From NCBI GenBank assembly GCA_030625775.1, contig DAOUQC010000034.1:1-47808 (forward strand): DNA of 47,808 nt. The letters are read 5' to 3'. A program made the translations under genes and the position numbers. The stretch is from Verrucomicrobiota bacterium. GTDB taxonomy: Bacteria; Verrucomicrobiota; Verrucomicrobiia; Verrucomicrobiales; DEV007. Numbering within the stretch: the stretch's first letter is position 1; each line of letters begins with the position of its first letter. The notes beneath the pieces were generated by a model that saw only the letters and a list, made by a program, of their open reading frames with translations, made no database searches and was not told where the DNA came from. Shown piece by piece: positions 1 to 47,808 of the stretch.

Positions 1-1
1 C

Positions 2-643
2 AATCAGGAAATCTGGGCAGCGGGCGTGACTTACTTCCGCTCACGTGAAGCACGCATGGAAGAAGCTGAATCTTCGGGCGGCGATGTTTTTTACGACAAG
101 GTTTACGAAGCCGAACGACCGGAACTGTTCTTCAAAGCCACCGCCCAACGAGCACGAGGCCACCTCGACCAGGTTTGCATCCGAAAGGATTCCACCTGGG
201 ATGTGCCTGAACCGGAGCTCACTCTGGCAATCAATACCCAGGGCAAGGTTTTCGGCTATACCATCGGCAATGACATGAGTTCACGCAGCATCGAAGGAGA
301 AAACCCTCTCTACCTGCCACAGGCAAAAGTCTATCGCGGATCCTGCTCCCTTGGTCCCGCTCTTTGTGTGGGAGAACTGCCCCCTCTGAATGAAACCGGT
401 ATCCAAATCGATATCACCCGTGACGGCGAAACCTCCTTCGACGCCAAGACCGATCTCAGCCAATTGAAACGCGGGTTCAAAGAACTGGCGGAGTTTCTCT
501 ATCGTGACAATGAATTCCCGGATGGAGCCCTGCTGATGACCGGCACAGCCTTGGTTCCTGGCTCCGAGTTCACCCTGCAGTCAGGTGATCGCATCTGCAT
601 CCGCATCGATACACTTGGTTGTCTTGAAAACGTGGTGGAATGA
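2..643 (+). CDS. FAH-family 2-keto-3-deoxy-pentonate dehydratase (5' truncated)
   Basis: The reading frame is open from the first bases, so the gene starts outside the window; 213 residues are visible. The sequence matches the AraD1/XylX branch of the fumarylacetoacetate hydrolase superfamily. Recognisable blocks are [42 protein letters not shown] (acidic metal ligands), [20 protein letters not shown] and a C-terminal [12 protein letters not shown] strand. Family knowledge: these enzymes dehydrate 2-keto-3-deoxy-D-xylonate or L-arabinonate to alpha-ketoglutarate semialdehyde in the non-phosphorylative pentose (Weimberg) route. The next gene encodes the preceding dehydratase, which supports this role. 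Exact sugar specificity is not readable from the sequence. Confidence 0.88.
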
Positions 644-701
644 TACTTTTACCCCCCTTGTTAATCGGATGCAACTCAGCAACAACTTCGATGTTTCCAT
701 T

Positions 702-776
702 GTAGAACGGAATGACATTCCGTTTACCCAGGCATTCCATCCTATCAAGCATGGACGGAATGGCATTCCATCCTAC
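702..776. repeat. REPIN-like element, two inverted GTAG-headed palindromes
   Basis: On the plus strand a GTAG head (702-705) is followed by a perfect palindrome with 9-base arms and a 1-base centre (706-724, core GGAATG-A-CATTCC). On the minus strand a GTAG head (776-773) is followed by a near-perfect palindrome with 10-base arms (773-753, core GGAATG-C-CATTCC, one mismatch). A third, partial copy with an ATAG head lies between them, so a 14-base direct repeat occurs at 731-744 and 762-775. A four-base GTAG head followed by a palindrome, in inverted pairs, is the layout of RAYT-mobilised REP/REPIN elements. The alternative is a double operator for the downstream sugar-acid dehydratase gene. 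Confidence 0.6.
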
Positions 777-839
777 GCCCCTTATCCACAATATTAACTT
801 GATCGATAACTCGATTGATTGCCAGCATCCCACAAACTC

Positions 840-2768
840 ATGAAAAGCCCTGAAGCTATCCTCAATTCCGGTGACGAAGACATCTTTACCCTGCGCACCA
901 CTGCCAAAGGTCCGTCTGGCGCCTTACCCTTCACCGCAGAACAACTCGGCAACTCCCCCAGCGGCAATCTGTTTTCCTGGACCCAGAACGTCGGCATGGG
1001 CTGGTCACCAGACAAAGTCAACGGCGGCGATTTTTTAATTCTCAGTACCCAGGGCGGAATCCGCAAGGAGGACGGCTCGCCTGTCGCCCTCGGCTACCAC
1101 ACTGGTCACTGGGAAGTTGGTCTATTGATGGAAGAAGCTGCCAAAGTTCTAAGTGAAAACGGCGCAGTGCCCTTCGCCGCTTTTGTCAGCGATCCCTGTG
1201 ACGGCCGAACCCAGGGAACCACCGGCATGATCGACTCCCTGCCCTACCGCAACGATGCCGCTTCTGTATTCCGCCGCCTTATCCGATCTCTGCCGACTCG
1301 CAAAGGAGTGATCGGTGTTGCCACCTGCGACAAAGGCCTGCCCGCCATGATGATGGCGCTGGCTGGCACTCCCGACTTTCCAACCATTCTGATTCCGGGA
1401 GGTGTCACCCTTCTCAGTGAAGACAGCGAAGATCTAGCCCGCATTCAGACCATTGGCACTCGCTTTGCGCACGGCGAAGTCGAGCTGAACGATGCCGCGC
1501 AAATGGCCTGCCGCTCCTGCGGCTCACCGGGAGGTGGCTGTCAGTTTCTCGGCACCGCAGCAACCAGTCAGGTGATCTCCGAAGCCCTCGGAATGACTCT
1601 CCCCCATGCTGCCCTCAGTCCATCCGGTGCGGATATCTGGCGCGACCTCTCTCGTCGCTCCGCCCTCGCCATGCTGCACATGGAGAAAAACGGGATCACC
1701 ACCAAAGACATCCTGACCAGTGATTCGATCGAAAATGCCATGGTTACCCATGCTGCCTTCGGAGGTTCGACCAATCTCATCATGCATCTGCCGGCCATCG
1801 CTCATGCGGCCAAATTGCCACGCCCCACGGTTGACGACTGGAGACGGGTCAATGCGCAGGTCCCTCGCCTGGTGGACTCCCTTCCAAACGGCCCGCAGTT
1901 TTTCGCCACCGTCCAGGTTTTTCTTGCCGGCGGTGTACCGGAAGTCATGCTGCATTTGCGTGAGGCCGGATTACTGAAACTAAACGCTCTGACTGCCAGC
2001 GGTCGAACACTCGGAGAAAACCTCGAGTGGTGGGAGAAATCCGAACGGCGCCAACGACTTCGAGCCAAGCTAACAGAACTCGATGGTATCGATCCCGATG
2101 AAGTCATCATGTCACCCAAGGCGGCCGCCAAGGCAGGACTCACCAGCACGGTCACATTCCCCACCGGCAACATTTCTCCCGATGGATCGGTGATCAAAAG
2201 CACCGCCATCGATCCATCAAAAGTCGATGATAAGGGCATTTACCTGCACGAAGGCCCCGCCCGGGTATTCGCCTCGGAACCAGCCGCCATCGCCGCGATC
2301 AAATCCACTGACGAAAACCGGATCCGCGAAGGCGATGTCGTCGTCCTGATCGGCCACGGTCCGATCGGTTGCGGCATGCCCGAGACCGCCCAACTCACCA
2401 TGGCTTTGAAACATTTATCATGGGGCAAAAACGTTGCTCTCATTACCGACGGACGTTTTTCAGGTGTGTCCACGGGGGCCTGCATCGGACACGTTTCTCC
2501 GGAAGCCTGGGCAGACGGTCCGATCGGAAAACTGCGCGACGGTGATCCGATCCGCATCCGTATCGATGTGAAAAACCTCGAAGGCACACTCGACTATACC
2601 GGCCCTGATGGTGAGCTCGCTCAACGTGAGGTCAACCCGCTCCTGCAACCCATTGCCGACGTTCCTGATGATACCCGGCTGTGGGCTGCGCTTCAAAACG
2701 CCTGCGGTGGAAGCTGGGGTGGCTGCGTGTTTGATGCAGATACCATCATCGAAAAACTGCAATCCTAA
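840..2768 (+). CDS. yjhG: D-xylonate dehydratase, YjhG/YagF type (IlvD/Edd family)
   Basis: A 642-residue dehydratase close in length and sequence to E. coli YjhG/YagF. Blocks in order are NVGMGWSPD, SDPCDGRTQGTTGM, VATCDKGLPAMMMAL, CRSCGSPGGGCQFLGTAATS, HAAFGGSTNLIMHLPAIAHA and RFSGVSTGACIGHVSPEA. The cysteines in the CDGRTQG, TCDKG and GGGCQF blocks are the expected Fe-S cluster ligands. Known reaction: D-xylonate to 2-keto-3-deoxy-D-xylonate. The ATG at 840 is preferred over an upstream in-frame TTG at 819 because homology begins just after it; there is no Shine-Dalgarno site. It lies 196 bp downstream of the FAH-family gene, separated by a palindromic repeat, so it may have its own promoter. 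Substrate (D-xylonate or another aldonate) is inferred. Confidence 0.9.
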   Translation: MKSPEAILNSGDEDIFTLRTTAKGPSGALPFTAEQLGNSPSGNLFSWTQNVGMGWSPDKVNGGDFLILSTQGGIRKEDGSPVALGYHTGHWEVGLLMEEAAKVLSENGAVPFAAFVSDPCDGRTQGTTGMIDSLPYRNDAASVFRRLIRSLPTRKGVIGVATCDKGLPAMMMALAGTPDFPTILIPGGVTLLSEDSEDLARIQTIGTRFAHGEVELNDAAQMACRSCGSPGGGCQFLGTAATSQVISEALGMTLPHAALSPSGADIWRDLSRRSALAMLHMEKNGITTKDILTSDSIENAMVTHAAFGGSTNLIMHLPAIAHAAKLPRPTVDDWRRVNAQVPRLVDSLPNGPQFFATVQVFLAGGVPEVMLHLREAGLLKLNALTASGRTLGENLEWWEKSERRQRLRAKLTELDGIDPDEVIMSPKAAAKAGLTSTVTFPTGNISPDGSVIKSTAIDPSKVDDKGIYLHEGPARVFASEPAAIAAIKSTDENRIREGDVVVLIGHGPIGCGMPETAQLTMALKHLSWGKNVALITDGRFSGVSTGACIGHVSPEAWADGPIGKLRDGDPIRIRIDVKNLEGTLDYTGPDGELAQREVNPLLQPIADVPDDTRLWAALQNACGGSWGGCVFDADTIIEKLQS

Positions 2769-2853
2769 GCAACTCGTTTCGAACAAAAACGGAATATCGT
2801 GTTCTAAACAAACACCTTCATTTCACTCTTTACCATTAACCCCTCACTCTTCC

Positions 2854-4401
2854 ATGCCCCCCCCAAACTCTGCATCACGTCGCTCTTTTCTGAAAGCCAC
2901 CGCATCAGCTGCTGCGCTCACCGCAAGTGCCCGTTCTGTCAGCACTGCTGCAAGCCCAGCCAAGCGTCAGCCCGATCTGATCAAAAACGAAAATGCCAAA
3001 GCCGGATCCTCCGATTGGCAGTTGACCCGGGTTCGACCCAATTCAGGTAAAGGTTTTCGAACCACTTTGATCGAAGGCTACTGCTCCAAACAATCCGTCG
3101 CAGTCGGAGATTCCATCGACATCATGGTGAGCAGCGAACCCACCACCGATTTCACCATCGACATTTTTCGCACTGGTTATTATGACGGCGCGGGCGCACG
3201 TCTGATGAAAAAACTCGGCCCCTTCAAAGGCATTACCCAGCCAACGCCTAAATCCGAACGCGGCGACCGTCACCTGCACGAATGTCAATGGAAAGCCTCT
3301 GTCAGCCTGGAAATCCCGGACGATTGGCCCAGCGGGGTTTATCTCGGACGCCTGACCACCACCTCCGACAAATCAGGTTTTGGCTACTGGCAAAGTTATG
3401 TTGTTTTCATCGTCAAGGATGATCGCCCGGCAGACATCGTGCTGCAGTGCTCCGACAACACCTGGCAGGCTTACAACAAATGGCCGTCCAATTATTCCGT
3501 CTACACTCACCCAAAAGGAAATCAGGGGCCATGGGCTGACGTCAGTTTTGATCGTCCCTACGCCAAGTACTCCCAGATCTACGACAACCCCCAGTCGATC
3601 GGATCAGGTGAGTGGTTGTGTTTTGAATTCCCCTTTGCTTACTGGTTGGAAAAAGAGGGGTATGATGTGACCTACTGTTCCAACTCAGACACGCTCGATT
3701 CCGACTACATGCGACCCGAACGCTTCAAGGCATTCCTCAGTGTGGGACACGACGAATACTGGGATATCCGCGCCTACGAAAACGCAGTCAAACTTCGTGA
3801 CACCGGAACCAATCTACTGTTTTTCTCCGGCAACTCAGTTTGCTGGGTCACACCGATGAGCCCCAGCGAACACGGCAAGCGCCCCAATCGCATCATGTTT
3901 CGTGGAGGCCCCTACGGTGGCGATTACAAATACGCCACCGACCGTGAAAAATCCGAAGGCCCCTTCCCTCACCGAGGCCCCGATGAAGGTTACCTGATGG
4001 GAGCCCGCAACATCGACCCAGTGAATGGTGGAGGTGATTGGGTCTGCCAAAAACCCGGGCATTGGATTTTCGAAGGCACCGGCATGAAAAAAGGTGACAG
4101 TATTCCTGGTCTGATCGGATGGGAATACCATGGGGATTCTCCCAAAGACATCCCCGGCCTCGAAGTCGTGGCCGGCGGCACCGCACTACAAGGTGGAGTG
4201 AATCCTCAACAGTGGGAAGCCACCATCTACCCCGGCCCCAAGGATAATTTTGTCTTCAACGCTTCAACCATTTTCTGGTGTCAAGATCTCGCTTCCCCTC
4301 CCGGTCACATGCTGCCATGGTCCCACTGGTCACGTCCACATGGACCTGACGCAAGAGTACAGCGAATTACCAAAAACATTTTTGATCGGGCGATTTCTTA
4401 A
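2854..4401 (+). CDS. Tat-exported N,N-dimethylformamidase beta-subunit-like protein
   Basis: A 515-residue protein starting at the ATG at 2854, where a twin-arginine signal begins (SRRSFLKATASAAALTASA). The mature part begins with a beta-rich domain (TTLIEGYCSKQSVAVGDSID, DIFRTGYYDG), followed by the large domain typical of the C-terminal part of DMFase large subunits (DRPYAKYSQIYDN, FPFAYWLEKEGYDVTYCSN, GHDEYWD, FFSGNSVCW). DMFase cleaves N,N-dimethylformamide, but it needs a small alpha subunit that is not encoded nearby, and many environmental relatives have unknown substrates. Function is therefore left open; an exported amidase or glutamine-amidotransferase-like fold is the best guess. 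It ends 4 bp from the end of the convergent sensor kinase gene. Confidence 0.75.
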   Translation: MPPPNSASRRSFLKATASAAALTASARSVSTAASPAKRQPDLIKNENAKAGSSDWQLTRVRPNSGKGFRTTLIEGYCSKQSVAVGDSIDIMVSSEPTTDFTIDIFRTGYYDGAGARLMKKLGPFKGITQPTPKSERGDRHLHECQWKASVSLEIPDDWPSGVYLGRLTTTSDKSGFGYWQSYVVFIVKDDRPADIVLQCSDNTWQAYNKWPSNYSVYTHPKGNQGPWADVSFDRPYAKYSQIYDNPQSIGSGEWLCFEFPFAYWLEKEGYDVTYCSNSDTLDSDYMRPERFKAFLSVGHDEYWDIRAYENAVKLRDTGTNLLFFSGNSVCWVTPMSPSEHGKRPNRIMFRGGPYGGDYKYATDREKSEGPFPHRGPDEGYLMGARNIDPVNGGGDWVCQKPGHWIFEGTGMKKGDSIPGLIGWEYHGDSPKDIPGLEVVAGGTALQGGVNPQQWEATIYPGPKDNFVFNASTIFWCQDLASPPGHMLPWSHWSRPHGPDARVQRITKNIFDRAIS

Positions 4402-4405
4402 GTCC

Positions 4406-5872
4406 TCACTCCACCGGCAGCATCAGTTCCGCAATCACTCCCTTACCATCCTCCCGATTGCGCAAACTTGTTTTTCCTTGATGTAACTCCGCCGCTTCCC
4501 TGACAAAATACAAACCCAATCCCGAGCTCTTCTTCCCTGTATCCGGATGTTGCAGGGAATAGAAACGCTCGAACACCCGCTCCATGGCATAATCCGGAAT
4601 TTCCGCCCCGTCATTTTTAATCGACAGCACAACCACCTGGCTCCCCTCCTCCGAATTTTTCTGCCGCAATTTTACCCGGATCGTCGATCCACGTGAAGAA
4701 AAATCAATCGCATTTTGCAACAAGTTGGCGATAGCCGTTTTTAATAAAAACTCCTCCCCACAAACCTTGAGCCGCTGACTGGAATCCTCCGAAAAATCTT
4801 TTTCCAAATGAAGTCCCTTTGCCTGCAAGGAGGGTTCAAGATTGTTACAAACCCGGACAAGCAGATCGGCCAATGACAAGCTGCTTGGATCCTCCAGAGC
4901 CTTCTGACTTTCAATGGCCGACAAAGCCAGCAAACGATCAATAATCTTCTGCAAACGATCCGTTTCGATACAGATGTTATCCAGAAATTGCTGTTGTTTG
5001 TCCGGCGGCACCTTGCCTCCCTCCTGCAAAAGTTCGGAAGCCCCGCGAATTGCAGCGACCGGACTTTTCATCTCATGGGTCAAGGTCTGGACATAGCTCT
5101 CAACATATTTACGATCCTCCAGCGACTCTCGCATTTCTTCCAGGGCATTGCCCAGAGTGCGCATTTCCGGGGTCGCCAATTTCGGCCGCAGCACCCTCTC
5201 CCCACGGTGCACTGCCCTGGCGTAATCCGTTAATTTTCGAATCGGACGCGATATCCACAGTGAAACCAACAGCGCTGCCAAACCTGTACCCAACAGAGCA
5301 AGTGTACCGTTTCTCAGAATCTCCTTGCGTGTTTCATCTCGAAAAGCAAACACACTGTCCTGCGGTTTGATCAATGTCAGACTGCCCACAATCTCGCCCT
5401 CATGCCGCAGCGGAACTGCAATATACAAAATAGAAGAATCATCGTTCTCTTCCACCACGCGACTGGAGCGTGCACCATATTCCCCCTGCAAAGCAAGACT
5501 CACATCGCGCCAAGCCAGATAGTCCTGCCCCACATGGGATGGCTGACGGGAATCAAAAACCACCACCCCCCTGGCATCGGTGATATAGACATTCATCTTC
5601 ACCTCACTCTTAATGACCTGGTAAATTTTCGCCTCAAAATCACGCTGGTGGGCATCAATGAACATCTGTCCCAGGGAGTGAAATTCATGCTCATTCCCAA
5701 TCCATGATTGCTCGGCAAGTGCCCCAAGCAAATTCACCGTATCCACCATTGTTTCTTCGACGGCTTCCATATACTGCCGCTCGACTCGCTCCATCAACTT
5801 GTCGAGCAAAAGATAAAAAGCCGCTGCCACGACCAACAAAAAACCAATCAAACTGCGAGTAGCGGTGCTCAT
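4406..5872 (-). CDS. creC: Sensor histidine kinase, CreC-like
   Basis: A 488-residue membrane kinase. An N-terminal membrane anchor (about 7-24) is followed by a periplasmic sensor with the CreC signature VYITDARGVVVFDS and LQGEYGARSS, a second membrane helix (about 188-206), a HAMP-like segment, and the H box LTHEMKSPVAAIRGASELL with the phosphoacceptor at His266. The N box (LLQNAIDFSS) and G box (SSGLGLYFVREAAELH) are intact. In E. coli, CreC phosphorylates CreB in response to carbon and growth conditions. The cognate regulator gene lies directly upstream on the same strand with a gap of 104 bp. The stimulus in this organism is unknown. Confidence 0.88.
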   Translation of the reverse strand: MSTATRSLIGFLLVVAAAFYLLLDKLMERVERQYMEAVEETMVDTVNLLGALAEQSWIGNEHEFHSLGQMFIDAHQRDFEAKIYQVIKSEVKMNVYITDARGVVVFDSRQPSHVGQDYLAWRDVSLALQGEYGARSSRVVEENDDSSILYIAVPLRHEGEIVGSLTLIKPQDSVFAFRDETRKEILRNGTLALLGTGLAALLVSLWISRPIRKLTDYARAVHRGERVLRPKLATPEMRTLGNALEEMRESLEDRKYVESYVQTLTHEMKSPVAAIRGASELLQEGGKVPPDKQQQFLDNICIETDRLQKIIDRLLALSAIESQKALEDPSSLSLADLLVRVCNNLEPSLQAKGLHLEKDFSEDSSQRLKVCGEEFLLKTAIANLLQNAIDFSSRGSTIRVKLRQKNSEEGSQVVVLSIKNDGAEIPDYAMERVFERFYSLQHPDTGKKSSGLGLYFVREAAELHQGKTSLRNREDGKGVIAELMLPVE

Positions 5873-5976
5873 GATGTCAGATTCAGGATATAGGGGTTAG
5901 CAGAAAGGAGATGATCAAATTCATAAAATTCCGGCGCCTTCATGCCCATTCTACCTCCTAACTTCTACCTCATTTT

Positions 5977-6687
5977 TTACCAATTTTCCTTCAAAGCGTA
6001 ACCCATTCCCCGATGTGTTTCGATGGCATCGACCTCCTCACGAACCTCCCGCATTTTCCCTCGCAGACTCTTGATGTGGGCATCCACAGTTCGCTCCATT
6101 GCCGCATCGGGTTCGCTCCAGGCAATATCCATCAACTGTGACCGGGAATACACCCGCCCCGGGTGCCGACACAAAATCCTCAACAAGCGAAACTCGGTTG
6201 ATGACAAAGACAAAACCTGACCAAAATAAGTCACCTTCACTCTTTCTTCATCAATTTGAAACGGCAGTCCGGAAGTTTCGGGAATACTGCCACGGGAAGC
6301 TTCAGTCCCATTGGCGTCCTCCGGTCGATATCGCCGCAATACGGCTCTAACCCGGGCACTGAGTTCTCGTGGGCTGAATGGTTTCACCATATAATCATCA
6401 GCCCCCATTTCGAGACCGACAATCCGATCCACCTCCTCAGCGCGGGCGGTCAGAAAAATCACCGGCACGTCAGAACTTTGCCTAATACGCGGACAAAGCT
6501 CGAAGCCGGAAGTATCAGGCAATCCCACATCCATGACAATCAGATCCGCTCCATTCAGATTGAATTCATCTTCTCCCTCCCCCCCCGTCGGGCACCCGCA
6601 GACTTCAAAACCATCACTCTCCAAAGAATAGAGAATGTTATCAAGAATAGAAGGTTCATCCTCTATGACAATGATACGTTTTTTCAT
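5977..6687 (-). CDS. creB: Response regulator, CreB-like (OmpR/PhoB family)
   Basis: A 236-residue regulator. The receiver domain carries the acidic pocket, phosphoacceptor Asp53 (LIVMDVGLPDTSGFELC), Thr80 and Lys102 (DYMVKPFSPREL). The C-terminal winged-helix domain has PGRVYSRSQLMDIAW and ERTVDAHIKSLRGKMREV, ending THRGMGYAL. These blocks match E. coli CreB, whose LDVGLPDISGFELC and FLTARSEEVDR segments are nearly the same. I start at the ATG at 6687, where the receiver domain begins; a longer in-frame extension to 6855 would run across a repeat and is rejected. It is probably cotranscribed with creC. A candidate binding site lies upstream of the CreD-like gene pair. Confidence 0.9.
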   Translation of the reverse strand: MKKRIIVIEDEPSILDNILYSLESDGFEVCGCPTGGEGEDEFNLNGADLIVMDVGLPDTSGFELCPRIRQSSDVPVIFLTARAEEVDRIVGLEMGADDYMVKPFSPRELSARVRAVLRRYRPEDANGTEASRGSIPETSGLPFQIDEERVKVTYFGQVLSLSSTEFRLLRILCRHPGRVYSRSQLMDIAWSEPDAAMERTVDAHIKSLRGKMREVREEVDAIETHRGMGYALKENW

Positions 6688-6690
6688 ACT

Positions 6691-6800
6691 GTAGCCCGAG
6701 CATCCTGCCCATGAATAGTCACTGAAACCTTTTCCTTCCTCCAACACAATCGTAAATTCCCTAAGCCTAAAGAAAAACACGGGCAATATGCCCGCGCTGC
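6691..6800. repeat. REPIN-like element in the creB/creD-like intergenic region
   Basis: The left end reads GTAG (6691-6694) followed by an imperfect hairpin containing GAGCA-TCC-TGCCC. The right end, read on the minus strand from 6800, has a GCAG head followed by a hairpin with arms CGGGCA and TGCCCG around TAT. The two ends align at about 15 of 21 positions in inverted orientation, as expected of paired REP sequences. One translation of the left end contains HGQDARAT, a peptide I recall from spurious ORFs made by abundant repeats in planctomycete and verrucomicrobial genomes. The creB start codon is 3 bases from the element, so it would form part of the creB leader. Confidence 0.6.
6773..6794 (-). 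terminator. Rho-independent terminator of the CreD-like operon
   Basis: On the minus strand, 12 bases after the stop codon of the CreD-like gene, a hairpin with arms CGGGCA and TGCCCG and a 3-base loop is followed by TGTTTTT. The hairpin is also one arm of the REPIN-like element at 6691-6800, so a repeat may have been co-opted as a terminator. Confidence 0.6.
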
Positions 6801-6805
6801 ATTTT

Positions 6806-8020
6806 TCATATAGTGAGCTTGGAAGGTTGCGGCACCTTTGCCACTTTTGGCGCACGTTTGAAAACCTCGTTCCAATCCACCTTGGCGGTGAAAGCCATCA
6901 GGATGGCCAGAGTGATGATCGCTCCGGTGGTGATCGTGATGCCAGTCAACCCGTCAAAGAAAAAACTGGCGCTGAACAAGACCATATAGGCAAACTGGGC
7001 AAGCAATGAAATCCTCGCGAATTTGCTCCCTGCCACTCGTGCGAGATAAGTATTTACCAGTAGTAACGACACGATTGCCGACAAGGCAAAAGCCACGTAA
7101 GCGGGAATGAGGTCAACCAGGTAGGAGAACAGCAATTGGAAAGCAAAACAACCCGCAGCGAGAAAGAAGTAATTCATCGGGTGAAGGTCCACCTTTCTCA
7201 CCGCTCCGAGAATGACGATCACTGAGAAGAAAAAGAGCAAGGACACCGGAGCGAAAAATGTCATCCGTGCGGCGACAGGGCCGGGATTGGTAACCGCTGG
7301 CATCGCCATCCCTACAGCTGAAGCTCCGATCACATCACTGTAATCCCAGTTTAACAACATGCCCGAACCCGACTCTTCCCGTGAAGTTGGCGACTCGCTT
7401 CCAGCCGGTATGTCGATATCCAAAAAGCTGGTTATCATCGCCAACTTGAAATTCCGAATCCTGGGACGTCCCTGGCCAAAGGAATAGGTCCACTCATTCA
7501 TCCCGGTCGCGGTGTAAGTCAGCCTAACCGGCAACTCTTCACCCGGCTTAAGAATCACTGCGTCGGTGATTTTACCCGCTTGAGGAGCCTTGTCCGTTCG
7601 TTTTTCACCCAATACAAATTTGAAGCTTTCGTATCTCGCTTCCTTGGCTGGAAATTTGAATGAAATATAAATTGTTTGCGTAATGGGCGTTGGATTTTTA
7701 ACGATATAGTCAGCATCAAAATCCACCCCATACGTGCGAAATTGCACTAAGCCTTTTTTCACAGGTAGGGACTCCAAATGCACCTTTATTTCACTCGACT
7801 CCGGATGAATTTCACGCCGAACATTAGCCGCGGTGGGAGACACATAAAAAATTTCCGGGTGTAATTGACGCATCGGAACTCCCCAATTGCCTGACACGGC
7901 CTCATTGAGTTGAATTCCAGTTTGTGCGGATCGAATGCTCAAAGCACTGCCAAGAACCGCCCATGCGACTGCGGTTCCAGCGACAATAAAAAGGATGGCG
8001 AATATTCGTGAAGCTTTCAT
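6806..8020 (-). CDS. CreD-like inner membrane protein
   Basis: A 404-residue protein with an N-terminal signal anchor (about 7-28), a periplasmic domain to about residue 250, and five or six C-terminal membrane helices. The C-terminal block matches E. coli CreD: it has LHPMNYFFLAAG where CreD has LHPMQYLLVG, a long run of aliphatic helices, and ends with a VDWNEVF motif (CreD: IDWYAL). The periplasmic part is not obviously similar to CreD. CreD is the best known output of CreBC and affects envelope stress and beta-lactam or colicin tolerance, but its biochemistry is unresolved. The gene is 41 bp downstream of the exported protein gene on the same strand, and a terminator follows. Confidence 0.75.
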   Translation of the reverse strand: MKASRIFAILFIVAGTAVAWAVLGSALSIRSAQTGIQLNEAVSGNWGVPMRQLHPEIFYVSPTAANVRREIHPESSEIKVHLESLPVKKGLVQFRTYGVDFDADYIVKNPTPITQTIYISFKFPAKEARYESFKFVLGEKRTDKAPQAGKITDAVILKPGEELPVRLTYTATGMNEWTYSFGQGRPRIRNFKLAMITSFLDIDIPAGSESPTSREESGSGMLLNWDYSDVIGASAVGMAMPAVTNPGPVAARMTFFAPVSLLFFFSVIVILGAVRKVDLHPMNYFFLAAGCFAFQLLFSYLVDLIPAYVAFALSAIVSLLLVNTYLARVAGSKFARISLLAQFAYMVLFSASFFFDGLTGITITTGAIITLAILMAFTAKVDWNEVFKRAPKVAKVPQPSKLTI

Positions 8021-8061
8021 AGTTACTTTTGGGTTTTGGTTTATTTTGCGTTCTCTGTTTT

Positions 8062-9897
8062 TTAATCATCAATTCCCCGACGACGGTAATAGAGTTCTAC
8101 TGCGGGCCTCTCTCCTCTGCACAATTCCTTCTGCAATCTGACGGTGTGAGTGCTGATCGACGCCTGTTTTTTAGAAGCACTCCCTTTCGATGCCAGTTGC
8201 ACGTTTCCCTCAACTGCGGTCGTTTCATAAACCTCCGGAATTTCAAGATCCCAGTCGAGGTGGTGAATAAACAAATCCGTTTGCGGCAACTCAACTGTTA
8301 CCTGACCAGACACCGGATCGAAGGCCGTTGATTGCAAAGCGTAAGAAAAACTAATCACAGTATACCTGTCAGCATCCTTCTTCCCCAATGGCGGCGCTTT
8401 AAGATGAAACTCAAGTTCGTTGTCATTCCTCCGCACCGGCTTAACCGCCTTCCCATTCATTTCGCAAGTCAGTATCTGATCCAGCGAAGGTATATTAACC
8501 GTCCAATCCAAGGCTCCGTTCTGCTGCACATGATACTCCGCCTGAACAAGCATCGCACCATCATTCACCAGGCGGGTTTCGAATTTTGCCAGACTCACCG
8601 TTGCCTGCAGCGTCTCCAGCACCGGCAGCCAGTTCGCCTGAAGTTCAAGTGCGCCCTGGGTTTCCACTGTGACAAATTCAACTTTCCCCAAATGCTCTCG
8701 CAACCAATTTGGCAAACGTCTCGATGCAACCGCACTACTCAGCCCCTCACCTTTCCATTCAAGCCCTTCCACTGTTTCGATTGCTATCAGATGTTTTGCC
8801 GACGCATCCTCTACTGCAACTTCCGGCGGAACAATCGTCCACTCTTTTGACAGCGGTGACTGCGCAATTTGGTACGAAAGCTGAAAGCGCCGATCCAACT
8901 GGTCTCTTGTCTTCCAGGCGATGCGCAATTTTCGCACCCCCTCCTCACTGCGAGCCAGTCGCCACGATACGATATCTTCACCATCCACGACCACCGATGC
9001 CACATTTTGAGGTAACACCAAATCCATCGACAAGCCGGAACCCTCATCACTTTGTGCAAACACCCTTGCTTCATAATTCAAACGCCCTTCAGCATAACGC
9101 ACAAACATTTGCGACTGGATCTCCCAGACACTTTCAAGCACCGGGGCATCGGCCATGGCGGCAGATTCCATCAGCAAAGTTAGCTCCCCACCATCACCCG
9201 CGAGCAGAAAATCCATATCGCCCAAGCTTACAGAAGAATGAACATCCTCAGCCGAATCTCCTCCCTGCAAACGAATCACCTGATCCTTTGGCAGTCCACT
9301 CACCTGCAGACGACTCAAAGTAGCTACTGCCGGTTGCAGTTTCAGCCCACTAAGATTTGACCAGGAGTCAAAACCAGCGGCTCTGAGAGTCAGTTTCACC
9401 TGATACTCCCCTTCGCCCTTCACCAGCAGAGCATAGGCGCAATGCGAACGAACAATGCTACCCTTGTCCAACTCGACATTTTCAAGATTCACCTCACCCC
9501 CTATCAAGGGAACAATTTGCCATTCATCACTGAATACCTGAACCCGGTAATCCGCAGTCAGACTCGATTTGTCTTTTGAAACCTCCAGTTGATACTTTGC
9601 CGACATCACCATCGAATTGATGGGCGTCTTCTCCTTCTCCGGTTTTTCATCCTTCTCCCGAAGTTCTTCCCACAAACGCTTCATATCCGCGTAGGGAAGA
9701 GTGACTTTACCTACAACACCCGGCGAATCCGTCTCAGCACCTGACGACTCGCCTCTCGTTTCGGCAACCGGATCAGCCACAAGCGCAGCTGCAAATAAAT
9801 CGAAGCTGCTCACCTGCTCGGCTGCCCGAAGCCCCATCGCAAAATTGAGAAACACAAGACTAGCGGCACACAAAATAGTGGAAATTGATGTTTTCAT
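8062..9897 (-). CDS. Large exported protein paired with the CreD-like protein
   Basis: A 611-residue protein with an N-terminal signal peptide (MKTSISTILCAASLVFLNFAMG...AAEQ) and no other clear membrane segment. It is rich in short beta strands (YQLEVSKDKSSLTADYRVQV, LNYEARVFAQSD, SMDLVLPQNVASVVVDGEDI), suggesting tandem beta-sandwich domains, and ends with a hydrophilic tail containing LYYRRRGIDD. I recognise no catalytic motif or named family. The ATG at 9897 is chosen because it begins the signal peptide and because upstream in-frame codons lie inside the operator-like repeats. It is the first gene of a two-gene unit with the CreD-like protein, suggesting a joint envelope function. Confidence 0.7.
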   Translation of the reverse strand: MKTSISTILCAASLVFLNFAMGLRAAEQVSSFDLFAAALVADPVAETRGESSGAETDSPGVVGKVTLPYADMKRLWEELREKDEKPEKEKTPINSMVMSAKYQLEVSKDKSSLTADYRVQVFSDEWQIVPLIGGEVNLENVELDKGSIVRSHCAYALLVKGEGEYQVKLTLRAAGFDSWSNLSGLKLQPAVATLSRLQVSGLPKDQVIRLQGGDSAEDVHSSVSLGDMDFLLAGDGGELTLLMESAAMADAPVLESVWEIQSQMFVRYAEGRLNYEARVFAQSDEGSGLSMDLVLPQNVASVVVDGEDIVSWRLARSEEGVRKLRIAWKTRDQLDRRFQLSYQIAQSPLSKEWTIVPPEVAVEDASAKHLIAIETVEGLEWKGEGLSSAVASRRLPNWLREHLGKVEFVTVETQGALELQANWLPVLETLQATVSLAKFETRLVNDGAMLVQAEYHVQQNGALDWTVNIPSLDQILTCEMNGKAVKPVRRNDNELEFHLKAPPLGKKDADRYTVISFSYALQSTAFDPVSGQVTVELPQTDLFIHHLDWDLEIPEVYETTAVEGNVQLASKGSASKKQASISTHTVRLQKELCRGERPAVELYYRRRGIDD

Positions 9898-9919
9898 GCC
9901 CCCACCCTGGCAAGTCATT

Positions 9920-9957
9920 GTGAAAAAATGATGAAGCTTGTGTGAAAACTGTGGGAA
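9920..9957 (-). promoter_or_regulatory. Tandem TTCAC-type boxes, candidate CreB binding site
   Basis: Read on the minus strand, four pentamers recur every 11 bp: TTCCC, TTCAC, TTCAT, TTCAC, each separated by 6 bases (plus-strand starts 9953, 9942, 9931, 9920). The published E. coli CreB tag is TTCAC-N6-TTCAC, so two boxes match fully and two have one change. The run ends 22 bp upstream of the ATG of the exported protein that heads the CreD-like operon. In E. coli, creD is a direct CreB target. The site could also act on the divergent gene at 10138. Confidence 0.65.
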
Positions 9958-10137
9958 AATTTGATAAAATGCTTTTTCGAACATCTTTTCATTCCCTTCA
10001 TTTTTAAGAAGAAATTCCCCAACAAAGCTTTATATTTGTATCGACGGATTATTCCGCATTTTGTAGAAATACCAACTTTTAATCCCCCATACCAAACGCT
10101 CTACCCATCTGCCTGTATTGAAATCTGCAAACTCAAA

Positions 10138-12087
10138 ATGACTCAAGATCTGGAACAGTTTGGTCGCTATCTGATATCCCTGAGTTCAGACGGTACTCCG
10201 GCGACTTTCTCCGGAGCGGCAAATGAAATGCTCTGTCTAGCGTTTGACCCGGAAACCCTGAGTTTGGTCGAGCTTCACATTCTACCTGAGAGTGAGGATT
10301 TCTGCCCGGAAGCCCAAAAATCCTTTACCGAACGCGCCTGGATGGCAGCCAGTTTACACAGTCCCTGCTGCTGCAAAATTCTCGATGTAGGCAACAGTGA
10401 CGGCCTTCACTATTACACCACCGAAATCAGTGACGGGGAATCGATTACCTCCTACGTCAAGCGCAATGGCCCCCTGGACACCGCCCTGACTCTGGCACTG
10501 ATCATCCAACTCACTGATGTTATCTTCCAAATGCAGTCAAAAGCCCGCTTGCTCCAGGGCTTGAATCTAGGACGCTTGCAGGTGATCTCGACCCAGAACT
10601 CACACCTGGCCCTGCAAATAGCGGACTGCAGTCTCGCCTGTGAAGAAAAACAACCCGCTACAAGCAGCAAACCCAAAAAGATGATTTCCGGCATTGCCCA
10701 GATCCTCTATTATCTGCTTACCGCCAGGCCCTATCAGCCCAAAGGCGGGGATGAGCAAATTTCCGCTCTGGACGGACTGCCTACCAACGTAAAATTTATT
10801 CTCAGGCACACCCTCGGTTCATCTTCTGCAACCGGCCCGGCTTCAATGGCAGAATTCAGAAAAGAGCTTCGCGAAGCCTACAGCGCCGTATCGCCAAAAA
10901 TCACCAAAGGCTCACGTTTCACCCCTCCTCCCGTTCCAAAACGCCTGTTGCCGAATTTTCGACTGAAACAAAAACTTTTTCCCAATCTGAACCTTAAAAA
11001 AGAGTTCGACGGGCAATACGAAATCACTGAAGCCGCCGAAGATGATTGTCGCGCCTATACGGTCCCTGCTGCTTTTGAACTCGATGGCGCCAAGGTGGAA
11101 ACCCATATCCAGGTGCTTCCACGCGAGCAGACCTGGCCGGCAATTGAAGTCAAAAAACTCCAACAGGATTTGGCTAAGATTGATCCTGCCATTCATCCTT
11201 ATTTGCTCCCTGTGCGGGAAATACGAGAGACTGATCAAGCCGTCCTGATCGTCGAAGAAGCAACGATTGGCTTTTCATTGCCCGACATCCTTACTCTACG
11301 AGGCAACAAACTCGAACCCGTCGAGGCTGTCATCCTGCTCAATTATCTCAGACATGCCATCAATCAGGCACGGGAAAACCGAATCCCTATTCTTGGTCTG
11401 TCCATCCACAGCATCCAGATTCACTTTCCCCAGCAAACCCAGTTCCGCTCCCGTGAGTTCCAGAAGCGTCGAATTGATCACTGGCCGGATTTTTTACTCA
11501 AGCTACGCTGCTTTCCAACCACAGAAGGCCTGATCGCCCCCCCTCCGGCCGGGCGTATCGAAAGCGGCCTGAACCGGGAGAAATGCCCCAGTGCAGAAGG
11601 CATGTTATACAAAAACTTCATCGCCATCACCGAACAACTGGTTCTTGGCACCCACTTTGAATACGGATCCATACCCGATGAATCTTTATTCCTTGCACTA
11701 AACTCATTACGAAAGTTTTTACAGGAAAACTATAATGCAGTGAATGATTGTGTTGTCACCTTTGACCTGCATCAATTCCTTGAGGCACTTGCTGAACTGC
11801 TCGATTCGCTGCAACTCTCGCAGTCCAATGAAATCGAGACCATTGTCGACGGAGCTGCAGGGTTTACCCTGCCCGCAAAAAAACAACCTGCCGCGCATGA
11901 GAGCGTTCGTGAATCACAGAGCCAGATGATGCCCGCAAACACCGGATCATCACTGACGAGCCCCGAAAATCCCAGCGATGAGCCAAGCACATTACCCGGA
12001 GTGATCGACGACTCGGATTTTGACGAACCCACTCGCCCGGCCCCGCTCAACGCTCCCACTAAAAAGCGCGGTTGGTTTGGAAGATAA
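10138..12087 (+). CDS. Double pseudokinase-like protein
   Basis: A 649-residue cytoplasmic protein with two weak protein-kinase-like lobes. In the first (about 1-245) the ATP-anchoring Lys position reads LVELHIL, the HRD loop is replaced by QGLNLGR (139-145), and DFG is ADCSLA (162-167). In the second (about 290-435) the equivalents are THIQVLPRE (322-330) and LGLSIHSIQI, again without catalytic residues. A proline-rich linker and a hydrophilic C-terminal tail (about 560-649) ending KKRGWFGR follow. I start at the ATG at 10138, because upstream in-frame sequence is low-complexity intergenic DNA. The kinase-fold assignment is by eye and needs structure prediction; catalysis looks lost in both copies. 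Confidence 0.6.
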   Translation: MTQDLEQFGRYLISLSSDGTPATFSGAANEMLCLAFDPETLSLVELHILPESEDFCPEAQKSFTERAWMAASLHSPCCCKILDVGNSDGLHYYTTEISDGESITSYVKRNGPLDTALTLALIIQLTDVIFQMQSKARLLQGLNLGRLQVISTQNSHLALQIADCSLACEEKQPATSSKPKKMISGIAQILYYLLTARPYQPKGGDEQISALDGLPTNVKFILRHTLGSSSATGPASMAEFRKELREAYSAVSPKITKGSRFTPPPVPKRLLPNFRLKQKLFPNLNLKKEFDGQYEITEAAEDDCRAYTVPAAFELDGAKVETHIQVLPREQTWPAIEVKKLQQDLAKIDPAIHPYLLPVREIRETDQAVLIVEEATIGFSLPDILTLRGNKLEPVEAVILLNYLRHAINQARENRIPILGLSIHSIQIHFPQQTQFRSREFQKRRIDHWPDFLLKLRCFPTTEGLIAPPPAGRIESGLNREKCPSAEGMLYKNFIAITEQLVLGTHFEYGSIPDESLFLALNSLRKFLQENYNAVNDCVVTFDLHQFLEALAELLDSLQLSQSNEIETIVDGAAGFTLPAKKQPAAHESVRESQSQMMPANTGSSLTSPENPSDEPSTLPGVIDDSDFDEPTRPAPLNAPTKKRGWFGR

Positions 12088-12096
12088 CCGCAGGCC

Positions 12097-13302
12097 TTAT
12101 AAAAACGCCCTTTCAATCGTCCACCAGATTCCCATCAGGGCGATGGCGATCGAGCCGGGGATGACAACATACTGGCGATATTTTTTGTCATTTTTGATCC
12201 AGAATGTCAAAGCCATAGCAATTAGGATCACCGCTATCTGTCCTCCCTCCACCCCTGCATTAAATCCGAGCAGGCCCACCACCAGCGCACCGGGAGCCAA
12301 TTCCAGTTCACTCAAAGCTCCGGCAAAACCCAGCCCGTGAATCAATCCGAAGAAAAAAACCAGCCCCAAGCGCCAGGGCGTGTATTTGGGACGGAAAATA
12401 TTTTCCAAGGCAACAAAAGTAATGCTCGCTGCGATGATCGGTTCGACAATCCTCCCCGACAACGAAACATGCCCTAAAGTCGCCAATCCCAGTGTGATGG
12501 TGTGTGCCACAGTGAAGGTCGTGACTTGCAGCAAGAGTGGCTTCCATTTCCGGCTGAGCAGAAAAAGCCCCAATACAAAAAGAATGTGATCCCAGCCTAA
12601 AGGCAGCACATGAACAAAACCTTGGCGCATCAACTCGACAAAGGTCGCCCACCAGTCACTCGAACTGGCTTTCACTCCAATACTATTCTCAAGTCGTTCC
12701 GATGATGCGGCTACGCCGACCCCGGACAGATCCAATACAAAACTCTCCTCGCCAGGGAACAGCGCCTGAAAACGCTCTACTTTTTCACCATTCAGCGTAT
12801 TCAGAAACATCACACTGAACTCACCCTCGGGAAGCGCTTTGATCCTATACCCCAATGCCCCTTTTGGCAGCTTGGCTTCCCATTCGCCGGTAAGAACCAG
12901 AGGGTCATCTATGTTCTTGAGAGCAGCTCCTCCCAAAGTGGTAAAAGTAAATCCAAACTCCGGTTCAAACGAGCCCGATGGCTCAATACGAAATTCTACT
13001 GCCTTTTTTATATATGATGCGGCTTGGGCAATCAGTTCTTTTTTTTCCTCTGCTGATGTTTTTTTTAAGGTCCAGCTCTGCAGATACAGTTCTTTTTCGG
13101 GATCCTCGGCAAATAGTCGGAGATCAACCTCGACCTGAATCCTTACAGAACCACCCTGCTCAAAAAAAGCTCTCACCGGGATATCGGGAGTCGGATGCGC
13201 ACTCGCTCCAACGACGAGGGCCAACACTAAAAAAACGGTACAGCAACAGCGCTTAAAAAATGATGTTGAAAGCATGGTATAGAACATCAAGAAATCACCC
13301 AT
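12097..13302 (-). CDS. HupE/UreJ-like membrane protein
   Basis: A 401-residue protein with a signal peptide (TVFLVLALVVGASA), an extracytoplasmic domain of about 200 residues beginning HPTPDIPV, and a C-terminal set of about six membrane helices with the HupE/UreJ signatures GWDHILFVLGLFLL, TTFTVAHTITLGLATLG, VEPIIAASITFVALEN, GLIHGLGFAGAL and GFNAGVEGGQ. The conserved histidines and acidic residues in the helices suggest metal passage; HupE relatives are linked to nickel or cobalt handling, but this large subfamily has no proven substrate. Start is uncertain: ATG codons at 13302, 13287 and 13275 are all in frame, and 13275 gives the most typical signal peptide. It ends 9 bp from the convergent pseudokinase gene. 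Confidence 0.8.
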   Translation of the reverse strand: MGDFLMFYTMLSTSFFKRCCCTVFLVLALVVGASAHPTPDIPVRAFFEQGGSVRIQVEVDLRLFAEDPEKELYLQSWTLKKTSAEEKKELIAQAASYIKKAVEFRIEPSGSFEPEFGFTFTTLGGAALKNIDDPLVLTGEWEAKLPKGALGYRIKALPEGEFSVMFLNTLNGEKVERFQALFPGEESFVLDLSGVGVAASSERLENSIGVKASSSDWWATFVELMRQGFVHVLPLGWDHILFVLGLFLLSRKWKPLLLQVTTFTVAHTITLGLATLGHVSLSGRIVEPIIAASITFVALENIFRPKYTPWRLGLVFFFGLIHGLGFAGALSELELAPGALVVGLLGFNAGVEGGQIAVILIAMALTFWIKNDKKYRQYVVIPGSIAIALMGIWWTIERAFL

Positions 13303-13325
13303 TCCTTGAAAAGGCTAGTTTTTTT

Positions 13326-13399
13326 ACTTGTCGACAGGGGAAGTCGTGTGCTTTCTTTATCGTAGATAACCTGTCGACAGACCTATACTGCTGACAAGT
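13326..13399. promoter_or_regulatory. Cluster of TGTCGACA-type palindromes (candidate operators)
   Basis: Three related sites lie in the divergent promoter region: ACTTGTCGACAG at 13326-13337, the perfect 10-base palindrome CTGTCGACAG at 13371-13380, and CTGCTGACAAGT at 13388-13399, which on the minus strand is ACTTGTCAGCAG and so mirrors the first site. The region separates the HupE-like gene (minus) from the small exported protein gene (plus). A dimeric repressor or activator serving both is plausible; no regulator gene is adjacent. Confidence 0.4.
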
Positions 13400-13434
13400 A
13401 TCACCTTGAAAACAACAAACAAAAATCAAATCAA

Positions 13435-13713
13435 ATGAAAACAATCCTCTCAATCCTCGCAGTTGTCGCCCTTGGCGCAGGCTCTATCTTTGCTGGTTGC
13501 GGCAAAAAAGTAGAAACCACTGGAACGCTTAAATCTTTCGACAAAGACACCAAAACCTTGGTTATTGAAGCCGACGGCAAAGAAAGCAAAATCGCCCTGA
13601 CTCCAAAAACCGAAGTCAAAAAAGGCAAAAAAAGCACTGATATTGCAAAACTGGTTGGCAAAAAAGTGAAGGTAGTCAGCGAACACAAAAAAGCTGATTC
13701 CGTTACTGGCTAA
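13435..13713 (+). CDS. Small exported protein with OB-like beta domain
   Basis: A 92-residue protein. The N-terminus is a signal peptide (MKTILSILAVVALGAGSIFA) followed by GCGKK; the segment FAGC could be a lipobox with an unusual Phe, so it may be a lipoprotein. The mature part is Lys-rich and shows the strand pattern TGTLKSFDKDTKTLVIEADG...KIALTPKTEVKKG...KLVGKKVKVVSE, which resembles the small OB-fold or DUF5666 type of exported domain. It is monocistronic, with a palindrome-rich promoter region before it and a terminator after it. The ligand is unknown. Confidence 0.75.
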   Translation: MKTILSILAVVALGAGSIFAGCGKKVETTGTLKSFDKDTKTLVIEADGKESKIALTPKTEVKKGKKSTDIAKLVGKKVKVVSEHKKADSVTG

Positions 13714-13770
13714 TTCAGCTGAACCTCAAATGCAACGTGCTTGACCAAACACGGTCAGGATACGTTCTTT

Positions 13771-13809
13771 AAAAGGCCCTGAAGTGCTTTGCTCTTCGGG
13801 GCTTTTTTT
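13771..13809 (+). terminator. Rho-independent terminator
   Basis: AAAGGCCCTGAAG pairs with CTTCGGGGCTTT across a 9-base loop, with one wobble and one bulge, followed by a T run, 58 bp after the small exported protein gene. The purine-rich 5' side could let it also serve the prepilin peptidase gene that ends at 13839 on the other strand. Confidence 0.75.
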
Positions 13810-13838
13810 GTGCTTTTTGGTCCATTCTCCAAAAAAGC

Positions 13839-14975
13839 TCACATCCCAATCCCCTGCAGGTACCAAGCGAGGATTGTCTCGCCGTAAAACATCCACACAA
13901 AAGCCCCAACCGCCAGATAGGGGCCAAAAGGTAAAGGTTGGCTCCACGAATCACGCAACACCAGTTTTTGAGTCAATCCCAGTATTGCCCCAAGAATCGA
14001 AGCCACGAACACCGACAGCAACACTGCCTTCCAACCAAGAAAAGCCCCGATCATCGCGATAAATTTCACATCTCCAAACCCCATCGCTTCTCTGGGGATC
14101 ACAACTTTTACACATTTCCCCTCCACATGCAGCACATCCTCCAAAGCGATCTCCTTGTCCCCAACAACAAAGCCGTCATGCCTCACCACCAGTTGATCCA
14201 CGTCGTGGTTTTCACCATTGATCCGCAACTCGGTTACATCAATGATCATGCGATCTGTCGCACGATAAAAAACATCCGTCCACGGTTGAGCCTCTCCATC
14301 AAAGGTGATCATCGGCTCATCGTCACCCTCTTCCTGACCGATGCTCCACTCCACCGCTTTGTCAAAATGCTGCTTGGTGCGGCCGAAGGCCAGTTTACCA
14401 AACTGCACCACCGTCCATAGCAGGCCGTAACCTGTAGCTGCCCCCACAACGGACAACCACAATGCCTTCAAACGGGTCACCTCTCCCATCAAGTCAGGCA
14501 CCAGCAAAACAGCAATCCAAGCCACCACCAGGCCACCAAGGGTAATCGAATCAGGAATGATGAAATGATCGATATCGATAAAAATTGCAGCAATCAGCAA
14601 AGCCGAAAAAATCCAGTAGGCAATCGCTACCCCAACTCCCATCCCGAAACCCGTCCCATAGGGCGGCACAAACACTCTCCAAATCACATAAAAAAGAATC
14701 GCCGTTATCAACTCCACACCAAAATAGCGTGCCGCAATGGGTTTTGCACACGAGGCACAACGTCCATGCAAAGCCAACCAACTGATCATCGGTAGGTTCT
14801 GATACCAGGGAATATCGTATTTGCAGGAGGGACAAAATGAGCGCTTGGGTTCATTGACACTCAAACCTATTGGCACGCGATAGATCACGACATTGAGAAA
14901 AGAGCCCACACAAGCCCCTATAATAAGGGCCGTAGTCGGCAGAATAAGTTGAAAGAAGGTCTCGAAGGACAGCAT
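13839..14975 (-). CDS. pilD: Prepilin peptidase / methyltransferase (A24) with an insert
   Basis: A 378-residue inner-membrane aspartic protease that cleaves and N-methylates type IV pilin-like leaders. It has the N-terminal methylase motif GACVGSFLNVVIYRVP, a zinc-binding CPSCKYDIPWYQNLP...CASC cluster, and the two catalytic Asp regions: IFIDIDHFIIPD and GFGDVKFIAMIGAFLGW. Between them sits about 100 hydrophilic and beta-rich residues (QHFDKAVEW...VVIPREAM) absent from the usual 260-290 residue enzyme. The ATG at 14975 is preferred over an upstream start at 15041, since the family begins at MLSFETFF. No other pilus or secretion genes are in the window. Confidence 0.9.
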   Translation of the reverse strand: MLSFETFFQLILPTTALIIGACVGSFLNVVIYRVPIGLSVNEPKRSFCPSCKYDIPWYQNLPMISWLALHGRCASCAKPIAARYFGVELITAILFYVIWRVFVPPYGTGFGMGVGVAIAYWIFSALLIAAIFIDIDHFIIPDSITLGGLVVAWIAVLLVPDLMGEVTRLKALWLSVVGAATGYGLLWTVVQFGKLAFGRTKQHFDKAVEWSIGQEEGDDEPMITFDGEAQPWTDVFYRATDRMIIDVTELRINGENHDVDQLVVRHDGFVVGDKEIALEDVLHVEGKCVKVVIPREAMGFGDVKFIAMIGAFLGWKAVLLSVFVASILGAILGLTQKLVLRDSWSQPLPFGPYLAVGAFVWMFYGETILAWYLQGIGM

Positions 14976-15857
14976 TGTGTTAATAATAAGCTCTCGTTTT
15001 TTTTGCGAGCTTTGCTTGCGAGAGCTCAGATCATCACTCAAACTCTCGGGAAGTCTATACCATCCATCTCATCTGTGTCCACGGCATTTATCCAACACCC
15101 AAAGGGCTGCAACACCGGCAAAAAAAGAAGGCAGGTCATTCTACCTGCCCTGATCGGCTTGATCACATTGCTCTCCTTCTCCTTCCTGCAAGCCAGAGAT
15201 TCCGCCACCATCCGTCGTCTCGAAATATTGAAAAAAGCAACTGCTCTCAATTTGGCTCCTGTAGACACAATGATCCCTGGTATCGTGATCGAACTCAAAT
15301 ACGCCTCTTTGGACAATTTCACCGGCCGTGCCCTCTACCCGGCCAATATGCCCTGCCTGCTCCATCGTATGACTCTCAGCAGACTCAAACGAGCACAAAA
15401 AATACTGCGGCGCCAGAAGCTTGGTTTGAAAATATGGGATGCCTATCGACCTCCGGAAGTACACCGGATCCTGTGGAAATCATCCAAGGACTCCGCCTAT
15501 GTCGTTCCTCCTGAAATGGGCACGTCACTGCATTGTTACGGAGTTGCAGTGGATGTCACTCTGGTCGATCGACAAGGTCGGCCATTGCAGATGCCAACAG
15601 CACACGATGAATTTACCACTGCCGCCTCATCCAAATATACGGGTGGCAACCCTGTAATTCTACGCAACTTGACCATTCTCCAGAATGCGATGAAAAAAGC
15701 TGGTTTCAGCACCATCAACGATGAATGGTGGCACTTCACTAATATGGAACCTGCTGCTGCACGAGTTATCTCCGCCGAACAACTCGGCATTCAACTGCCC
15801 TCCAGAAAAATACTGAAAGCAAAACCCATCGAACCCGGCACCTCACTCAATCCATGA
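14949..15857 (+). CDS. D-alanyl-D-alanine dipeptidase (VanX/DdpX family)
   Basis: A zinc peptidase of about 302 residues from the first ATG. It carries the VanX signatures WDAYRP, SLHCYGVAVDVTL (His and Asp zinc ligands) and EWWHF (catalytic Glu plus zinc His). A membrane or signal segment (QVILPALIGLITLLSFSFLQA) precedes the domain, so it is exported or membrane-anchored. VanX-type enzymes split D-Ala-D-Ala, here more likely for peptidoglycan turnover than for vancomycin resistance, since vanH/vanA are absent. The start is uncertain: the first ATG overlaps the divergent prepilin peptidase start by 27 bp, and a GTG at 15075 (260 residues) would keep the signal segment. Its stop overlaps the next gene by 4 bp. 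Confidence 0.88.
   Translation: MKEGLEGQHCVNNKLSFFLRALLARAQIITQTLGKSIPSISSVSTAFIQHPKGCNTGKKRRQVILPALIGLITLLSFSFLQARDSATIRRLEILKKATALNLAPVDTMIPGIVIELKYASLDNFTGRALYPANMPCLLHRMTLSRLKRAQKILRRQKLGLKIWDAYRPPEVHRILWKSSKDSAYVVPPEMGTSLHCYGVAVDVTLVDRQGRPLQMPTAHDEFTTAASSKYTGGNPVILRNLTILQNAMKKAGFSTINDEWWHFTNMEPAAARVISAEQLGIQLPSRKILKAKPIEPGTSLNP
14989..15026. repeat. Inverted repeat at the divergent pilD/dipeptidase start region
   Basis: Arms AGCTCTCG (14989-14996) and CGAGAGCT (15019-15026) enclose 22 bases that contain a smaller hairpin (GCGAGC and GCTTGC). It lies just upstream of the prepilin peptidase start and inside the uncertain 5' part of the dipeptidase gene. It could be a regulatory hairpin; it has no proper T run on the outer side. 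Confidence 0.4.
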
Positions 15858-17173
15858 AAAAGCGGGCGGCCGACATCATCCAACGACTCCGCGAAAATGG
15901 CTATGAGGCCTATTTCGCCGGAGGCTGTGTGCGCGATCATCTTCGCGGAGTGGAACCCAAGGACTTCGACATCGCCACCAGTGCCCGACCCGACGACATT
16001 CTTCGCCTGTACCCGGACAGCAATACCATAGGGGCCCATTTTGGTGTGATTCTTGTTCGCCATCATAAATGGGACTTTGAGATTGCCACCTTCCGTGCCG
16101 ACAGTGACAGCTCTGATGGGCGCCGCCCTGACCATGTGGTTTTCACCGATGCCAAAGAAGATGCCAAACGCCGTGACTTCACCATCAACGGCATGTTCTT
16201 CGATCCAGGGGATAAAAAAATCATCGATTATGTCGGCGGGCAGGACGACTTGAAAAAAGGCATCATCCGGGCCATTGGAAATCCAGAGCAACGCTTCAGT
16301 GAAGATTATCTGCGTTTGATGAGAGCTATCCGCTTTTCCACAGTGCTCGATTTCAAAATCGAAACCAACACCTGGCAAGCACTTCAGCAACATGCTTCCC
16401 AAATCACCCAGATCAGCCCTGAAAGAATCCGTGATGAACTCGACCGGATCTGGTTATCCCCACGCCGGGTCAAAGGTTTCGACCTGCTCGTCGAAAGTGG
16501 TCTGATGCAAGCTATTTTCCCCGAGATCATGGAACTCCAGGGCTGCGAACAACCTCCCCAATTTCATCCCGAAGGAGATGTTTTTACGCACACACGACTC
16601 ATGCTCAGCCTATTGCCTGATGAAGTCGATTCGCTGCCACTGGTGCTATCTGTCCTTTTCCACGACATCGGCAAGCCCGCCACCGGGACCTTTGATGAAG
16701 AAAATGACCGCATCCGTTTTAATGGTCACGATCGGATCGGAGCAGAGATGACGGTAGAAATCTTGCGCCGCTTGCGTTACAAAAACGAAATCATCGACGA
16801 TACAACTATTGCTGTAAAAAACCACATGGCCTTCATCAATGTCCAGGTGATGCGAACAGCCAAACTCAAACGCATGATGGCTCGCCCTACCTTTGACGAT
16901 GAATTAGAACTCCACCGTGTTGATTGCCTGGGCAGCAATGGCATGCTGGACAACTACCAGTTCATGCAGGATAAAGGTCTGGAGTTTGCCGCCGCACCTC
17001 TCATACCCCCTCCCCTCATCAACGGTAAAGACCTCATGGCCCTGGGGTGGAAACCCAGCCCCTCCATGGGGAAGGTGCTGTTACAAATCCAGGATCTGCA
17101 ACTCGAATCCAGCCTGATTACCCGGGATGAAGCTATCGAATGGGTAAAGGGAAATCTGACACCGCCCGATTAA
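15854..17173 (+). CDS. CCA tRNA nucleotidyltransferase / poly(A) polymerase family protein with HD domain
   Basis: A 439-residue class II nucleotidyltransferase. The head has AYFAGGCVRDHLRG and DFDIAT (catalytic Asp pair), then RRDFTINGMFFDP and RFSEDYLRLMRAIRF. The neck and body are followed by an HD domain with VLFHDIGKPATG and a second His region (GHDRIGAEMTVEILRRL). Family members either build the CCA end of tRNA or add A tails to RNA; sequence by eye cannot separate these. It overlaps the dipeptidase gene by ATGA, so the two are translationally coupled. A perfect palindrome follows at 17196. Confidence 0.88.
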   Translation: MKKRAADIIQRLRENGYEAYFAGGCVRDHLRGVEPKDFDIATSARPDDILRLYPDSNTIGAHFGVILVRHHKWDFEIATFRADSDSSDGRRPDHVVFTDAKEDAKRRDFTINGMFFDPGDKKIIDYVGGQDDLKKGIIRAIGNPEQRFSEDYLRLMRAIRFSTVLDFKIETNTWQALQQHASQITQISPERIRDELDRIWLSPRRVKGFDLLVESGLMQAIFPEIMELQGCEQPPQFHPEGDVFTHTRLMLSLLPDEVDSLPLVLSVLFHDIGKPATGTFDEENDRIRFNGHDRIGAEMTVEILRRLRYKNEIIDDTTIAVKNHMAFINVQVMRTAKLKRMMARPTFDDELELHRVDCLGSNGMLDNYQFMQDKGLEFAAAPLIPPPLINGKDLMALGWKPSPSMGKVLLQIQDLQLESSLITRDEAIEWVKGNLTPPD

Positions 17174-17195
17174 ACCGAAGCGAAAAGTGAACCCA

Positions 17196-17221
17196 TATCA
17201 CGAAGTTGAAACTTCGTGATA
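17196..17221. repeat. Perfect 12-bp inverted repeat between convergent genes
   Basis: Arms of 12 bases (17196-17207 and 17210-17221, core CACGAAGTT and AACTTCGTG) are separated by 2 bases. It lies between the ends of the polymerase gene (plus) and the propeller gene (minus). There is no T run on either side, so it is not a standard terminator. A bidirectional hairpin stop or a genome-dispersed palindromic repeat are the main options. Confidence 0.65.
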
Positions 17222-17267
17222 CATTAAAATCAACCAACCTCCTTCCCATATGAGATGGCAGCAATCG

Positions 17268-20150
17268 TCAACGCAAAGGTGTGGTGACCTTGTCTTTCAG
17301 AACAAGCGGCTCATCACTTTTCAAGTCTTCTCGGATCAGTTCGATTCCGCTCAGAATGGAAGTTCCTTTCTCAGCTTTCAACTCCACCAGCAGTAGACCA
17401 TCCTCACCAACTGAAACATTGCTCTGGGTTTTAGTCACTGCCTTCATGCTACCCTTGGCCTCTTTTACCACATCAAAGTTTTTCATTATAGCCTTACCTT
17501 GAAGAGATACACCGAACAACCTCTCCCCCGGCTTCTTGATCTCAGGTTCAACAAACACCAAGCGCACGGAATACACACCCGGCTTCACCCCCTTGATCGA
17601 CATTGACTGCACACCTTCAATTCCCGATGCCGCTACCCAGGGCCAACCTTTCCCTCCCTCGATCCAGAGTGAATGATGATAAAAGGTCTTCGGCTCCAGT
17701 GGTTGAAGCGTCACTTCAATCTCCGGGGAAGGGCCACCCACCGAGGGGTAATCCACCCACAATGTTCCGTCATCAGTCACCCGATCTCCCGGAGCTCCCA
17801 AATTAATCCCAAGCCTTTGGATTTTGCCCGCTGTTTTTTCCTTAGCCACAGCTCCCCACGCAGTCCATTGCTCGTAAGTCTGCGGCTGGGTAACCATCGA
17901 CAGGCCTATCGGCAGCGGATAACTGCAGGTGCAGCCCTCGTAAAAATACGGCACATTCAAAACACCCGCCGCCGGAATCACGCTGTTGGTGCAGCCGGAT
18001 CGAGGGCCGCTGATATTAACCGGACCACTTTCGATCGTCTTATCATAAAATGCCGGCGTAGCAGACCGCATCGTAAAAATATTACCATAATCAAAACCTC
18101 CATCACATCCGTATTGCTTGGTAAAAGAACGAGGCTCATCCTCTCCAGTCAACAAATTGCGCCTGGTTCCAGGCTCAGGCTGTTCAGGACGCCATTCATT
18201 TTTCTGCGTCGGCGGCCGGTATTGACCCGGTTGCACAGTTTTGAGATCCACTTCTGAAAACGACTGCCTTTGTGTCACCGCTTCATCTGCGGCCAACATA
18301 CGACCGGTGTAAACATTTGAAAACTTCGGCGGCAACAAACGGTAGTCCTGTTTTCCAAGACGCGCAGAAATATCATGCCAGTTTTTGGTCGTTGAAATCA
18401 TCACACCATCAACAATTTTAGGCTGCGGCGAACGCTTGAAAAGGCCGAGACTATCATCAAACCACAAGGTGCCCAAGGGAGCTTTCACTCGCGAATCCGG
18501 ACTTTTCTCCCAGTTACCCGTGTAGTTGGTTGCTCCTTCCAAAGGTCCCTGACGAGTGATCACCGTAAGGTCGCCCTTACCCTCGAACTGCGCCCGCGGC
18601 AAACGTGAAGCCTCGGCCACATCGATTAAGCTCGATGGCCCAACCAGCACACCTCCGTAGGGTCGAAGAGAATCATACCAGCGAGTCAGTTCTTCAGGTT
18701 CCACTGATAAGGCTCCGTCTACAATGACGAGATCTGCAAGGTAGGGCGGCAACTCTACACCAATCGGGTTTTGTGTTTTGACAGTCACCCACCGCCCATA
18801 AAGCCCCCGTTTATCCAGATACCGGCGCAACTCATCCGCTCGCTTTTCATCAGCTTCCAAAACCAGTATTCGAAAATCACTATTCTCCAACAAACCCTCC
18901 AACAAACCCTCATCGGCTCCGCCCATCACCACCACCAGGCCGTGTTTGCTTCTTACCGTATTCATGATGGCTACCGATTTTGGTGATGGTTTGATAGTTG
19001 CCGATTCCACCCTGGTCACAAAATTGCGCACTCCCTTCTTTTCCTTTTCATCTCCCTTCGGAACAAAGGCATAAATTCCGCCTTCCAATGTCGCTACAAA
19101 TAATTTTCCATCCGCTGTCAGCATGGTGTAAATTTCTCCCTTCACATCCGGCAGGCCATCTGCGAACCGCCATTCCTTGTTCCCGGTCACGATTGTAGTC
19201 CGTATATCAGGAAGCCCTTCCATGTTCGGCTTGTCTTCATGACGCACCCGGTTCACTGCGTTATCAAAAATCACGCCACGTCGTTTCAACTTTTGTTGCG
19301 CCTTGGCTGCCGGGGTCGAGGCAAACCATCCACCCGGAACTCTTCCCGCACTCGGCAACTTGAACTCTTTCAACTTCCCGGTTTTTAAATCAAATCGCGC
19401 CGGGTAAGCATTGCTGCTGGGTACTACTAGATCCTCTTCATCAATCAACAGATATCCCTGCGGAGCCAAACCTCCCAAGGCTTCGGTTCCATGCGGTTGC
19501 TGACCATAAAGATAGCCCGTGCTGTCATTCAACCACACCACATCACCCGTTGCTGCATCCAGGGCATAAACAAAAACCCCCTCAAAGGGTAAAACTCCTG
19601 CGGCAAAATAGATACGGTCGCCGTGCGCAACCGGACCCCCACGAACCGGCCAGACCGAAATCAAGCGTTTATTGCCAGTTAGTTTTCGATCTGAAGGCAC
19701 CGCTCTGAACTTCCACAAAAGTTTCCCCTTTTCAGCAGACACACAGTAAAGATGACCATCATCAGATCCAAAAAACAGACGATCTTTCCACACCACCGGT
19801 GCAAATCGAACCGGCCCCTCAGTAAAAAATTTCCATAGTTGATTCCCTGTTATCGCATCAAAAGCGGCCACGCTGTCATCCAAATTGGACCCGATAAACA
19901 TGCGATTATCAGCCACCACAGGTTCGTATCCTTTGTCAAACTGCAAACGCCCATCATGAAAGGCAGGATTGATAACCGGCAAGCGACGCAGCCACAGCAA
20001 CTGGAGTTCATCGGAATCAAAGCTTTCGTTCGATGCTGCCGTCCGCCCCGAATCACGACGCCACATCGGCCAATCCTCTGATCTCAGAGACGGAGACGGA
20101 GAAAAAACACCTGTCAGACAAAAGGCCAGCAGCAAAATGGGAGGTTTCAT
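17268..20150 (-). CDS. Exported PQQ-like propeller / methyltransferase-like / malectin protein
   Basis: A 960-residue protein starting at the ATG at 20150, which opens a signal peptide. Domains: an N-terminal PQQ-type beta-propeller (about 25-370; WPMWRRDSGRTA, GKLLWKF, ATGDVVWLN), a Rossmann methyltransferase-like segment (about 390-535; VVVMGGADEGLLEGL, ILVLEADE, ADLVIVDG, SLRPYGGVLVGP) with a degenerate SAM loop, a shortened central part, a Cys-bearing block (GCTNSVIPAAGVLNVPYFY then GCTCSYP), and a C-terminal malectin-like domain (LFGVSLQGKAIMKNFDVVKEA). It is a shorter paralog of the protein at 39392-43063, lacking the second propeller. Function is unknown; export and malectin suggest carbohydrate contact. 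It follows panD and an O-methyltransferase gene on the same strand. Confidence 0.8.
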   Translation of the reverse strand: MKPPILLLAFCLTGVFSPSPSLRSEDWPMWRRDSGRTAASNESFDSDELQLLWLRRLPVINPAFHDGRLQFDKGYEPVVADNRMFIGSNLDDSVAAFDAITGNQLWKFFTEGPVRFAPVVWKDRLFFGSDDGHLYCVSAEKGKLLWKFRAVPSDRKLTGNKRLISVWPVRGGPVAHGDRIYFAAGVLPFEGVFVYALDAATGDVVWLNDSTGYLYGQQPHGTEALGGLAPQGYLLIDEEDLVVPSSNAYPARFDLKTGKLKEFKLPSAGRVPGGWFASTPAAKAQQKLKRRGVIFDNAVNRVRHEDKPNMEGLPDIRTTIVTGNKEWRFADGLPDVKGEIYTMLTADGKLFVATLEGGIYAFVPKGDEKEKKGVRNFVTRVESATIKPSPKSVAIMNTVRSKHGLVVVMGGADEGLLEGLLENSDFRILVLEADEKRADELRRYLDKRGLYGRWVTVKTQNPIGVELPPYLADLVIVDGALSVEPEELTRWYDSLRPYGGVLVGPSSLIDVAEASRLPRAQFEGKGDLTVITRQGPLEGATNYTGNWEKSPDSRVKAPLGTLWFDDSLGLFKRSPQPKIVDGVMISTTKNWHDISARLGKQDYRLLPPKFSNVYTGRMLAADEAVTQRQSFSEVDLKTVQPGQYRPPTQKNEWRPEQPEPGTRRNLLTGEDEPRSFTKQYGCDGGFDYGNIFTMRSATPAFYDKTIESGPVNISGPRSGCTNSVIPAAGVLNVPYFYEGCTCSYPLPIGLSMVTQPQTYEQWTAWGAVAKEKTAGKIQRLGINLGAPGDRVTDDGTLWVDYPSVGGPSPEIEVTLQPLEPKTFYHHSLWIEGGKGWPWVAASGIEGVQSMSIKGVKPGVYSVRLVFVEPEIKKPGERLFGVSLQGKAIMKNFDVVKEAKGSMKAVTKTQSNVSVGEDGLLLVELKAEKGTSILSGIELIREDLKSDEPLVLKDKVTTPLR

Positions 20151-20159
20151 AAACAAACC

Positions 20160-20249
20160 GTAGGATAGATTGACAATCTGTCCATTCGAACCTTGCCACT
20201 ACCAGCGGAACAACAGCCTTCCTGACATGAAAGATTGCCACCTATCGAC
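20160..20249. repeat. REPIN-like element upstream of the propeller gene
   Basis: A GTAG head (20160-20163) is followed by a palindrome with 10-base arms and one mismatch (GATAGATTG-A-CAATCTGTCC). Read from the other end on the minus strand, a GTCG head at 20249-20246 is followed by a decayed version of the same sequence (ATAGGTGG and CAATCTTTC). The left half resembles the GTAG-GATGGAATG-C-CATTCCGTCC unit of the element at 702-776, so both may belong to one family. The element occupies most of the 111 bp between two minus-strand genes. Confidence 0.5.
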
Positions 20250-20261
20250 GGCACCTCATGA

Positions 20262-21317
20262 TCAAGCACCCTTTTTCCGCCCCAATACCACTCCCCGGTC
20301 TCCCACTGTATCAAAACTACGAATATTCTCAAACCCTGCCTGATCCAGCAGATCGGCCATTTCCAGAGTTGAATAACAACGCCCCTGAGTCGAATGAGCC
20401 AGAATGCAGGAGTACTCAGCCACCGGCAAAGGCCCTGTTTTCCCCGAATTTAGAAAAGTCTCATGCACCACTATCAAATCACCTGCTTTCAAGGATTGAT
20501 ACGAATGTTCGAGCAAACACCTAATCTCCGGAATATCCCAGTCGTGCATGACGTTCGAAAACAAGTGTACATCACAATCATCGGGCCATTGACTGCGATC
20601 AAACATGTCACCACTCACCACATCGATCAACTGCTCAAGCCCACATTCCTCAATCTGATCCCGTGCTATTTGGTCGATTGGAACCTGCTCCATTACCCTC
20701 GCTTTTAAGTCCGGGTGATTGGCCACCAACGCACAAGCATAAACCCCTGAACCGCCGCCCACATCGAGCACACACTTTTTTCCCTCCAGATAGGGAGCCA
20801 GGGCATCAGCCAGTTTTTTTCCCAGATACAAACCCCTGCAATTCATCGCAGCAGTGAATGATTGGGCAAAGGACTCGTCGTGCATCGCCTCGTGCCAATC
20901 GTCCTGCTGATCTTCAAAGCCCCCCCACACTGCCGGTTTCCCAGTTTTCAAAACTTTAATGAAATCAGCCACTACCGGGCGATCTTTCAGTGAATCATAA
21001 TACGGCCCGAGAAACCACGGCGACCCCTCTACCAGGTGCTCATTTGCTATTTCTGTATTGCGATAAACCCCCTCGGCATTCCGCTCAAGATAGTCGTTTG
21101 CCACAAACAAAGTGAGCATCACATCCGCCAGCCGGGGAGCAAAACCAAAACGCTCACAAACCTCTTCCAAACTCCCTCCCTGCCCCGCATGGGCAGTAAA
21201 AAAATTAAACTCACAAATCGCTGCCGTCAGTAAATCCACTGCATACAAACCATCCCGATAACGCAGGATGGAGAGCGGGTCACTTGCGGGTGAAACAGTC
21301 AGGTCTTTTTTGGTCAC
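20262..21317 (-). CDS. SAM-dependent O-methyltransferase (family 2, hydroxyneurosporene/acetylserotonin type)
   Basis: A 351-residue enzyme. The N-terminal winged-helix dimerisation domain (SLEEVCERFGFAPRLADVMLTLFVANDYLER) is followed by a Rossmann fold with motif I VLDVGGGSGVYACAL, the acidic loop VMEQVPIDQIA, GDMFD, and the catalytic-region FSNVMHDWD with its His-Asp pair, typical of O-methyltransferases acting on hydroxylated aromatics or polyketides. The start is a GTG at 21317. The small-molecule substrate cannot be told from the sequence. It is 32 bp downstream of panD on the same strand and may be cotranscribed with it. Confidence 0.85.
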   Translation of the reverse strand: MTKKDLTVSPASDPLSILRYRDGLYAVDLLTAAICEFNFFTAHAGQGGSLEEVCERFGFAPRLADVMLTLFVANDYLERNAEGVYRNTEIANEHLVEGSPWFLGPYYDSLKDRPVVADFIKVLKTGKPAVWGGFEDQQDDWHEAMHDESFAQSFTAAMNCRGLYLGKKLADALAPYLEGKKCVLDVGGGSGVYACALVANHPDLKARVMEQVPIDQIARDQIEECGLEQLIDVVSGDMFDRSQWPDDCDVHLFSNVMHDWDIPEIRCLLEHSYQSLKAGDLIVVHETFLNSGKTGPLPVAEYSCILAHSTQGRCYSTLEMADLLDQAGFENIRSFDTVGDRGVVLGRKKGA

Positions 21318-21349
21318 AGGAAAAAATGGTCAATACCACCTACGCCCCC

Positions 21350-21724
21350 TCAGACCATGTCCAAAGTGGCTGCAGCTTTTTCAGTCAAAAAACGCTCAAT
21401 CCGATTTTCATCATCCAGCAAAACCACCTTGGGAACAATTGCCTTGGCTGACAATTCAAAGCCCATGATGATGATCTTCTCCCCCGGATTGACCAAATGC
21501 GCTGCTGCCCCATTGATTTCGATTGCTCCGGATCCAGCCTCTCCCTTGATCACATAAGTCTCCAGGCGAACCCCTGTCGTCTGATTCACTATCAGAACCT
21601 TTTCACCCGGCCAAAGATCGACCGCCTCAAGCAGAGTGCTATCAATCGTGACACTTCCAACATAGTCCAGATTAGCCTCTGTTATGGTGGCTAAATGGAG
21701 TTTTGATCGCAGCAAAGATCTCAT
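21350..21724 (-). CDS. panD: Aspartate 1-decarboxylase proenzyme
   Basis: A 124-residue PanD of normal length. It makes beta-alanine from L-aspartate for pantothenate and CoA synthesis. The self-cleavage site that generates the pyruvoyl group is Gly23-Ser24 in DYVGSVTID. Lys8, the RLETY segment (catalytic Arg53 and Tyr56 region) and NGAAAHLV match the E. coli enzyme. The C-terminus is shortened and ends with an acidic helix. It is not beside panB or panC but heads a minus-strand group with the O-methyltransferase gene. Confidence 0.95.
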   Translation of the reverse strand: MRSLLRSKLHLATITEANLDYVGSVTIDSTLLEAVDLWPGEKVLIVNQTTGVRLETYVIKGEAGSGAIEINGAAAHLVNPGEKIIIMGFELSAKAIVPKVVLLDDENRIERFLTEKAAATLDMV

Positions 21725-21933
21725 CTCAAAATAATAAAAAATGCTAAGCAGGCTTCACAAACAACCCGCGCCTCACCGATTAAACTTGCGCCATATCCCC
21801 CGAAAGTCAATTAGCACTGGATTTAAGCTTAAAAAACCAACATGTGCCCAAAATTCACAAACCTGCTTCAAATTATCGCTGTTAGCCCGCCCATACAAAC
21901 TCGGGAAGAAAATACAGTGAGCGACAGGGCATC

Positions 21934-24627
21934 CTATTTTGTAGGATCCCAAAAATTACCCGTCATCACCAACAATGAAAGCAAGTTCACACTATCCTCA
22001 AAATAATCCTGATGCTCCTGGTGGACGGCTTCATAAATGCTGTTCAACCACTCTTGTTGTGACGGCACAGACATTGCAGCCACACCCAAAGGCGCTACAA
22101 ATGCGGTGGAAAAATCATCGCTTCCCGGAATAGCCTCACCTTTCAGTGTATAGCCTGCATGCACAGTATGTGGATTTCCTTCGTGAGTGAGTTTTGCCCA
22201 TTTTGAAATTTTTCCAACAATGCCTTTAGATCTCCTGTCATTGTTCAGCAAGGCATCCATACCTATTCTGAGAGGAACCCTGCAAGCATTGTAACTATAG
22301 TTGCCATCGTTTTCCCCTTCTAGAAAACCGGACCTCGCAGGCCTCGGCTTGTGATTGGATCGCGAGACAGGCTCAATAAAATCAGGAAGCAAGCCTGTCT
22401 TGCGTGCATATTTTTTCTGTATAAACTGCGTCACCTTTATAGATCTTTTCACAACCCGCTTCCACCTTCCCTTGTGAGTAAATCTAAAAAATGCCCGGAA
22501 GTTTGCCAACATAAAATCAGACGACCTATAGGTATACTGACTATACTTCACCCCCCTTACATCCACCCAATCACCCAACATAGGCAACCTGCTACGAGGA
22601 CCAATAGTTGACTTGTATATAGCCCCAATCAACGTTTTTGCATAACGAGAATAGTTAATCTCATGATTGCTTCCCCATTGACGATCTGCCAACAATAAAG
22701 CAAAAGCAATGTCTGCATCGCCGTCAAAGGCACTGTCCTTGTCCCCTTCTTCCGGATTATCTTGAGAAACTCGCCAAGCCATCAATCTGGGATCAATTTC
22801 ACTCGAGTGTTTATCAGCAAATCGCCACAGCCCGTCAAACAGGGTTTTTGCTGCTGGGTCATGACCCGCCATAAGCGCCGTGATGATCATTCCATAAGCC
22901 TGCCCCTCTGAAACAGTTGTCCCATAATTTTCACTACCTGGATGGCCAAGAGCAATTCGAAATAAAGAATTACCTTCTCCATCTACCCCGGCCGATACAA
23001 GGTATTCACCCTTCCAATAATCATAGAATGCCCTGACGTCATTATCCATCTTATCACGAGAATGATGATTGGGCATTATCGCACCATTTTCGTAGGTGAA
23101 TTGCTGCGGAAATGGATAGTTTACATCTACTCCCCCAGGATCGGGATCAACCACCACCACACCATCGCCTACTTCATCAGCCCCCAGGTCAATTGCCGAG
23201 CCTTCGATCCTAGGCCCTCCATCAAAATCCTTATCCCCGCTCCAGACCTGATTCGAAGGACTGCCTGCATTCACAGCCACCGAATCAGCTTGCAAGTGCA
23301 GATCAGGAGAAGCCAACGAGCTGTCCACGAATTGAGGGTCGGCAAACAAACCATTGCTTTCCAGACTTGTGGCAGCAGTAAAAGCAGCAAGGCTGCTGTA
23401 GTCATTCCTTTTCCAATAAATGTTGGCCCCTCCATTGATGAACCAGAGGTTGTGATTCATCTTGAAATTGAGGCTGGGAGTTAAATCCTCGGTTGAAAAA
23501 AGAAAATTCCGGGTATTTCTGGCGTAGAAAATGTTATTTTGCAGAGTACAGTTCTCAGTATAGAAAAAATATATCTCGCCAGTGTAATCATTACTCTGAT
23601 CATTGTCATACAGGGTGTTATTGACGATGCGGAGATCAGTCACTTTTCCTGTACGTGGATAATCATAACCTCCGCAGGCAATACCCGCACTCTGGTTCTG
23701 ATAAACAAGATTATTGCTAACTGTAATATCCGAAGTGGTCGTACCTACATTTTCACAGCCAATTTCGATGCCCCATTGATTGTTATACAATCTGTTACGA
23801 TCAATCAGCAGGTGAGTCCCTCCGTCAACGTAGATGCCTGCGGCCGTTGCATAAGGAGACTGACAGTTGAAAACTTCATTCCCGCGGATCACCCCATTGC
23901 GAGCCTGATCTAAGCGCGGATCATCACAAGTGCCTTCATGGCCAATGATATCGATACCTATATTGGTAATATCGTGGACTTTATTGTTGCTGACCACAAA
24001 ACCGTCCACGTTCCCATTAACGGCAAGGGCTTCACTATAGCCGGGGCGGCAATTGCGAACGGTGTTATTTATGATTTCCAAATCAGTAATAGCATGGGCA
24101 GCCTCGGAGCCATAGACGATGATAGGTTGAGCATTTTTATTCTCGTTAGCAACGGCATTAGGATTAGAGGAAAAATGAATATTTTCCACAATGTTCCCTT
24201 TCAAGCGAATATGATCGCAGGCACCCTCTACCAAAATTCCACTGGCATCCAATTGGATATTATTTCGAATGATCAATCCCTCGATGGAAACATGATGCAC
24301 ATCATATATTTCTATTAAAGCCGAATCAGACAGGCCTTCGCCATCAAGAATGACCGTCTCATTCTGATAGTTTTTAAAAGTGATATACTGGTTTTCGCTG
24401 CCCGAAACATTGACATAAACCCGTTCATTATAAGTGCCCCCATGAATGTAAACCGTGCTGCCCACAGTGGCTGCATCCATCGCCTGCTGAATGCTCTCCC
24501 AAGGAGCATTCTCACTCCCGGCATTAGCATCGTCCCCGCTTTTGCTGACGTGAAACTCCTGGGAATAGGAAGTGTAAGGAATGAGACAAAAGACAAAAAA
24601 AGAAAGCAGTAGTTTTTTGATGGGCAT
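21934..24627 (-). CDS. Exported parallel beta-helix / GH8 glycoside hydrolase fusion
   Basis: An 897-residue exported protein with signal peptide MPIKKLLLSFFVFCLIPYTSYS. Residues about 24-490 form a right-handed parallel beta-helix (DDANAGSENAPWESIQQAM, repeated N-N-x-V/L turns such as INNTVRN, SNNKVHD, SNNLVYQN), ending with the common helix-cap motif DFDGGPRIEGSAIDLGADEV. An acidic linker follows (DGVVVVDPDPGG). Residues about 505-897 are a glycoside hydrolase family 8 domain, with the acid at Glu574 (TVSEGQAYGM) and the base region at Asp635-Asp637 (DSAFDGDADIAFALLLADRQW). GH8 enzymes cut beta-1,4 glucans, chitosan or xylan. The helix half could be a binding module or a second lyase. No other polysaccharide utilisation genes flank it. 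Confidence 0.88.
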   Translation of the reverse strand: MPIKKLLLSFFVFCLIPYTSYSQEFHVSKSGDDANAGSENAPWESIQQAMDAATVGSTVYIHGGTYNERVYVNVSGSENQYITFKNYQNETVILDGEGLSDSALIEIYDVHHVSIEGLIIRNNIQLDASGILVEGACDHIRLKGNIVENIHFSSNPNAVANENKNAQPIIVYGSEAAHAITDLEIINNTVRNCRPGYSEALAVNGNVDGFVVSNNKVHDITNIGIDIIGHEGTCDDPRLDQARNGVIRGNEVFNCQSPYATAAGIYVDGGTHLLIDRNRLYNNQWGIEIGCENVGTTTSDITVSNNLVYQNQSAGIACGGYDYPRTGKVTDLRIVNNTLYDNDQSNDYTGEIYFFYTENCTLQNNIFYARNTRNFLFSTEDLTPSLNFKMNHNLWFINGGANIYWKRNDYSSLAAFTAATSLESNGLFADPQFVDSSLASPDLHLQADSVAVNAGSPSNQVWSGDKDFDGGPRIEGSAIDLGADEVGDGVVVVDPDPGGVDVNYPFPQQFTYENGAIMPNHHSRDKMDNDVRAFYDYWKGEYLVSAGVDGEGNSLFRIALGHPGSENYGTTVSEGQAYGMIITALMAGHDPAAKTLFDGLWRFADKHSSEIDPRLMAWRVSQDNPEEGDKDSAFDGDADIAFALLLADRQWGSNHEINYSRYAKTLIGAIYKSTIGPRSRLPMLGDWVDVRGVKYSQYTYRSSDFMLANFRAFFRFTHKGRWKRVVKRSIKVTQFIQKKYARKTGLLPDFIEPVSRSNHKPRPARSGFLEGENDGNYSYNACRVPLRIGMDALLNNDRRSKGIVGKISKWAKLTHEGNPHTVHAGYTLKGEAIPGSDDFSTAFVAPLGVAAMSVPSQQEWLNSIYEAVHQEHQDYFEDSVNLLSLLVMTGNFWDPTK

Positions 24628-24640
24628 TGAATTTAGCAGT

Positions 24641-24677
24641 ACAGTTAAAAGTAATCGTTACAGTTAAGAGTAATCGT
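24641..24677. repeat. 19-bp tandem duplication in the GH8 promoter region
   Basis: ACAGTTAAAAGTAATCGT (24641-24658) is followed after one base by ACAGTTAAGAGTAATCGT (24660-24677), a single mismatch. A third partial match (TAGTTAAAGG) lies near 24695. It sits 14 bp upstream of the minus-strand ATG at 24627, so it may be a direct-repeat operator or part of the 5' leader. Confidence 0.6.
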
Positions 24678-24831
24678 ATATGAGAATGCCGATATAGTTA
24701 AAGGGTTTTCCATTAAAAATAGCGCTTCATTTAAAACAAAATTTTAAATTACTACTCTTTGCCCCGCCACACCAACTCCCTCCAATAAAGGCTCAACAAG
24801 AATCCTGATTTGCCCCATTGTTCCCATCCTA

Positions 24832-24855
24832 TCTGATTCTGATTCTGATTCTGAT
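24832..24855. repeat. TCTGAT hexanucleotide microsatellite
   Basis: Four perfect head-to-tail copies of TCTGAT, in the spacer upstream of the rhomboid-like gene. Slippage could change spacing in the promoter region. Confidence 0.85.
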
Positions 24856-25001
24856 TATCTTCAACCAGGAGCAGCCCCCTCTTCATTCGGTTTCCAATTC
24901 TCAATCCCTCCCTTTCGTTCCCTCGGAGCCATGCTATTGTGGCACGGCCTACTTGCAGCTCCATTTACCTGCCTCACAGTGGCTCACTCTTAGAAATCAT
25001 C

Positions 25002-25835
25002 ATGGCATACGGATTCGGCCCCAGACTTATTGCTAGCACCGAACGCAAATTCGGCCACCTAGCCATCCCCAACTTGTTACACTGGGTGGCAGGTTTTCAG
25101 TTCCTCGTTTTTGTTATTTCTGTAATCGATCCGAATTACATGAGCTTGCTCGCTTTCGATCGTGATGCCATCTTCAGCGGCCAGGTGTGGAGGCTTGTCA
25201 GCTACCTCTTTTTTCCACAGACAAGCAGCATGTTCTGGATTCTGATTTCAGTTTTTTTCCTGTGGTTTATCAGTAATGGACTGGAATCCGCATGGGGTAG
25301 CTTTCGCGTCAATCTCTATCTCTGCGCAATTTTGTTCTGCCTCACCAGCGTTGGTTTGATCGCTCCCCGCCTAGTGGGCAATGGTGGTCTTTTCTCTATT
25401 CTGGTTTTTGCCAACCTGTTTTTTGCTTTTGCCAGTCATTATCCCAACCAGCAAATCATGCTCATGATGATCATCCCGATCAAAGTCAAATACCTCGCCT
25501 GGGTGAATGCAGCTTACCTTTTGATGTTTTTTCTTGCAGCCCCTGTGCTCGGATTCATTATCCCCCTTGGATTGGTACCCTACCTGGTAGTATTTGGTCC
25601 CGACTTCATACGAAACTGGCGCCAGCGAGGTGTTGCCGCCGGCCGGCGATCCCGGTTTCAAGCTGATTCACTTGGCTCGGATGGCCAGGCCTTCCATACT
25701 TGCAGTATATGTGGAATCGACGACATCGCCGATCCCAGTATCGAATTTAGAGTAGCAAGCGACGGTGATGAATTCTGCCTGCCTTGCCTGACGTCAAAAC
25801 AACAGGAGGGTCAAGCTGACAGCACATCCTCCTGA
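25002..25835 (+). CDS. Rhomboid-like membrane protein without the catalytic serine, with C-terminal Zn-binding tail
   Basis: A 277-residue protein with about five to six membrane helices in a rhomboid/Derlin-like layout: an opening helix (AIPNLLHWVAGFQFLVFVISVI), GQVWRLVSYLFFP, a loop with LESAWGSFRVNLYLC, and a helix where the protease GxSG motif would be but reads GNGGLFSILVF, so the Ser is absent. The C-terminal cytoplasmic part is hydrophilic and carries two CxxC pairs (TCSICGIDD and FCLPCLT), a likely zinc ribbon. The ATG at 25002 gives the normal N-terminus. It is 24 bp upstream of the NamZ-type gene. It is probably not a protease; a chaperone or sorting role is speculative. Confidence 0.65.
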   Translation: MAYGFGPRLIASTERKFGHLAIPNLLHWVAGFQFLVFVISVIDPNYMSLLAFDRDAIFSGQVWRLVSYLFFPQTSSMFWILISVFFLWFISNGLESAWGSFRVNLYLCAILFCLTSVGLIAPRLVGNGGLFSILVFANLFFAFASHYPNQQIMLMMIIPIKVKYLAWVNAAYLLMFFLAAPVLGFIIPLGLVPYLVVFGPDFIRNWRQRGVAAGRRSRFQADSLGSDGQAFHTCSICGIDDIADPSIEFRVASDGDEFCLPCLTSKQQEGQADSTSS

Positions 25836-25859
25836 AAATCCCCCCCGCACACCTGACCG

Positions 25860-27086
25860 ATGCTCATCCGTCTTTTTTTAATCACTGCCGCATGCCTCTT
25901 CTGGGCCAGCCTGGGTGAATCCGAGGCCAGGGATTCCAAGGTAAATAACAAAATGGTGCTCAACGGCATCGATCACCTTGCGACACAAAATTTCGCCCCT
26001 CTGGCCGGCTTGCGTATCGGACTGATCACCAACCAAACCGGCATTGATCGCAAGCAGCAATCCACCATCGACCTGCTCGCCAATGCCCCTGATGTAAAAC
26101 TTGTTAAGCTCTTCAGTCCAGAACATGGTATCCGGGGGAAATTGGATACCAAAAAAATCGACGATTCCAGGGATTCAAAAACAGGGCTGCCCGTTTTCAG
26201 TTTATACAAAAACAAAATCCGCAAACCAAGCCCTGAACAATTGCAAGATCTCGATGCTCTTGTATTCGATATTCAGGATATCGGATGCCGTTTTTACACC
26301 TACATCTCCACCCTGGGCCTGTGCATGGAAGCCGCTGCCGATGCCGGCAAACAATTCATCGTATTGGACCGGGTCAACCCGATTGGCGGGCAGCAGGTCG
26401 ATGGCCCCATACGAATTGGCCCCTCCAAATTTATCGCCTATCATGATATAGTTATTCAACACGGCATGACCATCGGCGAGCTTGCCCTGATGGTTAATTC
26501 CGAAAGAAAACTGCATGCAGACCTATCAGTGATCCCCATCCAACACTGGAATCGAAAGCAATTTTTTGACTCTACCGGGCTCCCCTGGGTCAATCCCTCT
26601 CCCAATATCCGCAACCTGGCCCAAGCTATCCTCTACCCCGGAATCGGCCTGATCGAATTCACCCAAGTGTCCGTTGGCCGCGGCACTGACACCCCTTTCG
26701 AAATCATCGGTGCGCCCTACATCGACGGCCCCTCTCTGGCTGACAAACTCAACAACCAGCAACTCCCCGGCGTCAAATTCAAAGCCACCCACTTCACCCC
26801 GGCCACCAGCATCTTCGCCAGGCAAAAATGCAAAGGCGTTAAAATCATTCTGACTGATCGGGAAAACTATCAAACACTGAATACCGGACTGATCATCGCC
26901 CGCACCCTGCTCGATAGCTACCCCGATGATTTTGACCCCAAACAAAAACTCAACACCCTGCTTCTCCACCCGCCAACACTCAACGCCCTCACTAAGCAAC
27001 AATCATTGGCAGATATTCGCCAACTCTGGCAAGCCGATTTAAAAAAATTCCTTACCCGCCGCAATCGCTACCTGATCTACCGCTGA
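25860..27086 (+). CDS. namZ: Exo-beta-N-acetylmuramidase NamZ-like (DUF1343, GH171)
   Basis: A 408-residue protein with a signal peptide (LIRLFLITAACLFWASLGESEA). It matches DUF1343: GLRIGLITNQTGIDR, KLVKLFSPEHGIRG, GLPVFSLYK, LVFDIQDIGCRFYTYISTL, VLDRVNPIGGQQVDGP, NIRNLAQAILYPGIGLIE and VGRGTDTPFEIIGAPYI. Known function of the Bacillus and Tannerella members: release of terminal MurNAc from peptidoglycan fragments. It is probably periplasmic here. An AmgK-like kinase and a MurU-like nucleotidyltransferase, which could recycle MurNAc, lie 16 kb away. It ends 9 bp before the convergent DUF1579-like gene. Confidence 0.88.
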   Translation: MLIRLFLITAACLFWASLGESEARDSKVNNKMVLNGIDHLATQNFAPLAGLRIGLITNQTGIDRKQQSTIDLLANAPDVKLVKLFSPEHGIRGKLDTKKIDDSRDSKTGLPVFSLYKNKIRKPSPEQLQDLDALVFDIQDIGCRFYTYISTLGLCMEAAADAGKQFIVLDRVNPIGGQQVDGPIRIGPSKFIAYHDIVIQHGMTIGELALMVNSERKLHADLSVIPIQHWNRKQFFDSTGLPWVNPSPNIRNLAQAILYPGIGLIEFTQVSVGRGTDTPFEIIGAPYIDGPSLADKLNNQQLPGVKFKATHFTPATSIFARQKCKGVKIILTDRENYQTLNTGLIIARTLLDSYPDDFDPKQKLNTLLLHPPTLNALTKQQSLADIRQLWQADLKKFLTRRNRYLIYR

Positions 27087-27095
27087 CACCCCCTG

Positions 27096-27662
27096 TCACT
27101 CATTCGTTTTTTTTCGACTGTGTTTCATGCTGCCTTCGAGAGTCGTTTGCCCATCGCTTCCCGTAAGGGTTATCCGGCTGAGCAAAGCCTCTTTCACGAA
27201 TTTATTTTCAATTTGAATTTCTGCTCCCTCATCCCCCATCGGAGCTTGCCGCAAGATACTGCCCTCCGCCTCGTTCACCGACACTTCCATCACCAGCTCC
27301 TTGTCGAGGTCTGAAGAGGTATATACAACACCCAGTAATTCAGTCGTAGCATTGTAGGAATACACCCACTTAAAGGTCTGATTTTCACCGTTCCAAACAC
27401 GATCCCCCTCGATTACAAAACCTTTCCCCCCATCGATAAATTTCCCCACCCACACCTCACTGACTGTAATCACATCTCCCGTTCCCGTTGAAATCAACTC
27501 CCCTTCACTCGTCCACTCTCCCACCATTCGTTTAAACAGGGCTTTACCCGGAAATTCATTTTCATCCCCCAGCGCGTCCCCCAATAACAAGGCCCCCAGT
27601 GCAATCACCAGCATTTGAACAACCACCCTCTTAACTGGAACCAAATTCATCCTCCTCTTCAT
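27096..27662 (-). CDS. Exported DUF1579-like protein
   Basis: A 188-residue protein with a signal peptide (VVVQMLVIALGALLLGDALG). The mature domain (FKRMVGEWTSEGEL, VSEVWVGKFIDGGKGFVIEG, TFKWVYSYNATTELLGVVY) has the repeated-strand, lipocalin-like pattern of DUF1579 or heme-binding-like barrels common in planctomycetes and Verrucomicrobiota. No catalytic residues are known for the family and the ligand is unknown. An AAGGA lies 12 bases before the ATG, too far to be a strong ribosome site. It is monocistronic. Confidence 0.7.
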   Translation of the reverse strand: MKRRMNLVPVKRVVVQMLVIALGALLLGDALGDENEFPGKALFKRMVGEWTSEGELISTGTGDVITVSEVWVGKFIDGGKGFVIEGDRVWNGENQTFKWVYSYNATTELLGVVYTSSDLDKELVMEVSVNEAEGSILRQAPMGDEGAEIQIENKFVKEALLSRITLTGSDGQTTLEGSMKHSRKKTNE

Positions 27663-27810
27663 GTCTGTTATTATCCTTCATAAGCTGCCCATCAGGCAAG
27701 CAAGAAAACTCAAAACTCCAATATTCCAATCGAACGCAACAGGGTTTATAAAGAGGTGAATATACAAAATAACGCTGTTCATTTACCTGTTCCTACCTGA
27801 CTAATTCCCC

Positions 27811-28719
27811 ATGCAAACGACACCCGTCACCCCTGACGATCTCCGCAATTCAGTCATCGCCGTCCCGCCCCTGGCACGGAATGCAGATCTGGTATTCGAG
27901 CCAAGTGAAAATACTCGTCTGATCAAACACATCGAAGCAGGTGGCGTGAGCACTTTGCTCTACGGTGGCAATGCTAATTTTTACCACATCGCACTCAGTG
28001 AATACGAAAGTATTCTTACCTCTTTAGCCGTATCAGCAGCGACAGATACACTGGTTATTCCTTCTGCAGGTCCTGCATTTGGCACCATGATGGATCAAGT
28101 TGCCGTGCTGAAAAATTTCGATTTCCCCACGACCATGGTGCTACCCCACACCATACTGACCACCTCGAAGGGAGTGGAAAGCGGCATTCGCAAGTTTGCT
28201 GAAGCACTTGGAAAACCTATCGTTCTCTACATCAAATACGACAACTACCTCGAGCCTGAAAATGCACAAAATCTCGTAAATGACGGACTGGTATCCTGGA
28301 TCAAATACGCCACAATTCGCGACAATCCTGCGGAAGATGATTACCTTAAAAAACTCACCTCTCTGGTAGATCCCTCCATCATCGTCAGCGGAATTGGAGA
28401 ACAACCCGCCATCACACATCTGAAAAATTTCGGCATCACTGGTTTCACCGCTGGCTGTGTTTGCCTCCGACCCGACCTCAGCCAAAAAATGCTGAAAGCC
28501 ATACAAGCGGACGATCTTGATACTGCAGAAAAAATCCGCCAGACTTTCGAAGCTCTCGAAAATCTTCGTAACAGCATCAATCCGGTCCGCGTCCTGCATG
28601 ATGCGGTTACACTCGCCGGCATCGCTGACATGGGCCCTGCCCTACCTCTACTTTCAATTCTCTCTGGCGCGGAAAAAGAAAACGTTGCCAAAACTGCTAT
28701 TGATCTGCTCAATTCATAG
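27811..28719 (+). CDS. Dihydrodipicolinate synthase (DapA) family lyase/dehydratase
   Basis: A 302-residue TIM-barrel enzyme of the class I Schiff-base aldolase family. The Lys that binds the keto group is Lys165 (LVSWIKYATIRD) and the activating Tyr is Tyr140 (IVLYIKYDN). The usual GTTGE loop is replaced by YGGNANFY, so the lysine-pathway reaction is unlikely. The first gene of an operon, it is followed 51 bp later by alpha-ketoglutarate semialdehyde dehydrogenase. That order suggests a 2-keto-3-deoxy sugar-acid dehydratase (KDA or KDG type) producing the semialdehyde. If so, it would be a non-homologous counterpart of the FAH-family enzyme at the left edge. Confidence 0.8.
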   Translation: MQTTPVTPDDLRNSVIAVPPLARNADLVFEPSENTRLIKHIEAGGVSTLLYGGNANFYHIALSEYESILTSLAVSAATDTLVIPSAGPAFGTMMDQVAVLKNFDFPTTMVLPHTILTTSKGVESGIRKFAEALGKPIVLYIKYDNYLEPENAQNLVNDGLVSWIKYATIRDNPAEDDYLKKLTSLVDPSIIVSGIGEQPAITHLKNFGITGFTAGCVCLRPDLSQKMLKAIQADDLDTAEKIRQTFEALENLRNSINPVRVLHDAVTLAGIADMGPALPLLSILSGAEKENVAKTAIDLLNS

Positions 28720-28770
28720 TTGAAACAAAATCATTCACTTTCAGATTGTAACAGTAACCACCCTATTTTC

Positions 28771-30366
28771 ATGATTGATCTTCACGGACAGCAATTCATC
28801 GGCAGCCAGGCTTCAGCCGAATCTTCGGACACCTTTCAAGGTTTCAATCCTGCAACAAGTAAAGCGCTGCCAACTCTTTTTCACGAAGCCACCGAGGGTG
28901 AAATCGACAAGGCCCTTCAGCTGGCTGCCTCAGCCTTTGATGAATTCCGCCGCACCACCCCCGAGCAACGCGCCATCTTTCTCGATACGCTCGCCGATGA
29001 AGTCGAAGCTCTTGGTGACCAGCTTCTCGATCAAGCCAATGCCGAAACCGGGCTGCCCATTCCCCGCTGCACAGGAGAACGGGGTCGCGCCACCAATCAG
29101 GCTCGCCAGTTTGCAGAGCTTTTACGTGACGGTTCATGGGTCGATGCCCGTATCGATCTTCCCAACCCGGATCGTGAACCACTTCCCAAACCAGACGTGC
29201 GCAGCATGATGTTGCCGGTTGGCCCCGTCGTCGTCTTTGGTGCCAGTAATTTTCCAATTGCGATTTCCGTGCTCGGCGCCGACGTCGTATCCTCCTTTGC
29301 CGCCGGTTGTCCGGTGGTTGTTAAAGCTCATCCTGCCCACCCCGGAACCTGCGAACTCAGCTCCCAAGCCGTGTTGTCCGCAATCAAAAAGTGTGGACTG
29401 CCCGAAGGAACCTTTTCCCTGATTCACGGCCGCAGCTACGAAACCGGACTCTCTCTGGTGCGTCACCCTGCGACCCAGGCAGTGGCGTTTACCGGTTCAT
29501 TGGCAGGAGGACGCGCTCTTGCCGATGCCGCTGCGGCCCGCCCCAACCCCATCCCTGTTTATGCGGAAATGGGCAGCGCCAACCCCATTTTCCTTCTGCC
29601 TGGCGCATTAAAAGAGCGTGCTTCGCAAATCGGATCCGACTACATACAATCCGTGACGCTTGGGGTAGGACAATTCTGCACCTGTCCCGGACTTGTGTTT
29701 GGAATCGAGTCGGAGGATCTTAATACCTTCACCGCTTCGGCGGCAGAAGGAGCCCAAAATTCCCCGCTGGCCACCATGCTCCACCCCGGCATCTACGAGT
29801 CATTCTGGAAAGGAGTAAACGCTATCGAAGCTCTCGATGGGTTCAGTCTGGCCGGACAATCTACAGACAAAGCCGAAGTAAATAAAAATCACGCTGCCTG
29901 CACCATTTTTGAAACCACCAGCTCGGCGCTGAGTGACAACCCTCAACTCTACGATGAAGTGTTCGGCCCGGTTTCTACGATCACAAAATGCCAATCCACA
30001 AGTGAACTCGAACAGTTCGCTTCCCAACTCGACGGTTCACTTACCGCCACCATCCACGGCACCGAAGAAGATCTCGCAGAATATGCCGGCCTGATCCATA
30101 TTCTGGAAACCAAAGTCGGACGTCTCATCTTTAACGGCTACCCGACTGGAATCGAAGTCTGTCACGCCATGCACCACGGCGGCCCCTACCCCGCCGCCTC
30201 ACACAGTCATTTCACCAGTATCGGCACACGCTGCATTTACCGTTTTGTTCGCCCGGTATGTTACCAAGGCTGGCCACAAGCAGCACTTCCCCCTGAGCTC
30301 CAGGATTCCAATCCTTTAGGAATTTTCCGCCTGCTTGACGGTGATTTCACCCAGTCCCCTGCCTGA
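28771..30366 (+). CDS. Alpha-ketoglutarate semialdehyde (2,5-dioxovalerate) dehydrogenase
   Basis: A 531-residue aldehyde dehydrogenase of the KGSADH subfamily. Signatures are GPVVVFGASNFPIAISVLG, GCPVVVKAHPAHPGT, AFTGSLAGGRAL, general base Glu266 (AEMGSANPIFLLPG) and catalytic Cys303 in GQFCTCPG. It oxidises alpha-ketoglutarate semialdehyde to alpha-ketoglutarate, the last step of Weimberg-type pentose and of hexarate degradation. I start at the ATG at 28771, where the family N-terminus (MIDLHGQQFIG) begins, not at an upstream TTG directly after the previous stop. It is in an operon with the DapA-family lyase and an epimerase. Confidence 0.9.
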   Translation: MIDLHGQQFIGSQASAESSDTFQGFNPATSKALPTLFHEATEGEIDKALQLAASAFDEFRRTTPEQRAIFLDTLADEVEALGDQLLDQANAETGLPIPRCTGERGRATNQARQFAELLRDGSWVDARIDLPNPDREPLPKPDVRSMMLPVGPVVVFGASNFPIAISVLGADVVSSFAAGCPVVVKAHPAHPGTCELSSQAVLSAIKKCGLPEGTFSLIHGRSYETGLSLVRHPATQAVAFTGSLAGGRALADAAAARPNPIPVYAEMGSANPIFLLPGALKERASQIGSDYIQSVTLGVGQFCTCPGLVFGIESEDLNTFTASAAEGAQNSPLATMLHPGIYESFWKGVNAIEALDGFSLAGQSTDKAEVNKNHAACTIFETTSSALSDNPQLYDEVFGPVSTITKCQSTSELEQFASQLDGSLTATIHGTEEDLAEYAGLIHILETKVGRLIFNGYPTGIEVCHAMHHGGPYPAASHSHFTSIGTRCIYRFVRPVCYQGWPQAALPPELQDSNPLGIFRLLDGDFTQSPA

Positions 30367-30396
30367 TATTCCCTACAATCACACCCCTTGAAAATT

Positions 30397-31245
30397 ATGA
30401 ATCGTCGCCAATTCATCCAAAACTCCACACTCGCTGCTGCCGCTGTCAGCAGCTCAAACCAACTCATCCCCTCGGTGCACGCAGGAGAATTCACCGGCAC
30501 GATTAAAAAAGCAGTGAAATACTCCATGGTTAAAGAGCCCAAACTCTCCCACCTCGACAAGTTTAAAATGCTCAAGGATGTGGGATTTGATGGAACCGAA
30601 CTACGCGGCACAGACGCACCCAAGCTCAAAGAGTTTTCCAAGGCAATCGAGGTGTCCGGATTGCCGGTTCACGGGGTCGTCGGAGCCTCTCCTGACCTTG
30701 TCAGTGCAATTGAATTCTCCAAAGCTATCGGAGGGAGCACGGTTCTTTTCACAGCACGCTACGACCAGAAAAAACCCTACATGGAAAGCTGGAAAAACAG
30801 TCAGGAAACCATTCGCAAAGCCCTGCCTACAGCCGAGAAAAACGAAATCAAAATTTTGATCGAAAATGTATGGGCCGGTTTTTTGATCAGCGCACTCGAT
30901 GCGGTTCGTTATATCGATGAAATTGACAACCCCTGGTTCGGCTCATATTTCGACGTGGGCAACAATGTCCGATGGGGCGTTCCCGAGCACTGGATTCAGC
31001 TGCTCAATCAACGCATCGGCGGCAAGCTCGACATCAAGGAATGGGATCAGAACTTGCACAATAAGGAAGGTCTGCGAGCTGGTTTCTCAAAAGAACTCGG
31101 CGAAGGCACTATCAATTGGGCAAACGTCCGCAGCGCCCTGAAGGACATCGATTTCAAAGGCTGGGCCACTGCGGAAGTTCGTGGCGGTGATCGCACCCGC
31201 ATGGCCGACATCGCCCAACGCATGGACAAAGTCCTCGATCTGTAG
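30397..31245 (+). CDS. Tat-exported sugar phosphate isomerase/epimerase-like TIM barrel
   Basis: A 282-residue protein. The N-terminus is a twin-arginine signal (MNRRQFIQNSTLAAAAVSSS). The rest is a xylose-isomerase-like barrel (AP endonuclease 2 fold): FDGTELRG, ILIENVW with a metal-binding Glu, WFGSYFDVGNNV with an Asp, LDIKEWD, and WATAEVRGGDR with a final Glu. Such exported relatives are very common in PVC bacteria and act, where known, on sugars or inositols. It is 30 bp after the dehydrogenase gene. The sugar substrate is not known; operon context suggests a precursor of the sugar-acid route. Confidence 0.82.
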   Translation: MNRRQFIQNSTLAAAAVSSSNQLIPSVHAGEFTGTIKKAVKYSMVKEPKLSHLDKFKMLKDVGFDGTELRGTDAPKLKEFSKAIEVSGLPVHGVVGASPDLVSAIEFSKAIGGSTVLFTARYDQKKPYMESWKNSQETIRKALPTAEKNEIKILIENVWAGFLISALDAVRYIDEIDNPWFGSYFDVGNNVRWGVPEHWIQLLNQRIGGKLDIKEWDQNLHNKEGLRAGFSKELGEGTINWANVRSALKDIDFKGWATAEVRGGDRTRMADIAQRMDKVLDL

Positions 31246-31279
31246 GTTTATTGCCCATTGCCGCTTATCCATTGTCCCC

Positions 31280-31936
31280 ATGCATCTCCCGGCAACAGGA
31301 AAACAAATTCGAAATGTCGCCATATTTACGGCTATCTATCTTGCCGCGGCCGCACTGACGACTCTAACTGAACAAAATTTTGAGTTCGTTTTTTATCTCG
31401 TGACGATGTTACTCATGATCGCCGCGGTCTACGTGGTTCATTGTCGCATTGGGATCAGTAACGGAGTTCTTTGGGGGCTCAGCCTGTGGGGTCTGCTACA
31501 TATGATCGGAGGCCTTGTGCCAATTCCTGACAACTGGCCTCAGAATACTGGTCCGGGAGTCGGAGGGGTCGTTTACAATTGGTGGCTGATCCCAGATCAT
31601 CTGAAGTATGACCAGATCATCCACGCCTACGGATTCGCCATCACCACCTGGCTCTGCTGGCAGGCATTGACTTCGTGTGTCCGCACCAAAGAGGGTGAGC
31701 CCCTGCACCCCACACTCGGTCTCATGACACTTTGCGCAGCGGCAGGCATGGGATTTGGCGCACTCAACGAAATTATCGAGTTCATTGCCACGCTCACCCT
31801 CCCGCAAACCAATGTCGGCGGTTACATTAACACCGGATGGGATCTGGTTTACAACATGATCGGATCCTGCATAGCCGCGATCATCATCTACGTTACGCAA
31901 GGCAGAACACCTCTCCAGCAGACGGAAAGTCAATGA
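31280..31936 (+). CDS. YjdF/DUF2238-like multi-pass membrane protein
   Basis: A 218-residue protein with five or six membrane helices and the DUF2238 signatures YDQIIHAYGFAITTW, GFGALNEIIEFIATL and TGWDLVYNMIGSCIAAI. Conserved His, Glu, Asn and Asp residues lie within or next to the membrane segments. The family function is unknown. The ATG at 31280 is chosen because the longer frame overlaps the epimerase gene and begins without similarity. It is the last gene of the plus-strand operon and overlaps the end of the convergent MBL gene by 7 bp. Confidence 0.75.
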   Translation: MHLPATGKQIRNVAIFTAIYLAAAALTTLTEQNFEFVFYLVTMLLMIAAVYVVHCRIGISNGVLWGLSLWGLLHMIGGLVPIPDNWPQNTGPGVGGVVYNWWLIPDHLKYDQIIHAYGFAITTWLCWQALTSCVRTKEGEPLHPTLGLMTLCAAAGMGFGALNEIIEFIATLTLPQTNVGGYINTGWDLVYNMIGSCIAAIIIYVTQGRTPLQQTESQ

Positions 31937-32916
31937 GCTACAACCAACTGCTCCCCTTCCCTCGGGGACAATATCTGGTGGTGCACATTCCGATCCAATG
32001 CCGCCTGGTTCAATCGCCGCATCGGTTCACACATACTTTCGTTACCTAAAGGAAAAGTTGCATGATGCATAGGAATCATCCTTTGCGCCTTCAGGTCAGT
32101 AAAAGCCTGTAAGGCCTCCTCGGGATTCATATGCACATCCCGTCCACTGGGAGCTTCATAAGCCCCTATGGGCAAGAGGGCCGTTCCAATATCATAGCGC
32201 TCACCAATATCTCCAAAGCCCTCAAAATAAGCGCTGTCACCACTGTGATATAAACTTGCATGTGGAGTGTTGATTAAAAAACCACCAAAACCCCGGTGAG
32301 TATCATGAATCATACGTGCCCCCCAATGATAAGCAGGAGTAAAAACAATCTCAGTTTCTCCGACCCGAAAAGTGTCCCAATTATCCATCTCCCGAATCAT
32401 CGAAAAATTCATCCGCTTCATCAAACGTCCCACACCGGCAGGCACCAATATCGGCTGACCATTGGCAATTTTTTTTAATGAGGGCCGATGCAAATGATCA
32501 AAGTGCGCATGGGTCACCAAAACAAGATCAATCGACGGCAAGTCCATCAGAGCCATGCCGGGATGACGTGCCCGTTTCACCGGACCATGCCACATAGCCC
32601 AGTTCGGATCGATCATGATATTCAACTCCGGTGTCCGGATTAAAAATGAAGCATGGCCGATCCACGTCACCTCAATTTCATGATATTCAAGGTCTGTGTA
32701 CACCGGCCGGCCGATGAACGAGCGCTCCCGCTGTTTCAGAATGGTAGGCACCAGACGGCTTCCAATAAACTGGCAATTTCTCCGTGCCCAGCCCTTCTGC
32801 GGTTTCAAACCAACACACATATCCTGCAATACAGAATCCGAATCAATTTCACTCCCTATTCCCCGGCTTCTTCGAGACAAGTTGCGTAAATTAAAATCCA
32901 GAAATTTTTGATTCAT
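31930..32916 (-). CDS. MBL-fold metallohydrolase (NAPE-PLD/RomA-like)
   Basis: A 328-residue cytoplasmic metallohydrolase. It carries VTWIGHASFLIRT, the metal motif VTHAHFDHLHRPSL (HxHxDH), TPAYHWGARMIHDTHRGFGGFLI, YHSGDSAYF and a C-terminal PMHHATFPLGN His. This arrangement matches the UlaG/RomA/NAPE-PLD group of lactonases and phosphodiesterases; the substrate is not clear. The ATG at 32916 is preferred, since upstream residues encoded to 33015 are hydrophobic and unlike the family. No ribosome site is seen. Confidence 0.85.
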   Translation of the reverse strand: MNQKFLDFNLRNLSRRSRGIGSEIDSDSVLQDMCVGLKPQKGWARRNCQFIGSRLVPTILKQRERSFIGRPVYTDLEYHEIEVTWIGHASFLIRTPELNIMIDPNWAMWHGPVKRARHPGMALMDLPSIDLVLVTHAHFDHLHRPSLKKIANGQPILVPAGVGRLMKRMNFSMIREMDNWDTFRVGETEIVFTPAYHWGARMIHDTHRGFGGFLINTPHASLYHSGDSAYFEGFGDIGERYDIGTALLPIGAYEAPSGRDVHMNPEEALQAFTDLKAQRMIPMHHATFPLGNESMCEPMRRLNQAALDRNVHHQILSPREGEQLVVAH

Positions 32917-33066
32917 TTTCGTATACTGAAAAAGTGATGTGTATCTTCTTATATGAAAAATTTCCCTAAACTGAAATAAAAAAACAACTGCATCTATTAG
33001 ACTGTATAAGCACACAGATGTTCAATTACCCAATATTCATATAATCACTTCACGGCAATAGGCTTA

Positions 33067-34446
33067 CTAGCGCTTCAACAATTTTTTGATGGCCTGGGTC
33101 AAAACCTCCTCGGCCTCAGGGTTGGTTCGAGATACCCTGCCTACTTCATACCCTCCCTGGGAATAAGCGACCTGGGTTCCAATATAACCAGGCCCCCCGT
33201 CCCCGTAAGCAGCCACGACCACGAGATCATCAGGGCGCATTTTTTTTGCTTCCAACTGATATTCCACAAACAGTTCACCAGGAAAAAACAAAGCCTGTGC
33301 CGAGCCCATGCGCAGCCTCCCGATGTCAATCTTCCTCCCCTCTTTCCAGCGCCGGAAATACACCAAATCACGAGCTGCCCGAATCCGGGTTGCCAGGAGA
33401 GTGTCTGCGTTCAGCAATTCCTCGTTCAAGGCGGATTCAGTCTTACCTCTCCACGGCAAACTCACCGGCACTGTTTGCCAATTCACTTGCCCCGACTCCA
33501 AACGACTCTTCTTCTGGGACTCCCAGGCCAGTTTCATACCTTGCTCCATGCGAGCCGTTAATACCGGACGATTCTCCACCGTTCCCTTATTATATTTCCC
33601 CGCTGCCACATTGCCACCCGCCCCATTAAAGTGAATGTGCGTCACCCCGGTTTCCTCCTGACGTTTCCGTCGGGCCAGACCTGAGGTGTCAGGTGTCACT
33701 CCGCCCTTACCATAATAACTTTGTGGGTGAGAAGCATAAAAGGTCAATACTGCCACCGCGGTGCCATTGTTCCAGAAACTCAGCAAGCTCAATTCCGGAT
33801 CGATCGTCCCTTCCGGGGCAGCGATCACCTCCTCCTTCCTGCATGAACTGCCTCGCCACCATTTTATTTTTCCATTCTCTCCCAGGATGCGACGATTGGA
33901 GGCAAATTTTTCTACGATTCCCTTACCCGTGCCCACATGGGTGATTTGCTGTTTTTTTGTCAGTGACACCTTCAATGCTTCAACCGTTTTTGTGATCGCC
34001 TTGTCATGTGATTTCTGATCATAAATCACATTCTGCAATCCCTGCTTGTCCAGCAGCCTGGCCGCTGACAAGTCGCAACCCGGCGAATCGTGATTGTGAA
34101 TTGTATGAACCGCAACCCGGTCAACGGTCGTGCCTGCTGCTTTTGCGATCGCTTCACGCCACCGATCACTGCTGCCATTCGCAATCCCCACAAAATCAAC
34201 TACACACAATACCACAGGTTCACCTGCACCCAGCAAAACAACTCCACGGGCCGTTAAAGGATCGATTACCTCCTTCACTGGCTTCACTGCACCGTAACAA
34301 AGCGCCGAGCCCAACGCAGGAGTCACATCCGCTTCAAAAACAGCCATTTCCAACGCCACCTCGGCCGAGAATATTTGCCCTGACACAAAAGTCATTACCA
34401 CTATGCCAATCATACTCATAGCCACTTTCCATTTTTTGCATTTCAT
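33067..34446 (-). CDS. Exported neutral/alkaline ceramidase-like protein
   Basis: A 459-residue protein with a signal peptide (VAMSMIGIVVMTFVSGQIFSA). It opens with FEADVTPALGSALCYGAV and has a DRVAVHTIHNHDSPGCDL metal-binding region, YASHPQSYYGKGGVTPD, HFNGAGGNVAAG and LFFPGELFVEYQLEA. These match the neutral ceramidase N-terminal domain as found in many PVC proteins that lack the C-terminal domain. True substrates of these bacterial forms are mostly unknown. It is one of the few genes here with a plausible Shine-Dalgarno (AGGA, 7 bases before the ATG). Confidence 0.78.
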   Translation of the reverse strand: MKCKKWKVAMSMIGIVVMTFVSGQIFSAEVALEMAVFEADVTPALGSALCYGAVKPVKEVIDPLTARGVVLLGAGEPVVLCVVDFVGIANGSSDRWREAIAKAAGTTVDRVAVHTIHNHDSPGCDLSAARLLDKQGLQNVIYDQKSHDKAITKTVEALKVSLTKKQQITHVGTGKGIVEKFASNRRILGENGKIKWWRGSSCRKEEVIAAPEGTIDPELSLLSFWNNGTAVAVLTFYASHPQSYYGKGGVTPDTSGLARRKRQEETGVTHIHFNGAGGNVAAGKYNKGTVENRPVLTARMEQGMKLAWESQKKSRLESGQVNWQTVPVSLPWRGKTESALNEELLNADTLLATRIRAARDLVYFRRWKEGRKIDIGRLRMGSAQALFFPGELFVEYQLEAKKMRPDDLVVVAAYGDGGPGYIGTQVAYSQGGYEVGRVSRTNPEAEEVLTQAIKKLLKR

Positions 34447-34599
34447 CTGTGTATCCTGTTATTTTTTCGCTTAGACCCAACCAAATATCATTGACTGATG
34501 CCAAGCCGTTTTTGTTCGATTCTTTCCTATTCCTATTCCTCCCCTTGCATCTGCATCCGACTTGTTGCACCGTTTCCATCAAGCACGATCAATCACACC

Positions 34600-35649
34600 A
34601 TGTCTTCAAAACTCATCCCCCCGTTTGCCGTCTGGGCCAGCCTCATACTTTTCCCCAACCTCGCCCAAGCTGCAGGTCTGACTGACGACTCAAAATTCTC
34701 ACCACTCGTTCGCTGCTTTGAGCAAAGGGAAAAGCCCAAACCTCCTTTTGAGAATCTTAAATTCACCCCCTATCCTGGCGAAATGATTTCCTTCATCGGC
34801 GGCACCAATACCTTTGACGTGCAAATCCATCCCTATCTGGAAACCCTTATCCAACTCGCCTACCCCGGCCTCAAGCTGAAAGTCCGCAACCTCGCCTGGC
34901 AGGGCGACACCGTTTTTGAGCAAACCCGACCGCGTTTCTTTTTCACCAAGGCCGGCGATAAACAACCCGGCAGTACTCCGGACCAACGCAAACGTCTGAA
35001 ACCCGGCATTGTATTTGTAAACTTCGGTAAAATGGAATCCCTCGATGGCGATGACAGTCTCGCTGAATTCACCAAAGCATATCATAACTTCCTTGACCAA
35101 TTGCAGACCCGCAGCCGCCGTATCGTCCTGATCTCACCCACCCCCTTCTTCCCCGTCGGCCCGGCAAAACCACTCACCGAAAAACGCAACAAAACACTCG
35201 TTCAATTTGAAAACACTATCCGCGCCACGGCTAAAAAACGCAACTTGCTCTACCTCGACCTGTTCACCCCTTTCTTGAAACCTCTCGACCCCACGTTTTC
35301 CACCGACGGCATCCATCTCAGCAAAAGCGGACAACGACAGGCCGCCTTGCTCAGCGCCCAGTTACTCAAGTTCCCCATCAACGCCGAGGCTGCCCTCGCC
35401 TCTCCCAAACTCAAATCCCTTGAGCAAGCACTGCACCGCAAAGATTTTCTCTGGCAACAATTTTATCACCCCACCAACTTCGCCTTCCTCTACGGTGACC
35501 GCCAAAGCCAACCCGCCAGCCGCAGCCATCTAGACAAGGACAAACGCTGGTTCAAAAAAGAAATCAGCCTAATTCCTGATTTAATCAACGAAAGCGAAAA
35601 CGATATTCACCGTTACGCCACCGAAGCCGCTACCTCGATTTCAAAATAA
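34600..35649 (+). CDS. Exported SGNH-hydrolase-fold protein with altered block I
   Basis: A 349-residue protein with a signal peptide (IPPFAVWASLILFPNLAQA). The fold follows SGNH/GDSL hydrolases: MISFIGGTNTFD where the nucleophile motif GDS would be, NLAWQGDTVFEQ, FVNFGKMES, LISPTPFF and the C-terminal DGIHLSKSGQ with the Asp-His pair. The expected Ser is absent from block I (GGTN), so hydrolase activity is doubtful. I start at the ATG at 34600, although an in-frame ATG at 34498 exists. The gene is 17 bp from the CxxCH protein gene, a pairing frequent in planctomycetes and Verrucomicrobiota. Confidence 0.8.
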   Translation: MSSKLIPPFAVWASLILFPNLAQAAGLTDDSKFSPLVRCFEQREKPKPPFENLKFTPYPGEMISFIGGTNTFDVQIHPYLETLIQLAYPGLKLKVRNLAWQGDTVFEQTRPRFFFTKAGDKQPGSTPDQRKRLKPGIVFVNFGKMESLDGDDSLAEFTKAYHNFLDQLQTRSRRIVLISPTPFFPVGPAKPLTEKRNKTLVQFENTIRATAKKRNLLYLDLFTPFLKPLDPTFSTDGIHLSKSGQRQAALLSAQLLKFPINAEAALASPKLKSLEQALHRKDFLWQQFYHPTNFAFLYGDRQSQPASRSHLDKDKRWFKKEISLIPDLINESENDIHRYATEAATSISK

Positions 35650-35666
35650 TCACGCCAATTTTCCCG

Positions 35667-38663
35667 ATGAAATATTCCATCACACTTTCTGCACTCACAG
35701 CCACTCTGGCCATTTCCTTTTCGATCCCGGGTATAGCCTACTCATCCGGGCCGGACAACAGCAAAGCCAGTGACAACAGCGTCGCCGCCGAAAAGGCCTC
35801 ACTCAGAATCCATCCGGATTTTGAAATCAGCTTGTTTGCCGATGAAAAACTCGGCATTGCCAACCCCATCGCCCTACAGTGGGACCATCGTGGCCGTGCC
35901 TGGGTCCTTTGCACTCTTGCTTATGCCCAACTCAAACCCGGAGAAATTCCCGACGACAAGATTTTTATCCTTGAAGATACCGACGGTGATCACAAAGCCG
36001 ACAAAAGCACCGTTTTTGCGGACAAACTCAACATGCCTACTGGCTTCACTCTCGGCCACGGAGGCGTCTACCTCGCTGAGGGAGCTGATCTCATTCACCT
36101 GAGTGATAGCAATGGTGACGATATTGCCGATAAGAAAAAAGTGATTCTCAGCGGTTTTGGCACTGGCGACACCCACCAGAACATCAGCAACTTTGTCTGG
36201 GACAGCGGTGGTTTCCTCTACTTCAGCCAGGGACTTCACACCGACTCCCAGGTCGAAACTCCCTGGGGAACCGTGAGGGGCATTCAAGCTGGCTTCTGGC
36301 GCTTTGACCCCCGATCAACCCGGCTCGCTCCCTTTTGTTTTTCAGGTCTGATGAGCCAAAACCCCTGCGGTATCGCTCTCGACCGCTGGGGTGCCCTGTT
36401 CGTTAAAAGTAACGGTCCCGACACAGTTTTCAGCACTCCCGGACTCATTCCCACTACCCATCCCAACAAACTCAACACAGTTTCCAGCATTGGGAATACT
36501 CCGGGGAAAAGCATGGGAGGTGAAATCATCGAAAATGCGCACCTGCCCAAATGGCTGCAAAACAACATCGTCATCGCCGGTTATTTTTCGCGTCGCGTTA
36601 CCGCACTCCCCCTCGTTACGGAGGACTCGGGTTTCGCCAAAGTAAAACCCACTGAGCTGGTTTACGGTGAGCATGTCAGTTTCCGGCCGGTTGACGTCCA
36701 GGCGGGTCCCGACGGTGCCCTTTATATCGTCGACTGGTTCAATCCCATCATCAATCATTATCAGGTCTCCCTTCGTCACCCTGACCGTGACTACGAACAC
36801 GGACGCATCTGGCGGCTCACAGCCAAGGACAAAACCCTGAGCAAAGCCCCGCAGCTCGATGGCCTGTCACCGGAAAAACTTTTCCCCTACCTTAAATCCC
36901 CTGATCGCTGGACCCGTGACCAGGTTGAACGGCTGCTCGCCGATGCGCCGGCTGACAAAGTTATAGCACCTTTGAACAAATGGATCGCACACCTGGATAC
37001 CAACAACAAGGCAGACGGCCACGCCCTGTTTGAAGCCGCTGGGGCCCTCGAGGCCCACAGTGCGATCACACCAGCCCTGCTCGACAAACTCGCTTCCTCC
37101 AGAGAGCCCCTCACCCGCGCCCTCGCTGCGCGCATTATCAGCCGTGCTCAACCACTACCTGACAATGCCATGAATCTGCTCGGCAAACTCGCAAAAGATC
37201 CTCACCCTCGAACCCGCTTGGAAAGCGTCATTGCCTGCGCCAGCATTCCCTCCGCCGAATCATTCAAAACCGCACTCACCGTGCTGGATTCCAAAATGGA
37301 TCGCTTCATCAACTACGCGCTCACCCAAACCGTGCACACTCTCAAGCCCCAGTGGTTGCCGGCCCTGGAATCTGATGAATTAACCTTTGCCAAGCCAGAT
37401 CACCTCGCTTTCACCTTGGAATCCTATGGTGGAGGTGCCGCTGCAGCTCTCGCCCGTAGAACCTTGAAATCCGATATCGACACCGCAACCCAGAACCGCC
37501 TTTACGCCGTTCTGGCTAAAGTCGGCAATGCCGCCGATGTGCAAAACATTCTCAATCGCGAACATCAGGACACCAAGCTTCTCAATGCCTTGATTGAAAA
37601 CTGGCAAAGCCGCCACCTGAAACCTAGCCCCCCCTTTGCGAAGCAACTCAATGACTTGGTAAAATCGGACAAGCCTAATATTCAGGTATCCGCCGTTCGT
37701 CTAGCCGGCTTATGGATAGCTGCCGAACTGGCACCGGCCATCGAAAAACTGGCGCTAGACAATAAAACGGCAGACAACGTTCGTTTTCCCGCATTAATCA
37801 GCTTAGGTCAATTGAAAGGCAAAGCAGCCATCCCTGCCCTGCAAAAAATCGCAAGCTATCAAGACAGTTCTCTGGTCGTACAACAAGCAGCGATCACTGC
37901 ACTGAGCAGCCTTGACATCAATCTTGCCGCCGCTGCCGCTGCGCAACTCCTGTCGACTACGACTGACAGCAAAAATGCATCACCCATACTAACCCCGTTT
38001 CTGAGCAAGAGTTCGGGCACCGAAGTTCTGGCATCGGCGCTTGAGAAAGTAAACCTGCAACACGATCCGGCTCAACATATCGCCAGCTCGCTCTCCAGTA
38101 TCGGTCGTGTGGACCTGAAACTATCGGCAGTGCTCAGTGCTGCCCAGGGTTTGCAGCTCGCCGCCCCGGCCTACGATGCCGCATACGTGCAAAAACTCGC
38201 TGCCGAAGTGCGCGCATCCGGTGATCCCGAAAAGGGCAAGGAAGTTTTCAATCTTCCCCAAACCACCTGCATCGCCTGCCATAAGATAAATGAGATTGGA
38301 GGCATCCTCGGCCCCGACCTCACTACCGTTGGAGCCGGACTACCTACCGACATCATCATTGACTCCGTGATCTGGCCAGCCCGCCAGCTTAAGGAAGGCT
38401 ACACTTCCATCTCCGTCACAACCAAAGACAATCGCATATTTTCGGGCTATCAGGATCGCACTGAAAATGGTGTGCTTTATCTGCGCGATACAGCAACACA
38501 GCTTACCATCCCTATCAAGCTTTCTGAAATCGCTAAGAAGGATGAAATCGGCACCATCATGCCCCCTGGACTCACCAACTCTCTAAGCCGCGAACAGCTG
38601 CGCAACATGATCTCCTACCTGACTCACCTCAAAGGTAACGCCCCGCAGCTGAAGTCCAAGTGA
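35667..38663 (+). CDS. PVC-type heme-binding CxxCH protein (propeller, HEAT repeats, cytochrome c)
   Basis: A 998-residue exported protein. After a signal peptide come a sugar-dehydrogenase-like beta-propeller (about 45-395; HPDFEISLFADEKLGIANPIALQWDHRGR, DGALYIVDWFNPI), helical HEAT-like repeats (about 400-820) and a C-terminal cytochrome c domain with heme motif Cys868-Ile-Ala-Cys-His872 and a GTIMPPGL Met ligand near the end. Architecture is typical of the large PVC-specific membrane-bound dehydrogenase-like family. It probably oxidises a sugar or alcohol in the periplasm and passes electrons to the heme, but no member has a clear substrate. It forms an operon with the SGNH protein. Confidence 0.88.
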   Translation: MKYSITLSALTATLAISFSIPGIAYSSGPDNSKASDNSVAAEKASLRIHPDFEISLFADEKLGIANPIALQWDHRGRAWVLCTLAYAQLKPGEIPDDKIFILEDTDGDHKADKSTVFADKLNMPTGFTLGHGGVYLAEGADLIHLSDSNGDDIADKKKVILSGFGTGDTHQNISNFVWDSGGFLYFSQGLHTDSQVETPWGTVRGIQAGFWRFDPRSTRLAPFCFSGLMSQNPCGIALDRWGALFVKSNGPDTVFSTPGLIPTTHPNKLNTVSSIGNTPGKSMGGEIIENAHLPKWLQNNIVIAGYFSRRVTALPLVTEDSGFAKVKPTELVYGEHVSFRPVDVQAGPDGALYIVDWFNPIINHYQVSLRHPDRDYEHGRIWRLTAKDKTLSKAPQLDGLSPEKLFPYLKSPDRWTRDQVERLLADAPADKVIAPLNKWIAHLDTNNKADGHALFEAAGALEAHSAITPALLDKLASSREPLTRALAARIISRAQPLPDNAMNLLGKLAKDPHPRTRLESVIACASIPSAESFKTALTVLDSKMDRFINYALTQTVHTLKPQWLPALESDELTFAKPDHLAFTLESYGGGAAAALARRTLKSDIDTATQNRLYAVLAKVGNAADVQNILNREHQDTKLLNALIENWQSRHLKPSPPFAKQLNDLVKSDKPNIQVSAVRLAGLWIAAELAPAIEKLALDNKTADNVRFPALISLGQLKGKAAIPALQKIASYQDSSLVVQQAAITALSSLDINLAAAAAAQLLSTTTDSKNASPILTPFLSKSSGTEVLASALEKVNLQHDPAQHIASSLSSIGRVDLKLSAVLSAAQGLQLAAPAYDAAYVQKLAAEVRASGDPEKGKEVFNLPQTTCIACHKINEIGGILGPDLTTVGAGLPTDIIIDSVIWPARQLKEGYTSISVTTKDNRIFSGYQDRTENGVLYLRDTATQLTIPIKLSEIAKKDEIGTIMPPGLTNSLSREQLRNMISYLTHLKGNAPQLKSK

Positions 38664-38686
38664 AACTCTCACCTTTTGCCTTCCGT

Positions 38687-39115
38687 TTATTCTGATGGAT
38701 CTGATGGATCATCTGGATTTTTTTGGTTATTTTCCCTATCAGGTATCCGCCTAAAAAACTCACGGCCATCATCGCTTAATTTTTCCAAGGGCAGAACAAA
38801 CCGTTTCTTGTCCGACAAACGAATCATGGTAATTTCGCCATCCGTTTTCCCTGAAATTTTCGCCGCCATTTCCCTGCCTTTGGAATCAATGAGCTTTCTT
38901 TCAAAAGGAAAGCTCTGGGCGCCGGGGTCGACTTGTTCACCCGGTTCTTTCGACTTAGCCGGCAACCTGTCGGATGGAGGTGGCGGGCCTCCTAGAGATG
39001 CCTGCATCGCTTCCAATGATGGCTCTTCAACCTCCTGTTTTTGTTCAGGCCGCTTACATCCTTGAGAGAAAAACAATAAACCTCCGGCAAGAAAAAGTAT
39101 CCCTATGCGTGTCAC
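38687..39115 (-). CDS. SHD1-like lipoprotein
   Basis: A 142-residue protein starting with GTG at 39115. The signal sequence ends in a lipobox-like FSQGC, then a low-complexity acidic and proline-rich linker (about 20-70). A short domain follows (FERKLIDSKGREMAAKISGK, EITMIRLSDKKRFVLPLEKLSDDGREFFRRI), matching the SHD1/SLA1-like beta-barrel that occurs widely in exported planctomycete and verrucomicrobial proteins. The C-terminus repeats DPSDPSE, encoded by a tandem repeat of about 9 bp near 38690. The role of SHD1 domains in bacteria is unknown. Confidence 0.75.
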   Translation of the reverse strand: MTRIGILFLAGGLLFFSQGCKRPEQKQEVEEPSLEAMQASLGGPPPPSDRLPAKSKEPGEQVDPGAQSFPFERKLIDSKGREMAAKISGKTDGEITMIRLSDKKRFVLPLEKLSDDGREFFRRIPDRENNQKNPDDPSDPSE

Positions 39116-39196
39116 CGTATTTATAGCATATAACTATCATCAGCCAACTCTGGGGTAAAAACGAAAATAGCCCTCTTCCCACAAGAAAAAGTGAAA

Positions 39197-39334
39197 TTAC
39201 GAGCCTCTTTCATCCTTCTTTTTCTTTTTCATTACTACCAATACCACGACCACAACAACAATAATTGCCGGTACAGCCAGAAGGGCCAAAACCAGCAATA
39301 TTAGAATAAGCTCCTGAAATCCAATAGGTCCCAT
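39197..39334 (-). CDS. 45-residue membrane protein with TatA-like N-terminus
   Basis: A small open frame that reads MGPIGFQELILILLVLALL, then PAIIVVVVVVLVVM and a KKKKKDERGS tail. The first 19 residues look like a TatA/TatB membrane helix (TatA: xxGxPELxxILxxxLLLFG), but the glycine-lysine hinge and amphipathic helix of TatA are replaced by a second hydrophobic run and a poly-Lys end. It cannot be a normal Tat pore protein. It sits between the SHD1 lipoprotein and the large propeller gene on the same strand. Codon use looks ordinary and the hydrophobic/basic layout supports a real gene, though no ribosome site is visible. Confidence 0.55.
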   Translation of the reverse strand: MGPIGFQELILILLVLALLAVPAIIVVVVVVLVVMKKKKKDERGS

Positions 39335-39391
39335 ATCCCAATCTCAAATAATCTAATCGCTCTAGTCAAGCACCGGTAATCTTCAAAATTT

Positions 39392-42300
39392 TCATTCCCA
39401 AATCACTTCCACCCCAGCCAGGACAGACTGCCCCTTCCCTGCGCTCAAATCAATCTGCAACTTCCCATCTGCCTTTAATTCGACCGGGAACTCTTTCACC
39501 ACCACCGTTTTTATTCCTGCTTCTTTCACCAGGTCCAAGCCCTGCAAAACTTTTTCTCCCTGAAGTTTAACATCAAAAACCCGCCGCCCTGCTTTGCCAT
39601 CCACATCAAGATCGGAAAAATAAAGGCGTACCTTCGCATCGCCTCCCTTTTTCCCTGTCCCGATCACAATGCTCTCTGCCCCTGCAAGAAGCGAAGCCCC
39701 CAGCCAGGCTTGAGCCTCCGGCCCGCCTTTCATCAAGGAGGCATGCACACGATCATAACGCACATTATCGCCTTTCACTTCAATATCAATCTCCTGCGAT
39801 TCCCCACCGACGATCGGATACTCCATGAACAAGGTTCCCGCAGCTGAGCGCCTGTCTCCCGGTGCGCCAAAGTTAATTCCCAAACTCCCTTTTCCAGCAG
39901 CAGCACCATACGTCCATACCTCCGCTTCCGGCATGTGTATCAAAGCCAATGAAGTCTGGTTCTGATACGCGCACACACAAGTCCGCGTATAATCCGGTGC
40001 GTTTAGAACCCCGCCAGCGGCTATCAAATTGGCTGTGCAACTCGATTTAAACCCTCCGAAATTTCCTGTCCCGGAATTCCCGGCCAGATCAAAAAAGCCC
40101 GCGGCACCGGAACGGAAGGTTAATAAATTCTCACTGCCAATCGCCGTATTGCATCCATAGGTCCGAGTGTATTCCCACCCGGTCTTCCGTCCTGTCAGCA
40201 ACTCTATACCAAAACCTCCGGTTCCGTTAGTGAGAATTTTATCACGCCACAACAGACAGGGGCCGTTGTATTCGATGTCTTTGTCATACCAGACAATTTT
40301 TCCATCCTCCCCCTGCAGCACCATCATTCCCTTGCCACTTTCATCCTTTGCCCGATCCCGAAACGCACTGCCCGCCTGCAACAACACACCGTGCTGGCTG
40401 GAATAATTCAAAAACGTACCAAATACATCCTTTTCCCGCTTCCAGATCACATCCCCTGTTTCCAAATCCAAAGCGTAGAGAACCGGCTTCCCCTCAAATT
40501 TCAATCCCCGTCGTGCCAATGACTGTTCCTTCTGTTCGGTGAGACGATCAATGCAAAATACCCGGTCACCCGAAACAGCGATATTGTTATGACGGAAATT
40601 TAATTTTGCATCCCGCTTCCATAGCATTTTTCCCGTTCGTCGATCATAAACCACTAACAAACGACTGCCCGACCCCTGTCCAGTATTCAACACCCCGCTT
40701 TTCTTTTTATCATCTCCCTCCAGGGCCAGCGGCATTGCTGTGGCCACCAGATAATGCCCGGATACTCGAATAGACCCCCACTGCGGCGCCTCCTTTCCTT
40801 TTTTTTCAGCGGCCAGTTGATACCTTCTCACCACCTCCCCATCGCTGGCATTCAATTCGAGAATCACATTCCCGTTCATTGCATAAACACGATCCGGCAT
40901 GGAAACATAATTACTGCCGGTTTCACCCGCCCCGGCAAAGTGATCCGTTCGGTTAAAATACTCGCCAAACCCTGGCATTTCCCGTTCCCATATCACTCGC
41001 CCGGTATAAACATCCACCGCCCGGATCTGATCCGGCCCCTCGATGAACAAACGCCCGCCAGCCACTTGCGGCGAAGGGCCGTGACCGTGACGCGGCAGAA
41101 CACTCTCGTGAGACGCCCCACCAAACCACAACACTCCAAAAGGAGCTTTCACCCTTTTGTCCCTGGATACCAATGTCTGCTCCACATTGCCATACTGATG
41201 AGTCCAGTCATCAGTATCCGGCAAAGCTCCCGCACGAACCAAGGTCGTCATTCCGTCCGATCGCATGAGTTTGGCATTGGCAAATTTTCCATCACTTTCC
41301 ACACGCCTGGCCAAAGCAGCATGATCCGCGTCCGACATTGTCAGGCAAAAAACTCCACCATAGGGACGTAAAGAATTGAAGAGATTTTCAGAAACTTCTC
41401 CCTTTCTCGCTAACAAGCCAATCCCCTTCGGATCTTCCGCCACGATTAAATTACACAAATAAGAGGGCAAGCCATCCTGCAGAGGATCCCCCTCGATCAC
41501 TGACACCCGTGAACCATATAAACCAGCCATCTCCATTCGAAGACGAAAGGCATCCACCTTGTCCGCATCCTTCTCGATCGCAATCACCATCAACTCTGAT
41601 TGTTTCAACAACTCCTCAATCATCCGACCGGACCCAATTCCGAGTGCCAGGGCGTAACCTTCACCGGCTCCCTTGTTTTTGAGAATTTTTGCCACTCGCC
41701 CGGTAAAAACATCATCTGTCTTGCCTTGCAGTTTTTTCGCCGCCAATGGGATTCTCTTTATCTTGTTTCCCTCGGGTGAGTCCTTGCCAAAACAATAGAG
41801 CTCCCCCTCTCCCGTCACCGCAAACAAGCGCCCATCACCAGCGAGCATCGTTTTTACCTCTCCCTTCAATTTACTGATCCACACCGGTTTGTTCTTGCCG
41901 GATTCGTAGGCCGCAATCTGCCCCTCTCCTCCCGCATAAAACCGATTACCTGCTGCCAGGAGCCATCGCCCGGGAATCGCCCCCGCCAGTTCAGTCTGCT
42001 TCAATTGTTTATACTTCGGCAACAATTCTACCACCTTCCTGCCTCTGCGATCCGTCTTTTCCTCCTTGATAATTTTCACCTCTGTCGACCTGCTCAGGAT
42101 GCTTTTGGGATCCGAGGCCAGCATTTCCTTCGAGTTGAATACGGCCGGAGCCCCGCCGCCCACCGCCAGTCCCTGTTCCAGAGTGAAGGCCCGTGATTCG
42201 GTGAATAACAACTTGCCCGCTACCCCGACATGATGCCCGCCTTCTTTTTTGCCCTCGGCAAAAGCAAAATTCAGCTGCCTGCCCGTCTCCGCATCGTAAA

Positions 42301-43063
42301 CTCCGGGAATCGAACGCCCTCCGGGAATCACCAGCTTCTTGCCCGATGCCGCCAAATGCCCCTGGGGAACCAAACCGGAAAACGCCACCGCTCCTCCATG
42401 TGGTTGATTGATGTAATTTGTTCCATCACCACTGTTTGTCCAAAACACCTCTCCACTTGCCGGATCCACCGCCCTGACAAAAATCCCCATAAAAGGCCAA
42501 ATGCTCGCACCAAAATAAAGCTTCCCTTGATGCAACACCACCCCTCCCCGTGCTGGCCAACTGGATATCAATCGATGATTGCCCAGAATCAAACGCCTCT
42601 GCTCAGGCCCACCTTTCACCTTCCAGTCCAACTTGCCACTCTCCGCATTCAAAGCGTATAAAAAACCATCATCCGAGACAAAAAACACCCTTCCATCGCT
42701 TGCGACCGGCGCAAACCTGACCGGCCCATTAGCATAAAACCTCCATAGTTCCTTACCATCCCGGGTGCTGTAAGCTGTCACCGAATCATTGCGACTGGAA
42801 GGCACAAAAATCCGTTGCCCCATGATCACCGGCTGTGCCACCGCATCAAATTGCAACTTCGGCTGCGTCTCAGGCCATGCCGGCATCGGCTTCGCCAATT
42901 CCCTCACCCATTGCACCTGCAACTTGTCAGGCAAGGCATCCGGCGACCAGCTCCCCCTGCCGGATTCATACCTCCACATCGGCCAGTCACCGGCCTGTAT
43001 CTGGAAAGTCCCGCTTACGGCAAATACAAGCACCGTGTATATCCATCGATAAAAAAAACGCAT
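39392..43063 (-). CDS. Exported propeller / methyltransferase-like / propeller / malectin protein
   Basis: A 1223-residue protein starting with the ATG at 43063 and a signal peptide (WIYTVLVFAVSGTFQIQA). Domains: a first PQQ-type propeller (about 25-430; GKELWRF, SGKLDWKVKG, SGEVFWTN), a class I methyltransferase-like domain (about 455-615; YALALGIGSGRMIEEL, VIAIEKD, LRPYGGVFCL), a second propeller (about 616-950; TGRVIWERE, TGKMLWKRD, TGDVIWKRE), a Cys-bearing block (SSCTANLIAAGGVLN then TCVCAYQ) and a malectin-like C-terminus (VFDVKLQGEKVLQGLDLVKEAG). The SAM loop is better preserved than in the 17268-20150 paralog, yet the protein is predicted to be exported, where SAM is absent. Function unknown. 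Confidence 0.82.
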   Translation of the reverse strand: MRFFYRWIYTVLVFAVSGTFQIQAGDWPMWRYESGRGSWSPDALPDKLQVQWVRELAKPMPAWPETQPKLQFDAVAQPVIMGQRIFVPSSRNDSVTAYSTRDGKELWRFYANGPVRFAPVASDGRVFFVSDDGFLYALNAESGKLDWKVKGGPEQRRLILGNHRLISSWPARGGVVLHQGKLYFGASIWPFMGIFVRAVDPASGEVFWTNSGDGTNYINQPHGGAVAFSGLVPQGHLAASGKKLVIPGGRSIPGVYDAETGRQLNFAFAEGKKEGGHHVGVAGKLLFTESRAFTLEQGLAVGGGAPAVFNSKEMLASDPKSILSRSTEVKIIKEEKTDRRGRKVVELLPKYKQLKQTELAGAIPGRWLLAAGNRFYAGGEGQIAAYESGKNKPVWISKLKGEVKTMLAGDGRLFAVTGEGELYCFGKDSPEGNKIKRIPLAAKKLQGKTDDVFTGRVAKILKNKGAGEGYALALGIGSGRMIEELLKQSELMVIAIEKDADKVDAFRLRMEMAGLYGSRVSVIEGDPLQDGLPSYLCNLIVAEDPKGIGLLARKGEVSENLFNSLRPYGGVFCLTMSDADHAALARRVESDGKFANAKLMRSDGMTTLVRAGALPDTDDWTHQYGNVEQTLVSRDKRVKAPFGVLWFGGASHESVLPRHGHGPSPQVAGGRLFIEGPDQIRAVDVYTGRVIWEREMPGFGEYFNRTDHFAGAGETGSNYVSMPDRVYAMNGNVILELNASDGEVVRRYQLAAEKKGKEAPQWGSIRVSGHYLVATAMPLALEGDDKKKSGVLNTGQGSGSRLLVVYDRRTGKMLWKRDAKLNFRHNNIAVSGDRVFCIDRLTEQKEQSLARRGLKFEGKPVLYALDLETGDVIWKREKDVFGTFLNYSSQHGVLLQAGSAFRDRAKDESGKGMMVLQGEDGKIVWYDKDIEYNGPCLLWRDKILTNGTGGFGIELLTGRKTGWEYTRTYGCNTAIGSENLLTFRSGAAGFFDLAGNSGTGNFGGFKSSCTANLIAAGGVLNAPDYTRTCVCAYQNQTSLALIHMPEAEVWTYGAAAGKGSLGINFGAPGDRRSAAGTLFMEYPIVGGESQEIDIEVKGDNVRYDRVHASLMKGGPEAQAWLGASLLAGAESIVIGTGKKGGDAKVRLYFSDLDVDGKAGRRVFDVKLQGEKVLQGLDLVKEAGIKTVVVKEFPVELKADGKLQIDLSAGKGQSVLAGVEVIWE

Positions 43064-43199
43064 AGAGGACAAACTTCCATTCGATGGAGGCTTCCTTCAA
43101 CTGATTTCAACAGCATTCCGCCCCACTCCCCCTATTTACTTCGCTTTCCTCCCAATTCGCTGTTTGGCACTGTTTGAACTGTCTGCTAAAGTGGCCAGC

Positions 43200-44144
43200 G
43201 TGAAACAAGCATTTGTCCTAGGCGCCGGAAAAGGCACACGTTTAAAGACGCTGACAGCCACACTTCCCAAACCGCTCATTCCTATTCACCAGAAGCCACT
43301 CATCACCTACGCCTTCGATCATCTGATCTCTGCGGGTTTTGATCGATTCATGGTGAACACCCATCATCTGCCTGAATCATTTCCCCCCGCTTTCCCCGAC
43401 GGGACATACCGGGACAAGTCGCTCACTTTTCGCTACGAACCCCAGTTACTGGAAACGGGAGGAGGTATCGCCAACATTGCTGACTGGTTACCTGCTGATG
43501 AATCCTTCATGGTTTACAACGGCGATATTCTTTCAGACATGGATCTGGCTCCTGCCATCGAAGCCCATGAGGCTTCATCCAATCTCGTGACACTCATTCT
43601 CCGCTCTGAAGGAGATGCCCTGCAAGTTGCGCTGGACACTTCAACCGGGCAAATCAACGACATCCGCAACAGCCTGCAAACCGCAACCGCCACGCTCTAT
43701 CAGTTCACCGGGGTTTACCTGGTGCGCCCGGCTTTCCTCGATCTCCTCACCCCCGGAAAAAAGGAATCCGTCATCCCCGCTTTTCTGGAACTTATCTCCC
43801 GGAATTCACTTGGAGGCACTGTGATCGATGAAGGTATCTGGTCCGACCTTGGAACACGCAGCACCTACCTGCGCGCCAGTTCATTACTTTCCACCAATGG
43901 TTTCCCAAAATATGGAAAACAAACCGAGCAACAACGCCTCCATCCTCAAGCCAGGATTCACCCGGATGCCCACATCTGCCCCCTGTCCTCCATCGGCTCG
44001 GGATGTGTGGTCGATGCCAATGCCCACATCGACAATTCCATCCTCTGGCCTGATTGCCAAGTCACCGCAAACGCCTCCTTACGCAATACCATCGTACGCA
44101 GTAGGCAAACAGCATCCGGCACCTTGATAGACGCCGATGTGTGA
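43200..44144 (+). CDS. Sugar-1-phosphate nucleotidyltransferase, MurU-like
   Basis: A 314-residue protein from a GTG at 43200 (another GTG at 43191). The catalytic domain shows LGAGKGTRLKTLTATLPKPLIPIHQKP, the LLETGGGIANI loop also seen in MurU, VYNGDILSDMD (metal Asp) and DEGIWSDLGTRSTYL. About 70 C-terminal residues form a left-handed beta-helix (HPQARIHPDAHICPLSSIGSG, NSILWPD), which Pseudomonas MurU lacks. MurU converts MurNAc-1-phosphate to UDP-MurNAc; the adjacent AmgK-like gene supports this, but a mannose-1-phosphate guanylyltransferase is a real alternative. First gene of the plus-strand operon. Confidence 0.75.
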   Translation: MKQAFVLGAGKGTRLKTLTATLPKPLIPIHQKPLITYAFDHLISAGFDRFMVNTHHLPESFPPAFPDGTYRDKSLTFRYEPQLLETGGGIANIADWLPADESFMVYNGDILSDMDLAPAIEAHEASSNLVTLILRSEGDALQVALDTSTGQINDIRNSLQTATATLYQFTGVYLVRPAFLDLLTPGKKESVIPAFLELISRNSLGGTVIDEGIWSDLGTRSTYLRASSLLSTNGFPKYGKQTEQQRLHPQARIHPDAHICPLSSIGSGCVVDANAHIDNSILWPDCQVTANASLRNTIVRSRQTASGTLIDADV

Positions 44145-44156
44145 TATCTGATCAAA

Positions 44157-45158
44157 ATGACACCTGATTCAGCCAACATCGAAAAGCTCACCCGTGAAGC
44201 TTTTTCCCTTTCCCCAGACCAACCGCTTATCAGCGAGGAAATTATCAAAGGCGGTTCCGGCAGGCGCTTCTTTCGAATGAGCAAGCCTGACCGCGGCTGG
44301 AGTGTGGTTGCCATGCACTTCACTCTCGACCGTCCTGAAAATGCCCGTTTTGAAGCGGCTAGCAAATTTCTCGCAGGGCATGAAGTGCAGGTTCCTGAAA
44401 TATTGGCCAGCAACCCCAAAAACCACCTGCTCTGGCTGACCGACCTGGGTGGGCAGGATCTATGGGAAACACGCAATGAAAACTGGGATAAAATCCAAGC
44501 CCCGCTTTACCGCTCCGCCTTGAAGCAGGCATTCAAAATCCACAGTATTGCTGTCAGCCCCGGTGCTCAAGTCCCCGCCCTCGAGCCTCCCTTTGATGCT
44601 GCTCTGTATCAATGGGAGCAGGATTATTTTTTCAAAGAATTTACCTTCCGCTTCAGCGATTGCCCGGAAAACGAAATTGAAAATCTTCGTGATTCAAAGG
44701 AAGCCGGAGCGCTGGTTGATGAATTGTCCCAGATCCCCCGCCAACTGATCCATCGCGATTTCCAATCACAGAACATCATGATCATCGGGCATGAGGCCTG
44801 GCTGATCGACTATCAAGGCATGCGCCTCGGACTCCCTGAATACGACCTCGCATCACTGTTATTTGATCCCTATGTCTCGATCTCAGAAAAACAACGCGAT
44901 GAGCTGATCACATTTTATTTTTCACTGAAACAACAAGCCGGGCATAACGACACTCTCGAAGCCTTTCGTCACCGGCTTTTCCGCTGTGCCTGCCAGCGCT
45001 TAATGCAAGCACTCGGCGCTTACGGCTTTCTTGGCATAGGCAAAGAAAAAACCTCATTCCTTCAACACATCCCCCCCGCCGTCGAACGCTTGCGCGAAGT
45101 CGCGGTGAAATATAAAATTTTCCCAGGTTTGGCTCCCCTCTTGAGTCTGAAAAAATAG
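44157..45158 (+). CDS. amgK: Aminoglycoside-phosphotransferase-fold sugar kinase, AmgK-like
   Basis: A 333-residue kinase. It has GGSGRRFFRMSKPDRGWSVVAMHF in the N-lobe, the Brenner motif LIHRDFQSQNIMI, and WLIDYQGMRLGLPEYDLASLLFDPYV, closely matching AmgK, the anomeric kinase that makes MurNAc-1-phosphate. Known partner: MurU, which here is encoded 12 bp upstream. Together with a NamZ-type muramidase elsewhere in the window this suggests MurNAc salvage that bypasses de novo MurA/MurB. It precedes glgE, but it is shorter than, and unlike, maltokinase, so a GlgE-pathway role is less likely. Confidence 0.85.
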   Translation: MTPDSANIEKLTREAFSLSPDQPLISEEIIKGGSGRRFFRMSKPDRGWSVVAMHFTLDRPENARFEAASKFLAGHEVQVPEILASNPKNHLLWLTDLGGQDLWETRNENWDKIQAPLYRSALKQAFKIHSIAVSPGAQVPALEPPFDAALYQWEQDYFFKEFTFRFSDCPENEIENLRDSKEAGALVDELSQIPRQLIHRDFQSQNIMIIGHEAWLIDYQGMRLGLPEYDLASLLFDPYVSISEKQRDELITFYFSLKQQAGHNDTLEAFRHRLFRCACQRLMQALGAYGFLGIGKEKTSFLQHIPPAVERLREVAVKYKIFPGLAPLLSLKK

Positions 45159-45206
45159 GCTGTAGCCTCTTATTGCATCCCCTTTACAACCAACAGTCCT
45201 GCAAAA

Positions 45207-47186
45207 ATGTCGAGCCACCCTGAAGCTGTAGTGATCGAAAATGTCACCCCGTCCATCAATAACGGACACCATCCGGTGAAAAGAGTCATCAATGAAATGC
45301 TCACCGTTGAAGCTGATATCTTCAAAGATGGCCATGATGAACTGGAAGCCGTGCTGAAATGGAAAGCCAAACGTGCCCGGCTCTGGCAGGAAACGCATAT
45401 GCATCACACGGACAATGATCGCTGGAGCGCCTGTTTTTCTCTGGAAAAAACCGGTGAATACCAATTCACCATCGAAGCCTGGGGTGATCCTTTTTTCTCC
45501 TGGTTGCACGATTTTGAACGCCGCCTGTCGGGAGATCAAAGCTCTTTTGAAACCGAATTTATCGAAGGCCACCAGATCCTGCTCTCCGCATCTGAACGCG
45601 CTCTCGACTGTGGTAAAAAAAAGCCCCCGGCATCAGCCCAAAGCGATTCTGACAAACTCAAACAACTGGCTGATGCCCTCTCCTCTCCGGAATCTCCGAA
45701 CTCGATCGTAGAGCTACTGAAAACTCCTGATGTATTTTCACTTATCCGTCGTTGGCCCGACCGCCAACTCTCCAGCTCTCTGGAATCTCCTCTGCCTCTC
45801 GTAATAGAACGTGCCAAGGCCCGGTTTTCAGCCTGGTATGAATTTTTTCCCCGCTGTGCCGAGGGACGAGCAGACAAACACTCCACCTTTAGAGACTGTC
45901 TGCCACGCATTCAGGATGCAGCCGACATGGGATTTGATGTGGTGTATTTCCCGCCCATCCACCCGATTGGGCGAGCCCACCGCAAAGGAAAAAACAACTC
46001 CGTCACTTGTGAACCTGGAGAACCCGGTTCGCCCTGGGCGATTGGAGCAACAGAGGGCGGCCATTATTCGATCGCTCCCGAGTTAGGTACGCTGGACGAT
46101 TTTAAATGGCTCATCGCCAGGGCGCTCGATCACAAAATCGAAATTGCCATCGACTTTGCCATCAACTGCTCACCGGATCACCCCTATGTAAAAGAGCACC
46201 CGGAGTGGTTTTTTCATCGCCCGGACGGCAGCATCAAATATGCCGAGAATCCCCCTAAAAAATATCAGGACATCTACCCCTTGAACTTTCTTTGTGATGA
46301 CTGGAAAAATCTTTGGCAGGAAATGGTCAACATCGTACTCTTCTGGGCTAATCAAGGAGTAACGATTTTTCGCGTCGACAATCCCCACACCAAACCGGTC
46401 GCCTTCTGGGAATACCTCATCGCAGAAGTTCACAAAATTCATCCCGGAACCCTGTTTTTGGCCGAAGCCTTTACCCGGCCAAAAATGATGCAGGCCCTGG
46501 GCAAAATCGGATTCACCCAGAGTTACACCTACTTCACTTGGCGGGAGAGCAAAACTGAACTCAGTGATTATGTCACCGAGCTCACCCAGGGACCGATGCG
46601 CGACTATTACCGCGCTAATTTCTGGCCCAATACCCCGGACATTCTCCCCTACCACCTACAGAATGCCAAACCCGCCGCTTTCAAAATCCGTGCGGCTCTG
46701 GCAGCCCTGCTGAGTTCTTCATGGGGCATATACAGTGGTTTCGAGTTGTGTGAAAATCAGCCCCTCCCCGATCGCGAAGAATACCTGGATTCTGAAAAGT
46801 ACCAACTCAAAGAACGGGACTGGAACGCAAGCGGCAACATTAAGAAGTTCATCAAGAGGATCAACCACATACGTCGCGATAATCCTGCCCTGCACGAATA
46901 CGCAAATATTGAATTCATTCCAACCGACAGCGAACAGATAATAGCATGGTTCAAATGGTCGCAGGATTCCAGGAAAAATATCATTGTCGTCGTAAACCTT
47001 GATGAACAAAACACCCAGCAATCGATGATCCACCTGCCACTTGAAAAACTGGGACTTCCATCCCACCATTCTTTCCAGGTAGAAGACCTGATGTACGATG
47101 AGACTTACCACTGGCAAGGCAGCTCAAATTTTGTCTCCCTGTCCCCTCGATCAAAACCACTGCATATTTTGAAAATTGTGAGCTAA
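45207..47186 (+). CDS. glgE: Alpha-1,4-glucan:maltose-1-phosphate maltosyltransferase
   Basis: A 659-residue GH13 subfamily 3 enzyme of full length. An N-terminal beta-sandwich, with the GlgE segment FSAWYEFFPRC following it, leads into the barrel. Catalytic nucleophile Asp391 (FRVDNPHTKP), acid/base Glu420 (LAEAFTRP) and transition-state Asp478 (NTPDILPYHL) sit at nearly the same positions as in Streptomyces GlgE. FPPIHPIGRAHRKGKNN is also diagnostic. It extends alpha-glucan using maltose-1-phosphate. TreS, maltokinase and GlgB genes are not in the window. It lies in the same operon as murU-like and amgK-like genes, 48 bp after the latter. Confidence 0.95.
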   Translation: MSSHPEAVVIENVTPSINNGHHPVKRVINEMLTVEADIFKDGHDELEAVLKWKAKRARLWQETHMHHTDNDRWSACFSLEKTGEYQFTIEAWGDPFFSWLHDFERRLSGDQSSFETEFIEGHQILLSASERALDCGKKKPPASAQSDSDKLKQLADALSSPESPNSIVELLKTPDVFSLIRRWPDRQLSSSLESPLPLVIERAKARFSAWYEFFPRCAEGRADKHSTFRDCLPRIQDAADMGFDVVYFPPIHPIGRAHRKGKNNSVTCEPGEPGSPWAIGATEGGHYSIAPELGTLDDFKWLIARALDHKIEIAIDFAINCSPDHPYVKEHPEWFFHRPDGSIKYAENPPKKYQDIYPLNFLCDDWKNLWQEMVNIVLFWANQGVTIFRVDNPHTKPVAFWEYLIAEVHKIHPGTLFLAEAFTRPKMMQALGKIGFTQSYTYFTWRESKTELSDYVTELTQGPMRDYYRANFWPNTPDILPYHLQNAKPAAFKIRAALAALLSSSWGIYSGFELCENQPLPDREEYLDSEKYQLKERDWNASGNIKKFIKRINHIRRDNPALHEYANIEFIPTDSEQIIAWFKWSQDSRKNIIVVVNLDEQNTQQSMIHLPLEKLGLPSHHSFQVEDLMYDETYHWQGSSNFVSLSPRSKPLHILKIVS

Positions 47187-47197
47187 ACTGCAAACCT

Positions 47198-47808
47198 GTG
47201 AAATACCGAATCCTTACTTTTTTAATCTTTGGAGTTGCTGTATTTTTCCTCGCGGAAAAAAACCGTCATGAGTCTGGCTTGACCTCCACACAGGCTCTCG
47301 ATCAATGGTGGCTCGATTTCTGCATCACCAACTCCACAGGTCGAATCACAGATGCTGCTGTGACTTTGGTGAAAATTGACGACAGCTACGAATCCGCCCT
47401 GCCCTCTGATCACCTCACCCGACTTGATTACGCGGTCATTCTCGCCAATATAGAAAAGTTCAACCCCCGCGCGGTCTCTGTAATCCCTCCCTTGCTGTGG
47501 AAGGAAAAAAACGTCATCAACCAGCGAATACTGAACAGCCAATGCCTGAAAATACCAGCCCTCACTCTGGGTGCCACTGTAGAAAACAGTCCTGTTGCAG
47601 CTGAAAAAAATAGCTCATTCCAATACGACGCCCTCACTCGAATCGAAGGGGATCTCACTAAAATTACCTCTTTCTCCCGAACCATTGCTTATCCTGAAAA
47701 GGGCAGTCGAGGCAAAGGACAGGTGGCTTTTGGAAAAATCGAACTCAGCGACCCGAAAAACAAAAACGGCACCCTCATGCTGCCTCTCGTAGCCCGGCAT
47801 GGTGATGA
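47198..47808 (+). CDS. CHASE2-like sensor protein (3' truncated)
   Basis: The frame runs off the window end; 203 residues are visible from a GTG at 47198, 11 bp after glgE. A short membrane anchor (YRILTFLIFGVAVFFLA) is followed by a periplasmic region in which VTLVKIDDSYESALPSDHLTRLDYAVILANIEKFNPRAVSVIPPLLW resembles the CHASE2 pattern (V-x-IDD-x-S, then R-x-YA-x-L-x-L, then P-x-AV). CHASE2 usually precedes a kinase, cyclase or GGDEF domain, which would lie outside the window. The later residues (AYPEKGSRGKGQVAFGK) are consistent with that domain. Confidence 0.6.
   Translation, partial: MKYRILTFLIFGVAVFFLAEKNRHESGLTSTQALDQWWLDFCITNSTGRITDAAVTLVKIDDSYESALPSDHLTRLDYAVILANIEKFNPRAVSVIPPLLWKEKNVINQRILNSQCLKIPALTLGATVENSPVAAEKNSSFQYDALTRIEGDLTKITSFSRTIAYPEKGSRGKGQVAFGKIELSDPKNKNGTLMLPLVARHGD

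Follow-up and report, generated by a model that had tools for sequence, protein, structure and literature searches.

The CreBC (BlrAB) regulon is recognised by the cre/blr-tag, a direct repeat of two half-sites (TTCAC-N6-TTCAC), and includes CreD among its targets (PMC4689548). In Escherichia coli MG1655, two such boxes precede creD; they end 61 bp before its ATG, and the leader carries an AGGAG sequence. In Stenotrophomonas maltophilia, the tag occupies about −80 to −65 relative to the start codon; deletion of creBC raises creD there (PMC4689548), and the sign of CreB control can thus differ. A related arrangement is known for PhoB, whose sites overlap the −35 position (PMC3348028). In phoA, the pho-box is likewise built of direct repeats with an 11-bp period that cover the −35 region, and the −10 element comes 10 bp further downstream (PMC2648988, PMC3348028). 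The literature searched contained no account of a Cre regulon in Verrucomicrobiota, which does not prove its absence. Here, an array of boxes like those of the stress regulator CreB is described from a verrucomicrobial genome and compared with these systems. The array is part of a 47,808-bp stretch of DNA that was analysed as a whole and is termed the window below.

All features of the array and its operon are on the minus strand, where the sequence over the array reads attTTCCCacagttTTCACacaagcTTCATcattttTTCACaatgacttgcCAGGGTgggggcATG. Box 1 (TTCCC, 9953–9957) is degenerate, as it is in both genus mates (TTCCC, TTCTC). It is followed by box 2 (TTCAC, 9942–9946), which is invariant in the genus alignment, and by box 3 (TTCAT, 9931–9935) and box 4 (TTCAC, 9920–9924), both also read directly and seen in the genus alignment. 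Counted with the A of the ATG as +1, the four boxes occupy −60 to −56, −49 to −45, −38 to −34 (over the −35 region) and −27 to −23, respectively. The initial annotation had described four minus-strand pentamers 11 bp apart that end 22 bp from a start codon. Direct reading bears out both points exactly: the boxes start at 9957, 9946, 9935 and 9924, and 22 bp (9919–9898) separate box 4 from the ATG (9897–9895). Against four copies of TTCAY, the array scores 19 matches out of 20. The strict pair TTCAC-N6-TTCAC is absent from the window; TTCAC-N6-TTCAT and TTCAT-N6-TTCAC are present, i.e. TTCAY at an 11-bp phase. Strict pairs do occur in relatives (for example at loci L022, L024 and L033).

The array heads an operon in the order orfX, CreD-like gene, creB, creC, with gaps of 41, 118 and 104 bp. 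The annotation had placed the boxes upstream of a CreD-like operon; this holds for the operon, but the gene directly behind the boxes is orfX, and the CreD-like gene is second. orfX (8062–9897) encodes a secreted protein of 611 residues with a predicted signal peptide and matched no Pfam or NCBIfam family. Its AlphaFold2 model consists of β-sandwich domains (mean pLDDT 80.5, pTM 0.42). A faint structural likeness to ribophorin I/Ost1 was seen (Foldseek E about 1e-9, TM-scores near 0.2). A functional reading from the PDB fold search was not adopted; the search returned low-TM β-sandwich matches alone (ribophorin/OST, integrins, aminopeptidases). The orfX gene is conserved together with the CreD-like gene.

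The second gene (6806–8020) encodes an inner-membrane protein of 404 residues, whose relationship to CreD lies in the membrane part at the C terminus. It scores 27.9 bits against Pfam CreD PF06123 (cut-off 23), over the last ~135 positions only, and misses the NCBIfam CreD equivalog with 29.7 bits against a cut-off of 275, which is why it is called CreD-like rather than CreD. CreB and CreC both pass the curated equivalog cut-offs of NCBIfam. The response regulator CreB (5977–6687), the proposed ligand of the boxes, reaches 302.6 bits with the equivalog NF008296 (cut-off 273) and is 43% identical to E. coli CreB. The sensor histidine kinase CreC (4406–5872) reaches 539 bits with NF008312 (cut-off 356) and is 38% identical to its E. 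coli counterpart. These coordinates confirm that CreC, CreB and the CreD-like protein are encoded within 6 kb. A second promoter before creB was considered on the strength of a partial pair, TTCAG-N6-TTCAT (6726–6711), 23 bp from the creB ATG. It was rejected, as it lacks the −10 columns described below and is not conserved in the two genus mates. On the plus strand, the product of a divergent gene (9961–12087) resembles protein kinases weakly (NF033483, 26 bits, far below cut-off); as the intergenic region is common to both, the array could act on this gene as well.

The array is conserved in related genomes. A clear orthologue of the CreD-like protein is present in 16 of the 57 genomes of the order, the window's own included (39–100% identity). 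All 13 relatives that have the operon start on the contig carry a four-box array in the same place and at the same distance from the ATG, down to 24–32% identity of the operon's first gene, and no other array of such quality occurs within these 13 loci. In one further genome (G008), orfX is on another contig, and the array is found there too (L096). A search of GTDB genomes gave 62 loci, 47 of them with the operon start; about seven of these 47 are from genomes already counted in the order. Arrays with at least 17 of 20 matches precede 42 of the 47 operon starts, and 46 reach at least 16. Among these loci are records named Akkermansiaceae, Prosthecobacter, Coraliomargarita, Opitutaceae, Chthoniobacterales and Spartobacteria. 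Conservation of the phased boxes before orthologous operons, which had been proposed as a check on the annotation, thus extends across Verrucomicrobiota. CreD-like loci from actinobacteria, coriobacteria, myxococci and one pseudomonadotal genome were without the array. The module reaches beyond Verrucomicrobiota: on a Hydrogenedentota contig, a perfect array of four boxes (L170:3140-3177), with TAGAAT behind it at the same spacing, is accompanied by creB, creC and a CreD-like gene. A natural case of loss is seen in Akkermansiaceae UBA2381 (L115, 65% identity), where the orfX-creD operon has neither an array nor creBC nearby.

Arrays also follow the distribution of CreC. In the order sample, they occur in 27 of 28 genomes with CreC and in three of 29 without it (p = 8e-12); the sole CreC-bearing genome without an array is 70% complete, and the three array-bearing genomes without CreC have one array each. 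In the phylum sample, the corresponding figures are 11 of 16 and one of 99 (p = 7e-11), or nine of 14 and one of 85 when the window's own order is left out. Both p values overstate the evidence because the genomes are related and not independent samples. The single array in a CreC-less genome of the phylum sample is an 11-bp tandem repeat, and a control with the reversed pattern gave no matches in nearly all genomes. Array runs on two contigs (G005:C59 and G161:C40) were set aside as perfect 11-bp tandem repeats. At the former (L084:3340-3550; G005:C59:42417-42531), the 11-bp unit TTCACGGTGGC is repeated perfectly in at least 11 copies; this is probably simple-repeat DNA rather than an operator, despite a unit length that matches the period of the CreB half-sites.

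In other families of Verrucomicrobiota, the array lies directly after creC or creB and before a full-length CreD. Four such proteins (L182, L184, L187, L188) score 385–480 bits with PF06123, and their ATG is 22 bp after the array; in two further loci (L183, L185), the ATG of a full-length CreD follows after 41–45 bp. These cases supply the logical step that the window's own protein, being only weakly CreD-like, leaves missing.

Downstream of the boxes, the alignments point to a minimal promoter. Among 45 aligned arrays from 16 genomes, an A at +12 and a T at +16 after the last box are each found at 35 of the 45 sites, and no comparably conserved column exists outside the boxes, including the 50 bp upstream of the array. 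In a set of 83 sites, NANNNT begins at offset 11 in 61% and at offset 10 in 19%, compared with a rate of about 5% at other positions; about 20% of sites are without the −10 columns. The same 83 sites, with phoA as a control, show the PhoB-type geometry of 10 bp between the last half-site and the −10 hexamer, as in TGTCAC, 10 bp, TATAGT of E. coli phoA. In the window, the predicted −10 element is CAGGGT (9904–9909), 11–16 bp after box 4, which fits the E. coli consensus poorly. A −10 element depends above all on its bases A-11 and T-7. Being the sole strongly conserved columns outside the array, the A at +12 and the T at +16 can be read as these two bases.

The position of the start codon agrees with this reading. 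The first ATG of the open frame peaks at 21–25 bp after the array; a minority of array-bearing genes have their ATG 30–90 bp away, so that a leaderless start would not be universal. A transcript starting seven bases after T-7 would begin at +23, and with 22 bp between array and ATG this position is the A of the start codon; the start codon thus coincides with the expected transcript start. For orfX, the −10 spacing and the ATG distance peak place the predicted start at 9897. The transcript is accordingly predicted, from sequence, to begin on the ATG or no more than a few bases away from it, and the mRNA to be leaderless or nearly so. This would fit the scarce use of Shine-Dalgarno sequences in groups of Verrucomicrobiota (PMC10783764).

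Computation shows the array and how it is conserved, its association with CreC, and the −10-like columns; from these we infer that CreB binds and activates, where transcription starts, and that the loop regulates itself. The four boxes are very probably an activating CreB operator, coupled to a near-leaderless promoter that would drive orfX, the CreD-like gene, creB and creC and stand at the head of a small envelope regulon. In the proposed mechanism, CreC would respond to a signal from the envelope or from metabolism by phosphorylating CreB. Phosphorylated CreB would then bind the array as two tandem dimer sites, each of two 11-bp half-sites, from about −60 to −23. The downstream dimer would cover the −35 region, as PhoB does, and CreB would recruit RNA polymerase to the minimal −10 element CAGGGT, which has no good −35 partner; transcription would start at the ATG at 9897 or a few bases from it. 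As creB and creC are inside the same operon, the loop would be one of positive autoregulation.

Several other explanations of the array have to be weighed against a CreB operator. Words resembling TTCAC are frequent where DNA is AT-rich, and with a degenerate box 1, chance phasing of T-rich pentamers in an AT-rich intergenic region might be suspected. Its probability is negligible: when the whole window was simulated 60 times with a first-order Markov model, no position on either strand scored 18 or more, and the 243-bp divergent intergenic stretch, simulated 20,000 times, never reached 19. Together with the phylum-wide conservation of the array, these simulations refute chance phasing. The array is not the product of a recent tandem duplication, nor is it a repeat within coding sequence, because the bases between the boxes are not conserved (45 aligned sites) and 11 is not a multiple of three. 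The frame of the first gene is open back to an ATG at 9984, and the pentamers could on that account be coding sequence of a longer gene. This extension was rejected as extremely improbable; the predicted signal peptide begins at 9897, a phase of 11 bp does not fit the codon frame, relatives keep the array and not the upstream peptide, and within the genus the bases around the boxes are poorly conserved.

The identity of the regulator and the sign of its action leave somewhat more room. Direct repeats of 11 bp are general in the OmpR/PhoB family (PhoB, PMC2648988), and the order sample includes the three array-bearing genomes without CreC; another member of the family with a similar half-site might bind the boxes, the creBC neighbourhood being incidental. 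This is very unlikely, as arrays track CreC in two samples and adjoin creBC and CreD in several families, and as the half-site is the published CreB/BlrA tag (PMC4689548); the alternative regulator would have to be missing wherever CreC is missing. It is also conceivable that CreB uses these sites for repression, with a promoter further upstream and CreB acting as a block over the transcript start or the leader. The closeness of the boxes to the start codon would suit such a role, as would the derepression of creD in the S. maltophilia creBC mutant (PMC4689548). Repression nevertheless appears unlikely here, since no strongly conserved column exists in the 50 bp upstream of the 45 aligned arrays, whereas −10-like columns occur at a fixed spacing downstream, in a geometry that matches PhoB-activated phoA. 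The short distance to the start codon had been taken to imply either a very short leader or a repressing role; the −10-like element and the phoA-like geometry favour activation with a very short leader.

As a proposed CreB operator, the array shares with the cre/blr-tags of E. coli, Aeromonas, Pseudomonas and Stenotrophomonas the TTCAC half-site, the 11-bp phase and the regulator pair. CreD is a probable common target in the other families of the phylum, where the full-length protein is encoded behind the array; the CreD-like protein of the window matches CreD only in part. The array differs in having four boxes, sometimes five, rather than two, and in the distance from the last box to the ATG, which is 22 bp here, compared with the 61 bp of E. 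coli MG1655 and about 65 bp in S. maltophilia. A near-leaderless start is predicted, unlike the E. coli creD transcript with its AGGAG leader, and the other predicted targets (orfX, VIT-VWA, DUF4153 and VanZ-like proteins, creB) are not those of the described tags. An equivalence of the E. coli boxes with boxes 1 and 2 is not claimed; the −10 of E. coli creD is ambiguous (TATCCT or CATAGT). The annotation's proposal that these are CreB sites of the cre-tag type, with a code conserved outside Proteobacteria, is thus supported by conservation, by co-occurrence with CreC and by the CreD genes of other families; the code has, however, been extended rather than copied, in box number, distance to the start codon and predicted gene set. 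Compared with the pho-box, the half-site is TTCAC and not CTGTCA, there are four half-sites per array, the −10 is poor, and the ATG is at the predicted start. The predicted start at or a few nucleotides from the ATG resembles that of leaderless bacterial mRNAs in general; here, the arrangement is predicted to be tied to the regulon of one activator.

Other arrays in CreC-bearing genomes precede genes mostly at 21–26 bp and give a first view of the candidate regulon. Secreted VIT-VWA proteins stand behind arrays in seven to eight cases from several genera, and look like core regulon members in Verrucomicrobiota; CreB-type arrays precede them at L087, L093, L102, L104, L106, L181, L187 and L189. 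DUF4153 membrane proteins follow 22 bp behind arrays in three genera (L082, L086, L091), a VanZ-like protein and small membrane proteins are also found behind arrays, and in some cases (e.g. L092) the array precedes creB itself. The window's own genome has a second array (L078:4578-4615; G000:C20:10577-10614, minus strand) of TTCGC, TTCAC, TTCAT and TTCAT, followed by AATTTT. It ends 26 bp before a gene for a membrane protein of 102 residues, and gene and array are kept in another genome, G002 (L085). Three-box matches with one mismatch elsewhere in this genome nearly all lack the −10 columns, except at the C20 site, and were treated as chance.

On balance, these arrays probably define a phylum-wide class of activator-dependent leaderless promoters, in which four CreB half-sites are joined to a minimal CANNNT −10 element and transcription starts on the start codon of many genes. 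The class would comprise Verrucomicrobiota and at least one Hydrogenedentota genome, and its CreB envelope regulon (the operon of orfX and the CreD-like gene, VIT-VWA, DUF4153 and VanZ-like proteins, CreD and CreB) would be unlike that of E. coli.

Transcription-factor binding codes usually drift between phyla. In the case of CreB, Proteobacteria and Verrucomicrobiota seem, as far as sequence can tell, to have retained one code, with a changed promoter layout and changed targets. This provides a regulon prediction that can be used at once in a phylum where regulatory data are scarce, and links unstudied membrane and secreted proteins to CreBC. It also makes leaderless transcription in Verrucomicrobiota testable at named positions.
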